Source: Hydrogenovibrio thermophilus
Lineage (GTDB): Bacteria; Pseudomonadota; Gammaproteobacteria; Thiomicrospirales; Thiomicrospiraceae
Reading direction: 5' to 3'
DNA length: 64,000 bases
Assembly (NCBI RefSeq): GCF_004028275.1
Contig: NZ_CP035033.1
Coordinates: forward strand, 2,476,501 to 2,540,500
The notes below the pieces were generated by a model, which was not told the DNA's origin, did not search any database, and was given only the letters and a program-made list of their open reading frames with translations. Below are positions 1-64,000 of this stretch, piece by piece (position 1 is the stretch's first letter; each line of letters begins with the position of its first letter). The position numbers and the translations under genes were made by a program.

Positions 1-221
1 TCTTTGCCTGGTAAATGACAACTCTTACACTGTAAACGATTACCAACTAAGTCTTTTGTCATGTCATGAGTATCAGTTTTGCTCATCACTTCTTCACCCA
101 GACGTATCATTTTTCCAAGCTGACCTTCAGGGTAAGCTTCAGATGTTTTAAAACTATCAGCCAAAACCAGCACAGGTAAACTGACAAAAATAATTATCAA
201 TAATTTGTTAAGTAATCTCAT
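1..221 (-). CDS. Cytochrome c, N-terminal part (cut by window edge)
   Basis: The first ATG on the minus strand is at 221, and the frame stays open to the window edge, giving about 73 residues. They begin with a signal peptide (MRLLNKLLIIIFVSLPVLVLA) and end in LQCKSCHLPGK, a CXXCH haem c site. This suggests an exported c-type cytochrome. The spacing between signal peptide and first haem site, and the CHLPGK context, resemble TsdA/SoxA-type diheme cytochromes, but the rest of the protein is missing, so the family is an inference. It follows the beta-propeller gene in the same direction and may be co-transcribed with it. The alternative is a monohaem cytochrome. Confidence 0.75.
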   Translation of the reverse strand, partial: MRLLNKLLIIIFVSLPVLVLADSFKTSEAYPEGQLGKMIRLGEEVMSKTDTHDMTKDLVGNRLQCKSCHLPGK

Positions 222-344
222 TGGTGTCTTCCTCCAGTCCCTATTCACGTCCTTTCCGATTTAAAATGCACGTGGTGACTTAATCAAACGACATTAACGT
301 GTAAAAATTAACGCCATACGAGATAAACATTATTCTTATACCAG

Positions 345-1298
345 TTAATGAATAACCGCTATTTGATGTCCCTCTCCTCTTGGTAAAGAAATGGCTTGTA
401 GGACTTCAAAGGAGCGTTCATCTAACAACCATATGATCGGTTTTTGGCGGCTAGATACATAAACTTTATGCGTTCCTTTAATAGTATTTAAGTGGTAAGG
501 TGACGGAGATAAAGATAAAAACTTAATAGCCCCCGTTTTTAATTGAATTGCTGCAACCTTATTATCTTTAATACTGCTTACAAATAACTGAGAGCCATCA
601 TTACTGATATCCAGTCCATGAACCTTTTTGCCAATTTCATACTCATTCACAATTTCACCGGTTTTACGGTCGATAGCTACAACAGTTTGCATACTCGGAT
701 TCGCAGCATAAATCATTTCCTGGTCTTTTGAAAAAATGAGGTGTGTCGGTTGATCTCCGCCATCCAGCTCTCTAACCACAGCCATCTTATCAAGGTCAAT
801 TTCACTAATATTATTACTACTCGTATTGCTAACATAAACATAGCGGCTATCCATACTCATAATGGCATAATTTGGAACCTTGCCAGTTTCTAAAGTTTTT
901 ATAACTTTATTTGTGGCTAAATCAGTAATACTAACCTGCTTAATCTTTAAATGTGTAGATACAACATAACTTCCATTCGGGGTAATTTCTAAATGATGGG
1001 TAACACTTGGAAGAGGTATGGTTTTGACAACCTTATGCGTTTTCGTAGAAATAAAATACAACTTTGGCTCTTTTAAACTACTGGCAATGACATGTTGGCC
1101 ATCGGGTGTCGCGACTACTGCATGAGACATAGGAATGCCGGGAATTTCATATTTTATTTTTCCATCTGCCGCATCCATGACTACAACTTCATTCCCTGAT
1201 CCTAAAGGAATATATACCAGCGGTGCAGCATAACTTCCAAAAGAAAGTAAGTATAACAACACACCTACTATTTTATTTAATGGCAATACGGTGTTCAT
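345..1298 (-). CDS. Periplasmic YVTN-type beta-propeller protein
   Basis: A 317-residue protein with a signal peptide (residues 1-24, ending SYA-AP). The rest is a repeating pattern of about 40 residues typical of YVTN/cytochrome-d1-like seven-bladed propellers, with blade signatures such as YVYVSNTSSNNISEID, MIYAANPSMQTVVAID and LFVSSIKDNKVAAI. No haem-binding or catalytic motif is visible. In the family such proteins often act as periplasmic binding scaffolds or accessory factors of metal or redox systems. Here it sits between a DsbA-like gene and a cytochrome c at the far end of the copper island. Its substrate cannot be told from the sequence. Confidence 0.8.
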   Translation of the reverse strand: MNTVLPLNKIVGVLLYLLSFGSYAAPLVYIPLGSGNEVVVMDAADGKIKYEIPGIPMSHAVVATPDGQHVIASSLKEPKLYFISTKTHKVVKTIPLPSVTHHLEITPNGSYVVSTHLKIKQVSITDLATNKVIKTLETGKVPNYAIMSMDSRYVYVSNTSSNNISEIDLDKMAVVRELDGGDQPTHLIFSKDQEMIYAANPSMQTVVAIDRKTGEIVNEYEIGKKVHGLDISNDGSQLFVSSIKDNKVAAIQLKTGAIKFLSLSPSPYHLNTIKGTHKVYVSSRQKPIIWLLDERSFEVLQAISLPRGEGHQIAVIH

Positions 1299-1679
1299 AT
1301 TAAGCTCCTTAAAATCGTTATAAAATTAAAATTTAACGTCAGGATATGATTCAGGTGAGTTCTCAACAAAATAAACACTGTGAAACTTATACTCCAACGC
1401 TCTCTACAGACTTAGAAAGTCTTAATAAGTTAAATCTATATTGCGTGCTATCTCTCGACCCTGAAGACGTACGTTCTAATTTTTAGAGAAGGCTACATTT
1501 ACAACGAATTCCTGTGTATTGAATACCTAATCTATTATTCCTCTAGGAACATACTGTCAAACCGTGTCATCTTTGGCTCCTGAATGTTTTGTGTGGTAAC
1601 TTAACCATTCTCAAGCCGATAATATCCACTTCCTTCTACAGGTTTCAGGTGGTGTGTTTATTATCTGAATCAGGATCAA
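1299..1679. other. Gene-free stretch
   Basis: About 380 AT-rich bases between the beta-propeller and DsbA-like genes. No convincing coding frame, tRNA or terminator is visible. It probably holds the promoter of the beta-propeller gene, but no clear -35/-10 pair stands out. Confidence 0.4.
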
Positions 1680-2345
1680 TTAAAGTAGTGCCTCAATATT
1701 TGCTTTAATAACTTCGTAGCCAATATTGCCATACAATTTTTGACGATTTTCATTCAACAACAAGGTCGGACTTCCATCAAGTTTTAGTTGTGGCTCAAGC
1801 TCGTAATCACTTAGTAATGATGCCATAGCTGAACCATCCTCTAGAAAGGGGGTAATTTGTACAGGATCTATGTTAGCGTTTTTTAATAAATCATCCAGAA
1901 TTTTTGTATTAGAAATGTCTTTACCCTGTTCAAAAAAAAGCACTCTCATTTGCCAAAGTACTTCTTCACTTTTACGTTTTAGTGGATTTTGGTTATCAGA
2001 TAAACTCATATTTTTTTGTTCCCATAACTGGATTGCCTTCATATATAGATGAGCCATAGAAGAAGTTTTGGGTTTGCAGTCTTTCCAAATGACTGGGTTG
2101 ACGTTAATGTATCCAAGTTCATTTGCAACTGCTTGTAAGTGATTAGAGAAGCCAGAATAGCTTCCTTTATCATGCCAGCCGTCCTCTATAAATTTTTCAG
2201 CATCGCCGAACACGGAAATAAACCGATAATCAATTTCAATGCGGTCAGCATATTCATGCTTTAACTTTTCTAAGAGTGCATGAGTGGAGTAGGCCCAGAC
2301 ACAAAGAATGTCACCTAAAAATGTAATTTTGATCTTTCTAGTCAT
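1680..2345 (-). CDS. DsbA-family (FrnE/HCCA-isomerase-like) thioredoxin-fold protein
   Basis: A 221-residue protein without a signal peptide. The N-terminus (KIKITFLGDILCVWAYST) aligns with the beta-strand plus active-site loop of the DsbA/FrnE/2-hydroxychromene-2-carboxylate isomerase fold. A large helical insertion follows, and the cis-proline loop is at LDGSPTLLLN (about residue 192). The usual D-x-x-CPWC motif reads LCVWA, so only the first cysteine of the redox pair remains. The protein is probably not a classical dithiol oxidase and could use glutathione or act as an isomerase-like enzyme. It stands alone, with about 300 bp free on each side, inside the island. Confidence 0.7.
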   Translation of the reverse strand: MTRKIKITFLGDILCVWAYSTHALLEKLKHEYADRIEIDYRFISVFGDAEKFIEDGWHDKGSYSGFSNHLQAVANELGYINVNPVIWKDCKPKTSSMAHLYMKAIQLWEQKNMSLSDNQNPLKRKSEEVLWQMRVLFFEQGKDISNTKILDDLLKNANIDPVQITPFLEDGSAMASLLSDYELEPQLKLDGSPTLLLNENRQKLYGNIGYEVIKANIEALL

Positions 2346-2645
2346 TTAATTGGCTCCTAACTTTAATTTTTTAAATTTCAGCACTGGTGCGTTAAAGGTA
2401 ACGACAACAGTATTGAATGACATTAATATGACACTGAAAGCAGGCTGTAAGGAACACCCGTAGCTAAAGGTGTAGCGATAACGTTATAAACTTGCTGACT
2501 ACGTATCATTGGCAATGTTTAAAACTCTGTGTCAGCATCGGATAATCCCTAAAATTTTATAAAAATCTATGATGTGGCTATACATTTAGTATCTCGTATT
2601 ACTCATTCGATGCCACTTTGTTATTTTTTTAACAAATACTATTCT
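2346..2645. other. Gene-free stretch
   Basis: 300 AT-rich bases between the APC permease and the DsbA-like gene. No open frame of note and no clear hairpin-plus-T terminator was seen. Confidence 0.35.
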
Positions 2646-3983
2646 TTATTTTGTCAAACTAGAAGAGTTCGTTAGCCTCTGATTTCTGAGAAAGACAAAT
2701 TCGACTATCGCTATGATTGCCATGCTTATTATCGCCACCCCGACAACCATTGGATCAGACATGATCTTAACCCACAGAAACCCACCAAGCACCAATAGAT
2801 CAAGCATAATTGCTGTGAACAAAATTAGTAAATTGGCATGAATTTCTTTGCGTAAATAGCGCAGAATCCCCCACTGTACGGCTATGTCCATGATCAGGTA
2901 GAAAATAATACCCAGTGCAGCAATCCGGCTCAAGTCAAAAAATGCCGTCAAAAACAGACCGAGAACCACTGTGTAGAGAAGTGTATGTTTTTGGATGTTA
3001 CCAGACATTCCAAAGTGACTGTGAGGCACAAGCTTCATCTCTGTGAGCATGGCGAGCATCCTAGATACTGCGAAAATGCTGGCTATTATGCCACCAGCTG
3101 TGGCCAACATCGCTAGAACTACCGTAAACCAGAGACCATAATTACCTAGTGCAGGTTTTGCGGCGGCAGCCAGAGAATAATTTTGAGTTGCGATAATATC
3201 ACTCAGTGACAAATTGCTGGCCACAGCAAATCCCACCAGGGTGTAGATCACAACACAAAAGATGATGGAAATAGTAATGGCACGACCCACATTGTGATGA
3301 GGATCTTTTAGTTCTGAGCCGCTATTGGTGATGGTGGTAAACCCTTTGAACGCAAGAATTCCTAATGCTGTAGCACCAAGAAAGCCACTCAACGTCGAGG
3401 AGTCAGGCGTTGTTTGGGTAAAATCCATCGCAATATTATCAGCAGCCCATATGCCAACCAGACCAAAAATGATAATACCGCCTATCTTTAGAAAGCCAAT
3501 GAAGGACGCAACACCTCCGATTAATCGATTCGTCGATAAATTAATGAGAAAAGCGACTAGTAACAGACCAACGCCCAAGGCTGGAACCCATATCTCATTA
3601 TTGTCTGTATCAAAAAGTTGTAGGGTATATTCGCCGAAGGTTCGAGCCAGAAAGCTTTGAGCAATCACCATGGAAAAATACATCAGCAGCGCATTAAAAG
3701 CTGTCGATAGAGAGTTGCCATAAGCTTTGTAGAGGTACATACCAATGCCTCCTGCCGAAGGGTAGGCATTAGACATCTTCACATATGAGTAAGCGCTAAA
3801 TGAAACAATGAGTGCGGCCGAGAGAAATGCCAGAGGGAAAAGTACCCCGGTCATTGTAGCCATTTGGCCAGTTAAGGCGAAAATGCCCGCTCCAATCATC
3901 ACACCCGTTCCCAAGGCTACTGCGCCAATTAGTGTCAGGCTGTTTTCTTGGTATTTCGGTGTTCTATTTTCTGAGTGCTCCAT
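2646..3983 (-). CDS. APC-superfamily amino acid permease
   Basis: A 445-residue inner-membrane protein with about 12 hydrophobic segments. It opens with the APC signature of TM1, GVMIGAGIFALTGQMA, and carries the FKGFTTITNSGSELKDP stretch typical of TM6 and the following loop (F-x-G-x-E-like). Members move amino acids or polyamines by proton symport or exchange; the substrate is not readable here. The start at 3983 is preferred because GGAG lies six bases upstream of that ATG, whereas the start 13 codons earlier has no ribosome-binding site. Nothing links it directly to copper, so it may simply be cargo of the island. Confidence 0.85.
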   Translation of the reverse strand: MEHSENRTPKYQENSLTLIGAVALGTGVMIGAGIFALTGQMATMTGVLFPLAFLSAALIVSFSAYSYVKMSNAYPSAGGIGMYLYKAYGNSLSTAFNALLMYFSMVIAQSFLARTFGEYTLQLFDTDNNEIWVPALGVGLLLVAFLINLSTNRLIGGVASFIGFLKIGGIIIFGLVGIWAADNIAMDFTQTTPDSSTLSGFLGATALGILAFKGFTTITNSGSELKDPHHNVGRAITISIIFCVVIYTLVGFAVASNLSLSDIIATQNYSLAAAAKPALGNYGLWFTVVLAMLATAGGIIASIFAVSRMLAMLTEMKLVPHSHFGMSGNIQKHTLLYTVVLGLFLTAFFDLSRIAALGIIFYLIMDIAVQWGILRYLRKEIHANLLILFTAIMLDLLVLGGFLWVKIMSDPMVVGVAIISMAIIAIVEFVFLRNQRLTNSSSLTK

Positions 3984-4306
3984 ATAAATCTCCAGTATGG
4001 TGGCCGAGCTATAACTAGTCATTCCAGAATTGGCTTTAGTACGTACGTAAAGCCATCTAAAATTGATTTTTTAAAACTTTATCGTTGCATCTTTGCTGAC
4101 AAGTTTGATTAAACATCAAGCTAAAATGCTAGAGTTGAAAAGCGAGTCAGACGTTATTTTGATTTTCATTCGTTTATTTGTGGTCTTGCTAAACACCCCG
4201 TAATTCATATTTGAAAACGGGGCTAAATACTTTCTTATAGGCTTAAGTATGCGAATAAAAAAATATCCTCATTAGCTTGCAATGTAGATTAAATCATTCC
4301 TCAAAC

Positions 4307-4723
4307 TTAATGCATTTTATGACTTCCCATTTCATCATCATGGTGATTGCCGGGTGACATGTAAGTATCATCCATCTGATTGCTCATCTTATTTTGATAT
4401 TGACCATCATGCTCCATTTGTTGTTCTTGACCCGGTGGCATTGGTCTTAAAGGAACCCCTCGTTCTTTTGCTCTAGCTTTCATTTTTTGGTGGTTTAGAC
4501 GTAAGATTTTTTCACGTTCTTCAGGGGTTTTAGCGTTTTCCATTTTTTGCTGATAGATATCTTTTTCCTCTGGGGTCATTAAGTGTCCGCCAATAATGTG
4601 AGTTCCTTCCATATTTTGTATGGCATGTGTACGAGGGTATGCATGGTCAGATGCAAAAGAGACTCCTGTAAACAACCCAATATTTCCAACGATAACAGTA
4701 ATAAGTAGTTTTTGTTTTAACAT
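4307..4723 (-). CDS. Met/His-rich secreted protein of copper loci
   Basis: 138 residues with a signal peptide (residues 1-24, ending SFA-SD). The core GGHLMTPEEKDIYQQKM...TPEEREKILRLNHQKMKARAKERGV is a recognisable conserved helix pair found in small periplasmic proteins near heavy-metal genes. The tail is rich in Met, His and Asp (QMEHDG, HHDDEMGSHKMH), as expected of soft-metal binding. It lies just downstream of the Cu+ ATPase gene, so it may capture Cu(I)/Ag(I) released into the periplasm. The function is inferred from composition and context; no catalytic motif is visible. Confidence 0.7.
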   Translation of the reverse strand: MLKQKLLITVIVGNIGLFTGVSFASDHAYPRTHAIQNMEGTHIIGGHLMTPEEKDIYQQKMENAKTPEEREKILRLNHQKMKARAKERGVPLRPMPPGQEQQMEHDGQYQNKMSNQMDDTYMSPGNHHDDEMGSHKMH

Positions 4724-4839
4724 GACTATGTCCTCTTAAATAAGTTGCTTAAATGTCTAAATCACCAACGCAACTTTTAATTGGTGACGAGTTTTTTCGC
4801 TTCGATAGGTTTAATGTTTAAATTCCTGTGTTTTTAGGG

Positions 4840-7170
4840 TTAGAATTTCACTTTCTTTAATCTCAAAGCATTACCAATCACAGACACGGAGCTAAAACTC
4901 ATCGCCGCTGCGGCAATTATCGGTGACAACAATAGGCCAAAAACGGGGTACAAAACCCCTGCTGCAATTGGCACACCTAGAGCGTTATAGGCAAAGGCAA
5001 AAAATAGATTTTGACGAATATTTTTCATGGTTGCTTTACTTAATTTTCTGGCTCGGACAATACCTCTCAGGTCTCCTTTTACTAAAGTAATTGCGGCACT
5101 TTCCATGGCGACATCAGTTCCAGTGCCCATGGCAATCCCAACTTGGGCTTGTGCAAGAGCAGGAGCATCATTAACCCCGTCACCTGCCATGGCAACAACG
5201 TAACCTTCACTTTGAAAGCTTTTAATCCACTGAGCTTTTTCATCGGGTAATACACCCGCTTCAACTTGATCTATTTGCAGACGTGAAGCAACCGAATTTG
5301 CAGTTGTTGCATTATCACCCGTTAACATCACTACTCGAACCCCTTCTTGGTGAAGTGTCTTGATGGCTTCTTGACTTGTCGATTTGATAGGATCAGCCAC
5401 GACGACAAATCCTGCAAAACGTTGGTCGATAGCGATAAACATGACCGATTGACCTTGCAATCTATAATTCTTGAGGATGTCATTCAATGGCGGTAAGTTG
5501 ATTGAGAGTGCTTTCATTAATTGATCATTTCCAATGGCAATTGTTTGATTATTCACTTCACCCATAATCCCTTTTCCAATAAGCGATTTAAAACCATCTA
5601 CTGATTCAAGAGAGAGTCCTTGTTTTTGTGCAGTGTCAATAATCGCTGTACCTAAAGGATGCTCACTACTGCGCTCTAAACTGGCAACCAACTGCAAAAC
5701 CGTTTGTTGTTCAAATCCTGGTTCAACGTTAAATTCGACTAACTTAGGCTTGCCTTCAGTGATGGTTCCGGTTTTATCTATTACCAAAAGATTCACTTTT
5801 TCCATCATTTCAAGCGCTTCAGCATTTTTGATTAATACTCCATGGGTAGCTCCTCTTCCAGTACCGACCATAATTGAAATTGGAGTTGCTAATCCTAATG
5901 CACAAGGACAGGCAATAATAAGAACTGCGACAGCACTGACTAAGGCATAAGCGAGCTGTGGTTCCGGGCCAAAAAACCACCATACAAAAAATGCAATGAT
6001 TGAAATAATCACCACAATAGGCACGAAGAATCCCGAGACAGTATCGGCTAACTTTTGAATTGGTGCACGAGAACGTTGCGCTTGCGCCACCATGTCAACT
6101 ATTTGTGCGAGCAGGGTATCTTTGCCAATTTTTTCTGCTTGCATCAGTAAACTTCCGGAACCATTAATGGTGGCGCCAATTAAACGATCATTCATTTTTT
6201 TTGACACTGGAAAGGACTCTCCTGTGACCATGGATTCATCCACATAACTTTGACCTTTGGTGATAAAACCATCGACAGGCACCTTATCACCAGGACGAAC
6301 TCGTAAGATATCCCCTACTTGAATTGCCTCTAATGGAATCTCTGTTTCAGAACCGTTCTCTTGGACTTTTATAGTTGTATTAGGGACGAGCCCTAATAGC
6401 ATTTGGATGGCTGAATTGGTTTGAGAGCGAGCTTGTAATTCTAAAACTTGTCCCAATAATACTAAGGCGGTAATCACTGCAGCTGCTTCAAAATAAACAG
6501 CCACTAAACCTGCTTCAGATTGCATCGTAGCTGGAAATATATGCGGTACTAATAGTGCAGTGACACTATAGATCCAGGCAGCTCCAACCCCCATTGAAAT
6601 TAGGGTAAACATGTTTAAATTCCAGGTTTTTATGGACAGCCAACCGCGCACAAAAAACGGGGACCCTCCCCATAAAACCACTGGTGTTGCCAAGACAAAT
6701 TCTATCCACTGCACCGTGTGAAAGTTTAAACCTTGGGGCAAATATTGAGGGGCTATATCTGTCATCATGGCTAACACAAAAACAGGTAAAGCTAATGCAG
6801 TGCTGACCCAAAAACGAAGGCGCATTGATTTTAGTTCAGTGTCCTCACTCTTTTCAGAGAGCATTGGAGTGATTAATGGTTCAAGTGCCATGCCACAAAT
6901 AGGACAGTTTCCCGAATGGTCTTGAATGATTTCAGGATGCATTGGACAGGTATATTGAATACCAGTAATGTCTAATTCTTTAACAGACTGTGAAGATAGA
7001 TCCTGTAGATATTTTTCAGGATGACTGACAAATTTATGCTTGCAATTTTCACTGCAAAAATAAAATGTTTTGCCTTTATTTAAGGTATGAAAAGGCGTGT
7101 TTTCCGAAATCTCCATCTGGCAAACAGGGTCAATAATATTGCCCGTTACTTTTAAGGCTTGATTTGTCAT
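4840..7170 (-). CDS. copA: Cu(I)/Ag(I) P1B-type ATPase with YHS and metal-binding N-domains
   Basis: A 776-residue efflux ATPase that pumps Cu+ (or Ag+) from cytoplasm to periplasm. The N-terminus is a YHS domain (about residues 14-57, [12 protein letters not shown]) followed by a heavy-metal-binding domain (YTCPMHPEI...[10 protein letters not shown], about 73-98) instead of the common MxCxxC fold. The membrane CPC motif is at 421-423 ([10 protein letters not shown]). The phosphorylation site DKTGT has its Asp at 465. SSEHPLG gives the HP dipeptide, and GDGVND the hinge. The YHS/HMBD layout matches CopA/SilP ATPases carried on resistance islands. It is followed by a Met/His-rich protein and preceded by the DUF302 gene. 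Confidence 0.95.
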
Positions 7171-7192
7171 TCTATCTCCAATATATCGATTT

Positions 7193-7223
7193 AGAGTGTC
7201 TATCCCACTATGATATACACTCT
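7193..7223. promoter_or_regulatory. Inverted repeat upstream of the Cu ATPase
   Basis: AGAGTGT and ACACTCT flank a 17-base spacer in the gap between the DUF302 stop and the copA start. It could be an operator or an intercistronic hairpin. It does not match the CueR or CsoR consensus as I know them. Confidence 0.25.
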
Positions 7224-7236
7224 CTAATCAATGATG

Positions 7237-7620
7237 TTATTTCGCTTCATTAATCATTTGGATTAATTGCTTTTCAACCTCTTTTGCGATTTTATTTAAG
7301 GCCTCATCTGTTGATAATAAGCCGAGCATTTCGGAGGGTTCAATCATGCCAATAAAGGTTTTGTTGTTTTCTGTAAAAACAGAGATACGGCAGGGGAGTG
7401 CCATATTCAAACGCATATCGATTGCTAAAACCTCCACGGCCTTAACAGGGTTACATACTTCAAAAATTTTGCATTCATCCTTAAACTCAATACCCTTACT
7501 TCGTAAAGTGGCTCCTAAATCATGGATGTGTAACACACCAAAATTATGATTTTTAACAGCGGCTTCCAAATCCACCACTGCCTGCTCAAATGTTTTGTGA
7601 CTTTCTACTTGAAAAAACAT
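7237..7620 (-). CDS. DUF302 domain protein
   Basis: 127 residues covering one DUF302 domain: SHKTFEQAVVDLEAAVKNHNFGVLHIHDLGATLRSKG, then ECKIFEVCNPVKAVEVLAID, then LPCRISVFTENNKTFIGMIEP. There is no signal peptide, so it is probably cytoplasmic. DUF302 proteins commonly sit in sulfur-oxidation and metal-resistance loci. The conserved Cys residues in EVCNP and LPCRIS could bind a metal or a persulfide, but the biochemical role is unknown. It lies between the SHOCT-protein gene and copA, all on the same strand. Confidence 0.85.
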   Translation of the reverse strand: MFFQVESHKTFEQAVVDLEAAVKNHNFGVLHIHDLGATLRSKGIEFKDECKIFEVCNPVKAVEVLAIDMRLNMALPCRISVFTENNKTFIGMIEPSEMLGLLSTDEALNKIAKEVEKQLIQMINEAK

Positions 7621-7750
7621 ATCTCTTCCTTTGTCTAAAATGTACCTAATAAAATATTGAACCTTAACTAACGATTATTAGATTGAAATCTAAATATTGA
7701 CCAGGCCTGCTTAAATTCGACCTGGATTTTTATTTGGATTTGATTCCGCT

Positions 7751-7975
7751 CTAAGAGTGCAGTGTTTTTTTCTGCTCTTCAAATTCCTCTTTTGTTATTT
7801 CGCCTTTGGCATATCGTTTTTTTAAAATATCCAAAGCGGTTTCATTTTGTTCTGAAGCAGAATTGGAAGATGTGTTGAAGTTTTTTATTAGTAAAAATAT
7901 AACAATAATGAAAATTAACCAGAGTAACCACATTCCGCCTCCCATGAATCCCCAAGTATGATCGTAATTAAACAT
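7751..7975 (-). CDS. Small membrane protein with SHOCT domain
   Basis: 74 residues: one transmembrane segment (about 12-31, GGMWLLWLIFIIVIFLLIKN), then a Ser/Asn linker, then a C-terminal SHOCT motif (ALDILKKRYAKGEITKEEFEEQKKTL). SHOCT is a short helical pair often attached to membrane anchors and thought to assist oligomerisation. Close relatives are frequent beside multicopper oxidases on metal-resistance islands. The gene is 12 bp downstream of the CueO-like oxidase gene, so it is very likely co-transcribed. Confidence 0.85.
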   Translation of the reverse strand: MFNYDHTWGFMGGGMWLLWLIFIIVIFLLIKNFNTSSNSASEQNETALDILKKRYAKGEITKEEFEEQKKTLHS

Positions 7976-7987
7976 AGTGTTCTCCTT

Positions 7988-9502
7988 TTAAGTTGTTACG
8001 ATAAATTGTCCCATCATTCCCGCATCTTCATGCTCTAAGATGTGACAGTGGTACATATAAGGTTCTTGATTGTTATAATAAGGACCAGTCGGTAACAATA
8101 TGCGAACTGTTTCATCGCGATGAACAGTCACTGTATCTTTTAATCCTTGTTCCCATGGATAAGGCGCTTGGCCATTTCGATCCAAGACTTTGAATTGAGT
8201 GTTATGAATGTGAAAAGGGTGATGCATCATTGATGGGTTTTTAAGGTGCCATATTTCAAAGCTATTGGCGGTTAAACGTTCATTTATTACCTCCATTTGC
8301 ATAGCTTGTCCATTGATTGTAAAACCACCTGAACCAAACATCATTCTAGGTCCCATTTGCATTTCTAAATTCATGGTTCGCGTTTGCGCTATTTCGACAT
8401 TGGACCAGTCAGGTAATGGGATTAAACGCTCAATCATCGAGGGTTTAGTTGCTTCGGATTTTCTGGGGTCGATGTGAAATAAATCATAGTCTTGATCAAG
8501 CTTTGATGTATCTCTCATCATGCCGCCCATCCCCATCGATAAGTTTCCATAACCCGCTAGGGTTTTTAGTGAGACGGGTTGGTGATCGGAAAGATCAACC
8601 AGAATTTCGGCGCGTTCTGCTGGCGATAATCGAAGGCGGTTGAGGGTTTGTGGTGTTTCCAATAAACCGCCGTCTCCTGCAATGACTTGAAAAGAACGCT
8701 TGTCTGAAAACACCAAATCGTAAAAACGTGCATTGGAAGCATTGTGCAGTCTTAAACGAATACGATCTTTTTGAGGACGTAAAACGGAGTTGGCTCGGCC
8801 ATTCACCAGCATGGTGTCGCCGTGCATGCCTTGCATTTTGTTCATCCGTTCATTGCTGTAGATGAATTCTCCGGTTTCGTCAAAAGCGCGATCCATGAGT
8901 ATGACCGGGAAATCATCCATTCCATATTCATGAGGCAGCCCCAGTTCGGCATCGCGTTCTTCATCAACCACTTGCATCTGTCCGCCTAAACCACGCCAAA
9001 CTTGGGATCCGGTATGTTGGTGCGTGTGTGAATGGTAAAATAATGTGGAGGGTTCATTAATCACGTCCCATTCGGCTATCCAGGTTTTTCCGGGGGAGAT
9101 GGGTTGGTGAGGCCCGCCATCTTCTGTTGCAGGCAAAATCATGCCATGCCAGTGAAGTGCCGCCACTTCATTCAGTTGATTGGTGACTTCCATGCGAAGC
9201 TTTTGGCCTTTTTTGATCCGAATGACGGGGCCTAAAAAATCTTGATTGATGCCAATGGTCTGAGTCGTGACATCGGGCAGGATCTTCGTTTTTCCCTGTT
9301 GCAGTGTTAATGTAAAGCGCTGCTTTCCATTAAGAGGTTGACCCTGTTCTAAATCCGGAAGGTAAAAGTCCACTTTAGGAAAAACAGGATGGATAAAATC
9401 GTCCTGTCCAACCCCGCCAAGTAACGTTCCCATGGCATTGCCTGCCTGAGGAAGGAGCGTCAGCCCAATCAGGCTTTTTTGGATAAATTGTCGTCTGTTC
9501 AT
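7988..9502 (-). CDS. CueO-like multicopper oxidase, Tat-exported
   Basis: A 504-residue periplasmic oxidase, probably oxidising Cu(I) to the less toxic Cu(II). The start at 9502 has AGGAG just upstream and places a twin-arginine signal at the very N-terminus (MNRRQFIQKSLIGL). All four copper-binding motifs are visible: HWHG, HSHTHQH, HHPFHIH and HCHILEHEDAGM, the last with the T1 copper ligands. Three cupredoxin domains are expected at this length. Met-rich loops (MGMGGMMRD, QMGPRMMFG) suit cuprous oxidase activity. The 15-codon upstream extension would overlap the cytochrome gene and lacks a ribosome site. Confidence 0.93.
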   Translation of the reverse strand: MNRRQFIQKSLIGLTLLPQAGNAMGTLLGGVGQDDFIHPVFPKVDFYLPDLEQGQPLNGKQRFTLTLQQGKTKILPDVTTQTIGINQDFLGPVIRIKKGQKLRMEVTNQLNEVAALHWHGMILPATEDGGPHQPISPGKTWIAEWDVINEPSTLFYHSHTHQHTGSQVWRGLGGQMQVVDEERDAELGLPHEYGMDDFPVILMDRAFDETGEFIYSNERMNKMQGMHGDTMLVNGRANSVLRPQKDRIRLRLHNASNARFYDLVFSDKRSFQVIAGDGGLLETPQTLNRLRLSPAERAEILVDLSDHQPVSLKTLAGYGNLSMGMGGMMRDTSKLDQDYDLFHIDPRKSEATKPSMIERLIPLPDWSNVEIAQTRTMNLEMQMGPRMMFGSGGFTINGQAMQMEVINERLTANSFEIWHLKNPSMMHHPFHIHNTQFKVLDRNGQAPYPWEQGLKDTVTVHRDETVRILLPTGPYYNNQEPYMYHCHILEHEDAGMMGQFIVTT

Positions 9503-9536
9503 ATTTTCTCCTGTCGTACGCTGTGAGGATTGATTG

Positions 9537-9983
9537 TTAGCGGTCATTTTTTAACCCTCCTCTTTCTAGCCAGGCCTGGTAGATTTTATTCGACCAGAAA
9601 CTTTGAAAATAAGCGATGGCTTGTAGCCGTTCTTCCGGTGTTAATTTATTCTTAAAAGCCGGCATTGTTCCGCCAAGTGGAATTCCACCTTGTAAAATAG
9701 TTCTGTTAAGTCCGTTGAGAGAATGGTGCCATGCGTGCGCGGTTCCGTTGAGAGGTGGAGCAGGGTAACTGCCATCAACGAGTGGTTGCTTCCAGTCGGC
9801 GGCCAGCCCTTGAGCTTCTTCTCCATGACAGACAGCACAATGCTGTTTGAAGAGGTGCTGTCCTATTTTGACATCACTTGATGAATACCAACGTTTTGTG
9901 TTTTGGCTGGCTTCAGAGAGATCGTCTTTGGAAGAACAAGCAAATAGGTTCAAACTTGTTAATATTAAAACCAATAACTTCAT
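9537..9983 (-). CDS. Lipoprotein cytochrome c of the copper cluster
   Basis: 148 residues. A lipobox (LNLFAC, Cys at 16) predicts anchoring to a membrane on the periplasmic side. One haem site, CAVCHGEE, lies at about residue 49, with a later Met (GTMPAFKNKLTPEE) as the likely sixth ligand. This is the layout of small class I cytochromes c. Sitting between copB and the CueO-like oxidase genes, it may take electrons from, or give them to, a copper oxidase; that is inference. A copy of CCAGGCCTGG falls in its C-terminal codons (YQAWLERGG). Confidence 0.88.
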   Translation of the reverse strand: MKLLVLILTSLNLFACSSKDDLSEASQNTKRWYSSSDVKIGQHLFKQHCAVCHGEEAQGLAADWKQPLVDGSYPAPPLNGTAHAWHHSLNGLNRTILQGGIPLGGTMPAFKNKLTPEERLQAIAYFQSFWSNKIYQAWLERGGLKNDR

Positions 9984-10043
9984 GTCATATTCCTTGATTT
10001 AAAACAGAGAAAGTCTATTTTGACTTTCTCTTGTTGTTAAGTG

Positions 10044-10751
10044 TTAAAACCAAAAACGCAGTCCTGCCACAAGGCTGGTCTCTGATGTTTTAGCACCTTC
10101 CTCTTTTTTATAATCAGCCGTTGTTGCATAAGCCTGGTTCCATTTCACACCAATATAGGGTGCAAACTTTCGACTAAATTCATAACGTAGCCGCATCCCC
10201 AATTCTGTAGACGATAAGCCTGACCCAATCCCCATTTTTTTATCATCTGATGTATAGGCATTCAATTTAAGACTAGGAGTTAAAATCAATCGTTGTGTGA
10301 ATAGCGCTTCATATTCTGCATCCAAGCGGAACCCTGCATTCTTGTCATTAACAAGTAATCTTGAATTTATTTCAAAAAAGTAAGGTGCTAAGCCTTGAAA
10401 ACCAACTACTCCCCAAGTTTGGCTGTTTTCGGGGGTTTCGTCATAGCCTATCCCCGCCTGCAAATCCCAAAACCTTTCAACAGGGGTGCTGTATAACAAC
10501 TGATTTTCGGATTCGGTCGAACCATTTGATGATTCCCCTTCCGAGGTTAGGTAAACCTTATGCCAGTTTTTTCCAGCCCAGGCTGATGCATCCCAGGATA
10601 ACGGCTCACCTTGTTGGGTGGATTTTTCAAGCTGATTGACTCTTAAGCCCGCCAACAAAGGATCGTATTCGCTTAGCGCAAAAGAGGAATGGCTGTAAGT
10701 TGATGTGAAAAGTAATAATACTATCGGTAATTTCTTAATATGTGTATTCAT
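10044..10751 (-). CDS. copB: CopB outer-membrane copper resistance protein
   Basis: 235 residues with a signal peptide. The body is predicted to be beta-barrel: alternating hydrophobic strands, the tract FFEINSRLLVNDKNAGFRLDAEYEALFTQRLILTPSLKLNAY, and a terminal phenylalanine (SLVAGLRFWF). This matches the CopB/PcoB C-terminal barrel family. The Met/His-rich N-terminal extension of many CopB proteins is absent, so this is the short form. The start at 10751 is chosen because GGAAG precedes it by five bases. It directly follows the pcoA-type oxidase gene, the classical copAB order. Confidence 0.88.
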   Translation of the reverse strand: MNTHIKKLPIVLLLFTSTYSHSSFALSEYDPLLAGLRVNQLEKSTQQGEPLSWDASAWAGKNWHKVYLTSEGESSNGSTESENQLLYSTPVERFWDLQAGIGYDETPENSQTWGVVGFQGLAPYFFEINSRLLVNDKNAGFRLDAEYEALFTQRLILTPSLKLNAYTSDDKKMGIGSGLSSTELGMRLRYEFSRKFAPYIGVKWNQAYATTADYKKEEGAKTSETSLVAGLRFWF

Positions 10752-10789
10752 GATGCTTCCTTCAAATAGGGTTGGTTCTTTAAACATGA

Positions 10790-12790
10790 TTATCGGATTT
10801 GTACCTTTCTGAACATTCCCATCATGTGATAAAGCAAATGACAGTGATAAGCCCAGTCGCCTTTTGCGTCCATGGTGACTCGATAACTTATTTTAGAGCC
10901 AGGCTGGACAATGACTGTGTGCTTACGGGGAATATGGTTTTCATCTCCCGTTTCAAGGTCACTCCAAACGCCATGAAGGTGCATAGGGTGATTCATCATC
11001 GTGTCATTAATAAAGGTAATACGAATTCGATCACCATATTGAAAGTTAAGTGGTTCGGCCTTTTCAAAAGGAATGCCATTTATCGACCACATGTAACGCT
11101 CCATATTTCCGGTTAAATGCATAACCAGCTCCTTGGTCGGTTTCGGGTCATGACGGGTCGGGAAGCGATTTTTTAGGTCGGCATATGTCAAAACCTTCCG
11201 GCCATTTTCTCTAAGTCCGACCCCCGGATCATCCAGCCTATATTGAGGAGCCATTGCTCTCATACCAATTTGAGCACCCTCTGCTGAAGGTGTTTTTATT
11301 TGAGGTAACTGAGGGTTCATGTCCATCGGAATCGTAATATCATCCAGATTCACGTTCATGTTATCCATTCCATGAGCATGCTTGGAATGGTCAACATTGC
11401 TGACATCCATCCCCATTTGGCTTTTCTCCATAGCCAAAGCATGGCCATAGTCTTGTTGTTGCATGGAACTCATATCATGCTTCGTTCCATTCATCGAATT
11501 ATGATCAGAATGTTTCATACTCTGGGAACCGTTACTCATGTCCATTGATTGAGATGAAGGGTTCATTCCTTCCATTTCACCATCCATATTCATTGGGTGT
11601 GACGTGGAACCCATGTCCATTTCCATGCCCATATCGGTCATGCTTAAGATGGGTAAAGGGTCCATTTCAGGCGTGTCGGCTAATTGAGTCGGATCCGATG
11701 TGATCGAACCCATAGCGAAGCCAGAGCGGTCAATTGCTTGTGCAAAAATTGCATAAGCCTGTTTCGACGTATCCGGTTCGACAATGACGTCATAAGTTTC
11801 GGCAACGCCAATACGGAATTCGTCAATTTCAACCGGTTGGACTAAATTTCCATCTGCTGCAACCACTGTCATTTTTAAGCCCGGGATACGGACATCAAAA
11901 AAAGTCATTGCAGAGCTGTTTACAAATCGTAATCTCACTTTTTTGCCTGATTCAATGACGGTACGCCAATGCGCTTTAGGCGACAGTCCATTCATTAAAT
12001 AGGTATAGGTTGCTCCCGTGACATCGGATAAATCACGGTCTGTCATGCGCATTTGGTTCCACATTTTCCGTTTTTCCCATGCTTTGGAGAAGCCGTAGGT
12101 TTTGACTTCATGCCAAAAGTCACCCACCGTTCTTTGGCTGTAATTGTAATAGTCTCCCATTTTCTTTATGTTTGAATAAAGGGTCTCGGGCGCACTGTCT
12201 GACCAGTCTGACAGCTGAATCACGAAATCATGGTCGTAATCCAGTGGGTCTGCTTTTTTGGGTAAAATAACCAGTGCTCCATACAATCCGGTTTGCTCCT
12301 GAAATTCGGAATGACTGTGATACCAATAGGTCCCATGTTGCTGCACAGTAAATTGATAGGTGAATGTTTCACCAGGTTTGATGCCGTCATAACTTAAGCC
12401 CGGCACACCATCCATTTGAAAGGGAAGAATAATGCCATGCCAGTGAATTGACGTATCAACCGACAAAGTATTTTTTACGCGAATGGTTACAGTCTCTCCC
12501 TCACGCCAAACCAATGTTGGGGCGGGTAAAGAGTTGTTGATTAAGGTTGCTTTGACAGGAGAACCTGTAATATTGACAGGGGTTTCTGAAATAGTTAAAT
12601 CAAATTCAGGTCCAATTAAAACGGGCTGTTTAGGGTTCAAATTCCCTGTACCGATTGCTGAAAATTCTTCTTTAGCCCAAGCTGAAGGCAGATGAGATCC
12701 TATGGCAGCTGAAATGGTGCTTAAAGCAATGCCTTTTACAAACTGGCGTCGGCCCAGTTGCGGTTGTACGCTTTTATTTGATGTATTCAT
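10790..12790 (-). CDS. copA (pcoA-type): PcoA/CopA-type multicopper oxidase
   Basis: A 666-residue copper-resistance oxidase. The twin-arginine signal GRRQFVKGIALST lies at about residues 13-25. Copper ligand motifs are SIHWHGIILP, YWYHSHSEFQEQ, MNHPMHLHGVW and WAYHCHLLYHMMGMF. Between about residues 390 and 500 there is a long Met/His insert (MEMDMGSTSHPMNMDGEMEG, MSNGSQSMKHSDHNSMNG) of the kind that stores several Cu(I) ions in CopA/PcoA. The start at 12790 follows GAGG; an upstream extension of 24 codons looks non-coding. It is the first of the copAB pair. Confidence 0.94.
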   Translation of the reverse strand: MNTSNKSVQPQLGRRQFVKGIALSTISAAIGSHLPSAWAKEEFSAIGTGNLNPKQPVLIGPEFDLTISETPVNITGSPVKATLINNSLPAPTLVWREGETVTIRVKNTLSVDTSIHWHGIILPFQMDGVPGLSYDGIKPGETFTYQFTVQQHGTYWYHSHSEFQEQTGLYGALVILPKKADPLDYDHDFVIQLSDWSDSAPETLYSNIKKMGDYYNYSQRTVGDFWHEVKTYGFSKAWEKRKMWNQMRMTDRDLSDVTGATYTYLMNGLSPKAHWRTVIESGKKVRLRFVNSSAMTFFDVRIPGLKMTVVAADGNLVQPVEIDEFRIGVAETYDVIVEPDTSKQAYAIFAQAIDRSGFAMGSITSDPTQLADTPEMDPLPILSMTDMGMEMDMGSTSHPMNMDGEMEGMNPSSQSMDMSNGSQSMKHSDHNSMNGTKHDMSSMQQQDYGHALAMEKSQMGMDVSNVDHSKHAHGMDNMNVNLDDITIPMDMNPQLPQIKTPSAEGAQIGMRAMAPQYRLDDPGVGLRENGRKVLTYADLKNRFPTRHDPKPTKELVMHLTGNMERYMWSINGIPFEKAEPLNFQYGDRIRITFINDTMMNHPMHLHGVWSDLETGDENHIPRKHTVIVQPGSKISYRVTMDAKGDWAYHCHLLYHMMGMFRKVQIR

Positions 12791-12952
12791 GATTAACCTC
12801 TTAAAACATTCAATTAATTTAAAACAGATTTGTTTTGCAGTTGAGTGTTTTGGCAAAGTCATTGACTGAGTTTTTTCAATATGTCATTGAATACGTAACA
12901 ATAAACGTTTCCAAATTTTTGAAGAGAGCTCTAGTGAATAAAGTTGCCGAGA

Positions 12953-13366
12953 TTAAGCGGATGGTGGTGGGGTTTCTGGTTTTATTGCGTAATCGCGAAC
13001 AGCGATTGTCAAGGTAGGGTAACCGGTTTGAATATTGGGGCTAGATTGCCATTGTGGAATGTTATTAAAATAATAAATTGGCGCAGCGTGAATGGAATAA
13101 CAAAGTAAGTTATGACATTGACTGTCATCACAATTGGAACAATCCATTCCAGAAACGTTTATTTGTGCAGGCATAATACTACTGTCAATGGAACTCATTT
13201 TGCCAGCATTAACTTGCATTGTTTCAGGGTTTATATCCATCATTTGATGCATGATTTGCATTCTTGTTTTTTCAACATGGGTAAAATCCGACATAGAAAC
13301 CCCACCCCAGGCAGTTGATGCCAGAGTTTGTGAGATAAAAATGATAAGGAAAAACCGTTTAAACAT
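12953..13366 (-). CDS. Secreted Cys/Met-rich protein, unknown
   Basis: 137 residues with a signal peptide (1-21). The middle is Met-rich (MQIMHQMMDINPETMQ), followed by a four-cysteine cluster MDCSNCDDSQCHNLLC. The C-terminus (SPNIQTGYPTLTIAVRDYAIKPETPPPSA) is proline-rich and looks surface-exposed. I do not recognise a named domain. The layout and the place upstream of the copper oxidase resemble CopL-type small proteins that precede copAB in xanthomonads, so a copper sensing or binding role is plausible but not shown. Confidence 0.65.
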   Translation of the reverse strand: MFKRFFLIIFISQTLASTAWGGVSMSDFTHVEKTRMQIMHQMMDINPETMQVNAGKMSSIDSSIMPAQINVSGMDCSNCDDSQCHNLLCYSIHAAPIYYFNNIPQWQSSPNIQTGYPTLTIAVRDYAIKPETPPPSA

Positions 13367-13795
13367 GATGTTTATTGCAACGCTTATTTGATAAATATGG
13401 TTTGATTCTAGTTGTTTAAACTAATAAATGCTAATTAATTTTTTAAATATGTTTTATTTTTTATATTTATCTAAAAAATACGGGGTTGCCCTAGATAACT
13501 AAAATTATTTAAAGATAGCACTATAAAAAAGTAAACTTAGCAGGTACAAACAAAGTAAGTTAATTGAGTTGTTTGTTGCCGATACAGCTGCCAGAATAAC
13601 TTCATCACTTGTGAGTATTAACAAAGATTACAGCCAGTTTTTATTTTCAACTGTAGTGACATCACTTTACAATGATTTTAAGATCAAAAAAGACAATTGA
13701 AAAGTGTAACAAGATTCTAAAAACCTTTTATTGTGGGGTTTTTCATACGAGCCTGTAAATAATTTTGTGTAAATGCTCACCGTTAAAAAATAAAA
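13367..13795. other. Gene-free stretch, probable copper operon promoter region
   Basis: About 430 very AT-rich bases between the CopZ-like gene and the Cys/Met-rich protein. No coding frame, IS end or tRNA was found. It must carry the promoter for the copAB transcript if that starts at 13366. No convincing cop-box could be picked by eye. Confidence 0.35.
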
Positions 13796-14227
13796 CTAGC
13801 TTCCTTTAGGAAAATCTTTTAAACAGCATTTTCCTGAAGGGTTTTGAACTTCGCAAGCGCAATGTTTCAATTTAGTTTGCTCAACTACAAATTCTCTAGT
13901 TCCTGGGTTATCTAAATAGTCTGTTTTAGACACTCCAAAACAATAGCATATCAAGTCATCATTAGTATCTGCTTTCGTATTCTTGAACAGACTTCGAATA
14001 TCTGGTTTTTTGAAAATTGAACCCGAGTCAGAAAAGTAAATAACTTCACAGTCAGGGTCATCACAAAAATAATAAGTTACCTCTGCGGAAAAATTTTTCC
14101 AAGGCGCTAGCAGGTTATGAAGTACTGTAAGTGGAGATACGCTTTGATACAGCTTATTATTTACAGGGCATGTAAGCTTATCAGCCCGCTTTGAACAAGA
14201 ATCGTCACTCGTGGAACAACAGCTCAT
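13796..14227 (-). CDS. CopZ-like Fe-S/zinc metallochaperone without HMA domain
   Basis: 143 residues, cytoplasmic. The N-terminus (MSCCSTSDDSCSK...LTCPVNN) and the FCDDPDCEVIYFSDSG segment match the zinc-ribbon-like N-domain of Archaeoglobus-type CopZ. The second half, ICYCFGVSKTDY...KLKHCACEVQNPSGKCC, is a BFD-like [2Fe-2S] domain. In CopZ these domains precede a C-terminal MxCxxC copper-binding fold, which is missing here, as it is in many mobile-island copies. It may reduce Cu(II) or Hg(II), or buffer metal, ahead of the exporter. The upstream neighbour is an IS256 remnant. Confidence 0.8.
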   Translation of the reverse strand: MSCCSTSDDSCSKRADKLTCPVNNKLYQSVSPLTVLHNLLAPWKNFSAEVTYYFCDDPDCEVIYFSDSGSIFKKPDIRSLFKNTKADTNDDLICYCFGVSKTDYLDNPGTREFVVEQTKLKHCACEVQNPSGKCCLKDFPKGS

Positions 14228-14250
14228 ACTAGTCTCCTTCGCTATAATTC

Positions 14251-14712
14251 TTACAGATACTTATCTAATCTATCTTCGTGAATAATCATAAACTGGTTCA
14301 TAGCAGAATTCCAATCTCTAATTGGCATTGTCCACTTTTTAGAGGTTAACTCAATCGACAAAAATACAATTTTAAATGCCGAATTGTCATGATTGAAAAT
14401 CTTACGGTTTTTAATGGATTTACGAATTACTGAGTTAAGTGATTCAATGGTATTGGTGGTATAAATCACTTTTCGAATCGCTTCTGGATACAGGAATAAA
14501 GTGGCAACATTATCCCATTTTCTTCTCCAAGACTTACTGATACTTGGAAACTTAGCCTTCCATTTTTGTTCAAACTTATCTAATTCAAGTAGGGCTTCCT
14601 CCTCGGTAACGGATTGATAAATTTGTTTTAAATCGGCAGCAACTTCTTTCCGTTCTTTATAGCCGACATACTTAAGTGTTGAAAGATTTAAATCATTATC
14701 AGAATGAACTCC
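14251..14712 (-). pseudogene. IS256-family transposase, C-terminal remnant
   Basis: The minus-strand frame is open from 14712 down to the stop at 14251 but has no plausible start. It translates to LKYVGYKERKEVAADLKQIY, then KFPSISKSWRRKWDNV, then RKVIYTTNTIESLNSVIRKS, then KKWTMPIRDWNSAMNQF. These are the hallmark C-terminal blocks of IS256 (Transposase_mut) enzymes. The last catalytic glutamate (TIESLN) is present, but the N-terminal half with both catalytic aspartates is gone. It is a dead fragment and no terminal inverted repeat was identified. It marks past transposition inside the island. Confidence 0.88.
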
Positions 14713-15030
14713 TTAAAACGCTTCCATCATCAACTGCGAATTTAGTGAATCAATTAAAAATCTCAATACATCATCATAACCAACTGGTTCTTGGCTTAAT
14801 TGATCCATCACCCAATACTTAAGGGCTTCATCATTTGTCTTGCATTCTCCGAAACCTAGAACAAAAGTCATATAATCACCTGGTTGAATATTAAATAGAT
14901 ATTTAAGATTATTAACCAGGCTCATAACCACTTTAGGATCTTCGATTAGATACCTTTCATGTCAAGTTGACTCAACATAATCTTGTGAGGCTTGTGAATT
15001 AAAAAGGGCTTTAAGTAAGTGATATTCATT
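14713..15030 (-). pseudogene. Unknown small gene interrupted by an in-frame TGA
   Basis: One minus-strand frame reads NEYHLLKALFNSQASQDY...ST, meets TGA at 14962-14964, then continues as HERYLIEDPKVVMSLVNNLK to QLMMEAF and stops at 14713. Composition on both sides of the TGA is protein-like and continuous, so this looks like one gene of about 105 codons with a premature stop. It begins where the integrase gene ends. A GTG at 14931 could start a 72-residue product. I do not recognise the family. A separate 27-codon frame starts with ATG at the integrase stop behind a strong AGGAGG, but it looks spurious. Confidence 0.45.
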
Positions 15031-16321
15031 GATTACCTCCTGAACGATAGTCTTGCGTGTTCTGCAAGATCTGATCCCAGAATGCAATTTCATTTTGTTG
15101 TTCAAGTACCTCAGAATTTTCTGGCTTCTCTTCATCAACGGTTTCCTTTTTATTAGCCGCTACATGAAAACCATCAATGTTCGACGCCAACAAACGTTCC
15201 ATCGCTGAACCATCCTTACGGGTTAGGTTGGGAACGTAACGAGCGTAGACAGTAAAAAGCATCGAAGTAGTTGAATGCCCCATTTGTTTGGCAATCCAGT
15301 TTGGATTTTCCCCTGCTGCTAACCAAATCGTAGCGGCAGTGTGACGCGTTTGATAAGGTTTACGGTACTTGAGCTTAAGATAAGAAAGTAATGGCCTCCA
15401 AACCCTTCTTAAGAAGTTAGGTGTATGAACAGGCGCACCATTTCCAGTACAAAACACCAACTCAGATTTTGGGTCTCGTTCTTTAAACCGTTTTGATAAG
15501 GTGTTATAGACTAATGTGGACATCTCGATTTCTCGTTGAGACCCATCATTTTTGGTGTACTCCCATCGACCTGCAGAATAAGTCTCGCGAACAAGAATTT
15601 CTCGACGAGAAAAATCAACATGCTCCCACTTAAGACCGTCAATTTCTCCAGTACGCATCCCAGTAAAGAAACGAACTAATAAATAGTCTCGCCAATCAGG
15701 ACGCACTTGTGCAAGAATCTGATTAACCTCTTCAATAGAAAAAGGATCGATATGTATCTTTTCTTCTTTCAAAGGCTTGATATTGAGGTGTGGTGGCGTA
15801 AAATCATATCGGTCAGCGGCTTCATTCATAACCATATTTAGACACTTAATAAATTTATTAATCGTCTTAGACTTTAACTTACCGGCGGACTGTTTGGCGA
15901 CGTGTGCTCGGTACTTTAAGATCTCTGCTTTGGTGATGCTGCTGACCTCCATTTCTCCGAAATGCGGAATTAAACGCTTATCTAGATAACTTCGATAACC
16001 ATCCGCAGTGGCTTTTCGCCATGTTGGTTCCATTTCTGAAAACCACTCCTCAACAAAATCTTTAAACAATGGTGTTTTGGTATAACCTGTCATCATCTCT
16101 GCTTGGATCTTGCGGATTTTTTCTACCATTGGACTTTTTGGAAAATACTTTTCGTATTCAAAAGTACCTAACGTAATCTCAGCTTCAATCCTATCCAATA
16201 TCTTGGTTAACTTTTTACGGTTTGACTTAGTATCGGGTAAGGCGGTCTGCTCTCGGCACCTTTCATTTAAAATACGAAAATCAAAAAATAATTTTCCTGA
16301 ACGGGCTCTAATGCTTGCCAT
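15026..16321 (-). CDS. int: Tyrosine recombinase (integrase) with DUF3596 arm-binding domain
   Basis: 431 residues. The N-terminus MASIRARSGKLFFDFRILNER is the Arm-DNA-bind_2 (DUF3596) fold. A SAM-like core-binding domain follows (TPLFKDFVEEWFSEMEPTWR...). The catalytic domain shows Arg in FTGMRTGEIDGLKW, the H-x-x-R-like block TRHTAATIWL, the late His in QMGHSTTSM, and the nucleophile in FTVYARY. The start at 16321 has GGAGG eight bases upstream, so the 36-codon upstream extension is rejected. It overlaps the excisionase-like gene by 14 bp. It presumably catalyses integration and excision of the island near the tRNA-Phe locus. Confidence 0.93.
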   Translation of the reverse strand: MASIRARSGKLFFDFRILNERCREQTALPDTKSNRKKLTKILDRIEAEITLGTFEYEKYFPKSPMVEKIRKIQAEMMTGYTKTPLFKDFVEEWFSEMEPTWRKATADGYRSYLDKRLIPHFGEMEVSSITKAEILKYRAHVAKQSAGKLKSKTINKFIKCLNMVMNEAADRYDFTPPHLNIKPLKEEKIHIDPFSIEEVNQILAQVRPDWRDYLLVRFFTGMRTGEIDGLKWEHVDFSRREILVRETYSAGRWEYTKNDGSQREIEMSTLVYNTLSKRFKERDPKSELVFCTGNGAPVHTPNFLRRVWRPLLSYLKLKYRKPYQTRHTAATIWLAAGENPNWIAKQMGHSTTSMLFTVYARYVPNLTRKDGSAMERLLASNIDGFHVAANKKETVDEEKPENSEVLEQQNEIAFWDQILQNTQDYRSGGNQ

Positions 16322-16550
16322 AACAAACACCTCCGTTTGCCATAGGAACAGAGTAAATTGAGTTATTTGAAGCGTTATACATATCCTCTTCAATATTTTC
16401 CCAAATAAACAAAATTTTACGTTGACCAAATGGTCTAATGTAATGGCGCCCCTCTAGCAACACGCTATCTTTAAGATCATTACGAATTGTTCTGGCGTTG
16501 TACTTAATACGCTGAGATAATTCTTCAGTGGTTAAATAGGTAATATTCAT
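16308..16550 (-). CDS. Excisionase-like small DNA-binding protein
   Basis: 80 residues with a winged-helix-like start (YLTTEELSQRIKYNARTIRND) resembling phage Xis/CII-like directionality factors, followed by HYIRPFGQRKILFIWENIEEDM. This arrangement is typical of the small gene that precedes DUF3596 integrases. The 14-bp overlap with int suggests translational coupling. The ATG at 16550 has GGAGAAT nine bases upstream; an ATG five codons earlier lies inside that ribosome site. Excisionase function is inferred from position and size. Confidence 0.7.
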   Translation of the reverse strand: MNITYLTTEELSQRIKYNARTIRNDLKDSVLLEGRHYIRPFGQRKILFIWENIEEDMYNASNNSIYSVPMANGGVCYGKH

Positions 16551-16590
16551 GCTATCATTCTCCATTATTAAAAGATAAACAAAAAGATAT

Positions 16591-16614
16591 AAAAGATAAA
16601 TATATATATCTTTT
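16591..16614. promoter_or_regulatory. Operator-like palindrome in the int/xre divergent gap (site 1)
   Basis: AAAAGATAAATATATATATC followed by TTTT forms a near-perfect palindrome. Two further AAAAGATA copies lie upstream at 16570 and 16582, about one helical turn apart. It is a likely binding site for the divergent XRE regulator. Confidence 0.5.
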
Positions 16615-16657
16615 AAGAATCATTATAAACACATTAATGCACGCGTCAAGCATTATT

Positions 16658-16678
16658 AGATATATATATGTATCTTTT
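16658..16678. promoter_or_regulatory. Operator-like palindrome in the int/xre divergent gap (site 2)
   Basis: AGATATATATATGTATCTTT is the same sequence as site 1 read on the other strand, with one or two changes. It sits 18-38 bp ahead of the XRE start codon, so the regulator could repress itself here. Confidence 0.5.
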
Positions 16679-16695
16679 TATTACTGGAATAGGCA

Positions 16696-16947
16696 ATGAT
16701 AAGATTTAAATTAAAAGAATTAATTGCAAAAAAAGAATTTCTAGATGGGCGAAGAGTTACTCTAAAACAAATTGCTGAAGCAACAGGAATCAATAGAATG
16801 ACGCTTACCAAAATTAATACTCAGCATGGGTATAGCACATCAACTGAAACGCTCAACAAACTATGCAAATACTTTGACTGCGAAATAGCAGATTTAGTTG
16901 AATATATTTCAGATGAAAAGTTTCAAGAAATGACAAGTAAAGATTAA
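16696..16947 (+). CDS. XRE/Cro-type transcriptional regulator
   Basis: 83 residues that are almost wholly a helix-turn-helix domain: RVTLKQIAEATGINRMTLTKINTQ contains the HTH, and TLNKLCKYFDCEIADLVEYI is the standard C-terminal part of HTH_26-type proteins. It is transcribed away from xis-int and shares a 145-bp gap full of AAAAGATA/ATATATATC repeats with them. That is the layout of a phage-like or ICE-like lysogeny switch. It probably represses excision genes; the inference rests on position and repeats. Confidence 0.85.
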   Translation: MIRFKLKELIAKKEFLDGRRVTLKQIAEATGINRMTLTKINTQHGYSTSTETLNKLCKYFDCEIADLVEYISDEKFQEMTSKD

Positions 16948-17008
16948 ATAAGGTCTATTCACACATAGTTTTCAGTCCTGTTGTCGTTTTTAACAATTAT
17001 TTAACAAT

Positions 17009-17038
17009 CTGGGCTCTGATTGGGCACGATCTGGGCAC
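17009..17038. repeat. Short direct repeats near the island edge
   Basis: TCTGGGC at 17009, TTGGGCAC at 17020 and TCTGGGCAC at 17030 form closely spaced direct repeats between the XRE gene and the tRNA promoter. They could be integrase arm sites or part of an attachment region. No second copy of a candidate att sequence could be located in the window. Confidence 0.3.
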
Positions 17039-17070
17039 TTAAAAAAATTCCAATAATTTTAAAATTAAAT

Positions 17071-17099
17071 TTGACAGCCTCAGTGCCTCTCTATACAAT
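17071..17099 (+). promoter_or_regulatory. Sigma-70 promoter of the tRNA operon
   Basis: TTGACA (17071-17076) and TACAAT (17094-17099) are separated by exactly 17 bases, 18 bp before the tRNA-Phe gene. This is a near-consensus promoter, and it implies that the island's right edge lies to the left of 17071. Confidence 0.8.
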
Positions 17100-17116
17100 A
17101 CGCCGAATCAAAATAC

Positions 17117-17192
17117 GGCCACATAGCTCAGTCGGTAGAGCAAAGGATTGAAAATCCTTGTGTCCCTGGTTCGATTCCAGGTGTGGCCACCA
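17117..17192 (+). tRNA. tRNA-Phe (GAA)
   Basis: 76 nt with encoded CCA. The acceptor GGCCACA pairs with TGTGGCC. The D-loop contains AGTCGGTAGA, the anticodon loop is TGAAAAT (anticodon GAA), and the T-loop is TTCGATT. It is the first gene of a three-tRNA transcript. Confidence 0.97.
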
Positions 17193-17199
17193 CATTTTT

Positions 17200-17283
<84 letters not shown>

Positions 17284-17288
17284 CCTTT

Positions 17289-17315
17289 AAAGCCCGAGTT
17301 CATCTCGGGCTTTTT
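17289..17315 (+). terminator. Rho-independent terminator-like hairpin
   Basis: AAAGCCCGAG and CTCGGGCTTT flank a five-base loop and are followed by a T run. It lies between the two leucine tRNA genes and may attenuate read-through or act in processing. Confidence 0.8.
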
Positions 17316-17415
17316 CATTTCCGGCACTCAAAAAAACCGGCCACCCTCATTCAAACTTCTTTTCCTGCTTGACAAGCGTCAAGCCATTGATAATAATGCG
17401 CCTTCCAAACATCAT

Positions 17416-17502
17416 GCGGATGTGGCGGAATTGGTAGACGCGCAGGGTTCAGGTCTCTGTGGGGTAAAACCCGTGGGAGTTCAAGTCTCCCCATCCGCAC
17501 CA
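17416..17502 (+). tRNA. tRNA-Leu (CAG)
   Basis: 87 nt with encoded CCA. The acceptor GCGGATG pairs with CATCCGC. The anticodon loop is TTCAGGT (anticodon CAG, reading CUG). A class II variable arm is visible (TGGGGTAAAACCCG region). Confidence 0.95.
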
Positions 17503-17677
17503 TTATCCTCGAAGGCGCTTCACCGCTTTCATCCTCTCTTTGACACCCGTCATCCATTTTTTAGTCATTTTCTGCTATCCCCTGCCGATACATTTTATGA
17601 TAAAGTTTCAATATCTCCCCCAGAACCGCAAACCGGTTCATTGAAATCCCGAAAAACCTGTCATTGGGTATGCCGCT

Positions 17678-18028
17678 ATGGGCAAACGAGAATTTAAAAC
17701 CGAACTGGATAATGAAATCATCGACTGGTTGCTCACCTTACCGCTGGAGCAACGCAAGAAAGAATTGCTGCAATGCAATATGAATTCGCTCGCCCGTGCC
17801 ATGGCGAAAAAATATACAGTCAGCAATGCCCAAAAAATGGCCAAAGGCCTGGGTAAAAACATGGAAGCGGAGTTCGTCAAAGCGGTGCGCATGTACAAAG
17901 GGGATTTGCCCTTCCCGACCAAAACCCGCAAAAAAATCATGCAAACCAGACCGCGCTACTGGCCGCCGATACTCGCCAGCCTGATTCTATTGCTGTTAAT
18001 CGTTTTCCTCGACCGCCTCATGCCTTAA
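17678..18028 (+). CDS. Small tail-anchored membrane protein, unknown
   Basis: 116 residues. The first 80 are charged and helical (KTELDNEIIDWLLTLPLEQRKKELLQ, SLARAMAKKYTVSNAQKMAKGLGKNME), and a single C-terminal hydrophobic segment (PPILASLILLLLIVFLDRLM) would anchor it in the inner membrane. No known domain is recognised. The start lacks an obvious ribosome-binding site, so translation could begin elsewhere. It converges with the MFS transporter gene, which ends 8 bp away. Confidence 0.6.
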   Translation: MGKREFKTELDNEIIDWLLTLPLEQRKKELLQCNMNSLARAMAKKYTVSNAQKMAKGLGKNMEAEFVKAVRMYKGDLPFPTKTRKKIMQTRPRYWPPILASLILLLLIVFLDRLMP

Positions 18029-18035
18029 AACGGGT

Positions 18036-19337
18036 TTATGTCCACTGGCGCCCGAAACACAACACCCACCCAACCGCGAACAACTTCAGACACACCGGAA
18101 TGACCCCGTACATCCACCACAAGGCCGTTATAGCCGATGTGGAACCCTGCTCCAATCCCAATAAATCCATGAGCGGCAAGGCTATACCCAACGACAACGC
18201 GATGGCGAGTTTTGTCAGCAGGCCCCACAACCCGAACAAGGTACCGGCCGCCTGAGCCGACTGTTTTTCCAAGCGGTGCACCAAATCCACTTGCAAGGAA
18301 GACGGCAAAGCCAAGTCTGCACCCAAACTCCAACCCGTCAATACACAGATGGCTAAATAAGCGTAAAAATCTCCGACCCCCACCCAAATCAAGCCGGTGA
18401 AACTGATGGCGGAAAACAACATGGAAAACGCCCAGGCCTGGTACTTTTCCACCTTGGTGGATAGCCAGAACCAAAAAGGCAACCCCAACACACCGGACAC
18501 GAAAAACACCGCCAGTAACACGCCTGCTTGCGCTTCCATCTGCAATGCATCGCTCACAAAGAACATGAACAGCGTCGCCGGGAAGGCATTGGCCAACCCA
18601 TTGAAAAAATACGCCGGCATAATGCCAAAACTCCAGCGATGATGACGCCACAACGACCGGATTGACGTCACCCGAACCGAATCGGGACGTTTACGTTTCA
18701 AGGTCTCACGAAATCGCCCGGACTGAACAGCCACCGCCACCAGCAGGGTCACCAGCAACACCCCGAACAACACCTCAAAGACCGGCTGAGACGTCGGCGT
18801 CTCCGACAGAATAACCGGCAGACTCAACGCCAACATCACCCCAGCCAGACCGAAACCTTCACGAAAAGACGTCAAACGGGTCTTCACGTCAGGATCATGC
18901 GTCAATCGGGACACCACGGCTTGATACGGCACCGCAAGCCAGGTCCACCCCAGAAAAGCGACAAAACTCCAAACCACCAAATAGCCGAATGTATACTGCT
19001 GAAAAAGAGACGCGAAAGGAAAAAACAACGGCCAGGTACCCACAATCAATAACACCGCACCGAATTGCGTTTGCCGCAAATAACCGAAACGCGACTCCCA
19101 ACGGTCGGAATACAACCCGACCAAAGGGTCGGTGACCATATCGGCGATTCGAGTCACGAAAAGCGCCAAACCGATGGCCGCCAAGCTCACGCCCCAGTTT
19201 TCATACCAGTAATTCGGCATGTAAAAATAAAACGGCAACCCCAACAACGCCAGCGGTAAGCCCATCAAGCCATAACCGACGTCCACCGACCAGGAAGCCC
19301 CTGTTTTCCGGCCCGCAGTCAGGGGCTTAAACCTCAT
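18036..19337 (-). CDS. MFS transporter, GPH (sugar:cation symporter)-like
   Basis: 433 residues with about 12 transmembrane segments. The loop RIADMVTDPLVGLYSDRWESRFG is the cytoplasmic motif between TM2 and TM3 of the GPH/MFS_2 family (D-x-x-x-D-P-x-x-G). The substrate is unknown. It is the last gene of a three-gene minus-strand operon (SDR, NTF2-like, MFS) with 4-8 bp overlaps. Comparable transporters occur in the light- and singlet-oxygen-induced lipid clusters of other proteobacteria, so it might move a lipid-related or pigment-like compound rather than a sugar. A CCAGGCCTGG copy is in its coding sequence. Confidence 0.85.
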   Translation of the reverse strand: MRFKPLTAGRKTGASWSVDVGYGLMGLPLALLGLPFYFYMPNYWYENWGVSLAAIGLALFVTRIADMVTDPLVGLYSDRWESRFGYLRQTQFGAVLLIVGTWPLFFPFASLFQQYTFGYLVVWSFVAFLGWTWLAVPYQAVVSRLTHDPDVKTRLTSFREGFGLAGVMLALSLPVILSETPTSQPVFEVLFGVLLVTLLVAVAVQSGRFRETLKRKRPDSVRVTSIRSLWRHHRWSFGIMPAYFFNGLANAFPATLFMFFVSDALQMEAQAGVLLAVFFVSGVLGLPFWFWLSTKVEKYQAWAFSMLFSAISFTGLIWVGVGDFYAYLAICVLTGWSLGADLALPSSLQVDLVHRLEKQSAQAAGTLFGLWGLLTKLAIALSLGIALPLMDLLGLEQGSTSAITALWWMYGVIPVCLKLFAVGWVLCFGRQWT

Positions 19338-19771
19338 TTCGCCGGTCTCAATTTGCGGTTAATCCAACGGATAATGGCACCCAACACCGGCACTTTTTGA
19401 TAAATATAAAGGCCGGTATCCCAATAATCGACGTGAGACAATACCCGACCCTGTGCATCAAACACCACTTTCGACGTGCCGTAGATTTTATGCCCCTGAT
19501 ACTGGCGGTCAAAAAACGTAAATTGCCATTCCAAAAACGCCGTATCGCCGTTCAAGGCACGCGTCAACACGTCGAATTTCGGATGATGCACGGTGTGAAA
19601 CATGTGTTCGAAAATCGCTTCGATCGCCTCCCAACCATAAACCTGATTGAACGGGTCTTCAAAATAGGCCTGTTCGGCATAAAACGGCCCCAAATCGCTG
19701 GCCAGATTTTGAGGCGTCAAGGCTTCAAACGCCGCCGCATAAGCGTCCAAATCCGTTGTATGATCACGCAT
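19334..19771 (-). CDS. NTF2/SnoaL-like fold protein
   Basis: 145 residues fitting a single cone-shaped NTF2-like domain: LDAYAAAFEALTPQNLASDLGPFYAEQAYFEDPFNQVYG, then FLEWQFTFFDRQYQGHKIYGTSKVVFDAQGRVLSHVDYWD. Such folds either bind or isomerise small hydrophobic molecules. The gene overlaps the MFS gene by 4 bp and the SDR gene by 8 bp, so the three are translationally coupled. No signal peptide is present. The specific activity is unknown; its steady partnership with SDR and the FAD oxidase cluster suggests a role in the same lipid modification. Confidence 0.8.
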   Translation of the reverse strand: MRDHTTDLDAYAAAFEALTPQNLASDLGPFYAEQAYFEDPFNQVYGWEAIEAIFEHMFHTVHHPKFDVLTRALNGDTAFLEWQFTFFDRQYQGHKIYGTSKVVFDAQGRVLSHVDYWDTGLYIYQKVPVLGAIIRWINRKLRPAK

Positions 19772-20531
19772 GTTTCAACATCCTCCGGGTCAAGGCAAAC
19801 ACCCAACGCGAGGGCAGACACCGCAACAACTTCAACACCCACGTCAATTTTTTCGGAAAATGCAATTCAAAACCATGAGAGTCGCTCGCCAACCAATCGG
19901 CGATGCGTTCCGCCGCCGCTTCCGGTGTCATTAGCCCCGGCATCTCAAAGGTATTCTTGGCCGTTAGACGGGTTTTCACAAAACCATGATTCACCACTTG
20001 CAGTCGAATGCCGGCTTGTTGCAATTCCGGCTGAAGCGATTCCGCCAGATTAAAAAGAGCGGCCTTCGGCGCGGAGTAACCGCCACCATACGGCAGCCCT
20101 ACCTGACTGGCGATGCTCAGGTTCCACACCCAGCGCATCGGCGGTTTATCGTGGCGCAACCACACATCCCTTACCGCCAATTGCAACGCCACACAACCGA
20201 GGTAATTGACCTGCGTCATCGTCAGATAATCCGACCATTTGGCTTCCTGCCAGGGCGACGGCGTATAGGTTCCGGCATTGTAGAACCACACATCCACCTG
20301 CCCGAAAATCCGCCAGGCCTGGGCGGTTTTATCGGGCAAGGATTCCGGCACCGAAACATCCACATCCAAACAGGCCAACTGCCCGGGAAACTGTGATTTC
20401 AATGCCGACAAATCGGCACTTTTCTCGGCATTCCGGGCCGACGCCACCACCTGATAACCTGCCTGCAACAAGCGTTCCGTGAGCTGCAAACCGATACCGG
20501 ACGACGCCCCGACAATCCACATTACCGCCAT
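19764..20531 (-). CDS. Short-chain dehydrogenase/reductase
   Basis: 255 residues, NAD(P)-dependent classical SDR. The nucleotide-binding glycine motif is WIVGASSGIGLQL at residues 5-17, and the structural NAG is in WFYNAGTY. The catalytic Ser and YxxxK are in LSIASQVGLPYGGGYSAPKAAL, with YSAPK as the active-site tyrosine and lysine. The start at 20531 follows AAGGAGG, so the 18-codon extension is dropped. It is the first gene of the minus-strand operon facing the FAD oxidase operon across a shared operator. The substrate is unknown. Confidence 0.9.
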   Translation of the reverse strand: MAVMWIVGASSGIGLQLTERLLQAGYQVVASARNAEKSADLSALKSQFPGQLACLDVDVSVPESLPDKTAQAWRIFGQVDVWFYNAGTYTPSPWQEAKWSDYLTMTQVNYLGCVALQLAVRDVWLRHDKPPMRWVWNLSIASQVGLPYGGGYSAPKAALFNLAESLQPELQQAGIRLQVVNHGFVKTRLTAKNTFEMPGLMTPEAAAERIADWLASDSHGFELHFPKKLTWVLKLLRCLPSRWVFALTRRMLKHA

Positions 20532-20588
20532 AATCGCCTCCTTAATCCGATTGAATTTGTAAAAACATTCTTGAATGGCTTGCACACA

Positions 20589-20629
20589 TTGTACAACTTA
20601 TGTATAAATATATACAAGAAGTTATACAA
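20589..20629. promoter_or_regulatory. Long inverted-repeat operator between divergent lipid/light operons
   Basis: The left arm is TTGTACAACTTATGTATA. The right arm, read on the other strand, is TTGTATAACTTCTTGTATA. These two 18-19 nt arms nearly meet in the middle of the gap between the SDR and FAD oxidase genes. The arrangement suits a dimeric or tetrameric MerR-type regulator such as the LitR-like protein encoded at 26582. A related half-site, TTGTATA, lies just ahead of that regulator's own gene at about 26553. Confidence 0.6.
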
Positions 20630-20671
20630 AAGGCTTTTTAAAGCGATTTCTTGCTAAGAGGCACGAAGATT

Positions 20672-22012
20672 ATGACAAACGGAACAACGCAAACCCCTCG
20701 AATCGCCGTCATCGGCAGCGGCATCAGCGGACTGGCCAGCGCCTGGATGCTCAGCCAGCAATACGACGTGACCTTGTTGGAAAAAAACGATTACTTCGGC
20801 GGACACACTCATACGGTGTCGCTGGAGACGGCTGATTGCGGCCCGGTGGCCGTCGATACCGGTTTCATTGTGTATAACGAACCCAATTATCCGTTGCTGA
20901 CCGACATGCTGGATTTCCTGAACATCGCCACCCAACCGACCGAGATGAGTTTTTCCGTGTCGATCAATCAGGGCGAAATCGAATATTCCGGCAACAACCT
21001 CAATACCTTGTTTGCCCAACGTCGCAACCTGTTTTCGCCCACCCACTGGCAAATGCTGACCGACATCATTCGTTTCAACCGACTGGGCAAACAAACTCTG
21101 GCCGCCGACCCGGCTTACACGCCCGAGCAAACATTGGAAACCTTCCTGACGGACAACAGCTTCAGTGACCCGCTGATTCATCATTACCTGCTGCCGATGG
21201 CGGCGGCCATCTGGTCGTGCCCGACCCAAACCATGCTCAAATTCCCGGTACGCAGCTTTTTGCAGTTTTTTGAAAACCACGGTTTGCTGAACATCGAAAA
21301 CCGGCCACAATGGCAGACCATCTGCGGCGGCAGTCACCAATACATCCACGCCATTTTCGACAGGGTGGTTTCAAGCGGCGTTTTCAACGCCCACACCAAC
21401 GCGCAAGTCGAAGCCATCACCCGGCACGGGAATCATTACAGCATCCAAACCCCGCAAGGCGTGTACGAAGGTTTTGACCACCTGGTGTTCGCCAGCCACG
21501 CCGACGAAAGCTATGCCTTGATACCGAACGCGCTGCAAGCGGAATTCCAAGCCTTAAGCGCTTTCCAATATCAAAAAAATATCGCTTACCTGCACAGTGA
21601 CCGTGTACTCATGCCGAAACGCCGCATGACCTGGGCCGCCTGGAATTACCTGCGCAACACCGATGTGACCGAAAACCGTGTTGCCGTCACCTACTGGATG
21701 AACAAATTGCAATCCCTGCCCACCCAGCAAGATGTGTTTGTCACCCTCAACCCGACGCAAATACCCGAACCGCACTTGACCCAGGCCATCTTCGAATACA
21801 ATCACCCGGTGTTCGACCAGGCTGCCATGGCCGCACAAGACGCGTTGGCACAATTACAAGGCCGCCACAACCTGTGGTTTGCCGGCGCTTACACCGGCTA
21901 CGGTTTCCACGAAGACGGACTGCGCAGCGCCGTCAATATTGCCAAAGCCTTCGGCGTGACCCCACCCTGGCAAACGACGTCAGACGAACCGAAAGAGGTG
22001 CGCCATGCCTAG
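20672..22012 (+). CDS. FAD-dependent amine-oxidase-fold oxidoreductase
   Basis: 446 residues. The Rossmann FAD site RIAVIGSGISGLASAWMLS is near the N-terminus, and the second conserved block DYFGGHTHTVSL follows. The C-terminal FAD-contact motif is LWFAGAYTGYGFHEDGLRSA. This is the COG2907 type, related to amine oxidases and desaturases. It heads a plus-strand operon with DUF1365 and a cyclopropane-synthase-like methyltransferase, a set linked to membrane lipid modification and furan fatty acid synthesis in other proteobacteria. The ATG at 20672 is preferred to an upstream TTG; AGAGG precedes it. Confidence 0.9.
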   Translation: MTNGTTQTPRIAVIGSGISGLASAWMLSQQYDVTLLEKNDYFGGHTHTVSLETADCGPVAVDTGFIVYNEPNYPLLTDMLDFLNIATQPTEMSFSVSINQGEIEYSGNNLNTLFAQRRNLFSPTHWQMLTDIIRFNRLGKQTLAADPAYTPEQTLETFLTDNSFSDPLIHHYLLPMAAAIWSCPTQTMLKFPVRSFLQFFENHGLLNIENRPQWQTICGGSHQYIHAIFDRVVSSGVFNAHTNAQVEAITRHGNHYSIQTPQGVYEGFDHLVFASHADESYALIPNALQAEFQALSAFQYQKNIAYLHSDRVLMPKRRMTWAAWNYLRNTDVTENRVAVTYWMNKLQSLPTQQDVFVTLNPTQIPEPHLTQAIFEYNHPVFDQAAMAAQDALAQLQGRHNLWFAGAYTGYGFHEDGLRSAVNIAKAFGVTPPWQTTSDEPKEVRHA

Positions 22013-22802
22013 CGCCCTCTACGACGGCCAAGTCATGCACCAACGCTTTGGCGATGTACCGTATCGTTTCAAATACCGGGTATTGGGCCTTAAAATCGAC
22101 ATTGACCGTTTCGAAGAGGAAGTGCGGCCACTGCGCTGGCTCTCACTGAACCGCTTCAACCTGATTCAAGTCAACACCGCGGATTTCGGGGCACGAAACG
22201 GCCAGGCCTGGCGGGAATGGATAAATGAACTGTTAAAGCAATACGCCATCGACACGCCGCCAAACCGAGTGGAACTGGTCTGCATCCCACGGTTACTGGG
22301 AATGGCTTTCAACCCCTTGGCGGTCTGGTACGCCTTTGATGCCGACGACCGACTCATCGCCATCATCGGCGAAGTCAGCAACACCTTTGGGCAGAGGCAT
22401 CATTACGTGCTCGCCAATCAGGGACAACCGCTGGACGAACAGGCACACACCATCCAAAGCTGTGCGGAAAAACGTTTTCACGTTTCGCCGTTTATCGGCA
22501 TGAACAGCCATTACGAATTCCGCTTCGCCGCCCCGGGTGAACACTATCGACTCGGCATCAAACAATTCGAAGACGGTACTCCCCGCCTGCTCGCCACCCA
22601 ATCCGGCAAACAACAGCCCTTGAAAGACAGCGTGCTACTGAAAGCCTTCCTGCGCTTTCCGTTCCACGCCCTCAAAGTGCTGGGACTGATTCACTGGTGG
22701 GCGCTGAAAATCTGGCTACGCGGCGGGAAATTTCACCGCACCCCGGAACACTTGAACGACATTCAACACAGCCACTCGGAGATGACACTATGTTCAAAAT
22801 AA
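22005..22802 (+). CDS. DUF1365 protein
   Basis: 265 residues matching DUF1365 along its length: ALYDGQVMHQRFGDVPYRFKYRV at the start, ELVCIPRLLGMAFNPLAVWY in the middle, KRFHVSPFIGMNSHYEFRF later, and TVAL-like hydrophobic tail LLKAFLRFPFHALKVLGLIHWWALKIWLRG. Biochemical function is unknown. It almost always lies between the COG2907 oxidase and a CFA-like methyltransferase, as here, with overlaps of 8 bp and 13 bp, so it is probably a partner or membrane adaptor of that pair. Confidence 0.9.
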   Translation: MPSALYDGQVMHQRFGDVPYRFKYRVLGLKIDIDRFEEEVRPLRWLSLNRFNLIQVNTADFGARNGQAWREWINELLKQYAIDTPPNRVELVCIPRLLGMAFNPLAVWYAFDADDRLIAIIGEVSNTFGQRHHYVLANQGQPLDEQAHTIQSCAEKRFHVSPFIGMNSHYEFRFAAPGEHYRLGIKQFEDGTPRLLATQSGKQQPLKDSVLLKAFLRFPFHALKVLGLIHWWALKIWLRGGKFHRTPEHLNDIQHSHSEMTLCSK

Positions 22803-24028
22803 TCACTCATCCGCTCGAACAACTCCTGCCGAACTTTGTCTGGCAACGGCTGATTAAACGCCTGCCGTTCGACCGCATTCAATTCGGCAGCTTGACCATC
22901 CGTTACCGCAATGAAGCCTATCGCTTTGAAGGCACCGAAAACGGCGTCCACGCCGATCTGACCATCACCGCCATGTTGCGTTTTCTGTTTTTATTGAAAA
23001 CCCAGGGCGAACTCGGCGTCACCCAGGCGTACGTCGAACACACCATCGACAGCCCGTCTCTGTACCACCTGATGACCTTCGCTCACCAGAACCGGCAAGC
23101 GCTGGCGCATCTGCTAAACGCCCAAAAGCCACTCGGTTGGTGGCATCTGTGGCAACACCGCCGTCGGCATAATTCCCTGCAAAACAGTCGCCGCAACATC
23201 GCCGCCCACTACGACCTCGGCAACGATTTTTATCGCCGGTGGCTGGACTCGGGCATGACCTATTCCAGCGGTATTTTCGAAAACGATTCGACGGATTTGG
23301 CCCAAAGCCAACGCCGCAAATACCAACGCATTTTCGAACAACTCGACCTGCAACCGGGCGAAACGATTCTGGAAATCGGTTGCGGCTGGGGCGGTTTTCT
23401 GGAAGCCGCGGCGCAACGCAATGTGCGAACCAAAGGCTTAACCCTGTCGACAGAGCAACGGCAATACGCGGAAGAACGCCTCGCCAAACAGGAACTCTCC
23501 GTCTTTGCCCAACCGGTGTTACAGGATTACCGTCACGAAACCGGGCAATACGACCACATCGTGAGCATTGAAATGTTCGAAGCCGTCGGTCGCGAGTATT
23601 GGGACACCTACTTCACGCAACTGCAGCAAAACCTCAAACCGGGCGGCAAGGCGGTGTTGCAAATCATCACCATCGACGAAGCCGTGGCGGAAGACTACCA
23701 AAACAGCGTGGATTTCATCCAGGCCTACATTTTCCCGGGCGGTCTGCTTCCAAGCCTGACGCAACTGAAACAGCTGGCGGTGCGCCACCATTTTGACTGG
23801 CTGGACGACTTCGCTTTCGGGCAGGATTACGCCACCACCCTGCAACACTGGCAAACCGAATTCAATAAACACACGCTCGCCCTCGAATCGCTCGGATACG
23901 ACGTGCATTTCCGCCGATTGTGGCGTTATTACCTGGATTATTGTCGGGTTGGGTTTGAGCAGGAACACATTTCCGTCTACCAAATCACCTTACAAAAACA
24001 ATCCCCACAGGAGGTGTGCGCGTGTTGA
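22790..24028 (+). CDS. Cyclopropane-fatty-acid-synthase-like SAM methyltransferase
   Basis: 412 residues. A 100-residue N-terminal domain (FGSLTIRYRNEAYRFEG) precedes the CFA methyltransferase core. The SAM motif is GETILEIGCGWGGFLEAAA, with NIAAHYDLGNDFYRRWLDSGMTYSSGIF and the downstream YIFPGGLLPS also present; all three are CFAS hallmarks. It would methylate an unsaturated acyl chain of a phospholipid. With the neighbouring oxidase this may yield a cyclopropane or a methyl-branched/furan product; the product is inferred. The start at 22790 has GGAG upstream, and a longer frame is rejected. Confidence 0.9.
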   Translation: MFKIITHPLEQLLPNFVWQRLIKRLPFDRIQFGSLTIRYRNEAYRFEGTENGVHADLTITAMLRFLFLLKTQGELGVTQAYVEHTIDSPSLYHLMTFAHQNRQALAHLLNAQKPLGWWHLWQHRRRHNSLQNSRRNIAAHYDLGNDFYRRWLDSGMTYSSGIFENDSTDLAQSQRRKYQRIFEQLDLQPGETILEIGCGWGGFLEAAAQRNVRTKGLTLSTEQRQYAEERLAKQELSVFAQPVLQDYRHETGQYDHIVSIEMFEAVGREYWDTYFTQLQQNLKPGGKAVLQIITIDEAVAEDYQNSVDFIQAYIFPGGLLPSLTQLKQLAVRHHFDWLDDFAFGQDYATTLQHWQTEFNKHTLALESLGYDVHFRRLWRYYLDYCRVGFEQEHISVYQITLQKQSPQEVCAC

Positions 24029-24570
24029 AACGTATACTGTTGTGCCTCATGCCCTTAACCCTGACCGCTTGCAGTCACACACCGGTCAGCCAGTACGCAT
24101 CGCTGGAACCCAAGTTCGACTTGTTTGAATACTTTGCCGGAAACACCCAGGCCTGGGGACAATTCCAGAACCGCAGCGGCGAACTGGTACGCCGTTTCAC
24201 GGTGGACATTACCGGGACCGTGTCCCGAACCGAAGACGGTTTGCCGCAACTGATCCTCGACGAACGTTTCGTCTATGACGACGGGGAACGCCAAACCCGC
24301 ATCTGGACCATCGTCGAAACCGCCCCAAACCAGTATCTCGGGCAAGCCGGTGACGTCATCGGGTTCGCCCGTGGGGAATCCGCCGGCCCGGCGCTGAACT
24401 GGCAATACACCCTTGATTTACCGTATCAGGACAGCACCATCCACGTTCAGTTTGACGACTGGATGTACCTACAAGACGCCACCACGCTGATTAATCGGGC
24501 GGAGGTGACGAAATGGGGCTTCAAAGTCGGGGAAGTGACCTTGTTTTTCCGTAAAGGCGGCAGCGCATGA
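24022..24570 (+). CDS. DUF3833 lipoprotein
   Basis: 182 residues starting with GTG at 24022, seven bases after AGGAGG. The lipobox LTAC (Cys at about 17) marks an outer- or inner-membrane lipoprotein. The body (YFAGNTQAWGQFQNRSGELVRRFTVDITG, WTIVETAPNQYLGQAGDVIG, FDDWMYLQDATTLINRAEVTKWG) is the DUF3833 family, likely a lipocalin-like beta barrel. A ligand-carrier role for the modified lipid is possible but unproven. It overlaps the next gene by 4 bp. Confidence 0.85.
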   Translation: MLKRILLCLMPLTLTACSHTPVSQYASLEPKFDLFEYFAGNTQAWGQFQNRSGELVRRFTVDITGTVSRTEDGLPQLILDERFVYDDGERQTRIWTIVETAPNQYLGQAGDVIGFARGESAGPALNWQYTLDLPYQDSTIHVQFDDWMYLQDATTLINRAEVTKWGFKVGEVTLFFRKGGSA

Positions 24571-25085
24571 AGCGCCTACTCGTGTTCGTTTTTAGCGGCC
24601 TCGGTTTATCGTCAGGCCTGGCGCAAACCGTTGCGCTCCAGCCGGTCGGCCAAGCCACCGGTTACTGGGCCGGGCTGATTCCGGTTTACGACGCCACCCT
24701 CTGGGCCCAGCCCGGCACCACGCAAACAGATCTTTTGTCCGACCAAACTCCATTGAAACTCGAACTGTGCTATCGCGTTGGCCTCACTGAAAAGGAATTC
24801 ATCGAGGCCGCCGACCAAGCCCTGCCCAAACAACTTCCGGTCGCCCTGCGTCTGGCAACCGAACGGTTGCACCAGCACTATGAAGCCGTGCAACCGAAGG
24901 ACTGTTATGAATTGGCGTATCAACCGGAAACCGGCGTACAATTACGTTTAAACAACAAACTGAAATACCAGGATCGCACGCAAGGCTTCAAAGCGGTTTA
25001 TTTCGGCATTTGGCTGGGTGACACCCCCTTATCCGAAGCCGTCAAAACCGATTTGACCGACGCCTTGCCAACAACATCCAATTGA
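24567..25085 (+). CDS. Secreted chalcone-isomerase-like protein
   Basis: 172 residues with a signal peptide (1-19, ending GLA-QT). The remainder (YWAGLIPVYDATLWA, PLKLELCYRVGLTEKEFIEAADQALPK, LNNKLKYQDRTQGFKAVYFGIWLGDTPLSEAVKTDL) matches the bacterial chalcone-isomerase-like fold, best read as a fatty-acid-binding-type domain without flavonoid activity. It is coupled to the DUF3833 lipoprotein gene, so the two may act together in the periplasm on the lipid product of the operon. Confidence 0.82.
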   Translation: MKRLLVFVFSGLGLSSGLAQTVALQPVGQATGYWAGLIPVYDATLWAQPGTTQTDLLSDQTPLKLELCYRVGLTEKEFIEAADQALPKQLPVALRLATERLHQHYEAVQPKDCYELAYQPETGVQLRLNNKLKYQDRTQGFKAVYFGIWLGDTPLSEAVKTDLTDALPTTSN

Positions 25086-25092
25086 GGCACTT

Positions 25093-26544
25093 ATGACGAC
25101 ATTGGTTTGGCTCCAACGCGAATTACGGCTTCAGCATCACCCGGCGCTGGAAACCGCTTTAAGCTCCGCCGCCCAAAACGACGATGCGGTGATTGTCGCC
25201 TATTTTCATGACCCGAAACACACCGTCGGCGACGCCAACTCGGCCTGGCTGGCGGACAGTTTGCTCGACCTGAAACAGCGCCTGGCCAACCAAAGCGGTG
25301 CCTTGTGGTTAATCGAAGGCGACTTTGCCGAGCGTTTTCAAACCTTGCTCGACACTTATTCAATCAAACGGGTGCATTACACCTTCCAACTGGGCGCCCC
25401 CTTTAAAACCCTGCAACAAACCGCGCTGACCATCTGCAAAGAACGGAACGTCACCTTAACGCCCTTCGAGACCGAAAACTGGCTGCCTTATGAAACGGTT
25501 CGCAACCAATCCGGCCAACCTTATAAAGTCTTCACCCCCTTTTACAACGCCCTGATGCAACGCATCGGCGACGTCGAGCCTTTCGACGAAACGCCATTGG
25601 ACTTCCGTGTCACGGCGCGCATTGACTGCCCACCGGAACACGACCGCCTGCCGCAACATTTGTCGGCGCTTCGCAATCAACCCTGGGCGGAGAAAATCCT
25701 CAAACATTGGCAGGTCGGCGAAGTGCAGGCCTGGCAAAAAGTGGATGATTTCGTTGAAAACCGTTTGTCGCATTATGCCCATGACCGCGATTTTCCGGCC
25801 TTGGCCGCCACCAGCGAACTCTCCCCGCACCTGCATTTCGGCGAACTCCATAGCCGGGCGGTTTTACTGAGCTTATCACCGCTCAACCCCGATACCCCCA
25901 CTGCGGCGGCGGGCTGGATTCGCCAGTTGGCGTGGCGCGAATTCGCCCGCGCCATCCTGTGGCATTTTCCCGACACCGAAACCACACCTTTTCAACCCAA
26001 ATTCCAAGGCTTTTTCACCCCGTTATCGGAACAGGATGAAGCACATCAAGATTTCTACCAGGCCTGGTGCCGCGGTGAAACCGGCGTGCCCATGATTGAC
26101 GCCGGCATGAAACAACTTTGGGAAACCGGCTGGATGCACAACCGGGTGCGGATGCTGGTGGCTTCCTGGCTCACCAAAAACGCCGACATCGATTGGCGGG
26201 CCGGCGAACACTGGTTTCGCCACACGTTGGTGGATGCCGACCCGGCCAATAATGTGATGGGCTGGCAATGGGTGGCCGGTTGCGGCGTGGATGCCGCGCC
26301 CTATTACCGGCTGTTCAACCCGATTCGTCAAAGCGAGAAATTCGATGCCGACGGTCGCTATCTCAGACAGTGGTTACCGACCTTGGCCAACTGGCGGAGC
26401 AAACGGATACACGCGCCCTGGATCAGCGGCGCACAACCCGATCTATGGTCGGAGACACCCGAACCTATCGTGGATCTGGAGGCCAGCCGTCAACGTCACT
26501 TGGAAAAGGTTCAGGCGCTGAAACAACGGCGCCTGCAAGATTGA
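25093..26544 (+). CDS. phrB: Class I CPD photolyase
   Basis: 483 residues. The N-terminal alpha/beta domain (TLVWLQRELRLQHHPALETAL) carries the photolyase start motif. The C-terminal FAD domain shows GWIRQLAWREFARAILWHFP, ETGVPMIDAGMKQLWETGWMHNRVRMLVASWLTKN and DADPANNVMGWQWVAGCG, which contain the FAD-binding and electron-transfer tryptophans of class I CPD photolyases. It repairs cyclobutane pyrimidine dimers using light. It is the seventh gene counted from the oxidase side of the light cluster and is followed by the MerR-type regulator. Confidence 0.93.
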   Translation: MTTLVWLQRELRLQHHPALETALSSAAQNDDAVIVAYFHDPKHTVGDANSAWLADSLLDLKQRLANQSGALWLIEGDFAERFQTLLDTYSIKRVHYTFQLGAPFKTLQQTALTICKERNVTLTPFETENWLPYETVRNQSGQPYKVFTPFYNALMQRIGDVEPFDETPLDFRVTARIDCPPEHDRLPQHLSALRNQPWAEKILKHWQVGEVQAWQKVDDFVENRLSHYAHDRDFPALAATSELSPHLHFGELHSRAVLLSLSPLNPDTPTAAAGWIRQLAWREFARAILWHFPDTETTPFQPKFQGFFTPLSEQDEAHQDFYQAWCRGETGVPMIDAGMKQLWETGWMHNRVRMLVASWLTKNADIDWRAGEHWFRHTLVDADPANNVMGWQWVAGCGVDAAPYYRLFNPIRQSEKFDADGRYLRQWLPTLANWRSKRIHAPWISGAQPDLWSETPEPIVDLEASRQRHLEKVQALKQRRLQD

Positions 26545-26581
26545 ATTGACGCTTGTATAGGTTTTGCATAAGATACGATCT

Positions 26582-27424
26582 ATGAATACGAAGACATCCG
26601 ACGCCCGCCTCGTTCCCATCCGAGAAGTGGCCAAAATCACCGGCTTGAACCCCATCACCCTGCGTGCCTGGGAAAGACGTTATGGTTTGATTGAACCGGT
26701 GCGCACCGAATCCGGCCACCGTCTTTACACCCCCGAACACATCGAAATGCTACAAGAAGCCATCCAGCTCACCGAACAGGGCATTCCCATCAGCCAAATC
26801 AAAGCGCTGCTTCCGGAGCCTAAAGCGTCCTTGCCGGATCAGAACGGCGACATTGCAACGCAATTGAAGACCACGACACAACAGCAGGATTTGGACAGCC
26901 TCAATGCACTACTCGACACCTTGCTGGCGGACTTTCCGGACAATTTTTGGATGGACACACTGATCAACACCCATCTGATGCTGCGTGACGAGGAAGCGGC
27001 CGTGGTGGTTTTCTGGGAAAGTGTCTTACTACCGAGGTTGTATTCCCGCCTGTATTTGACGCAACGCCATCGCAGACGGCGAAGTGGCACATCGGTTTGG
27101 GTTCAGAATCTGGCACCGCAGGATGCGGTATTGAAAGCGCTCATCGCGCTGCAACTGGAACAGGCCGGACGACGCCCGTTATTGTGCTCTTGGACGTTGC
27201 AACCGGATGCGCAAGCCGCGACGCAGCTCGAAGCCAACCGTTGCGCCGACATCGCCGTCATCGCGGGCGCCAGCGATGCCGATCTGAAAAATGCCCAGGC
27301 CTGGCAAAAATGGGCGGAAGCCCACCCCGGCCTGAGCGTGCAAATGTTTATGCCTTCCGGTTCAAAAGCGCCGAACGACGCCGCCGATTTCAGCGTCAGC
27401 TACCTCGGCACAAGCACGCATTAA
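26582..27424 (+). CDS. MerR-family LitR-like regulator lacking a B12 site
   Basis: 280 residues. The N-terminal MerR domain is clear (VPIREVAKITGLNPITLRAWERRYGLIEPVRTESGHRLYTPEHIEML). The C-terminal half has the helical-bundle plus Rossmann-like layout of LitR/CarH regulators, but the DxHxxG cobalamin motif is absent. That resembles the class II LitR type of Pseudomonas, which does not sense light through adenosyl-cobalamin. The short LOV protein encoded next door may supply the light signal. The ATG at 26582 is chosen over a start six codons earlier. TTGTATA half-sites precede the gene. Confidence 0.85.
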   Translation: MNTKTSDARLVPIREVAKITGLNPITLRAWERRYGLIEPVRTESGHRLYTPEHIEMLQEAIQLTEQGIPISQIKALLPEPKASLPDQNGDIATQLKTTTQQQDLDSLNALLDTLLADFPDNFWMDTLINTHLMLRDEEAAVVVFWESVLLPRLYSRLYLTQRHRRRRSGTSVWVQNLAPQDAVLKALIALQLEQAGRRPLLCSWTLQPDAQAATQLEANRCADIAVIAGASDADLKNAQAWQKWAEAHPGLSVQMFMPSGSKAPNDAADFSVSYLGTSTH

Positions 27425-27434
27425 CCGATTCCGC

Positions 27435-27887
27435 TTACTTTGCCGGAAGCTGCGCTTCCAATTCAGCGATGCGAGCTTGCGCGGCTTCCAGTGACTGCTT
27501 CAACTCGACGATTTCGGTCACATCCTTTTGAATGCCAATATAATAGGTCAAGCCATCGGTCTTGTCATAAAACGGCGTGACGCTCAACTCGTTCCAAAAC
27601 GGCGCGCCGTCCTTACGGTAATTTTTCAGAATGGTACGCACCGGCGCACTCTCGTCAATCGCTTGGCGGATTTGTTGCACCGGCACTTGTTCCGTGTCGT
27701 CGCCTTGCAAGAATCGGCAATCCTGATAGAGGATTTCATCCGACGTGTACCCCGTCAATTTTTCAAACGCCGGGTTCACATAAATCAACACCGTGTCCTG
27801 GTCTTCCTTTTCCGCGATGACGATTCCGTCCTGAGCATTTTCAACCAACTCTAAAAGCGTTTCGTAACGCAGCTTCGCATCTTTCAT
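27435..27887 (-). CDS. Short LOV blue-light photoreceptor
   Basis: 150 residues: one LOV (PAS) core and a C-terminal coiled-coil-like helix (QKDVTEIVELKQSLEAAQARIAELEAQL), with no output domain. The flavin-adduct cysteine is C57 in ILYQDCRFLQGDD. The motif NYRKDGAPFWNELSVTPFYD and the terminal YYIGIQKDVTE complete the FMN pocket. Sequence and length closely resemble the short LOV proteins of Pseudomonas putida (PpSB1-LOV), including the Asp before the Cys. It probably relays blue light to a partner, most simply the convergent LitR-like regulator whose gene ends 10 bp away. Confidence 0.9.
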   Translation of the reverse strand: MKDAKLRYETLLELVENAQDGIVIAEKEDQDTVLIYVNPAFEKLTGYTSDEILYQDCRFLQGDDTEQVPVQQIRQAIDESAPVRTILKNYRKDGAPFWNELSVTPFYDKTDGLTYYIGIQKDVTEIVELKQSLEAAQARIAELEAQLPAK

Positions 27888-28020
27888 TTCATCACCGTTT
27901 ATCCGAGATCACTGACGCCATTCTACCCAAAAACCGTCACCGCCGACACCACTGCAAAATTTTTTACACTTGACTTGCTTCCCAAAACCCTTAGCCTTTC
28001 AAACGATAGGTTTATTTCAA

Positions 28021-28180
28021 GAGACCTTTGTATGAGTGAGGCGCGTTAGGAAAATGAGAGAAAATTTCACAGGTTTTAGTGAAAAAACACGCCTAATAGC
28101 CAGCTATTAGGTAGTTTTTTGGCTGAAAGATGTGGAATTTTAGCCATTTTAATTCGTGCATTCACTCGTACAAAGGTCTC
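28021..28180. mobile_element. MITE-like element, 160 bp
   Basis: The ends are inverted repeats: GAGACCTTTGTATGAGTGA on the left, and GAGACCTTTGTACGAGTGA read on the other strand on the right. TCAA lies on both outer sides (28017-28020 and 28181-28184) as a target duplication. There is no coding capacity. A perfect internal hairpin, CCTAATAGC-CA-GCTATTAGG, lies at 28092-28111. Size, ends and duplication fit a non-autonomous IS5-like element. It ends 17 bp before the start codon of the next cytochrome gene, so it forms that gene's upstream region. Confidence 0.8.
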
Positions 28181-28197
28181 TCAAAGAGGAGAGATAC

Positions 28198-29220
28198 ATG
28201 AAAACAGCCCTTACGCTCATTGCGGCCGTCGGCTTTTCCGGCTCACTGTTCGCAATGGACATCAGTCCTTATAAAGTGGGCGAAAAACTCAATGCCGAAC
28301 AGGCCAAGGAAATGGAAAAGCGCTTCAAGGAACGCCAGGTACAGGATTGGCAAGTCCCGAAAGCCGCCGATATCGACAAAGAGCCGAACGCCAAGGAAAT
28401 TCGTTACGGCATTCAGTTGCTCGACAAAACCGTCGAGACCGTCGGCCCGAAAGTCGCCAATCCGAACCTGCGTTACTCCGGCAACTCCCTGAACTGTACC
28501 AGCTGCCACATCAAAGGTTCCGATGGGTTACCGGGCACCATGCCGTTCGGCATTCCATTCGTCAATGTCATGAACGACTACCCGAATTTTCGCAAACGCA
28601 GCATGACCATCGGTTCGCCAGAAGACCGAGTCAACGGCTGTATGACGCGTAGCCAGGGCGGCGGCAAGGCCATGCCGAACGATTCCACGGAAATGAAAGC
28701 CATCATCGCTTATTTCACCTGGCTGTCCAAGGGCACCAATCCGCATGACGCCATGCAATACACCGGCCTACCCAACGTTGACCTACCTAACCGCGCCGCC
28801 GACCCGAAAGCCGGCAAATCCTTGTATACGGAACATTGCGTCGCCTGCCACCAAGCCAACGGCCAAGGGTTGAAAACCGCGACTTACGGCAAAGACGGCA
28901 GTTACACTTTCCCGCCGTTGGCCGGTAACGACTCCTTCAACAACGGCGCGGGCATGAGCCGCATCATCACCGCCACCAAGTTCATTCACGCCAATATGCC
29001 GCTGGGTGCGACGTATAAATCGCCGGTGCTGAGCGTCGGCCAGGCTTATGATATTGCTGCCTATGTGGAATCTCTGCCGCGCGCCACCCATCCGGATCGC
29101 GCCAAGGATTTCCCGAATCCGAACTTCCGCCCGGCCGATTATCCGGTGCCGGCCTACTTCAACGGTGACAAAGCCGCGCTGGAAAAAGCTAAATACGGCC
29201 CTTTCGACAGCAAAAAATAA
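28198..29220 (+). CDS. TsdA-like diheme cytochrome c (thiosulfate dehydrogenase family)
   Basis: 340 residues with a signal peptide (1-18). Two CXXCH sites are present: LNCTSCHIKG at about residue 98 and HCVACHQANG at about 223. Between them is VNGCMTRSQGGKAMP-like sequence, placing a Cys where TsdA has its unusual [12 protein letters not shown] cysteine. GIPFVNVMNDYPNFRKR is also a TsdA-type block. The family oxidises thiosulfate to tetrathionate, or the reverse, in the periplasm, which suits a sulfur oxidiser. The start at 28198 follows AGAGGAGAG immediately after the MITE. Other diheme cytochrome roles cannot be excluded. Confidence 0.85.
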   Translation: MKTALTLIAAVGFSGSLFAMDISPYKVGEKLNAEQAKEMEKRFKERQVQDWQVPKAADIDKEPNAKEIRYGIQLLDKTVETVGPKVANPNLRYSGNSLNCTSCHIKGSDGLPGTMPFGIPFVNVMNDYPNFRKRSMTIGSPEDRVNGCMTRSQGGGKAMPNDSTEMKAIIAYFTWLSKGTNPHDAMQYTGLPNVDLPNRAADPKAGKSLYTEHCVACHQANGQGLKTATYGKDGSYTFPPLAGNDSFNNGAGMSRIITATKFIHANMPLGATYKSPVLSVGQAYDIAAYVESLPRATHPDRAKDFPNPNFRPADYPVPAYFNGDKAALEKAKYGPFDSKK

Positions 29221-29233
29221 CCGTTAAATAAAC

Positions 29234-29253
29234 GACCCGAAACCATTCGGGTC
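29234..29253 (+). terminator. Hairpin after the diheme cytochrome gene
   Basis: GACCCGAA and TTCGGGTC enclose a four-base loop 14 bp after the stop codon. Only a weak T-rich tail follows, so termination is likely but not textbook. Confidence 0.5.
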
Positions 29254-29319
29254 ATATCTTCACCTGCGGTTTTCTTTTATAATGTCGGTTTTCAACCGCA
29301 TTTTAAGGAGCCGCTTTTC

Positions 29320-30186
29320 ATGATTCGCACGTCCGGACTTGTCCCACTTTCTTTCATTGCTTTCGGCCTGTTCATCAGCGGCTGCTCCGAATCGGACACC
29401 CCCGCGCCAGCGGCCACGACCGACACAGCACAAACGGCGAAACCCGTTCAACAACCGGCATCCATACCCGAAAAGCCAATCGCCCCTCCGACACCGGCCA
29501 AAGTCGACGTCAAACAGCAAGCCCTGCCGGCGATTCCGAAATTCATCGACTTCCCGGCCGGTCCGCCGCGCAAGCAAGCGTTTTTCGATTTCATGACTCC
29601 TTTGGTTCACCGCGCCAATGACGCGGTACTGGAAAAACGCCACCGCTTGCAATCGATTATTCTGAAAAACGACCCCAGCCAAAACGACCAGGCCTGGCTA
29701 AAAGCGCAGGCCGACCTATACGGCGTGGAGCCGTTTGATTTCAACCAGGCCGCCGACCGCACCGCGCTGCTGAAACGCATCGACAAGGTGCCAACCGCTT
29801 TGGCGCTGGCGCAAGGCGCCAATGAAAGCGCCTGGGGCACCTCCCGATTTGCCCGCCAGGCCAATAACTATTTCGGCCAATGGTGTTTTACCGAAGGCTG
29901 CGGCTTGGTCCCGAAACAACGTAGCAAAGGCGCGATTCATGAAGTCCGGGCCTTCAAGCACCCTTACGATTCGGTGGTCAGTTACATCCACAATCTGAAC
30001 AGCCACAGCACTTATGCCAAGCTGCGCAGCATCCGAGCGAAAACCCGCGCCGACAACCAACCCCTGACCGGTCTGGAAATGGCTGAAGGGTTGGTGAATT
30101 ATTCCGCCCGAAAACACGAATATGTCAAAGAATTACAGAGCATGATTCGTTACAATAAGCTCACACAATACAATCAAAAACCTTAA
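29320..30186 (+). CDS. Bax-like glucosaminidase lipoprotein
   Basis: 288 residues. The lipobox FISGC is followed by a Pro/Ala-rich linker (residues about 25-80) and then a glucosaminidase (FlgJ/Bax-type) domain. The catalytic segment is VPTALALAQGANESAWGTSRFARQANNYFGQWCF, with Glu in ANESAWG as the expected acid. It would cleave the glycan strands of peptidoglycan in the periplasm. No SH3 or cell-wall-binding repeats are visible. The gene stands alone between the cytochrome and luxS and has a CCAGGCCTGG copy in its linker (DQAWLK). Confidence 0.88.
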   Translation: MIRTSGLVPLSFIAFGLFISGCSESDTPAPAATTDTAQTAKPVQQPASIPEKPIAPPTPAKVDVKQQALPAIPKFIDFPAGPPRKQAFFDFMTPLVHRANDAVLEKRHRLQSIILKNDPSQNDQAWLKAQADLYGVEPFDFNQAADRTALLKRIDKVPTALALAQGANESAWGTSRFARQANNYFGQWCFTEGCGLVPKQRSKGAIHEVRAFKHPYDSVVSYIHNLNSHSTYAKLRSIRAKTRADNQPLTGLEMAEGLVNYSARKHEYVKELQSMIRYNKLTQYNQKP

Positions 30187-30221
30187 TATTATTAAGGTGT
30201 TAAGCGCACGTTACTTAACAC
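30181..30221 (+). promoter_or_regulatory. Two adjacent hairpins ahead of luxS
   Basis: CCTTAAT-ATT-ATTAAGG (30181-30197) overlaps the stop of the upstream gene. GTGTTAAG and CTTAACAC (30197-30221) form a second inverted repeat with a nine-base centre. They end 22 bp before luxS. They could be a weak terminator plus an operator; neither matches a regulator I can name. Confidence 0.4.
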
Positions 30222-30242
30222 AAAACACGAAAGGACAATCTT

Positions 30243-30764
30243 ATGCCACTACTCGACAGCTTCACCGTTGACCACAAAATCATGAAAGCCCCGGCGGTTC
30301 GCGTCGCCAAAACCATGACAACCCCGGGCGGCGACACCATCACCGTGTTCGACCTGCGCTTCAACAAGCCGAATGTCGACATGATGGGCGAAAAAGGCAT
30401 CCATACCTTGGAACACCTGTTTGCCGGTTTTATCCGTGCGCACCTCAATGCCGATGATGTCGAAATCATCGACGTATCGCCGATGGGTTGTCGCACCGGT
30501 TTTTACATGAGCTTGATTGGTACGCCGGACGAGCAACGCGTGGCCGATGCTTGGATGAAAGCCATGCAAGACGTCTTGAACGTGGCCAAAATGGAAGACA
30601 TTCCGGAACTGAACGAATACCAGTGCGGCACTTACAAGATGCACTCGCTGGACGAAGCCAAAGCCATCGCCCAGAACATCATCGACCACGGCATCGGCAT
30701 CAATAAAAACGACGAACTGGCGATGGACACCGACACCTTGCGCAAGCTTGGCAACGAGGTGTAA
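30243..30764 (+). CDS. luxS: S-ribosylhomocysteine lyase
   Basis: 173 residues, the normal LuxS length. The metal site HTLEH is at residues 54-58 (H54, E57, H58), with the opposite-chain cysteine region [13 protein letters not shown] and the third ligand in YQCGTYKMH. The enzyme splits S-ribosylhomocysteine to homocysteine and DPD, the AI-2 precursor. AAAGGA precedes the ATG. mtnN, which makes its substrate, starts 5 bp downstream, so both activated-methyl-cycle steps are in one operon. Confidence 0.97.
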
Positions 30765-30769
30765 TTCAC

Positions 30770-31480
30770 ATGAAAGTCGCCATTATCGGAGCCATGGAAG
30801 AAGAGGTGGCGTTGCTGCGCAACCAGATTCAAAACCTGACCACCGAAGTCCACGGTGGGTTTGAATATTATCTCGGTCAAATTGACGGACTGGACGTGGT
30901 GTTGCTACGTTCCGGCATCGGCAAAGTCAACGCCGCCATCGGCACCGCCTTGCTGATTAAGTTGTACGAACCGGATTACGTCATCAACACCGGTTCGGCG
31001 GGCGGCTTTCATGCGGACTTGGAGGTGGGCGATATTGTCATCAGCGCGGCCGTCTGCCATCACGATGTGGACGTCACGCCTTTCGGCTATGCCCGCGGCC
31101 AAGTTCCGGGCCACCCGGAAAACTACACCGCCGACCCAGGCCTGGTGGAAATCGCCAAAAACAGTATTGAAGCGTTACAGGAAGTCAGCCATATGCATGG
31201 TTTGATTGCCACCGGTGACCGTTTTATGCACTTGCCGGACGATGTGGAGACCACCCGCGGTCACTTTCCGGAAATGATTGCCTGTGAAATGGAAGCCGCC
31301 GCCGTGGCGCAAACCTGCCATGCTTTTGACGTGCCGTTTGTCATTATCCGCTCACTGTCGGACATTGCCGGCAAGGAAAACGCGGTGACATTCGAACAGT
31401 ATCTCGATCAGGCGGCGACTCATTCGGCCCGTTTGATTTTGGAAATGTTAAAGGAAATGAAAACGCAATCCGCCGCTTAA
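30770..31480 (+). CDS. mtnN: 5'-methylthioadenosine/S-adenosylhomocysteine nucleosidase
   Basis: 236 residues. MKVAIIGAMEEEVALLRNQI carries the catalytic Glu near residue 12. YVINTGSAGGFHADLEVGDIVIS is the phosphorylase-superfamily core. FPEMIACEMEAAAVAQTCH provides the ribose-binding ME, and FVIIRSLSDIAGKEN the catalytic Asp. It removes adenine from S-adenosylhomocysteine and methylthioadenosine. Its product feeds LuxS, encoded immediately upstream. Confidence 0.97.
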   Translation: MKVAIIGAMEEEVALLRNQIQNLTTEVHGGFEYYLGQIDGLDVVLLRSGIGKVNAAIGTALLIKLYEPDYVINTGSAGGFHADLEVGDIVISAAVCHHDVDVTPFGYARGQVPGHPENYTADPGLVEIAKNSIEALQEVSHMHGLIATGDRFMHLPDDVETTRGHFPEMIACEMEAAAVAQTCHAFDVPFVIIRSLSDIAGKENAVTFEQYLDQAATHSARLILEMLKEMKTQSAA

Positions 31481-31526
31481 ACGGCGAACGCTTCAGGCGG
31501 CCTTCATCGTTAAGAAAAACGACGTT

Positions 31527-33035
31527 TTAGGTAAGAAGCTGCTCGAAGGATTGCGCATCGATGGGTTGCGTCCAATAAGGCCCTTGCCCCAATGAGCACC
31601 CCCATTGTTTCAGGGCCACGGCTTCAGACTCCTCATCCAACCCGGTGGCAATCATGCAGGCATCCAAGCCCTGCCCCATCTGAATCAACGCTTGAATCCA
31701 TTTTCGACCGGCGGCCGAAGCCATTTGCGTTTTCAGCCAGGCCTGGTCGAATTTGAATTCCTGCACGTTCAATCCGGACAGCACCGGCAAATTCAGCGGC
31801 GTTGCGCCCAATCCGGTCAAGGTCATCTGAAAACCGGCTTCGGACAACTCTTTCAGCTTCTCGACCAACTGACCATCAAACTGATCGAATTTGTCCATGG
31901 CGAATGCCAATTGCAGTTGATTGGCGGTAATGCCATATTGCACCAGACGTTGCAGCAACAATGTCAAAAAGTCGTCTTTTTGCCATAACGCATCCAACAC
32001 CGGCACTGTCACCACCAGTTCCGCATCACATTGCGACCACTGTCTCAGGTAAAAACAGGCCGTGTCCAACAGCCACAAACCCAGCGTCTCTTCATAACCA
32101 CTGTTTTTCAGCAACACCTGCCAATCTTCAAAAGGCTGACGACTGCCATCCGCTTTGACCCATTCCAATGAAATGTAACCGCCGACAATACGGCTTTGTT
32201 TTAAGTCAATCTGCGGTTCGACATACGTCTGAAACTGCGATGCTTGAATCGCGTCTTCGAAAGCCTGTTGCAACTCATGCGACTTCACCGGCACTTCGAA
32301 TTTCACGTCGTCGTAAAAACGGAAGGTTTTTTTGCCTTTCGATTTCGCCACGTATAAAGCTTCGTCGGCCTGTTCAATCAATTCGGAAGACAGTTTGGAA
32401 TCCTGCGGGAATTGCGACACCCCGATGCTGGTGGACGTCAGCACTTCCACGCCATCAAACCAATAAGGGCGAGAAATTTCGGTCACGATGCGGTTACAAA
32501 TAACTTCGATGTCCTCACGGGACGACACATCCGACAATAAAATCACGAATTCGTCACCGCCTAAGCGACTGACAATATCGCCGTCGCGCACCGACGACAC
32601 CAAACGGCCGCTGACGTAACGCAGCAGCTCGTCACCAATGTGGTGACCAAGCGTATCATTGACCTGCTTAAAGCCGTCCAGATCCAAAAACAGCAATGAA
32701 AAAATGGTGTCCTTTTCCGTCGCGCCCTGAACCAGCTTATCGAGAATGTCATGAAAATAGCCGCGATTCGGCAAATGCGTCAAGGAATCGTAATTCGCTT
32801 TACGGTACAAGTCCGCCGTGCGCTGATTCACTTCCGATTCAATCAAATAAGCCACATCCACCGAATCGGAAAAGCGAGACTGCAATTCACCCAACAGCCG
32901 ATGAAAATTGGCTTTATCGTCGGTTGATTCCGTCCCCCACAGTTCCGGCTCACCCGGCGCTTTTTTACTGCGGCGTTCGGTTTTCAACTGCTCCAGTCGT
33001 GGTTCCTGAGTCAAATTGTGTGCTAACTGAGTCAT
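31527..33035 (-). CDS. Diguanylate cyclase with degenerate EAL domain
   Basis: 502 residues, with no transmembrane segment seen. A short N-terminal region leads to an intact GGDEF domain (YDSLTHLPNRGYF, FLDLDGFKQVNDTLGH, RLGGDEFVILL) with an RDGD inhibitory site five residues before GGDEF. The EAL domain that follows has lost its catalytic residues: EAL reads YIS, DDFGTG reads TGLGAT, and the late EGVE reads TGLD. It can probably make c-di-GMP but not degrade it; the EAL remnant may bind it. The start at 33035 has AAAGAGA upstream, and a 31-codon extension is rejected. Confidence 0.9.
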   Translation of the reverse strand: MTQLAHNLTQEPRLEQLKTERRSKKAPGEPELWGTESTDDKANFHRLLGELQSRFSDSVDVAYLIESEVNQRTADLYRKANYDSLTHLPNRGYFHDILDKLVQGATEKDTIFSLLFLDLDGFKQVNDTLGHHIGDELLRYVSGRLVSSVRDGDIVSRLGGDEFVILLSDVSSREDIEVICNRIVTEISRPYWFDGVEVLTSTSIGVSQFPQDSKLSSELIEQADEALYVAKSKGKKTFRFYDDVKFEVPVKSHELQQAFEDAIQASQFQTYVEPQIDLKQSRIVGGYISLEWVKADGSRQPFEDWQVLLKNSGYEETLGLWLLDTACFYLRQWSQCDAELVVTVPVLDALWQKDDFLTLLLQRLVQYGITANQLQLAFAMDKFDQFDGQLVEKLKELSEAGFQMTLTGLGATPLNLPVLSGLNVQEFKFDQAWLKTQMASAAGRKWIQALIQMGQGLDACMIATGLDEESEAVALKQWGCSLGQGPYWTQPIDAQSFEQLLT

Positions 33036-33196
33036 AATCTCTTTCCCTTGTCTCCGCATAATCAACCCGGTTCTTTTGACAGATTTTGTTTTTAGCGGAA
33101 CATGAAATCTTCTATAATTGGCTCTCAACTTTCAGCTTTAGCGGCCGATATATAATGCTATTTTCTCGTTAACTTCTCATAAGCAAAGGGGATGCC

Positions 33197-34378
33197 ATGT
33201 TACAGATTGGGACACCATTTTCACCGACCGCCACTAAAATTTTGCTCTGCGGATCCGGCGAATTGGGCAAAGAAGTGGCCATTGAAGCCCAGCGTCTCGG
33301 CCTGGAAGTCATCGCCTTGGACCGCTATGAAAATGCCCCTGCCATGCAGGTGGCGGACCGCAGCTACACCCTGAGCATGCTGGATGGCGATGCTTTACGC
33401 GCCATCATCGAAACGGAAAAACCGGATTACATCGTGCCGGAAATCGAAGCCATCGCCACCGACACCTTGGCGGAGTTGGAAGCGGAAGGCTACAATGTCG
33501 TCCCCACGGCCAAAGCCACCCAGTTGACCATGAACCGCGAAGGCATCCGCCGCCTGGCCGCGGAAACGCTTTCCTTGCCGACCAGCCCTTACGCGTTTGC
33601 CGATAACGAAGCGGACTTTTTTGCCGCCGTGGAACACATCGGCATGCCGTGCGTGGTGAAGCCGATTATGAGTTCCTCCGGTAAGGGTCAGAGCGTCATC
33701 AAAACCGCCAATGACATCGAATCCGCCTGGCAATACGCCCAAGAAGGCGGCCGTGCCGGAAAAGGCAAAGTCATCGTTGAAGGCTTTGTCGACTTCGATT
33801 ATGAAATCACGCTACTGACCATCCGTCATAAAAATGGCACTGCATTCTGTGCGCCGATTGGCCACCACCAAGAAGATGGCGATTATCGCCAGTCCTGGCA
33901 ACCGCACCCGATGTCAGACACCGCCATCGCCAAAGCCGAAGACATTGCCACTCAAATCACCGATGCATTAGGGGGACTCGGCTTGTTCGGCGTGGAGCTG
34001 TTCATCAAAGGCGATGAGGTCATTTTCAGTGAAGTCTCTCCGCGCCCGCACGATACCGGCTTGGTGACATTGATTTCACAAGACGTTTCCGAGTTTGCCT
34101 TGCACGTGCGCGCCATTCTCGGCCTGCCGATTCCCAATATCGCTCAGCACGGACCATCGGCTTCCAGCGTGATTTTGCCGACCGGGCAATCCACCCAAAC
34201 CCGCTTTTCCGGTCTGGAAAACGCGCTGGCGGAACCGGACACTCAACTGCGCCTGTTCGGCAAACCGGAAATCGCCGGACGCCGCCGCATGGGGGTTGCC
34301 CTGGCACGCGCCGAAACCATTGAAGACGCCATCGAAAAAGCCAAACGGGCCGCCGCGGCGGTGCAGGTAGATTTTTAA
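33197..34378 (+). CDS. purT: Formate-dependent GAR transformylase
   Basis: 393 residues, full length for PurT. The N-terminal block [22 protein letters not shown] binds glycinamide ribonucleotide. The ATP-grasp region includes [32 protein letters not shown] and [26 protein letters not shown]. It makes formyl-GAR from formate and ATP in purine synthesis. AAGGGG lies before the ATG at 33197. It is transcribed divergently from the GGDEF/EAL gene. Confidence 0.97.
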
Positions 34379-34523
34379 CGCCCCCTCCCCAGCCACCAAA
34401 CAGTTATCTCAATCTCGCTGTGAACCTTGGCGGTTCACGGCCTTCCATTTTAGTCCCGACAGAACCCTAAACTAAAACCTGCCATTTTTTTGGCAATCGC
34501 TTTTCACCCCCACTTTTTTCCAC

Positions 34524-34549
34524 AAAAATTGCCAGGCCTGGCCGTTTTT
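34524..34549 (+). terminator. purT terminator built on CCAGGCCTGG
   Basis: AAAAATT-GCCAGG/CCTGGC-CGTTTTT gives a GC-rich self-complementary core flanked by A and T runs, about 145 bp after purT. It is one of the few exact copies of the window's iterated palindrome that lies outside a gene. Confidence 0.6.
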
Positions 34550-34601
34550 AAAAAACGAAATAACGTTAATATTCAACCGGTTAAGTTAAAAATAACTTTT
34601 G

Positions 34602-34617
34602 TGGCACGCTCTCTGCT
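34602..34617 (+). promoter_or_regulatory. Sigma-54 promoter of the fliS-like gene
   Basis: TGGCACGCTCTCTGCT matches the -24/-12 consensus (TGGCAC, then TTGCT with one mismatch). GG and GC are exactly ten bases apart. The start codon lies 90 bp downstream. Confidence 0.7.
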
Positions 34618-34706
34618 GAACAATTCCCAACACGACAACGCATCGCTCAGCAACACAATATGAATAAGGGCGGATGTGACTTTCATTTGCACACAGGAGT
34701 TGAACC

Positions 34707-35141
34707 ATGACAACCAACCACAATATGGCGACCGAAGTAAAAGCCCCGATTCTTCAGGAATACAACAAAAACCCAAATGCGGAATCCCACTTGGCGGACA
34801 ACCCGAGCAAAACCATCCTATTGCTGTTGCAAGGCGTGGTCGATAAAGGCAACCTGGCCAAAGTCTGCCACCAAAGCAATGCTCTGGTTGAAAAAGGGTT
34901 CCACCTGGGCCGCATGACCACCATTCTGGACGCCCTGCGTGACCGTTTAAGCTTGACACAAAACAGCCCGTTGGCGTTCGATCTGGATGAACTTTACCGC
35001 TATGCGGACAAATCAATCCAAGAAGCGGTTTTTGAAAAAGACACCTTTTATTTGGACAGTGCCATTGAAATTCTGACTGAAGTCCGTGATGCCTGGCTGG
35101 AAATGATGCAACAATCCGGTCAAGTCGCGATGGACGACTAA
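34707..35141 (+). CDS. FliS-family flagellin chaperone-like protein
   Basis: 144 residues, helical throughout. NPSKTILLLLQGVVDKGNLAKVCHQSNALVEKGFHLGRMTTILDALRDRLSL corresponds to the first helices of FliS (where N-P-x-x-L-I-x-M-L-x-D-x-A is usual). FDLDELYRYADKSIQEAVFEKDTFYLDSAIEILTEVRDAWLEMM matches the last helices. FliS caps flagellin before export. It is an orphan here, with no fliC or fliD nearby, and a sigma-54 promoter sits upstream, in line with flagellar control. It is divergent from classical FliS, so a paralogous role is possible. Confidence 0.7.
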   Translation: MTTNHNMATEVKAPILQEYNKNPNAESHLADNPSKTILLLLQGVVDKGNLAKVCHQSNALVEKGFHLGRMTTILDALRDRLSLTQNSPLAFDLDELYRYADKSIQEAVFEKDTFYLDSAIEILTEVRDAWLEMMQQSGQVAMDD

Positions 35142-35157
35142 CCCCAGTTTCACCCAT

Positions 35158-35183
35158 CGGCCGAAGTCTTATTCGGCCGTTTT
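35158..35183 (+). terminator. Terminator after the fliS-like gene
   Basis: CGGCCGAA and TTCGGCCG flank a six-base loop and are followed by TTTT, 17 bp after the stop codon. Confidence 0.8.
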
Positions 35184-35346
35184 AACCCTTCCAAACCGAC
35201 TTTAATGTCCCTTTAGCACTCGCCAAGCACGGCAGCCTCCAACAGCCCATACACACCCAACACATAACTTTAATAGTTAAAAACAAGTTTATGTTTTTAA
35301 AGAATATTAATCTTTTAATATTTTGGTCATTTTTTGTCAAAAAACA

Positions 35347-35373
35347 TTAGCACTCTCTTGACTTGACTGCTAA
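35347..35373. promoter_or_regulatory. CIRCE element upstream of rpoH
   Basis: TTAGCACTC, nine bases, then GACTGCTAA. This is the HrcA operator (TTAGCACTC-N9-GAGTGCTAA) with a single mismatch. It overlaps the -35 box of the rpoH promoter, so HrcA binding would block transcription. Confidence 0.8.
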
Positions 35374-35387
35374 AAAAAGTGTAGTAT
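35358..35387 (+). promoter_or_regulatory. rpoH sigma-70 promoter
   Basis: TTGACT (35358-35363) and TAGTAT (35382-35387) are separated by 18 bp, 42 bp before the rpoH start. The -35 box lies inside the CIRCE spacer. Confidence 0.65.
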
Positions 35388-35429
35388 GATGACATTAATG
35401 ATTAAACCGAATACACAAGGAGAAAGCGC

Positions 35430-36284
35430 ATGACAAATCAACTGATTCCGTTCGCGAATAATCTTACTCCTGGCCAGAACCTTGAAAGCTATTTGAGAAC
35501 CGTTCAGACCATACCGCAATTGTCGGCTGAGGAAGAAAGAACGCTCGCGGAACAATTGTATTATCAGCAGGACCTGGAAGCGGCTCGCCAGCTGATTCTG
35601 TCCTCTCTACGCTATGTGGTGCCGATTGCCCGTTCGTACAAAGGGTACGGCTTGCCGCTGGGTGACATTATTCAAGAAGGCAACATTGGCTTGATGAAAG
35701 CGGTGAAACGCTTTAATCCGGCTGAGAATGTCCGCTTAATGACCTTTGCCGTGCATTGGGTACGCGCCGAAATCAATGAATACGTGATTCGTAACTGGCG
35801 TATCGTCAAAACCGCCACCACCAAAGCACAGCGCAAACTGTTCTTTAAACTGCGTAGCACGAAAAAATCGTTGGAATGGTTCGGTGATAAAGACGCCGAC
35901 GCCGTGGCAGAAGAACTCGGCGTGACCCGTAAAGACGTACTGGAAATGGAAACCCGTCTGTATGGGCAGGACATGTCCGTTGATTTGCCGTCCGACGATG
36001 ACGAGTCACCGGCAAAGAATTATCCGGTACTGGTCAGCCCGGAACTGGATCCGGAAACGCAACTGGTAAACGAATCCCAAGCGGATTATGAGCTGAACCA
36101 GATGAAACAAGCGTTGCTGAGCCTGGATGAACGTAGCCGCGACATTCTGCAACAACGCTGGTTAAGCGAAAGCAAAACCGGCCTAAAAGAATTGTCGGAA
36201 AAATACGGCGTGTCCATGGAGCGTATTCGCCAAATCGAACAACAGGCAATGAAAAAATTGCGTTCCAATATGGTCTTCGGCTGA
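35430..36284 (+). CDS. rpoH: Heat-shock sigma factor RpoH (sigma-32)
   Basis: 284 residues, normal length. Region 1.2/2.1 starts at LESYLRTVQTIPQLSAEEERTLAEQL. Region 2 contains GDIIQEGNIGLMKAVKRFNPAENVRLMTFAVHWVRAEI, and the RpoH box QRKLFFKLR follows. Region 4 ends with LSEKYGVSMERIRQIEQQAMKKL. It directs RNA polymerase to heat-shock promoters. AAGGAG precedes the ATG. The upstream promoter carries a CIRCE operator, so transcription is probably relieved when HrcA is inactivated by heat, adding a layer to the usual post-transcriptional control. Confidence 0.97.
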   Translation: MTNQLIPFANNLTPGQNLESYLRTVQTIPQLSAEEERTLAEQLYYQQDLEAARQLILSSLRYVVPIARSYKGYGLPLGDIIQEGNIGLMKAVKRFNPAENVRLMTFAVHWVRAEINEYVIRNWRIVKTATTKAQRKLFFKLRSTKKSLEWFGDKDADAVAEELGVTRKDVLEMETRLYGQDMSVDLPSDDDESPAKNYPVLVSPELDPETQLVNESQADYELNQMKQALLSLDERSRDILQQRWLSESKTGLKELSEKYGVSMERIRQIEQQAMKKLRSNMVFG

Positions 36285-36308
36285 GATTTCACCGCAACCC
36301 CACAAACT

Positions 36309-36335
36309 AAAACGGCGCTTTTCAGCGCCGTTTTT
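36309..36335 (+). terminator. rpoH terminator
   Basis: AAACGGCGC and GCGCCGTTT pair around a short loop and are followed by a T run, 25 bp after the rpoH stop codon. Confidence 0.9.
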
Positions 36336-36372
36336 ATTTCCGTCCGTTATCAATCGATTCACTATCAACCAC

Positions 36373-37296
36373 TTAACTCGACTCGGCCGAATACGCCTGT
36401 TCCGTCAACATCATGCGCAAGGTGTGTTCGGAACCGGGAGCCACGGTCACGGCATTCTGCAGCACATTACCGGCTTCGACACACAGCATTTTCGGCCAGG
36501 CCTGGTCATTCATGTCGGCAAAACCTTTGATGATTTCCGGCCCCGGATTCCACACCACCGACGATACGGCCGATTCTTTTTCAATGCGTATGCAGCGGTT
36601 ATAACCCGGATCCCGAATAATTACCGGCTCCGTCTGATCGATGAAGACCGAGTCAATCGGCGGCTGAATTTTAAGCGGTGCGGTTTGGAAATAGCTTTCG
36701 GCGTAAGTGAGCTTGTCAAAACACTCACTGCCCTGTAGCCCGTCAACCACAACCTCCGGCGCATTCGACACCGAAAAATAAGTATGCAGCGCTTCGGTAA
36801 TATCGACCGGTTGATCGCTCAAATTATGCGTCGTCAAAGACAATGCCAGAGACTCCCCGATGGTGACCGTCAATTGCAGTTCAAAAGCGTGCGGCCATAA
36901 TGCCAAAGTGTCGGGCGACGACGCTGAGGTCAGCACCAGCTTGGTTTGTGTCGGCGACACGGCGGAAACCGATGCCAGCTCCCAGACTTGGTTACGCACG
37001 AACCCGTGGGCCGGCAACCCCGGTTTATCGGCCTGCCCGAACCACGGCCAGCAAACTGGAATACCGCCACGGACCGGCTTTTCGCCACTGTAAACCGCGG
37101 ACTCCGACACCCAAAGCCAATCTTGCTGGGAGGTTGCTTCCGACAAGGGCGTGAAGCTCAGCACACTGGCGCCGTGAGTCGTCAATAAAGCGTTTGCAGC
37201 CGCATTCCTCACTTCCACCATCACCAAACCGTCTTGGCGGTAAAAGCGTACGCCTTCCACGGAAAACGTTTGTTGCAATGCTTCGACACTCTGCAT
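36373..37296 (-). CDS. D-hexose-6-phosphate mutarotase (YeaD-type aldose epimerase)
   Basis: 307 residues of the galactose-mutarotase-like fold. PVRGGIPVCWPWFGQ is the conserved loop of the YeaD group, with PAHGFVRNQVWEL (catalytic His in the GFVR block) and ALHTYFSVSN supplying the second His. VIRDPGYNRCIRIEKES and WPKMLCVEAGNV contain the catalytic Glu. It interconverts anomers of hexose 6-phosphates. The start at 37296 is preceded by AAGGAG. It is downstream of aroB on the same strand with a 39-bp gap. Confidence 0.9.
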   Translation of the reverse strand: MQSVEALQQTFSVEGVRFYRQDGLVMVEVRNAAANALLTTHGASVLSFTPLSEATSQQDWLWVSESAVYSGEKPVRGGIPVCWPWFGQADKPGLPAHGFVRNQVWELASVSAVSPTQTKLVLTSASSPDTLALWPHAFELQLTVTIGESLALSLTTHNLSDQPVDITEALHTYFSVSNAPEVVVDGLQGSECFDKLTYAESYFQTAPLKIQPPIDSVFIDQTEPVIIRDPGYNRCIRIEKESAVSSVVWNPGPEIIKGFADMNDQAWPKMLCVEAGNVLQNAVTVAPGSEHTLRMMLTEQAYSAESS

Positions 37297-37335
37297 GGTC
37301 ACTCCTTAAGGACGGTTAGGAAAGGTCTGATTGAC

Positions 37336-38418
37336 TCAACGGTACTCGGTCAGAGTTCTTTCCAAAAGCGCCGGCGAATAATCGCCGGTGACATACGCTT
37401 GCCCAATGGCTTTCAGCAACACCAAACGAATCTTGCCGGCCTGGACTTTTTTATCCCCGGCCATCAATGCCAGAAAGCGTTCATTGGGCATGTCATCGGT
37501 GGACGGCGGCAACACCGGCAAACGCGCGGCACTTAAAATCGCCGCGGCGCGATCCTGATCGGCCTGGGTCAAATCGCCCATCAACTTGGACAGGTAAATC
37601 GCCTGCATCATCCCGGCACTCACGCCTTCGCCGTGCAGCCAAACGCCATAGCCCATTCCGGCCTCAATGGCGTGGCCGAACGTGTGCCCCAAATTAAACA
37701 GCGCCCGCAATCCGGCCTCTTTTTCATCCTTGGCGACAATGTCCGCTTTATTCTGACAGGAACGTTCGATGGCTTCCGCCAAAACATCGGCTTTGCGATC
37801 CAGCAGGCCTGGTAGATTTTGCTCCAACCACTCAAAGAACGGATAATCGACAATCAGACCGTACTTGATGACTTCCGCCAAGCCGGCGGACAATTCACGG
37901 TCTTCCAAGGTGTTCAAGGTATCGGTGTCGATGACCACACACTCGGGCTGATGAAACGCGCCGATCATGTTTTTGCCTTGTGGGTGGTTCACCCCGGTTT
38001 TACCGCCGACCGAAGAGTCCACCTGAGACAACAATGTCGTCGGCATTTGAATGAAATTCACCCCGCGCTGATAGGCCGCCGCGGCAAACCCGGTCATATC
38101 CCCAATGACCCCGCCGCCCAAGGCGACAAAGGTACACTTTCGGTCGAAATGATGTTCAATGGCAACGTCGAAAATGCGGTTCAAAATCTCCAGGTTTTTA
38201 TACTGCTCGCCGTCCGGTAACACCACCGTTTGCACATCGTAATCGGAAAAGGTTTGTTTGACCCGCTCCAAATACAACGGCGCCACCGTGGTATTGGAGA
38301 CAATCAGCACCTGCGTGCCGGTCACATAGGGTTGAATCAATTCCGGCTGGTCAATCAGGCCTTGACCGATGAAAATAGGGTAACTGCGATCCCCTAAATC
38401 GACTGTAAGAGTTTTCAA
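37336..38418 (-). CDS. aroB: 3-dehydroquinate synthase
   Basis: 360 residues, full length. The NAD-binding segment is [23 protein letters not shown], with [30 protein letters not shown] following. Zinc ligands are in [14 protein letters not shown] and [11 protein letters not shown]. It converts DAHP to 3-dehydroquinate in the shikimate pathway. aroK lies 10 bp upstream on the same strand, the standard gammaproteobacterial pair. Confidence 0.97.
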
Positions 38419-38428
38419 TTGCTCATCC

Positions 38429-38953
38429 TTAAATCACTTGCTGTTGCTGAAGGCGGTCAACAATCTGTTTCACCACGCGATGCACCGACACCTGTTCGGT
38501 TTCAATCACCAAATCGGCCACTTCTTCGTACAAGGGGCCACGCTCCTCGATGACTTGACGCAACACCGCCTTCGGGTCTTCGGTTTGCAATAACGGACGG
38601 TTACGGTCGTGACGCGTTCGCTGCACCAAGGCTTCCACCGACGATTTCAAATACACCACGAACCCGCGTGTCCGAAGACACTTGCGGTTTTCCGCCATCA
38701 GCACCGCGCCGCCACCGGTCGCCAACACGATTTCCGGCCGCTGCGTCAACTCGTCAATCACGCCGGCCTCACGCGCCCGAAAACCGGACTCGCCTTCGAT
38801 ATCAAAAATCATCGGAATGGTGGCGCCGGTTTTTGCTTCGATTTCATGGTCGCTGTCGACGAATTCATAGCGGAGCTTTTCCGCCAGAAAACGGCCGACC
38901 GTCGACTTGCCCGCACCCATCGGACCCACTAAAAAAATACTTTTATTTTGCAT
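38429..38953 (-). CDS. aroK: Shikimate kinase
   Basis: 174 residues. The Walker A site [15 protein letters not shown] is at residues 11-25. FVDSDHEIE contains the Mg/shikimate-binding Asp pair. [12 protein letters not shown] and ATGGGAVL bind shikimate, and [11 protein letters not shown] is the lid. It phosphorylates shikimate at O3. It is the first gene of the aroK-aroB pair and is transcribed away from gmk. Confidence 0.96.
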
Positions 38954-39119
38954 ATTTCTTATTGTAGCCTAATCGCAACAAATTTAGGTAAACTCTGTTA
39001 AAATGTCGTGTCTAAAATAAGCGATGCTGCCAATACGCTTACCGAATCAAGCGCCTTATCCGTCCAGCATCCTTTTCAGAACGATTGCAACAGACGAGAC
39101 GCTAAGGAATCAAACTCTT

Positions 39120-40938
<1,819 letters not shown>

Positions 40939-40946
40939 ACGTTTAA

Positions 40947-42047
<1,101 letters not shown>

Positions 42048-42109
42048 AACCTGTCGCCTAACAGGCCCGACTCCATGCGAGCGGGCCGATTCAAGGACAC
42101 GAATTCTCT

Positions 42110-42856
42110 ATGAAAACCTATGTTTTTATTCCGGCCCGTTACGGCTCGTCTCGTCTACCCGGCAAGCCATTAAAACTCATTAACGGCCAACCCATGATTC
42201 AACACGTTTTCGAGCGTATTTCGAAAGCGCGCGGCATCGAAGCCGTATACGTCGCCACCGATGATGAACGCATCAAAACGGTTGTGGAAGGGTTTGGCGG
42301 CCAAGTTGTCATGACGCCACCAGAGGCCGAATCGGGCACGGACCGTATCGCCCAAGCCGCCAAAGAGATCGGGTTAAGCGATGACGACTTGATTGTCAAT
42401 GTGCAGGGCGACCAACCGCTGGTCAACCAAGGGTCGATTGAAGCGGTCATCGCGCCGTTCAAAGCCGCGGACTACGACGGCTCCTTCGAAATGAGTACTT
42501 TGTCTTTCAAAATTGTCAACGAGGCCGAAATCACCAGCCCGAAAGACGTCAAACTCGTCACCGACGTCAATGGGTTTGCACTGTATTTTTCACGCGCCAC
42601 CATCCCGCATGGTCGCGACTACTGGGACCACGACTCTTTCAAACACCTGGGCGTTTACGCTTACACCAAACGGTTTGTCGATACCTTCAACACCTTACCG
42701 ATGGGACGTTTGGAGGACATCGAAAAGCTGGAGCAATTACGCGCGCTCGAATTCGGTCATAAAATCAAAGTGGTAGAAAGCCAATGGGATTCACCAGAAG
42801 TGGACTTGCCCGGCGATATCGAAATCATGGAAGCTCTGCTCAACGCCGGCCATTAA
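42110..42856 (+). CDS. kdsB: CMP-Kdo/Kdo8N synthetase
   Basis: 248 residues, full length for KdsB. The N-terminal nucleotide-binding motif is [50 protein letters not shown] and [21 protein letters not shown] follow, with [11 protein letters not shown] in the active site. It activates Kdo with CTP. Since kdnAB are adjacent, this enzyme probably prefers or accepts Kdo8N, as described for Shewanella. Confidence 0.95.
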
Positions 42857-42888
42857 AGCCCGTTGTTGCACCCAAAGATGATTCCAAG

Positions 42889-44130
42889 ATGCTGTACCAA
42901 CTTCTGATTCGCCTGCTCAGCCCGCTGGTTTTCCTGATTACGGTCCTGGAAGCCACCAAACGTCACGGTGGCTGGCGTTATTTTGCACAGCGGCTGGGCC
43001 TCTCATCACCTCGCTCCTCGGAACCGGGCAGCCTTTGGATTCATTGCGCATCGGTCGGCGAAGTCAAAGCGGCGGAAGCGCTGATTTGGCGCTTACAGCC
43101 AGACGAAAACCTGCTCGTCACCACCAATACCCCCACTGGCGCACAATTGGTCGAAAACCTGTTCCATCAAACCGTACGACATCATTATCTTCCACTGGAC
43201 TATCCTTACGCCATCCGCCGATTTTTAAACAAACAACGACCGCACGCCCTCTGGGTGGTGGAAACCGAAATCTGGCCCAACCTATACCGCCTGACTCACC
43301 AGGCAGGCATTCCCATCCAACTGGTTAATGCTCGCCTATCGGTCAAAACCCTCAATAGTCCGGCTTGGCTGAAACGCCTCTATCGTGAAACGCTCGGCTA
43401 TGTCCAAAATATTTATGCCCGTAATACTTCAGAAGCGGAACGCTTTCGCTCACTGGGTGCCGACGCCGACAAACTCCATGTTCTCGGCAACTTGAAGTAC
43501 GCCGGATTAACATCGCAAACAGACTACCCCAATCCCATTAAAAAAGCGTCAAGCGCACATTCGGACTATGTGCTCGCCGCTTCCACGCATGCCGGAGAAG
43601 AAGAAGCATTGGTCCAACTCTGGCAAACATTACAACGCCCGGAACTGCTGGTCATCGTTCCCAGACACCCGAAGCGCCGCAACCACATTTTAAAAGCACT
43701 GACCGCAAACCGGTCACAACTCGCAGTACTGAGTTTAAACGAACCCATCACGACAAACACCCGGTTTTACCTTTACGACAAAATTGGTGCCCTGATGCCG
43801 CTCTATCAACATGCCAAACTGGTGATTATGGGCGGAGGCTTCGCCCCCAAAGGCGGACACAATGTACTGGAACCGGCGTCAGTGAAAGCCTGTATTTTGA
43901 CCGGGCCTGACATGTCGGATTTTGAAGAGGAGACGCAAGAACTTCTCGATTACAACGGCTTAATTCAATTGACCCAACTGGATGATCTATACCAGGCTCT
44001 GCCGCCACTATTAGACGACGCCGACAAACGCCAGACAATGGGCCAAGCCGCTTTTGACGTCATTCAACAAAAAAGTCACATTCTCGACGACTATTTAGCC
44101 CACCTTCGCCCCGCCAATCGGGACAAATAA
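42889..44130 (+). CDS. waaA: Kdo transferase (lipid A Kdo/Kdo8N transferase)
   Basis: 413 residues. An N-terminal membrane anchor (LLSPLVFLITVLEATKRHGGWRYFAQRLGL) is followed by two Rossmann domains of GT-B fold. SLWIHCASVGEVKAAEALI contains the catalytic Glu. HALWVVETEIWPNLYR, GNLKYAG and FAPKGGHNVLEPASVKACILTGPDMSDFEE are family signatures. It adds Kdo-type sugars to lipid IVA at the inner face of the membrane. The start at 42889 gives the usual N-terminus, although the ribosome site is weak. Confidence 0.95.
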   Translation: MLYQLLIRLLSPLVFLITVLEATKRHGGWRYFAQRLGLSSPRSSEPGSLWIHCASVGEVKAAEALIWRLQPDENLLVTTNTPTGAQLVENLFHQTVRHHYLPLDYPYAIRRFLNKQRPHALWVVETEIWPNLYRLTHQAGIPIQLVNARLSVKTLNSPAWLKRLYRETLGYVQNIYARNTSEAERFRSLGADADKLHVLGNLKYAGLTSQTDYPNPIKKASSAHSDYVLAASTHAGEEEALVQLWQTLQRPELLVIVPRHPKRRNHILKALTANRSQLAVLSLNEPITTNTRFYLYDKIGALMPLYQHAKLVIMGGGFAPKGGHNVLEPASVKACILTGPDMSDFEEETQELLDYNGLIQLTQLDDLYQALPPLLDDADKRQTMGQAAFDVIQQKSHILDDYLAHLRPANRDK

Positions 44131-44217
44131 TCCCTCTTATTCTTAATACTTATTGAAAGTCACCGAGGTTATTCGGTAAAATAATAATTTACTGAATTTT
44201 AAGGAAGAATACCGCTC

Positions 44218-44442
44218 ATGGCACGCGTTACTGTAGAAGATTGTTTAGATCAAGTTGAAAACCGTTTTGAACTGGTCATTTTAGGCGCCAAACGTGCGCG
44301 TCAATTGTCCAACGGCGCCGAGCCGACTTTGGATTGGGACAAAGACAAGCCAACGGTCATGGCCCTGCGCGAATTGGCGGAAAACACCATCAATAAAGAC
44401 GTGGTTATGTCCGACCCAGATACACCGCCATACTTCGGTTAA
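44218..44442 (+). CDS. rpoZ: RNA polymerase omega subunit
   Basis: 74 residues: [35 protein letters not shown] is the universal omega block, and [18 protein letters not shown] completes the conserved part. It helps assembly of RNA polymerase and forms part of a ppGpp-binding site. AAGGAAG lies ahead of the ATG. spoT follows 24 bp later, the conserved gammaproteobacterial order. Confidence 0.97.
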
Positions 44443-44466
44443 TCCACAGGAGCCCCTTTATTATTT

Positions 44467-46629
44467 ATGCCCACCCCAACTTCACTTGACGGCTTAATTG
44501 AGAAAGCATCGGTCTATCTCAAAAAAAAACACCTGAAACAACTCCGAGCCGCATTTGAATTTGGGGCGGAAGCCCACCAAGGGCAAACCCGTAAATCGGG
44601 TGGCGATTATATCTGGCACCCAGTGGCGGTCGCCGAAATCCTTGCGGAAATCCAGCTGGATCACGAAAGCTTGATTGCCGCCATCCTGCACGACGTCATT
44701 GAAGACACCCCCTTCACCAAACAAGACATTATTGATCGTTTCGGCGAAAACGTCGCGGAAATCGTCGACGGCGTCACCAAACTCGGGAAACTCGAATTCG
44801 ACAACCCCCAGGAAGCACAAGCGGAAAACTTCCGCAAAATGGTACTGGCGATGGCCCGTGACATTCGGGTCATCCTCATCAAACTGGCCGACCGTCTCCA
44901 TAATATGCGCACGCTCGGCGTCATGCGCCCGGACAAACAACGCCGCATCGCCCGCGAAACCTTGGAAATCTATGCCCCTATCGCCGCTCGCTTAGGCATC
45001 AACGCCATTCGAATCGAGCTTGAAGACTTGGGTTTCAAAGCCATGCACCCTTTCCGCTTCGCCGTGCTGGAAAACGCCGTGAAAAAAGCCCGCGGAAATC
45101 GCGCGGAAATCGTCGAACAAATCAACGAAGCCATTACGCAACGACTGCAGGAAGACAATATTCCCGCCCACGTCATCGGCCGGGAAAAGCACTTATACAG
45201 CCTCTACAAAAAAATGAAGTATAAGCAGCTGAGTTTTGACGAAATTCTCGATATTTTCGCCTTCCGGGTCGTGGTCAACAGCGCCGACGAATGCTATCGA
45301 GTACTTGGTTCCGTACACTCGCTTTACAAACCCTTTCCAGGCCGCTTCAAGGATTACATTGCCATCCCCAAAGCCAATGGCTACCAATCATTGCACACGG
45401 TGTTATTCGGTCCCTTCGGCGCCTACATTGAAATCCAGATCCGCACCAATGAGATGCATGAAGTATCCGAGCATGGCATTGCCGCCCATTGGGTGTATAA
45501 ACAGAGCCTGGACGACGAACATGAAACCCACGGCGAACGCCCGCTTTCCGCCGTGGAAGTACGCGCTCAGGAATGGGTTAAGAACCTGCTGGAAATCCAG
45601 CAAGGGGCCGGGAACTCTCTGGACTTTTTGGAAAACGTCAAAATCGACCTGTTCCCGAATGTCATTTACGTCTTTACCCCAAAAGGCGACATCATCACAC
45701 TCCCAGCCGGCGCGACCGCCGTGGATTTCGCCTACGCGGTTCACACCAATATCGGTCACGCCACCGTTGGCTGCCGTGTGGACAAAAAACTGATTCCATT
45801 ACGCACCCATCTGGAAAGCGGTCAAACCGTAGAAATCATCCGCAGCAAGGAGCTGCAGCCGAACCCGTCCTGGCTGCATTTTGTCACCACGGCGAAAGCA
45901 CGTTCGCAAATTCGTGCTTTTTTGAAAAACCAACAATCCGAATCGGCCCAAGCACTGGGGCAACGCTTACTGGAAAAAGGCCTGCGTAACTTCAATATGT
46001 CCTATAACGGCTTGACCGATGCCATCCGCGAAGGCATCGTCATTGAACTGAAACTGGAAAGCTGGGACCACTTATTGGAAGAAATCGGGCTTGGCAAACG
46101 CCTTGCCAAACTGGTTGCCAAACAAATTCACGACGTGGTACTCGGAAAAGAAGACTCGGTGTTACGCCATCCGGAACCTGACCAATCCATGCAACCCTTG
46201 GTCATTACCGGCACCGAAGGCATGGCCGTGAATTACGCCGGTTGCTGTCATCCGATTCCCGGCGATGAAATCATCGGCTTCATCAGTGCGGAAAAAGGGC
46301 TGGTGATTCACCGTCAGGAATGCAAAAACGTCAAACACTTCAAAAACCATCCTGAAAAATGGCTGGATGTGAACTGGGAAGAAAACATCACCCAGACCTT
46401 TGACGTGGAATTGCAGCTTGAAGTCCACAACCGTCGTGGGGCGCTGGCGACGATTGCCAGCAACATCGCGGAAATGAAGACCGACATCGACCGCGTGCGC
46501 TCCGAAGACAAGGATGAAACCTATAGTTTGATGAATATCGTCATTCGCGTACACACCCGCAAGCACTTGGCGGACGTCATGCGCAAACTCAAACGCCTTT
46601 CCATCGTCGAAAAAATCCAACGCCTCTAA
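44467..46629 (+). CDS. spoT: Bifunctional (p)ppGpp synthetase/hydrolase
   Basis: 720 residues, full length. The HD hydrolase domain contains HPVAVAEILAEI and AAILHDVIEDTPF. The synthetase domain has FRVVVNSADECYRVLGSVHSLY and PGRFKDYIAIPKANGYQSLHTVLF. The TGS domain includes ITLPAGATAVDFAYAVHTNIGHA. A zinc-finger-like/helical region (NYAGCCHPIPGDEIIGF) precedes the terminal ACT domain. Both catalytic halves look intact, so it should make and degrade the alarmone. recG, which often follows spoT, is elsewhere in this window at 62 kb. Confidence 0.97.
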   Translation: MPTPTSLDGLIEKASVYLKKKHLKQLRAAFEFGAEAHQGQTRKSGGDYIWHPVAVAEILAEIQLDHESLIAAILHDVIEDTPFTKQDIIDRFGENVAEIVDGVTKLGKLEFDNPQEAQAENFRKMVLAMARDIRVILIKLADRLHNMRTLGVMRPDKQRRIARETLEIYAPIAARLGINAIRIELEDLGFKAMHPFRFAVLENAVKKARGNRAEIVEQINEAITQRLQEDNIPAHVIGREKHLYSLYKKMKYKQLSFDEILDIFAFRVVVNSADECYRVLGSVHSLYKPFPGRFKDYIAIPKANGYQSLHTVLFGPFGAYIEIQIRTNEMHEVSEHGIAAHWVYKQSLDDEHETHGERPLSAVEVRAQEWVKNLLEIQQGAGNSLDFLENVKIDLFPNVIYVFTPKGDIITLPAGATAVDFAYAVHTNIGHATVGCRVDKKLIPLRTHLESGQTVEIIRSKELQPNPSWLHFVTTAKARSQIRAFLKNQQSESAQALGQRLLEKGLRNFNMSYNGLTDAIREGIVIELKLESWDHLLEEIGLGKRLAKLVAKQIHDVVLGKEDSVLRHPEPDQSMQPLVITGTEGMAVNYAGCCHPIPGDEIIGFISAEKGLVIHRQECKNVKHFKNHPEKWLDVNWEENITQTFDVELQLEVHNRRGALATIASNIAEMKTDIDRVRSEDKDETYSLMNIVIRVHTRKHLADVMRKLKRLSIVEKIQRL

Positions 46630-46919
46630 AACCATACTCAAAGAAAGGTTAAGTTAAGTAATTTAACGAAGCTTTCACGCACCAAAACAAATCAATTCTC
46701 ACCTGAAAAAGTGCTCCACTTCCGTAACATAACCTTCTGAAAAACCGTTCAAAATCGTACCTAACGCTTGTTTTAAAAACAAAACCATAACATGGCATTA
46801 TTACTGCTTAAACTTCAGTAAATAATTATATATTGACCAACCACTTCAAACACATAACAAACGGTTGGCAACCCGATTCGATCTGAACGAATAGATTTAA
46901 AAATTATGGAACGTAACTC

Positions 46920-48917
46920 ATGCAAGAACTTAAGCAATACACTCAGTATCTGCCGGAAGTAAAGCGCTATCTGGGCGAACTGGAACACCAGGATCTCTGG
47001 TGGACGACCGTGGCCATGGTCGGAAAAATAAACAATGAAAACATCGACCCGCAGCTGCTGGAATCGATTGTCGACACCCAAAAAGAATTCCAAAGCCTGC
47101 GCAACATGATGATTGAGGCCCTGGTCAGCCGTTACCTGAACCAAGCCAACAGCGAAATCGTACTGAAATCCCAGGCCACGATCGACATCTTGATTCGAAA
47201 TCTGTTCGAACGAACCGCTGACGTAGGCTTTCTCGCCACCGACGACGATCTGGTCGACTTCCTCGCCAACCCGGAAACCACTGAAAACGACGCCGATTTT
47301 ATCCACCGCCGGATTGAAGAGTACGTTGCTAAATACAGCGTCTACGACGACATTCTCTTACTGGACACCCGCGGTCAAGTTCGCGCCAAGCTCAATCCAA
47401 ACAACCCGGTCACCATGAGTCGCGATCCGATTATCCAGGAAGCCTTGACCACCAACGAACCCTATACCGAGGTGTATCGTCATTCGGATTTATTTCCAAA
47501 CAAACCGAAAAGTTTGATTTACGCCAAACGCATCGAAGCGACGGTGAGCGGGGAAAGCCAAACCGTCGGTGTCCTGTGCTTGAGCTTTGAGTTCGACGAA
47601 GAAATGGAATCCATCTTCCCCAAACTGAGCAGTGCGGAAGAAGGCTATGAAATCATGATTCTGGACGACCAGGGCAGTGTCATCGCCACCAACAACCCGG
47701 TCATTCATCCGCTGGACAAAAAATTTCCGGTCCCGGAACAGATGCGCACTCCCAAAGGCGATGACAAAGGCTTGAATTACATCACTCAAACCCACGGCTA
47801 CCAAGGCTTCAAGGGACTACCATGGTTCTGCTACACTCACGCGGCGCATTCCGTCGCCTTTGCCAGCAGCAAAACCACCGAAGACCTGGGCGTGACCATC
47901 AATGAAGAATCGCCGATTTACCTCCGAGATCTCGATGAGACCAACTTGAAAGTCAGCACCTTGCTACTGATCGTGATTCTCAACGGCAAAATCACCTCGC
48001 TGAAAAAAGACGTGAAATCCTTTTTGCCGGTACTCGACAGTTTCCAGGACATCAGCCGTGACATCCAAGCCATTTTCAGCGACTTCATTCACCATATTCA
48101 CACCGTTTTGGTGGAAACCATTCAGAACAAGGTCAAATTCAGCGCCACCCTGGCCATCGAAATCATGGACCGAAACCTGTATGAGCGGGCCAACGACTGC
48201 CGCTGGTGGGCACTGAACAGCACCTTCCGAAAGGTTTTGACGGATCACCAAGACCAGACTCCGATCGAGGAAGAAGAAACCGAGACGTTGACCGACATCC
48301 TCCAGTACATCAACCAGCTTTACACCGTCTACACCAACATTATGCTGTATGACCGCAAAGGCAAGATTCTCGCCGTTTCCAATCCGGCGGAAGCCCATCT
48401 TATCGGCACGATTTTACCTCAGCCGCAAGACACTTCCGCCTGCCTGGGCATTCAGGACACCCAAGCCTATGTAGTCTCCGACTTCCATAAAACCGAACTC
48501 TACAATGGCCGTTACACCTACATTTACCACGCCGCCGTCAAACACTGGCACAGCGAGCATAAAAACGTCGGCGGCATCGCACTGGTGTTCGACAGTGAGC
48601 CGGAATTCCTCGCCATGCTGGAAGACACCAAGCCGAAATACATCAACAAGACCGTCGACGAATCGACCTTCTGTCTGTTCACCACCCCGGACGGCGAAAT
48701 CATTGCCAGCACCACGGACACTTACCCGGTCGGCACGCAAATCACCCTGCCAGACAAGGTCAAACACAGTGCCAACGGCGATTCCGGTTCTTTGCGCTGG
48801 GACATTGGCGAGTGCAAATACATTATGGGATACAAGATGTCGGAAGGTTACCGGGAATACAAGAACGGTGACGGTTACACCAACAACGTATTGTCACTGG
48901 TCTTTACCGGCATTTAA
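46920..48917 (+). CDS. Soluble tandem-Cache domain protein, no output domain
   Basis: 665 residues without signal peptide or transmembrane helix. It consists of two copies of one unit: a helical stretch ending ILIRNLFERTADVGFLATDDD in the first and EIMDRNLYERANDCRWWALNS in the second. Each is followed by a Cache/PAS-like sensor with a phosphate-loop-type turn (YDDILLLDTRGQVRAKLNPN; YTNIMLYDRKGKILAVSNPA). Relatives in other bacteria can carry a CheW or MCP signalling domain, which is absent here. It might feed a ligand signal to a chemotaxis array or cyclase partner. Function unknown; the ribosome site is weak (GGAACG). Confidence 0.75.
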   Translation: MQELKQYTQYLPEVKRYLGELEHQDLWWTTVAMVGKINNENIDPQLLESIVDTQKEFQSLRNMMIEALVSRYLNQANSEIVLKSQATIDILIRNLFERTADVGFLATDDDLVDFLANPETTENDADFIHRRIEEYVAKYSVYDDILLLDTRGQVRAKLNPNNPVTMSRDPIIQEALTTNEPYTEVYRHSDLFPNKPKSLIYAKRIEATVSGESQTVGVLCLSFEFDEEMESIFPKLSSAEEGYEIMILDDQGSVIATNNPVIHPLDKKFPVPEQMRTPKGDDKGLNYITQTHGYQGFKGLPWFCYTHAAHSVAFASSKTTEDLGVTINEESPIYLRDLDETNLKVSTLLLIVILNGKITSLKKDVKSFLPVLDSFQDISRDIQAIFSDFIHHIHTVLVETIQNKVKFSATLAIEIMDRNLYERANDCRWWALNSTFRKVLTDHQDQTPIEEEETETLTDILQYINQLYTVYTNIMLYDRKGKILAVSNPAEAHLIGTILPQPQDTSACLGIQDTQAYVVSDFHKTELYNGRYTYIYHAAVKHWHSEHKNVGGIALVFDSEPEFLAMLEDTKPKYINKTVDESTFCLFTTPDGEIIASTTDTYPVGTQITLPDKVKHSANGDSGSLRWDIGECKYIMGYKMSEGYREYKNGDGYTNNVLSLVFTGI

Positions 48918-48969
48918 AGCCAAACCCGGTTCCAAACCGGAAACCAGGACGACTACTGAAAATCGCCAG

Positions 48970-48992
48970 GCCTGCTAACGAGCAGGCTTTTT
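48970..48992 (+). terminator. Terminator overlapping a CCAGGCCTGC copy
   Basis: GCCTGCT-AACG-AGCAGGC followed by five T. It serves the Cache protein gene and perhaps the convergent ABC operon. Its left arm overlaps a 9/10 match of the iterated palindrome at 48966. Confidence 0.85.
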
Positions 48993-49003
48993 CATATCCG
49001 AGG

Positions 49004-49873
49004 TCAGGCGCGGACCAAACGGCCTTGACGACGTGTTTTCAAAACTTGCAAAACCAACACCGTCGTCATCAACAACAGTCCGGCCATCACCGCAATCGAC
49101 GCCGCAATCGAACTGTCCAACCAGACGGCCACCGCATAGCCTGCCAGCACGGAAAGCTGTGCATAGCCGGCCGCCAGCCACAGCATGCCTTTTAAGGACT
49201 TGGCCAACAAATAAGCCGCACTGGCCGGAATCACCAACAAGGCCACCACCAGAATCGCCCCCACCGCGTCGAAAGACGCCACTGTCGTCAACGACACCAT
49301 CGTCATCAACAGATAATGCCAGAACACCACATTCACACCTAGGGATACCGCCAGCGCCGGATGGAACGCCACCAGCTTAAAACGTTCAAAACCAATCAAC
49401 ACCATCAACAGATTCAACAGGAACACCCCCAGAATCAACCAAAAAGCGCGCGGCCCAATATCGGACTCTCCCCAAACAACCGTATCAAACGGTACAAAAG
49501 CGATTTCGCCGTAAAGCACACATTCTTGATCCAAATCCACCTGACCGGCGTACACCGAAATCAAAATCACCCCGACGGCAAAAAACCAAGTGAAGATAAT
49601 GCCGATGCTGGCATCGGTCTGTAACTTACTGACCCGATGCAAGGTGTTGGACAGCCAAGCCGTCAACAATCCGATGACCGTCGCACCAATCATCATCGCC
49701 ACCACCGAGCGGCTGCCAACGGCCAAATACGCCAATACGATACCCAGCAAGACCGAATGACTGATGGCATCCCCCAACAAACTCATGCGGCGCAATACCA
49801 GAAAAACGCCCACCATCGAACAACTGACCGCCACCAGACTCGCCGTGGCCAGAATCCAAATATCCCCCATCAT
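49004..49873 (-). CDS. Metal ABC transporter permease (ABC-3 family)
   Basis: 289 residues with about eight transmembrane helices. The ABC-3 signature FLVLRRMSLLGDAISHSVLLGIVLAYL is near the start, and TVASFDAVGAILVVALLVIPASAAYLL is the second conserved block. It forms the channel of a Mn/Fe/Zn importer with the fused permease encoded just upstream, which it overlaps by 4 bp. Which metal is carried cannot be decided by eye, although a DtxR-like operator points to Mn or Fe rather than Zn. Confidence 0.9.
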   Translation of the reverse strand: MMGDIWILATASLVAVSCSMVGVFLVLRRMSLLGDAISHSVLLGIVLAYLAVGSRSVVAMMIGATVIGLLTAWLSNTLHRVSKLQTDASIGIIFTWFFAVGVILISVYAGQVDLDQECVLYGEIAFVPFDTVVWGESDIGPRAFWLILGVFLLNLLMVLIGFERFKLVAFHPALAVSLGVNVVFWHYLLMTMVSLTTVASFDAVGAILVVALLVIPASAAYLLAKSLKGMLWLAAGYAQLSVLAGYAVAVWLDSSIAASIAVMAGLLLMTTVLVLQVLKTRRQGRLVRA

Positions 49874-51276
49874 GATTCAGCCCCTTTCTGCTCCGACGCA
49901 ACCTGCACCGCCGGGATCCGTCGTCCATGCGGGTCTTTCAATGAACCTTTCTGATCGCTTTGTAACTCCCGCTCCAAAGCCCGCGTCTCCTCGTCCGTCA
50001 ATAAATGTTCGATCTGCTCGGCCTGAGAATGCACCCGATCCGGCGTCAAGTCCAACTGCTCAGTCAAATAGTTTTCCCACAGGCGATGACGACGTGTCAA
50101 CGCCACGGCCCGTTCCACACCCTCCGGTGAAAGGGCCACGGCCCGCACCGTATCCGTCGCGGTCAACCACCCCAGTTTTTTCATTCTCGCCAGGGTCTCT
50201 TTCAATTCCGCCAACGGCATGGTGCGCAACGCCAAAATATCTTCTTCAGCAAACGGTAAGTCCAGCGCCAAAGCGTTTTGGGCATGATGGCTATTGGCGG
50301 GATGACGCTCATTCAATACATACAAGGTACGCAGCACATTTTCGTCACACACCTGGCGGCGCAGCCGACGCTGCTTCAACACACTGGAAATCAGACCGCG
50401 TTGCGGGGCGAACAGAAATGACACCGCAAACACCAACGACAAGACCACCACCATCCAAGGCCCGGTCGGCATCGCCGGAGCCATATAGGAAATATTGGCA
50501 CTGAACAGCCCGCTGAGTCCGCCGATAAACCCGGCGGTCAGCAACATCACCGACAGACTGTGCCCCCAAAAACGGGCCGCCGCCACCGGCGTCAGCAAGA
50601 CCGCCGCCATCAACACCACTCCGACAATCTGCAAACCGATGACCACCGACATCACAATCAGCAACGCCAACACCAGCTCGTAAAACGCGATGTTCAACCC
50701 CAACGATTGGGCATAGGTTCGGTTAAAGGCAATCAAACGGAATTTTTGGAAGAAAACCGCCACGGTCAGCAACACCACCAACGCCACCGCCGACAACAGA
50801 TAAATATCACTCGGCAGCATTGCCGCCGCCTGCCCAAACAGAATTTTGTCCAGGCCTGACTTGCCCGCCACTTCCATGCCTTGAATGTATGACAACTCCA
50901 TCAAGCCCAGTGCGAAGAAAAACGACAAGGTAATCGCCATGGCCGCATCCGGTTTGATTTTAGTGTGCTTGGGAATCCAATCCATCAGAAATAAACCGAG
51001 AAAACTGCTGATCAGAGCACCGAAAAACATCAACAACGGTGTATGGGCATGAAACAGAATAAAGGCCGTCATCACGCCGGGCAAAGCGGCATGTGCCAAG
51101 GCATCGCCCATCAAGGAGCGCTTGCGTAAAAAGGCAAATCCGCCAATCACCGACGCACTGATGCCCAGCAAAATCGAGCCAACCATTACCCAAACGGCGT
51201 TGGCGTCTTCGAACCGCCAGAACTCCAGAAACAGCGCCCAGTAATCCGGCGAATAAGCGACAAAATCACTCGTCAT
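49870..51276 (-). CDS. Metal ABC permease fused to a DtxR-like metalloregulator domain
   Basis: 468 residues. The first 290 or so are an ABC-3 permease (FAFLRKRSLMGDALAHAALPGVMTAFIL; GVVLMAAVLLTPVAAARFW). After the last membrane helix the chain continues with a winged-helix segment (AELKETLARMKKLGWLTATDTVRAVALSPEGVERA). A DtxR/MntR dimerisation segment follows (RRHRLWENYLTEQLDLTPDRVHSQAEQIEHLLTDEETRALE, ending DPHGRRIP). The His and Glu positions of the metal sites appear kept. The domain is on the cytoplasmic side and may sense metal to gate transport or even contact DNA. It overlaps the ATPase gene by 11 bp. Confidence 0.88.
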   Translation of the reverse strand: MTSDFVAYSPDYWALFLEFWRFEDANAVWVMVGSILLGISASVIGGFAFLRKRSLMGDALAHAALPGVMTAFILFHAHTPLLMFFGALISSFLGLFLMDWIPKHTKIKPDAAMAITLSFFFALGLMELSYIQGMEVAGKSGLDKILFGQAAAMLPSDIYLLSAVALVVLLTVAVFFQKFRLIAFNRTYAQSLGLNIAFYELVLALLIVMSVVIGLQIVGVVLMAAVLLTPVAAARFWGHSLSVMLLTAGFIGGLSGLFSANISYMAPAMPTGPWMVVVLSLVFAVSFLFAPQRGLISSVLKQRRLRRQVCDENVLRTLYVLNERHPANSHHAQNALALDLPFAEEDILALRTMPLAELKETLARMKKLGWLTATDTVRAVALSPEGVERAVALTRRHRLWENYLTEQLDLTPDRVHSQAEQIEHLLTDEETRALERELQSDQKGSLKDPHGRRIPAVQVASEQKGAES

Positions 51277-52066
51277 CGTGCACCTTATCCAGATTGGAAC
51301 GATAAAGCTTTTCGGTCATTTCGCTCAACAGCGACAGGCGGCCACCGTAGGTTTTATTGAGGTTTTCCGGCGTCATCACGTCTTGCACCGGGCCGGCCGC
51401 CACCAAACGTGCATTCACCAGCAACACCCAATCGAAATAATCACCCACGGTATTCAAGTCGTGATGCACGCAAACAATGGTTTTGTTCTGGGATTTCAGT
51501 TCGTGGAACAATTCAATAATCGCTTTTTCGGTGGTGACATCCACCCCGGCAAAAGGTTCGTCCATCAGGTACAGGCTGGCTTTTTGCGCCAAGGCGCGCG
51601 CCAGAAACACCCGCTGCTGCTGACCGCCGGACAATTGACTGATTTGACGATCTTTGAAATCCAACATGCTGACCCGCGCCAACGCCTGCTCGGCAATCAT
51701 CACGTCGTCGCGCGATGGACGCTGCCAGAACTTCAAGTGGCCGTGCCGCCCCATCAACACCACATCCATGACATTAATCGGAAAATCCCAATCCGACTCC
51801 TCGCGCTGCGGCACATAGGCCACCGACAACTGCTTCTGCTTCAACGGCTGCCCGAAAAAACGCACTTGTCCGCTCATCAAGGGCTCCAAGCCCATAATGC
51901 CTTTCAGCAAAGTGGACTTGCCCGCTCCGTTCGGCCCGACGATGGCGATGTTCTGGCCTTCCGGAATGGCGAAGCTGACATCCGTCAACACCGGTTTATA
52001 CTGATAACGCATGCTGAGCTGGTTGACGATCAGCGGCGGATTTTCAATGGTTTTCCAAGCGTCCAT
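51266..52066 (-). CDS. Metal ABC transporter ATPase
   Basis: 266 residues. Walker A is NIAIVGPNGAGKSTLL, the signature is QLSGGQQQRVFLARALAQK, Walker B is LYLMDEPFAGVD, and the switch His is in TIVCVHHDLNTVGDYFD. It powers the importer formed by the two permeases. The VPQREESDWDFPINVMDVVLMGR Q-loop is typical of the Mn/Zn/Fe subgroup. It is separated from the binding-protein gene by 1 bp. Confidence 0.94.
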   Translation of the reverse strand: MDAWKTIENPPLIVNQLSMRYQYKPVLTDVSFAIPEGQNIAIVGPNGAGKSTLLKGIMGLEPLMSGQVRFFGQPLKQKQLSVAYVPQREESDWDFPINVMDVVLMGRHGHLKFWQRPSRDDVMIAEQALARVSMLDFKDRQISQLSGGQQQRVFLARALAQKASLYLMDEPFAGVDVTTEKAIIELFHELKSQNKTIVCVHHDLNTVGDYFDWVLLVNARLVAAGPVQDVMTPENLNKTYGGRLSLLSEMTEKLYRSNLDKVHDDE

Positions 52067-52067
52067 A

Positions 52068-52961
52068 TTATTTCAAGGCCCCAACAATGGTATTCACATT
52101 ATGTTTCACCATACCGATATAGGTGCCCTCCGGCGTACCGGACAAGCCCATGGCGTCGGAATAGAGTTCGCCGCCAATGGCGAGATGGCCATCGGCTTCA
52201 TTCACACCCGCCACCAACGATTTCAGGAATTTTTTCGGCACACTCGATTCCACAAACACCGCTTTGATATGACGCTCCAGAATCAAATCCTTCAAACGTT
52301 TGATGTCATGCAACCCAAACTCCGTGGCGGTACTGATACCCTGCAGCCCTCGCACTTCCATGCCGTAGGCGCGCCCGAAATACCCGAAAGCATCGTGCGC
52401 GGTAATCAAAACCCGCTGTCCGGCCGGAATCGTCTGCACCTGGTCTTTCACCCAAGCATTCAAATCCGCCAACTGTTGCAAATACACCTTGGCATTCTGG
52501 CGATAAAAATCCTGATTGGCCGGATCGTGCTGGATTAATTTTTCCAACACCAAACGACCGGCCTGCTCCCACAGACTGACATCAAACCAAACGTGCGGAT
52601 CCGGTGCCTGTCCGAAGTGCAAAATCGCGTCCTTTGGAAATTCCGATGTCACCGCATAAACCGGCTTTTTCCGCGCCAGTTTTTCAAAGACTTCCTGCAT
52701 TTTGCCTTCCAGGTGTAAGCCATTGAAAAAAATCACATCGGCTCGTTGCAGTCGCCGCAAATCACCATGGGTGGCTTTATACAAGTGCGGATCAACCCCC
52801 GCACCCATTAAGGCGGTCATCGTCACTTTATCCTGCCCAATATTGGTCACCAAGTCACCGATCATGCCGGTGGTCACCACCACATTCAAAGGCTTGGCCT
52901 GCACCTGAAGCGCCATAAAACCGATGCACACCAAGATCAATTTGCTCAAATACGTCTTCAC
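52068..52961 (-). CDS. Metal ABC transporter periplasmic binding protein (TroA family)
   Basis: 297 residues with a signal peptide (1-22). Expected metal ligands of cluster A-I proteins are visible: His in GAGVDPHLYKATHGD, His in FGQAPDPHVWFDVSLW, Glu/His in TAHDAFGYFGRAYGMEVRG, and the late Asp in LYSDAMG. No His-rich loop is present, which favours Mn or Fe over Zn. It is the first gene of the four-gene operon, and the TTAGCCTAGGCTAA palindrome lies 26 bp upstream of its start. Confidence 0.92.
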   Translation of the reverse strand: MKTYLSKLILVCIGFMALQVQAKPLNVVVTTGMIGDLVTNIGQDKVTMTALMGAGVDPHLYKATHGDLRRLQRADVIFFNGLHLEGKMQEVFEKLARKKPVYAVTSEFPKDAILHFGQAPDPHVWFDVSLWEQAGRLVLEKLIQHDPANQDFYRQNAKVYLQQLADLNAWVKDQVQTIPAGQRVLITAHDAFGYFGRAYGMEVRGLQGISTATEFGLHDIKRLKDLILERHIKAVFVESSVPKKFLKSLVAGVNEADGHLAIGGELYSDAMGLSGTPEGTYIGMVKHNVNTIVGALK

Positions 52962-52987
52962 AATATTTTTCTCATCTTATTGAAAAC

Positions 52988-53001
52988 TTAGCCTAGGCTA
53001 A
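52988..53001. promoter_or_regulatory. DtxR/MntR-like operator
   Basis: TTAGCCTAGGCTAA is a perfect 14-bp palindrome just upstream of the metal importer operon. Half-sites of the TTAGxxTA type are characteristic of DtxR-family repressors. Confidence 0.6.
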
Positions 53002-53205
53002 TATTTTAAATACCCAAAGTATAGCATAAAGCAAGACACCCACAAAACCCTTTAAACAGCTTGAATGCCCATTACCAAAGCCGCCAGGCCTGGTCAAAAC
53101 CGTTATAAGCTTTTGAGGCCGCCGCCGGTTTTCTCGTCGGTCACAGGTTCGACATTCTGTGCTAAAATCCAAACCACTGTTTACACATCCAACGAGGACA
53201 CCACC

Positions 53206-53592
53206 ATGCGAGAAATCATCGCCACCGACAAAGCTCCGCAAGCCATCGGCACTTATTCCCAGGCCGTCAAAGTCGACAACACCGTTTATCTTTCCGGTCA
53301 AATCGCTTTGATTCCCGACACCATGGAACTGAAAGAGGGTGAAATTTCCGAGCGCATCCATCAAGTCTTCAAAAACCTGTCAGCGGTTTGTGAAGCGGCG
53401 GGCGGCACCCTGCAAGACATCGTCAAACTGAATATTTTCCTGACCGACTTGAGTCACTTTGCCACCGTCAACGAAATCATGGCGCAGTATTTTGAACAAC
53501 CTTATCCGGCCAGAGCCGCGGTCGGCGTCAAGGAACTGCCCAAAGGCACGGACGTCGAAATGGACGGCGTGATGATTTTATCCGCCTACTAA
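53206..53592 (+). CDS. ridA: RidA family 2-iminobutanoate/2-iminopropanoate deaminase
   Basis: 128 residues, full length. [34 protein letters not shown] is the conserved opening, and [25 protein letters not shown] the closing block with the catalytic Arg. It hydrolyses reactive enamines/imines made by PLP enzymes. The ATG at 53206 follows GAGGA; the longer upstream frame is not family-like. A CCAGGCCTGG copy lies in its upstream region at 53084. Confidence 0.95.
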
Positions 53593-53627
53593 AGACGTAG
53601 AACCCTCCTAAAGCCCTAGACATCAGA

Positions 53628-53658
53628 CGGAAATCGGCCTCAAACAAGTCGATTTCCG
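53628..53658. terminator. Hairpin downstream of ridA
   Basis: CGGAAATCG and CGATTTCCG pair around 13 bases, 36 bp after ridA. There is no T run, so it may stabilise the 3' end rather than terminate. Confidence 0.4.
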
Positions 53659-53833
53659 GGCACTTTCGCACTCAAAAAAAACAATACCACACCAAAAAAG
53701 CGCACTCCGACATCACATTTTTCAACCGGAAACCCGTTTTGTTTCAAACACTTTTATTTTATAAGCACATTTTAATAAAGGTATAAAATTTGCTTGTCAA
53801 AGATATTTACCCTGAGCGTAGGTATCGATAACG

Positions 53834-55669
53834 ATGAGTGAACAACCGATTGATATTCTATGGGTTCTCATCAGCGCCGTTCTCGTCGCCATGATGCAAC
53901 CTGGCTTTACCGCCCTTGAAGCTGGCGCCACCCGAACCAAAAACTCGATTTCGACCGCCATCAAAAATGTCAGTGACTTCCTGATCGCCTTTATGATTTT
54001 CGTCGTCATCGGTGCCAGCATTATGCTCGGCAGCAGCCAAAACGGCTGGATCGGCTGGGACAAGCTGTTCTTTTACGAAGACTCTTTATCCGGCCTAGTG
54101 CTGACTTTGTTCCACGCCATGTTCGCCTCCACGGCCGTCACCATCATTTCCGGTTCCATTGCCGAACGCACCAAATACACCTCTTACCTGATCATCGCCA
54201 TCATCGTCTCCTTGTTCATTTACCCGGTTCAAGCACACTGGATTTGGAACAGCGACGGCTGGCTCGCTCAGATGGGGTTCATCGATTTCGCCGGTTCCAC
54301 CGTGGTGCACTCGGTCGGCGGTTGGGCGGCTCTGGCCGCCATTTTGATTATCGGCCCGCGATTAGGCCGCTTTGAAAACAACGAACGGCCGTTTGAACAG
54401 GCCAACCTCGCTTACAGTGCCCTCGGCGTCTTTTTAATCTGGCTGGGGTGGATCGGCTTCAACGGCGGCAGTGTGCTGGCCTTGAATATCGAAACCGGGA
54501 AAGTGGTGCTGAACACCTTGATTGCGGGTGCGGTCGGCGGCATTGCCGGGCTCATCGTCAGCCGCCTGATGACCGGTTACTATCAGGTCATCGACATCAT
54601 CAACGGCATTCTGGCCGGACTGGTGGCCATCACCGCCTGCGCTCATCTGGCCTCGCCATTCAGCGCCATGGTGGTCGGTGCCATCGGTTATCTGGCGTAT
54701 TTAGTCGGCAAGATTCTACTCATCCGCTGGCGGATTGACGACGCCATCGAGGCCGTTCCGGTCCATTTATTTGCCGGCATCGCAGGCACCCTAGCCGTGG
54801 CGTTTCTGGTGGAGGAAGCGCTGTTCTGGCAGCAGTTCAAAACCCAAACCATCGGTATCTTTTTCGTAGGCCTCCTGACCTTCACGGTCACCTACATCAT
54901 GCTGAAAATCATCAACCACTTTTACGCCTTGCGCGTCTCCGAAGCCAAAGAAATTCTCGGCTTAAACATCAGCGAGCACCAGGCTTCCACGTCCATGTTC
55001 GACTTGGCGCGTGCCATGAACGCCCAGGCCCAAGACCAGGATTTCAGCAAAAAAATCATGGTGGAACCTTATTCCGACGCCTCCCTGATTGCCACCTATT
55101 ACAACCACGTGACCCAAGCCTTCAATCAATTGAACGACGAAAAAGAAGCACTGATCGAAGAGTCCTATCACATGGCCAACTATGACCAGTTGACCGGGTT
55201 GGCGAAACGCCGCCTGTTGGTGAACGAACTGTCACGCTCCATTCTACGGCTGGATCGCCAGGACCAGACCAATGCGATTCTGTTCATCGATCTGGACGGT
55301 TTCAAAGCCATCAATGACCAGTACGGTCATAATGCCGGCGATATCCTGCTGAAGGAAGCCGCCAACCGCATCCAAACCATTATCCGCAAAACCGATTTGG
55401 CCGCGCGTTTCGGTGGTGACGAATTTGTGATTCTGCTGGAAAACATTCAGAATGAAAGCTTCGCCGCCCAAGTTGCGGACAAGATCATCCACTCCATCAA
55501 ACAGCCGATTCAACTGCCAAACGACGTCACCGGATGCGTGAATGCCTCCATTGGCCTCAAGGTCTTTGACGGCGGTTCGAAAAAGAACGTCGACGACATT
55601 TTGAACATGGCCGACAAAGCCATGTACGAAGCGAAACGCCGCGGCAAAGGACAGTGGGTGATTGCTTAA
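53834..55669 (+). CDS. Ammonium transporter-like sensor fused to diguanylate cyclase
   Basis: 611 residues. Residues 1 to about 370 are an Amt/Rh channel with the twin-histidine pair kept (H159 in TVVHSVGG, H311 in VPVHLFAG) and the Phe-gate block FASTAVTIISGSIAERTKY. A linker of about 80 residues with coiled-coil character (about 370-450) joins an intact GGDEF domain: YDQLTGLAKRR, LFIDLDGFKAINDQYGHN, and GGDEF at 527-531. An RKTD inhibitory site lies five residues upstream of GGDEF. It would couple ammonium binding or flux to c-di-GMP synthesis. No glnK is adjacent, unlike ordinary amtB loci. Confidence 0.93.
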   Translation: MSEQPIDILWVLISAVLVAMMQPGFTALEAGATRTKNSISTAIKNVSDFLIAFMIFVVIGASIMLGSSQNGWIGWDKLFFYEDSLSGLVLTLFHAMFASTAVTIISGSIAERTKYTSYLIIAIIVSLFIYPVQAHWIWNSDGWLAQMGFIDFAGSTVVHSVGGWAALAAILIIGPRLGRFENNERPFEQANLAYSALGVFLIWLGWIGFNGGSVLALNIETGKVVLNTLIAGAVGGIAGLIVSRLMTGYYQVIDIINGILAGLVAITACAHLASPFSAMVVGAIGYLAYLVGKILLIRWRIDDAIEAVPVHLFAGIAGTLAVAFLVEEALFWQQFKTQTIGIFFVGLLTFTVTYIMLKIINHFYALRVSEAKEILGLNISEHQASTSMFDLARAMNAQAQDQDFSKKIMVEPYSDASLIATYYNHVTQAFNQLNDEKEALIEESYHMANYDQLTGLAKRRLLVNELSRSILRLDRQDQTNAILFIDLDGFKAINDQYGHNAGDILLKEAANRIQTIIRKTDLAARFGGDEFVILLENIQNESFAAQVADKIIHSIKQPIQLPNDVTGCVNASIGLKVFDGGSKKNVDDILNMADKAMYEAKRRGKGQWVIA

Positions 55670-55710
55670 CTATTTGGTCGGTCATTCTGGCCGACTGGGC
55701 CTGACGACCG

Positions 55711-56307
55711 TTAAGGCGCGACAGAATAACGCGCAATCAAATCAAAGACCGTATCGCCCGGCTCACTGCCCAGCGGTTCCAACACCGCCATTTCTCCCGG
55801 CTGCAATCGCTGGTAAATCAGCTCACCGATATTGGGGCGATGCGTGACCAGAATCAAATTTCCCTCACCGTTGAATTGACTGATCAATTGGCGCGTAACC
55901 TGCAAGTTCGCTTTCGCTTTCTCTTCCGGCAACGCCCGAATCAGGCGCAACTCGGGCATCACTTCAAATTCGCCAAAAGCCAAGCTCGCGGTGTCCTGGG
56001 TTCGGCAATGTGGGCTCGCCAGAACCTGATCGACTTGAATGCCGTGCGCTCGAAACTCTTCACCGATCTTCTTTGCCTGCGCCTTACCATCTTCATTTAA
56101 ATTGCGTTCACTGAAACAACTGCTGTCCAACAAAAACGCATCGCCGAACTCGCGGTCAATTTGCGCATGCCGAATCAACACCACTTTTCCGCCTTCTTGC
56201 AACGCCGCCCAGAAATCGTCACCAGAGCCCTCGGCCCAACTCGCCGCCCCGAACAAACTCCAGACCCACACACTGCCGAACACCCATGCTTTCCATACCC
56301 GTTTCAT
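55711..56307 (-). CDS. Secreted histidine phosphatase family protein
   Basis: 198 residues with a signal peptide (about 1-25). The RHG-type active site reads VVLIRHAQIDREFGD (His nucleophile; RHA instead of RHG). LASPHCRTQDTASLAFG supplies the second Arg, and NLILVTHRPNIGEL the late catalytic His. Family members dephosphorylate varied periplasmic substrates. The start at 56307 has GGAGG upstream; a longer frame would run into the divergent promoter region. It is divergent from the Zur-controlled operon. Confidence 0.85.
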   Translation of the reverse strand: MKRVWKAWVFGSVWVWSLFGAASWAEGSGDDFWAALQEGGKVVLIRHAQIDREFGDAFLLDSSCFSERNLNEDGKAQAKKIGEEFRAHGIQVDQVLASPHCRTQDTASLAFGEFEVMPELRLIRALPEEKAKANLQVTRQLISQFNGEGNLILVTHRPNIGELIYQRLQPGEMAVLEPLGSEPGDTVFDLIARYSVAP

Positions 56308-56392
56308 GGCTTTTCCTCCGTTTTTCATCATCATACGCGGTTGACCATGCCGGATTTTGAAAAAAATAAGGTTTACGCCCGATGGCACAAAC

Positions 56393-56408
56393 CCACCAGG
56401 CCTGGTGG
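56393..56408. repeat. 16-bp palindrome extending CCAGGCCTGG in a divergent promoter region
   Basis: CCACCAGGCCTGGTGG is perfectly self-complementary. It lies between two divergent genes, so a terminator role is unlikely for either of them. Confidence 0.7.
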
Positions 56409-56479
56409 TTTTCCGCCTTCCAGTGACGCCATCGAACCCACTGAAAAATAACGCTCAACAGGACTTGAAATTTATATGT

Positions 56480-56493
56480 TATGTTATAACATA
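56480..56493. promoter_or_regulatory. Zur box
   Basis: TATGTTATAACATA, inside the longer stretch ATATGTTATGTTATAACATA, matches the gammaproteobacterial Zur operator core (ATGTTATAxxATAACAT-like). It lies 32 bp before the COG0523 gene and next to a zur gene in the same operon. Confidence 0.8.
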
Positions 56494-56524
56494 TCATTAT
56501 TCATCCATTCGTGAGGACTCCGCC

Positions 56525-57727
56525 ATGAAACAACTTCCCGTCACCGTGCTGTCCGGTTTTCTGGGCGCCGGTAAAACCACCCTGCTCAATCACATTCTGA
56601 ACAACCGCCAGAATTTACGCGTCGCCGTCATCGTCAACGACATGAGCGAAATCAACATCGACGCCAGTTTGGTGGAAGGTGAAGTCAGCTTGAATCGTTC
56701 CGAAGAAAAAATGGTGGAAATGTCCAACGGCTGCATTTGCTGCACCTTACGTGAAGATTTACTTCTGGAAGTGTCCGCTCTGGCGAAGGCCGATAAATTC
56801 GATTATCTGGTCATCGAATCCACCGGCATCTCCGAACCGCTGCCGGTCGCTGAAACTTTCACCTTCGAAGACGAAAACGGCCTCTCCCTGTCGGACGTCG
56901 CACGGCTCGACACCATGGTCACGGTGGTGGACGGCGGCAATTTCCTCACCGATTTCCGTCAAGCCAAATCGTTGCAGGAAGCCGGGGAAAGCCTCGGGGA
57001 CGAAGACGAACGCAGCGTTGCCGACCTCCTCATCGACCAAGTCGAATTCGCCGACGTGCTGCTCATCAGCAAAACCGATTTAATGACACACGACCAAATC
57101 GAAGAACTGCGCGCCATTCTGCATTCCCTGAATCCGCAAGCCGACATCCACACCTTGCAACACGGAAAGATTCCGCTCGAAACGGTACTCAACACCCAAA
57201 AATTCAATTTCGAAAAGGCCCAACAAGCGCCGGGCTGGTTGCAGGAAATGCGCGGCGAACACGTGCCGGAAACCGAAGAATACGGCATCGGCAGTTTCAC
57301 CTTCACCGCCCGCAAACCGTTTCACCCGGTCAAGTTCCACCGTTTTCTGACCCAGCCTTGGCCAACGGGCAAACTCATCCGCTCCAAAGGGTATTTCTGG
57401 CTCGCCAGCCAACCGCAAATGGCGGGTATTTGGAGCCAAGCCGGCGGTATCGCCCACCATCACTGGGCCGGGATGTTCTGGAAAGCCGTGCCGGAAGACC
57501 GCTGGCCGGACGATCAGGAATCCCGCGACTTCATTCGCTCCAAATGGGTGGAACCTTTCGGCGACATGCGCCAGGAATTGGTATTCATCGGACAAGGTTT
57601 GGATGAACACGCCACTCGAAAACAGTTAGAATCCTGTTTATTGACCGATGAAGAACTTTACGCCGGCGTGACTTATTGGACACAAATGGACGACCCTTTT
57701 GCCGAATCCGCCGCGCCGAATGCTTGA
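56525..57727 (+). CDS. COG0523 zinc metallochaperone GTPase (CobW C-terminal type)
   Basis: 401 residues. The P-loop [17 protein letters not shown] is at residues 9-25, and the metal-binding CxCC motif is at C70/C72/C73 ([15 protein letters not shown]). [14 protein letters not shown] is the Walker B/switch region and ISKTDLM the guanine-specificity NKxD-like site. The C-terminal CobW domain starts near [16 protein letters not shown]. Such GTPases deliver zinc to target proteins during zinc starvation. The Zur box upstream and zur directly downstream support this role. Starts upstream of 56525 would cross the operator. Confidence 0.93.
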
Positions 57728-57739
57728 TAGGAGATGGCC

Positions 57740-58204
57740 ATGACCGATATCGACGCACGCTTGAAACTCGCCCACGAAACCTGCCAAGCCAACGGCCAGC
57801 GCTTGACGGCGATTCGTGAAAAGGTGTTGCGCTTGCTGCTGGAAGCCGACAAACCCATGAGCGCTTACGAACTGCTGGAGCAGTACAAACTTGACGAACA
57901 AAGCGGCACCCAGCCGATGACCATTTACCGCGCCCTGAGCTTTTTGGAAGCGCAATCGCTGATTCACCGCCTGGCCTCGACGCGCCAATACGTGGCGTGC
58001 CACCATGCGCATGAAAAAGCCCCCCACAGCGAGCTCACCCAGTTTTTGATGTGCGACCACTGCGGCGGCATTGAAGAAACGCCTCTATCCGATGTGCTAT
58101 GGCAGGCGATTCAAGCCAATGCCGAACTCACCCACTTTCACATCGACCAACCCAGCCTAGAAATTCACGGCACCTGCCGCACCTGCCAGCAACACGGAGC
58201 CTGA
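57740..58204 (+). CDS. zur: Zinc uptake regulator Zur (Fur family)
   Basis: 154 residues. The winged helix includes GQRLTAIREKVLRLLLEADKPMSAYELLEQY and MTIYRALSFLEAQSLIHRL. The metal part has ACHHAHEKAPHSE and the two zinc-structural pairs CDHCGG and CRTCQ. As a Fur-family repressor it binds the TATGTTATAACATA site and shuts the operon when zinc is sufficient, giving autoregulation. The ATG at 57740 is used because GGAG lies six bases ahead, whereas the ATG at 57734 abuts the ribosome site. Confidence 0.92.
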   Translation: MTDIDARLKLAHETCQANGQRLTAIREKVLRLLLEADKPMSAYELLEQYKLDEQSGTQPMTIYRALSFLEAQSLIHRLASTRQYVACHHAHEKAPHSELTQFLMCDHCGGIEETPLSDVLWQAIQANAELTHFHIDQPSLEIHGTCRTCQQHGA

Positions 58205-58207
58205 TTC

Positions 58208-58768
58208 ATGATTCGACACAACCCCAGCGGCGATTTGCCGCAAATTCATCCATCCGCCTTTGTGGACCCGACCGCGATTCTGTGCGGTAAAATCGTCGTG
58301 GCCGAAAACGTTTTCATCGGCCCTTACGCCGTTATCCGCGCCGACGAAGTCAATGAACAAGGCCAGATGGATCCCATCGTCATCGGCGCCCACTCCAACA
58401 TTCAGGACGGCGTGGTCATTCACTCCAAAGCGGGGGCCGCCGTCACCATCGGGGAACGCACCTCCATCGCTCACCGCTCGATCATTCACGGCCCTTGCCA
58501 AATCGGTTCCGGCGTTTTCATCGGTTTCAACAGCGTGCTGTTCAATTGCGCCGTGGCCGACGAAGTGGTGGTGCGCCATAATTCCGTGGTTGACGGCTGC
58601 GACTTGCCGCACGGCTTCTATGTGCCGTCCACCGCACACATCGACCGTCACACTGATTTAAGCCTTTTCCCGGCCAAAACCGCTACACTGTCGGAGTTTT
58701 CCGAATCGGTCGTTCAGGCCAATAACCAATTGGTCAGCGGCTACAAAGCCATTCAAAACGAATTTTAA
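58208..58768 (+). CDS. Gamma-carbonic-anhydrase-like hexapeptide protein
   Basis: 186 residues with left-handed beta-helix repeats (PTAILCGKIVVAENVFIGPYAVIRAD, SNIQDGVVIHSKAGAAVTIGERTSIAHRSIIHGPCQIGSGVFIGFNSVLFNC). The His residues in VIHS and AHRSIIHG sit where gamma-carbonic anhydrases bind metal. Paralogs of this type occur in Zur regulons, where they may replace a zinc enzyme with one using another metal. It begins 3 bp after zur. Enzyme activity is not certain. Confidence 0.85.
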   Translation: MIRHNPSGDLPQIHPSAFVDPTAILCGKIVVAENVFIGPYAVIRADEVNEQGQMDPIVIGAHSNIQDGVVIHSKAGAAVTIGERTSIAHRSIIHGPCQIGSGVFIGFNSVLFNCAVADEVVVRHNSVVDGCDLPHGFYVPSTAHIDRHTDLSLFPAKTATLSEFSESVVQANNQLVSGYKAIQNEF

Positions 58769-58796
58769 ACACGGTTACCTTATCGAAGGAAATGAC

Positions 58797-59366
58797 ATGA
58801 CACTTCGCCCGCTCACGCTTCTAATCTGTGCCGTCCCCGGTCTGCTCGCGGCCAATGTTCAAGCCGAAACCCATGCCGCCCACGAACACGGCGTGGCCGA
58901 ACTCAATCTCGCCCAAGTGGAATCGGACATCCTATTGGAAATCAACAGCCCGGCGCATAATGTCTTCGGCTTTGAACATCCGCCGCATTCCGAAACGGAA
59001 AAAGACATGATCAAACAACGGCTTCAACAAATCAAAACCGAACCGCTGGTGACCTTTAATCCAGAAGCAAACTGTCAGCAACAGTCGGCGCTTATTGACA
59101 ACCCATTCCACGCCAAGCATGAGCATGAGCATGAGCATGAGCATGAGCATGAGCATGAGCATGAAAAGTCTGGCCACACCCATAAAGATGTCCACATCGA
59201 ATACACTTACCGTTGCCAAAATCCGCAGGCGCTGTCCTCCCTAGATTTGCAAAATCTTTTCCAACACTGGCCACAACTGGAAACGGTTCGCGCGCAATGG
59301 CTGCTCAGTGACCAGCAATCCGGCGGCACCTTATCGCGCAAGCAACCGAGCATTTCATTCAAATAA
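58797..59366 (+). CDS. DUF2796 (ZrgA-like) periplasmic zinc-binding protein
   Basis: 189 residues with a signal peptide (1-23). The DUF2796 core is THAAHEHGVAELNLAQVESDILLEINSPAHNVFGFEH, followed by a run of eight His-Glu pairs and KSGHTHKDVHIEYTYRCQNPQALSSLDL. Relatives in Vibrio (ZrgA) take part in zinc uptake. The His-Glu run should bind several zinc ions. It is followed by an ABC ATPase and permease in the same Zur-controlled operon, as in zrg loci. Confidence 0.9.
   Translation: MTLRPLTLLICAVPGLLAANVQAETHAAHEHGVAELNLAQVESDILLEINSPAHNVFGFEHPPHSETEKDMIKQRLQQIKTEPLVTFNPEANCQQQSALIDNPFHAKHEHEHEHEHEHEHEHEKSGHTHKDVHIEYTYRCQNPQALSSLDLQNLFQHWPQLETVRAQWLLSDQQSGGTLSRKQPSISFK
59118..59159 (+). repeat. 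Perfect hexanucleotide tandem repeat, seven CATGAG units
   Basis: Seven identical CATGAG units, then CATGAA, encode the His-Glu run. A six-base unit keeps the frame, so copy number can vary without breaking the gene. Confidence 0.95.
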
Positions 59367-59387
59367 CCGTCATCGAGTCGTTCCGCC

Positions 59388-60092
59388 ATGCATGCATCCG
59401 CCGTGATTGAAATCGAACAGCTTCGCTATCGCTGGCCCGGCCAAGTGCAAGACACTCTGAACCTGCCTGAACTCCATGTCCGACGTGGCGAACACCTGTT
59501 CATCAAAGGGCCGAGCGGCAGCGGCAAAACCACTTTACTGAATTTGCTGGCGGGCGTGTTCACCGCCCAAAGCGGGCATTTAAACGTGCTGGGCACCGAG
59601 CTGGCCAGTTTATCGGCCCTGCAACGCGACCGGTTTCGCGGCGACCATCTCGGCGTCATTTTCCAACAATTCAACTTGCTGCCCTATTTGACCACTCTGG
59701 ACAATATTCTGTTACCGCTGAGTTTTTCCAAACACCGCCGTCAACAGGAACCCGACCCGCAACACCAGGCGCAGGCCTGGTTAAAATTACTGCAACTGCC
59801 GGACAACATCCTGGCCCAGCCCGTCAACCGTCTCAGCATCGGCCAGCAACAGCGTGTCGCCATTGCCCGTGCATTGATGGGACGGCCGGAACTGATTATC
59901 GCCGACGAACCGACCTCCGCTTTGGACGCCGACAATCGCGACCGTTTCATTGACTGGCTGTTCGCCGCGGCAGAGCAATCCGGTGCCACGCTCGTATTCG
60001 TCAGCCACGACGCCCATTTGGCACAACACTTCCAACAGGAAATCGACCTGGCCCAACTCAATCAAGCCAGTGTTTCGGAGGCGGCGTCATGA
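59388..60092 (+). CDS. LolD/MacB-type ABC transporter ATPase
   Basis: 234 residues. Walker A is LFIKGPSGSGKTTLLNLLAG, the Q-loop is in LGVIFQQFNLLPYLTTLDNI, the signature is RLSIGQQQRVAIARALMG, Walker B is LIIADEPTSALD, and the switch His is in FVSHDAHLAQHF. The type matches ATPases of FtsX-like (type VII ABC) systems, with the permease encoded 4 bp overlapping downstream. Together with DUF2796 and Zur control it resembles the zrgBC part of zinc uptake loci. Confidence 0.93.
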   Translation: MHASAVIEIEQLRYRWPGQVQDTLNLPELHVRRGEHLFIKGPSGSGKTTLLNLLAGVFTAQSGHLNVLGTELASLSALQRDRFRGDHLGVIFQQFNLLPYLTTLDNILLPLSFSKHRRQQEPDPQHQAQAWLKLLQLPDNILAQPVNRLSIGQQQRVAIARALMGRPELIIADEPTSALDADNRDRFIDWLFAAAEQSGATLVFVSHDAHLAQHFQQEIDLAQLNQASVSEAAS

Positions 60093-61342
60093 CCTTGCTG
60101 TCTCTTGCCCTCAAAAGCGCCTGGAACCGCAAAGGCAGTTTATTGCTGGCAATGTTTTCCATCACCATCAGCGTGGTGTTGCTGCTCGGCGTGGACACCT
60201 TGCGCAAGGAAACCAAAAACAGTTTCCTCAACACCTTGTCGCAAACCGACCTGATTGTCGGCGCTCGCAGCGGCCCGGTGAACCTGCTGCTTTACAGCGT
60301 ATTCCACATCGGCAACGCCACCAACAACATCGACTACCAAACCTATTTAACACTCCAAAAGATGCCGGAGGTTGCCTGGGCCGTGCCCTTGTCGTTGGGC
60401 GATTCGCATCGCGGTTTTCGGGTCATCGGCACCTTGCCGAGCTTTTACCAACATTATCGTTACGGTGAGGAACAACCGCTCGCTTTCCAGAAAGGGCAGG
60501 CCTTCTCGGACTTATACGACGTGGTGCTCGGCGCGAAAGTCGCCCAGAAATACGGTTACCGACTCGGCGACCGCATCGTGTTGTCGCACGGCTTGTCTTC
60601 CGGACGCTTAGCGCCGCAGCACAACGACAAACCCTTTACCGTCAGCGGCATTCTTGCACCGACCGGCACGCCGGTAGACAACAGTTTACAAGTCTCGCTC
60701 GACGCCATCGAAGCCATCCACATCGACTGGCGTGGCGGCATGCAATCGCCGTTGAAGATATCCGCCGACCGGGCACGCAAGCTCATCGTGGAACCGGAAG
60801 CCATCACCGCAGTACTGGTCGGTTTGAAAAACAAACTCACCACTTTCAAAATGCAACGTCGTCTCAATGAATTTAAAGACGAACCGCTGCTGGCGATTCT
60901 GCCGGGCAGCACGCTGGCCAGCTTATGGCAAATCATGGCACCGTTTGAACGCGGATTGCTGGCAATTGCCAGCATGGTGTTGCTGGCAGGCCTGGTGGGA
61001 ATGCTGATTACCTTGCTCAGCACGCTCAAGGAACGTCAACATGAAATCGCCGTGCTACGCGCCATCGGCATTCACGGTTACGACGTGCTGCTGCTGTTCG
61101 CTTTCGAAGCGCTGTTCATCCTGATACTCGGCACCCTGTTTGGCATCGTATTGCTTTACGGCGGCCTGGCCTGGCTGGCGCCGTATCTGGCGGAGCATTA
61201 CGGTCTCTTTATCCAATTGCCTTGGCCCGACACCCAGCAATGGCTGTTTATCGGCTTGGCCTGGTTGCTGGGCGTGCTTATCAGCTTGATTCCGGGTATC
61301 ATGGCGTATCGAACCAGTTTAACCAAAGGACTCAGCCGTTGA
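60089..61342 (+). CDS. FtsX/MacB-like ABC permease
   Basis: 417 residues. The N-terminal helix (LLLAMFSITISVVLLLGVDTLR) is followed by a large periplasmic MacB-PCD-like domain (about 40-260). A C-terminal FtsX domain with three helices follows (LLAIASMVLLAGLVGMLITLLSTLKERQHEIAVLRAIGIHG, and LLFAFEALFILILGTLFGIVLLYGG). These proteins act by mechanotransmission rather than as a true channel, so it may release or load the ZrgA-like protein. It ends in TTGA, overlapping the next start. Confidence 0.92.
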   Translation: MTLLSLALKSAWNRKGSLLLAMFSITISVVLLLGVDTLRKETKNSFLNTLSQTDLIVGARSGPVNLLLYSVFHIGNATNNIDYQTYLTLQKMPEVAWAVPLSLGDSHRGFRVIGTLPSFYQHYRYGEEQPLAFQKGQAFSDLYDVVLGAKVAQKYGYRLGDRIVLSHGLSSGRLAPQHNDKPFTVSGILAPTGTPVDNSLQVSLDAIEAIHIDWRGGMQSPLKISADRARKLIVEPEAITAVLVGLKNKLTTFKMQRRLNEFKDEPLLAILPGSTLASLWQIMAPFERGLLAIASMVLLAGLVGMLITLLSTLKERQHEIAVLRAIGIHGYDVLLLFAFEALFILILGTLFGIVLLYGGLAWLAPYLAEHYGLFIQLPWPDTQQWLFIGLAWLLGVLISLIPGIMAYRTSLTKGLSR

Positions 61343-61920
61343 CGACTCAACCCGCGTGGCTCAAAGCCGTTATAACGATTGTTTTCCCCGCTTTTTTATG
61401 GGCGCTGGTCGCTTCGGTGGCCGTCGCCGAAGAACCTCGTAAAATCAAGTGGAGCGATTTGATTCCGGAAGGCTATGAACCGGAAAAACTGTTGCAGGCC
61501 TACGAAGACGACATCAACCGGCTCAACGATCTGCCAGACAACAGCCCGGAAGGCATAGCGATTTTAGAAAAACTGCAGGACGTCATCGCCAACTCCCCCG
61601 TGAATGAAAAACTGGATGGCCAAACCATTGCGCTGGCCGGCTTCATTGCCCCGCTAGCGATTAAAAACGGTACCGTCACCCGCTTTTTGTTTGTGCCTTA
61701 TTTCGGCGCCTGCATCCACGTTCCCGCCCCGCCGGTGAACCAGACCATTCTGGTTGACACTGCGCCGGGACAAGGAATCCAGCTGCATCAGGTGGATTTT
61801 CCATTTCTCGTCACCGGCAAGTTGACCTTGCAGCACACCCAAACCGACATCGGTTCGGCCGGCTATCATTTAATCGATGCCCACACCGAACAATACAAAG
61901 ACGAAGTCTGGCTGGAATAA
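61339..61920 (+). CDS. DUF3299 secreted protein
   Basis: 193 residues starting with TTG at 61339, which overlaps the permease stop and has AAGGA nine bases upstream. After a signal peptide (ending SVAVA-EE) come IKWSDLIPEGYEP and the DUF3299 core (LDGQTIALAGFIAPLAIKNGTVTRFLFVPYFGACIHVPAPPVNQTILVDTA). The conserved Cys and His in ACIHVPAPPVNQ suggest metal binding. It is routinely found beside DUF2796-ABC systems, so it is likely the last member of the zinc operon. An ATG start lies only far upstream. Confidence 0.85.
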   Translation: MTTQPAWLKAVITIVFPAFLWALVASVAVAEEPRKIKWSDLIPEGYEPEKLLQAYEDDINRLNDLPDNSPEGIAILEKLQDVIANSPVNEKLDGQTIALAGFIAPLAIKNGTVTRFLFVPYFGACIHVPAPPVNQTILVDTAPGQGIQLHQVDFPFLVTGKLTLQHTQTDIGSAGYHLIDAHTEQYKDEVWLE

Positions 61921-61937
61921 ATTCGGTTCCAAATGTT

Positions 61938-61963
61938 AAAAACGCCCAGGCCTGGGTGTTTTT
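61938..61963 (+). terminator. Terminator of the Zur operon built on CCAGGCCTGG
   Basis: AAAAAC-G-CCCAGGCCTGGG-T-GTTTTT is almost perfectly self-complementary over 26 bases, 18 bp after the DUF3299 stop. The core is an exact copy of the iterated palindrome. Confidence 0.8.
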
Positions 61964-62015
61964 GCGGAATTTTTGCTAAAATTGATTTTATTTCACACGC
62001 TTCGAATCCGCCTCT

Positions 62016-64000
62016 ATGCCCGCAACCGATAACCAGCCTTTGGCACAACAAAAATTGACGTCCCTGAAAGGCGTCGGCGATAAGTTGGCGGAAAAGCTCA
62101 ATCGCCTGGGACTGTTCGTGGTGCAGGACTTGTTATTCCACCTGCCGTTGCGTTATCAGGATAAAACCAAACTCACTCCCATCGCCAATCTGTTCATCGG
62201 CCAGGAAGCCTTGATTGAAGGGGAAATCATCAGCCACCACATGACGCAGAGCCGCAACAGCAGCCTGATCGTCAAACTGGTGGACGAAAGCAGCCAAACC
62301 CTAAGCTGCCGCTTCTTCCATTTCCACTACCGGCAAGCCCAGCAATTCAAACGCGGCCAAATACTGCGCGGTTACGGCGAAGTGCGCTCCGGTCCCAGTG
62401 GACTGGAAATGGTGCACCCGGCGTATCAGCTTTTCCCTCGCGATAACACGCCGCCGCTGGAACAAACCCTGACGCCGGTTTATCCGGTCACCGAAGGACT
62501 GGGGCAACCAACCCTGTTGAAACTGATTCAGCAGGCGCTGACGTTACTCAAGCAATATCCGTTGGCGGAAGCCTTGCCCCCGCATTTATTGGATGAACTG
62601 CAACTGCCGCCCATCAACGAATCCCTGTTGCAGCTGCATCAACCGCAACCGGAAGACGACCTGTTTCTGATCAAACAGTTCCAGCACCCGGCGCAAAAAC
62701 GCCTGATTCTGGAAGAATTGCTCACCAGCCAACTGAGCTTGCAACTGTTGCGGCAATCCGAAAAACAGCGCCAGGCACCGATCTTTCCACCCAGCCAAAT
62801 CGCCAACCAACTGCTGGCCTCTTTGCCGTTTGAGCTCACCGGTGCTCAACAACGGGTGCTGGATGAAATCCGTCAGGACGTCAATCAACCGCACCCCATG
62901 CAGCGCCTGGTGCAAGGGGACGTCGGCTCCGGCAAAACCGTCATTGCCGCGCTCGCCGCCATTCAAGCCGCCGACGCCGGTTACCAGGTGGCCATTATGG
63001 CCCCGACGGAAATTCTCGCGGAACAGCACCGCAACCATTTTCAGGAATGGCTGGAACCGCTCGGCATTCCGGTCGCCTGGCTTAACGGCCGCATGAAAGC
63101 CGCCGAAAAACGCTTTATGCTGGCGCAAATCGAATCCAACGAGGCCAAAGTAATCATCGGCACCCACGCCCTGTTTCAGGAAAGCGTCACCTTCAACCGA
63201 CTCGGGTTGGTCATCATCGACGAACAACACCGTTTCGGCGTGCACCAACGCTTGGCGTTGCACGATAAAAGCCAGCTTGACGACGACACCCATCCGCACC
63301 AGCTGATTATGACGGCCACGCCGATTCCACGCACCTTGGCGATGACCGCTTACGGCGACCTGGATTTGTCCATCATCGATGAACTGCCGCCCGGCCGCCA
63401 GCCCATCGACACCGCGGTATTGAACAATCAAAAGCGCTTTGAGGTGATGGAGCATCTGTATGCACAGTGCAAAGCCGGAGTGCAGGCCTACTGGGTCTGC
63501 CCGCTGATTGAAGAATCGGAATTACTGCACGCTCAGGCGGCGGAGGTCACCGCCCAACAATTCAAAGACCATTGGCCGGATTTACGCGTTGGCTTGATCC
63601 ACGGCCGTTTGAAAGGCGACGAAAAAGCCGAGATGATGGCGGCTTTCCAGAACCATGAATTGGATTTACTGGTCGCCACCACCGTGATTGAAGTGGGCGT
63701 CAATGTGCCGAATGCCAGCTTGATGATTATCGAAAACGCCGAGCGACTCGGTCTGGCGCAGTTGCACCAGTTACGCGGACGCGTAGGCCGGGGACACAAA
63801 AAAAGCCACTGTGTGCTGTTGTACCAGGCCCCACTGGGCGAAACCGGCAAAGCGCGCCTCAACATCATGCGCGACACCAACGACGGTTTCCGCATTGCGG
63901 AAGAAGACTTGAAATTACGCGGCCCGGGCGAAATTCTCGGCACTCGACAAACCGGCGGCCTGCAATTTAGAATAGCCGACTTGAAGCGGGATCAGGAATG
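62016..64000 (+). CDS. recG: ATP-dependent DNA helicase RecG (3' end cut by window)
   Basis: 661 codons from ATG at 62016, open to the window end. The N-terminal wedge begins LTSLKGVGDKLAEKLNRLGL. Helicase motifs follow: LVQGDVGSGKTVIAALAAIQ (I), APTEILAEQH (Ia), VIIDEQHRFGV (II, DEQH), MTATPIPRTLAMTAYGDL (III), ATTVIEVGVNVPNA (V), LHQLRGRVGRG (VI). RecG reverses stalled replication forks and branch-migrates Holliday junctions. The C-terminal 30-40 residues lie beyond the window. It is not beside spoT here. Confidence 0.97.
   Translation, partial: MPATDNQPLAQQKLTSLKGVGDKLAEKLNRLGLFVVQDLLFHLPLRYQDKTKLTPIANLFIGQEALIEGEIISHHMTQSRNSSLIVKLVDESSQTLSCRFFHFHYRQAQQFKRGQILRGYGEVRSGPSGLEMVHPAYQLFPRDNTPPLEQTLTPVYPVTEGLGQPTLLKLIQQALTLLKQYPLAEALPPHLLDELQLPPINESLLQLHQPQPEDDLFLIKQFQHPAQKRLILEELLTSQLSLQLLRQSEKQRQAPIFPPSQIANQLLASLPFELTGAQQRVLDEIRQDVNQPHPMQRLVQGDVGSGKTVIAALAAIQAADAGYQVAIMAPTEILAEQHRNHFQEWLEPLGIPVAWLNGRMKAAEKRFMLAQIESNEAKVIIGTHALFQESVTFNRLGLVIIDEQHRFGVHQRLALHDKSQLDDDTHPHQLIMTATPIPRTLAMTAYGDLDLSIIDELPPGRQPIDTAVLNNQKRFEVMEHLYAQCKAGVQAYWVCPLIEESELLHAQAAEVTAQQFKDHWPDLRVGLIHGRLKGDEKAEMMAAFQNHELDLLVATTVIEVGVNVPNASLMIIENAERLGLAQLHQLRGRVGRGHKKSHCVLLYQAPLGETGKARLNIMRDTNDGFRIAEEDLKLRGPGEILGTRQTGGLQFRIADLKRDQE

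Follow-up and report, generated by a model that had tools for sequence, protein, structure and literature searches.

The protein P0001 of Hydrogenovibrio thermophilus is probably a transmembrane ammonium receptor that carries its own diguanylate cyclase, is made under nitrogen limitation and may have its cyclase turned ON by ammonium, as judged from its sequence, its relatives and its promoter region. P0001 has 611 amino acids and is encoded at positions 53834..55669 (+) of the 64,000-nucleotide stretch of DNA analysed here (the window), as an exact open reading frame with an ATG start; the opposite strand, read in that register, contains stops. This kind of Amt-GGDEF receptor is already known, since the close relative Sd-Amt1 has solved structures. 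New in our analysis is that P0001 carries five of the seven ammonium-site residues of Ks-Amt5, a set that the four stand-alone Amts of the same genome do not share. The segment between the two domains, described as a helical linker in the initial annotation, does join Amt to GGDEF, and we refine it here to a conserved module, HAMP-like by profile comparison, that is found in GGDEF, PAS-GGDEF-EAL, histidine-kinase and MCP fusions of Amt. In addition, a conserved sigma-54 promoter of the NtrC type is predicted before the P0001 orthologs. The added value lies in the HAMP-like module across Amt fusions and in this promoter.

The Amt domain and its predicted ammonium site

The Amt domain (residues 9-385; 53858..54988, +) was placed by Pfam match and residue alignment. 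The match to Ammonium_transp is nearly complete (profile positions 1-397 of 399, E 7e-106), and P0001 scores above the cut-offs of PF00909 (354.7 vs 23.2 bits) and TIGR00836 (364.9 vs 343.3 bits). Both pore histidines, to which the initial annotation had pointed, are indeed kept as H159 and H311, together with the Phe gate (F97 and F209), the filter residues W138 and S213, and D151. An AlphaFold2 monomer model (mean pLDDT 86, pTM 0.64) was compared with known structures in VIA-align. It superimposes on 8qj4, 'Receptor Sd-Amt1 (ON-state)', with Z 60.5 and an rmsd of 1.5 over 384 residues, on 6eu6, 'Sensor Amt Protein', with Z 60.5 and an rmsd of 1.4 over 382 residues, and on AmtB (2ns1) with Z 57.2 and an rmsd of 1.8 over 384 residues. 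With Z 60.5 for the sensors and 57.2 for AmtB the fold hardly separates a sensor from a transporter, and the residues must decide.

For the sensor Ks-Amt5, the passages available to us describe a buried two-ammonium site of Q24, E31, N47, D50, T51, T109 and T112, a pore plug of F27, Y30 and F34, and a protein that does not translocate ammonium efficiently (PMC5764959). In our alignment the site positions correspond to Q22, E29, N45, D48, F49, T103 and S106 of P0001. Five of the seven are identical (Q, E, N, D and T), both acidic residues (E and D) being kept; T112 is replaced by S106 and T51 by F49. All seven positions are the same in P0001 and Sd-Amt1 (QENDFTS), and the four stand-alone Amts of the host genome read AENLYSS, AENLFSS, HEIDLAS and HENAFSS there. 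The plug positions are F25, L28 and A32 in P0001. The pore alignment with Amt5-type sensors that had been suggested earlier thus agrees at five of the seven ammonium-site positions, and in the plug at F25 only, two of the three pore-blocking side chains being missing, and phenylalanine at this position is also present in ordinary stand-alone Amts. With the plug of Ks-Amt5 not kept, transport by P0001 beside sensing is possible.

A set of 130 distinct Amt rows, selected for their likeness to P0001, remained once 7 duplicates had been dropped. The residues QEND occur in 40 of the 41 readable signalling-type fusions (three more were unreadable), the exception being L033 with QENN; 18 of these 40 are Hydrogenovibrio-group orthologs, and among the other fusions the count is 22 of 23. 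QEND also occurs in 29/29 readable Amt-P-II-type fusions (one more was unreadable) and in 18 of the 56 stand-alone Amt rows of this set, which was chosen by likeness to P0001. Two of these 18 rows, L027 and L052, are fragments, L027 being one half of the split fusion of genome G041, and another two, L070 and L111, adjoin a P-II gene. L038-L047, L049, L050 and L055 are stand-alone gammaproteobacterial Amts with QEND, mostly 400-470 amino acids long, and no P-II gene was found within about 1.4 kb or less on either side of them; a short way upstream of L044, and on its strand, there is a separate GGDEF match. QEND thus marks a lineage to which the sensors belong, and it speaks for sensing. As proof of sensing QEND was dropped, because the Amt-P-II fusions and L070 and L111 carry it too. 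Within the genus, no pore or site residue varies among ten orthologs down to 62% identity.

The initial annotation had also taken the lack of an adjacent glnK as an argument for a sensor. The host genome is a single contig of 2.61 Mb, with the window at 2,476,501-2,540,500, and holds four stand-alone Amts besides P0001 and three P-II genes above cut-off. P-II genes adjoin only two of these four Amts and L004 and L005 lack one, so that the argument is weak, and the missing glnK was given up as proof of a sensor.

Comparison with known receptors

In a phmmer search of the PDB, the best match of P0001 is Sd-Amt1 of Shewanella denitrificans (8qj3, 8qj4 and 8qpf; residues 1-606, E 1.2e-119), and Ks-Amt5 (6eu6) ranks behind it. 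The Sd-Amt1 entries (2024) are titled 'Receptor Sd-Amt1' and cover an ON-state and an OFF-state. Sd-Amt1 shares with P0001 the order Amt-linker-GGDEF over residues 1-606, the seven site positions and the linker module. However, the identity over the Amt domain is 43%, Sd-Amt1 has GGEEF where P0001 has GGDEF, and positions 28 and 32 are F and N instead of L and A. In our tree Sd-Amt1 pairs with the Amt-histidine kinase L030 (support 83) and not with the Hydrogenovibrio-group clade. Ks-Amt5 of Kuenenia stuttgartiensis resembles P0001 in its Amt sensor lineage, in the canonical pore residues and in having no adjacent glnK. Besides the site and plug positions given above it differs in its output, a histidine kinase in place of GGDEF, and in its linker, since its authors describe it, in the passages at hand, as lacking HAMP (PMC5764959), whereas P0001 has a HAMP-like linker.

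The statement that Amt-GGDEF forms are far less studied has to be corrected, given the structures of Sd-Amt1 and the Azoarcus protein AmtE, which, in the portion of the report available, is induced when nitrogen is short (PMC8467165). AmtE resembles P0001 in combining Amt with c-di-GMP domains and differs in having GGDEF plus EAL, the likeness being one of description. In the passages available from PMC2907700, PMC2330054, PMC12918730, PMC6501319, PMC5520373, PMC8534201, PMC7646526 and PMC12487129 there is no text on Amt-GGDEF proteins, and the word 'diguanylate' is absent from the reviews PMC10433425 and PMC10794816. Among cyclases, DgcN/YfiN (TpbB) is the nearest system that we compared with P0001. 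The NCBIfam DgcN/YfiN model matches residues 343-601 and so spans the linker, and the GGDEF domain of TpbB (4iob) is the top cyclase structure match (Z 26.1, tied with others). The sensor of DgcN/YfiN is, however, not an Amt, and P0001 scores far below the DgcN cut-off (171.7 vs 325 bits).

The diguanylate cyclase domain

The GGDEF domain covers residues 448-606 (55175..55651, +) and matches the Pfam profile over positions 1-160 of 161 (E 8.3e-45). That its active site is complete, as first annotated, is borne out by the GGDEF motif at residues 527-531 and by D486, N494 and D503, the roles of which we take to be those known from PleD-type cyclases. These residues and the motif are invariant in 10/10 aligned genus members. 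The RxxD product-inhibition site noted before is present as R518-K-T-D521 (55385..55396, +), five residues before GGDEF, but it is not constant across the family, as the arginine is replaced in 2/10 aligned genus members (L014 and L015). Feedback by the product may therefore vary between members of the genus. The host genome has 46 GGDEF and 23 EAL matches, and c-di-GMP is thus probably in use by the host.

A HAMP-like linker module

In the linker alignment, residues 374-450 of P0001 form a module common to Amt fusions with different outputs; linker comparison and the predicted model place its HAMP-like part at residues 376-443 (54959..55162, +). The pattern consists of GLNxSEH, a helix with L..M, D-[FL]-S..[IV].VEP and then [ST][ED]..xIA..YN.v. 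The module-bearing fusions, checked by Pfam, comprise 8 with MCP, 7 with PAS-GGDEF-EAL, 1 with GGDEF-EAL, 2 with GGDEF besides P0001, 2 with histidine kinase and 1 with GAF. The kinase fusion L032 fell outside the pattern, but scored 55 bits in a later profile comparison. Three of the scanned Amts (L125, L117 and L044) have no output domain and three more are P-II fusions; the module is absent from both P-II fusions compared (L136 and L088).

Pfam detects no HAMP in P0001 at E<=0.001 (PF00672). A HAMP model was therefore built on 24 matches to HAMP in the host genome, three of them below the Pfam cut-off, and 114 controls were used (42 reversed, 42 shuffled and 30 P-II-fusion linkers). Against this model 38 of the 42 distinct linkers outscore all controls (best E 7e-9), the remaining ones being L015, L125, L024 and L061. 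The linker of P0001 scores 7.3 bits (E 0.047), too weak for a direct assignment to HAMP from P0001 alone. In hhalign the own-group linkers reach the distant linkers at 99.3% and the distant linkers reach HAMP at 96.5%, whereas the own-group linkers directly to HAMP give 18.6% only. When an all-linker model was run against 1,398 ORFs, the best matches listed after the Amt fusions were HAMP segments, including that of a Pfam-confirmed chemoreceptor in locus L062; the own-group linker model found no HAMP below E 0.1 in these ORFs. The linker of Sd-Amt1 is a member of this module too (37.5 bits vs 4.6 for the best of 200 shuffles); run directly against the HAMP model it is not among the best 4 matches listed, which are all shuffles.

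The monomer model of P0001 has the anatomy of a HAMP domain in this region, with two predicted helices (387-401 and 415-449) and a connector of 13 residues (402-414), at a block pLDDT of 60-76 across the linker, and the second helix continues into the cyclase. Given the negative Pfam result and the two-step profile link, we term the module HAMP-like and not a HAMP member; the linker would be distantly HAMP-like by a transitive argument. We met no earlier recognition of such a module in Amt fusions in our literature search or in the Pfam and NCBIfam scans.

Predicted nitrogen control of the promoter

Two bases GG and GC that stand ten bases apart are the hallmark of sigma-54 promoters. A sigma-54-like -24/-12 element, GGTATAAAATTTGCTT, lies 54 nt before the ATG of the P0001 gene (53780..53795, +). 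GG-N10-GCTT is found upstream of 18/18 orthologs tested, 50-89 nt before the start, with a mean of 0.17 and a maximum of 3 of 18 in Markov controls; the set includes the near-duplicates L007 (99% to P0001) and L010 (98% to L009). As the rows were aligned on GG-N10-GCTT, the alignment itself accounts for part of the conservation by column near the element, and only columns outside the pattern are informative, such as T at +10 in 15/16 and T at +11 in 16/16.

The NtrC dyad was searched 140-60 nt upstream of the GG. Before the P0001 gene there are an upstream NtrC-like site, CGCACTCAAAAAAAACA (53667..53683, +; offset -113 from the GG), with 4 mismatches to TGCACYNNNNNRGTGCA, and a second one, CACACCAAAAAAGCGCA (53688..53704, +; offset -92), with 3 mismatches. 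At best the gene departs from the usual sigma-54 promoter consensus at 2 positions and from the usual NtrC consensus at 3. Dyads with <=3 mismatches are present in 11 of the 18 orthologs (Markov control mean 1.1, max 5), a count reached by 0/240 permuted dyads, and two stretches further upstream have such dyads in 2 and 0 orthologs. At 2 mismatches the count is 3/18, equalled by 1/240 permuted dyads, and at 4 mismatches 15/18, reached by 0/240; L012, L013 and L019 are without an NtrC-like site even at <=4 mismatches. Averaged over the 18 orthologs, the match is highest at offsets -92, -112 and -102 (5.7, 4.9 and 4.7 of 12, on a background with mean 3.4 and sd 0.43), that is, ten bases apart, as for sites on one helix face.

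The host genome carries rpoN, and its NtrB and NtrC score above the NCBIfam equivalog cut-offs. One of the two glnK-amtB pairs has a similar but weaker promoter layout, seen at 3 mismatches; at <=2 mismatches the P-II plus Amt loci show no sigma-54 site, and the other glnK-amtB promoter (L139) has none at 3. Genome-wide, the sigma-54 pattern is not enriched (26 matches vs 33 in the reversed-pattern control) and the NtrC dyad barely so (10 vs 6 palindromic sites). Among other Amt fusions, 6 of the 23 scanned, one of which (L034) has 25 nt of upstream sequence only, carry a sigma-54-like element at <=2 mismatches (L067, L068, L031, L035, L037 and L048). Upstream of L037 and L068 there are both sigma-54-like and NtrC-like sites with 1-2 mismatches each. 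The proposed expression of P0001 under nitrogen limitation is in line with Azoarcus AmtE, an Amt with GGDEF/EAL that is 36-fold up under nitrogen deficiency according to the portion of the study at hand (PMC8467165).

Distribution and neighbourhood of the fusion

P0001 has a match at E<=1e-100 in 10 of the 11 genomes searched in its genus, its own included, with 62-100% identity. These ten matches begin at query residue 1-6, end at 610-611 and are free of stops, which excludes chance. At E<=1e-70, a match is present in 21 of the 62 genomes of the family: 18 hold the whole Amt-GGDEF protein, G041 has it split into two pieces that lie on different contigs, and the other two (G054 and G055, loci L025 and L026) carry Amt-MCP fusions instead. 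Further Amt-MCP fusions besides these two same-family ones are L029, L036, L037 and L066-L068, and we predict that they are chemoreceptors for ammonium within this Amt lineage. A search of the class gave matches in 63 of 370 genomes at E<=1e-60. In at least 14 genomes besides the own one the match extends as far as query residue 430 or further, in one case with an internal stop. Judged from the matched range, the remaining matches look like stand-alone Amts; since no more than three candidates were scored in each genome, fusions are under-counted.

A quick Amt tree of 55 rows, made without bootstrap, brings the linker-bearing fusions and Ks-Amt5 together (SH-aLRT 88). The divergent own Amt L005 is drawn into this group on a long branch (end branch 5.97), and the placement of the long branches L005, L004 and Ks-Amt5 is unsure. 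All eight rows of the Hydrogenovibrio group fall into a single clade (support 100), nested in a set of 18 rows (97) to which PAS-GGDEF-EAL, histidine-kinase and GAF fusions and Sd-Amt1 also belong. Given the branches with strong support, the GGDEF label must have changed at least twice, so that outputs were probably exchanged.

The gene neighbourhood is not kept across loci. A Rid-family gene, presumably for an ammonia-releasing deaminase of the imine type, lies directly upstream of the P0001 gene (53209-53592, +); ridA holds this position in 5/17 other loci, and ridA or the zinc genes as a conserved partner were dropped. Apparent zinc functions flank the P0001 gene at 49004-52961 (-) and 56357-58204 (+). 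They include a znu-like ABC cluster, assigned by reading with one permease scanned by Pfam, which adjoins the fusion in 5/17 other loci, a ZigA zinc GTPase above cut-off and a Zur-like regulator below cut-off. At 49870-51276 (-) a metal ABC permease (ABC-3) is fused to a DtxR-type metal-binding domain (Fe_dep_repr_C). Further away, 46920-48917 (+) encodes a protein of 665 amino acids, in which Pfam finds two sensor regions of the Cache type (dCache_1 and Cache_WalK) and no output domain.

Proposed mechanism and alternatives

We propose that under nitrogen limitation NtrC and sigma-54 would switch the P0001 gene on through the conserved sites. Ammonium would then pass the outer filter and, by analogy with Ks-Amt5, bind the buried site of Q22, E29, N45, D48, T103 and S106. 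The resulting shift would be relayed via the HAMP-like linker, whose anatomy is predicted, and the continuous helix, and would change the pairing of GGDEF and hence c-di-GMP synthesis, which the intact active site leads us to expect. The sign of the response, ammonium turning the cyclase ON, is a guess; if it is right, a nitrogen-starved cell that meets ammonium would make c-di-GMP and settle. RxxD may cap the output; its residues are present in P0001 and the R is lost in two relatives. The direct link from ammonium to c-di-GMP that was first suggested is thus the best reading, in view of the receptor entries of Sd-Amt1 and the five of seven shared site residues, although F25, L28 and A32 leave room for transport. 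Amt proteins are trimers, whereas HAMP and GGDEF work as pairs, and we counted this against a receptor with its own cyclase.

An unlikely alternative that nevertheless deserves weight is that the Amt domain transports ammonium and reports at the same time, with flux or occupancy moving the linker and the cyclase reading uptake. The canonical transport residues that we checked are all kept in P0001, only F25 of the plug is shared with Ks-Amt5 and is common to ordinary Amts, and control of the NtrC type is what an uptake system would have. Yet uptake could be left to the other four Amts that the genome encodes, and P0001 keeps both buried acidic residues of Ks-Amt5, which the passages available describe as translocating inefficiently (PMC5764959). 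It is quite improbable that the fusion is constitutive or reads a cue other than ammonium, such as P-II at the cytoplasmic face or pH, with the Amt domain mainly an anchor. The three P-II genes of the genome would fit this, as would the control of c-di-GMP homeostasis by P-II in Azospirillum that is reported in the title of PMC7646526, but the invariance of pore and site residues in 10 orthologs down to 62% identity goes beyond the needs of an anchor, and the lineage swapped outputs while the site was retained. Hardly credible, finally, is an ordinary ammonium transporter with a vestigial cyclase domain: the Amt domain does score above the TIGR00836 cut-off, but D486, N494, D503 and GGDEF have stayed invariant in all ten aligned genus members, in a genome whose 46 GGDEF and 23 EAL matches suggest a messenger in use.

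Implications

Beyond P0001 as an ammonium receptor with its own cyclase, we see an even chance that a single mobile cassette for ammonium sensing, made up of a sensor-lineage Amt and a hitherto unrecognised HAMP-like relay, has been placed on several outputs and that in the Hydrogenovibrio group the cyclase was wired to NtrC. If so, the outputs would be cyclases, phosphodiesterase hybrids, histidine kinases and chemoreceptors, and a trimeric channel fold would drive signalling domains that work in pairs via a HAMP-like adaptor. Ks-Amt5 was explained without HAMP, and a HAMP-like adaptor common to several output types of Amt fusions offers a testable answer to how a trimeric transporter fold may drive pair-working enzymes. 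The nitrogen logic would have two layers, the receptor being made when the cell is starved and switched when ammonium appears. The NtrC-type promoter predicts when a phenotype should show, and tests in ammonium-rich medium might miss it. In a free-living sulfur oxidiser, a single protein, P0001, would couple external nitrogen to the choice between settling and swimming.
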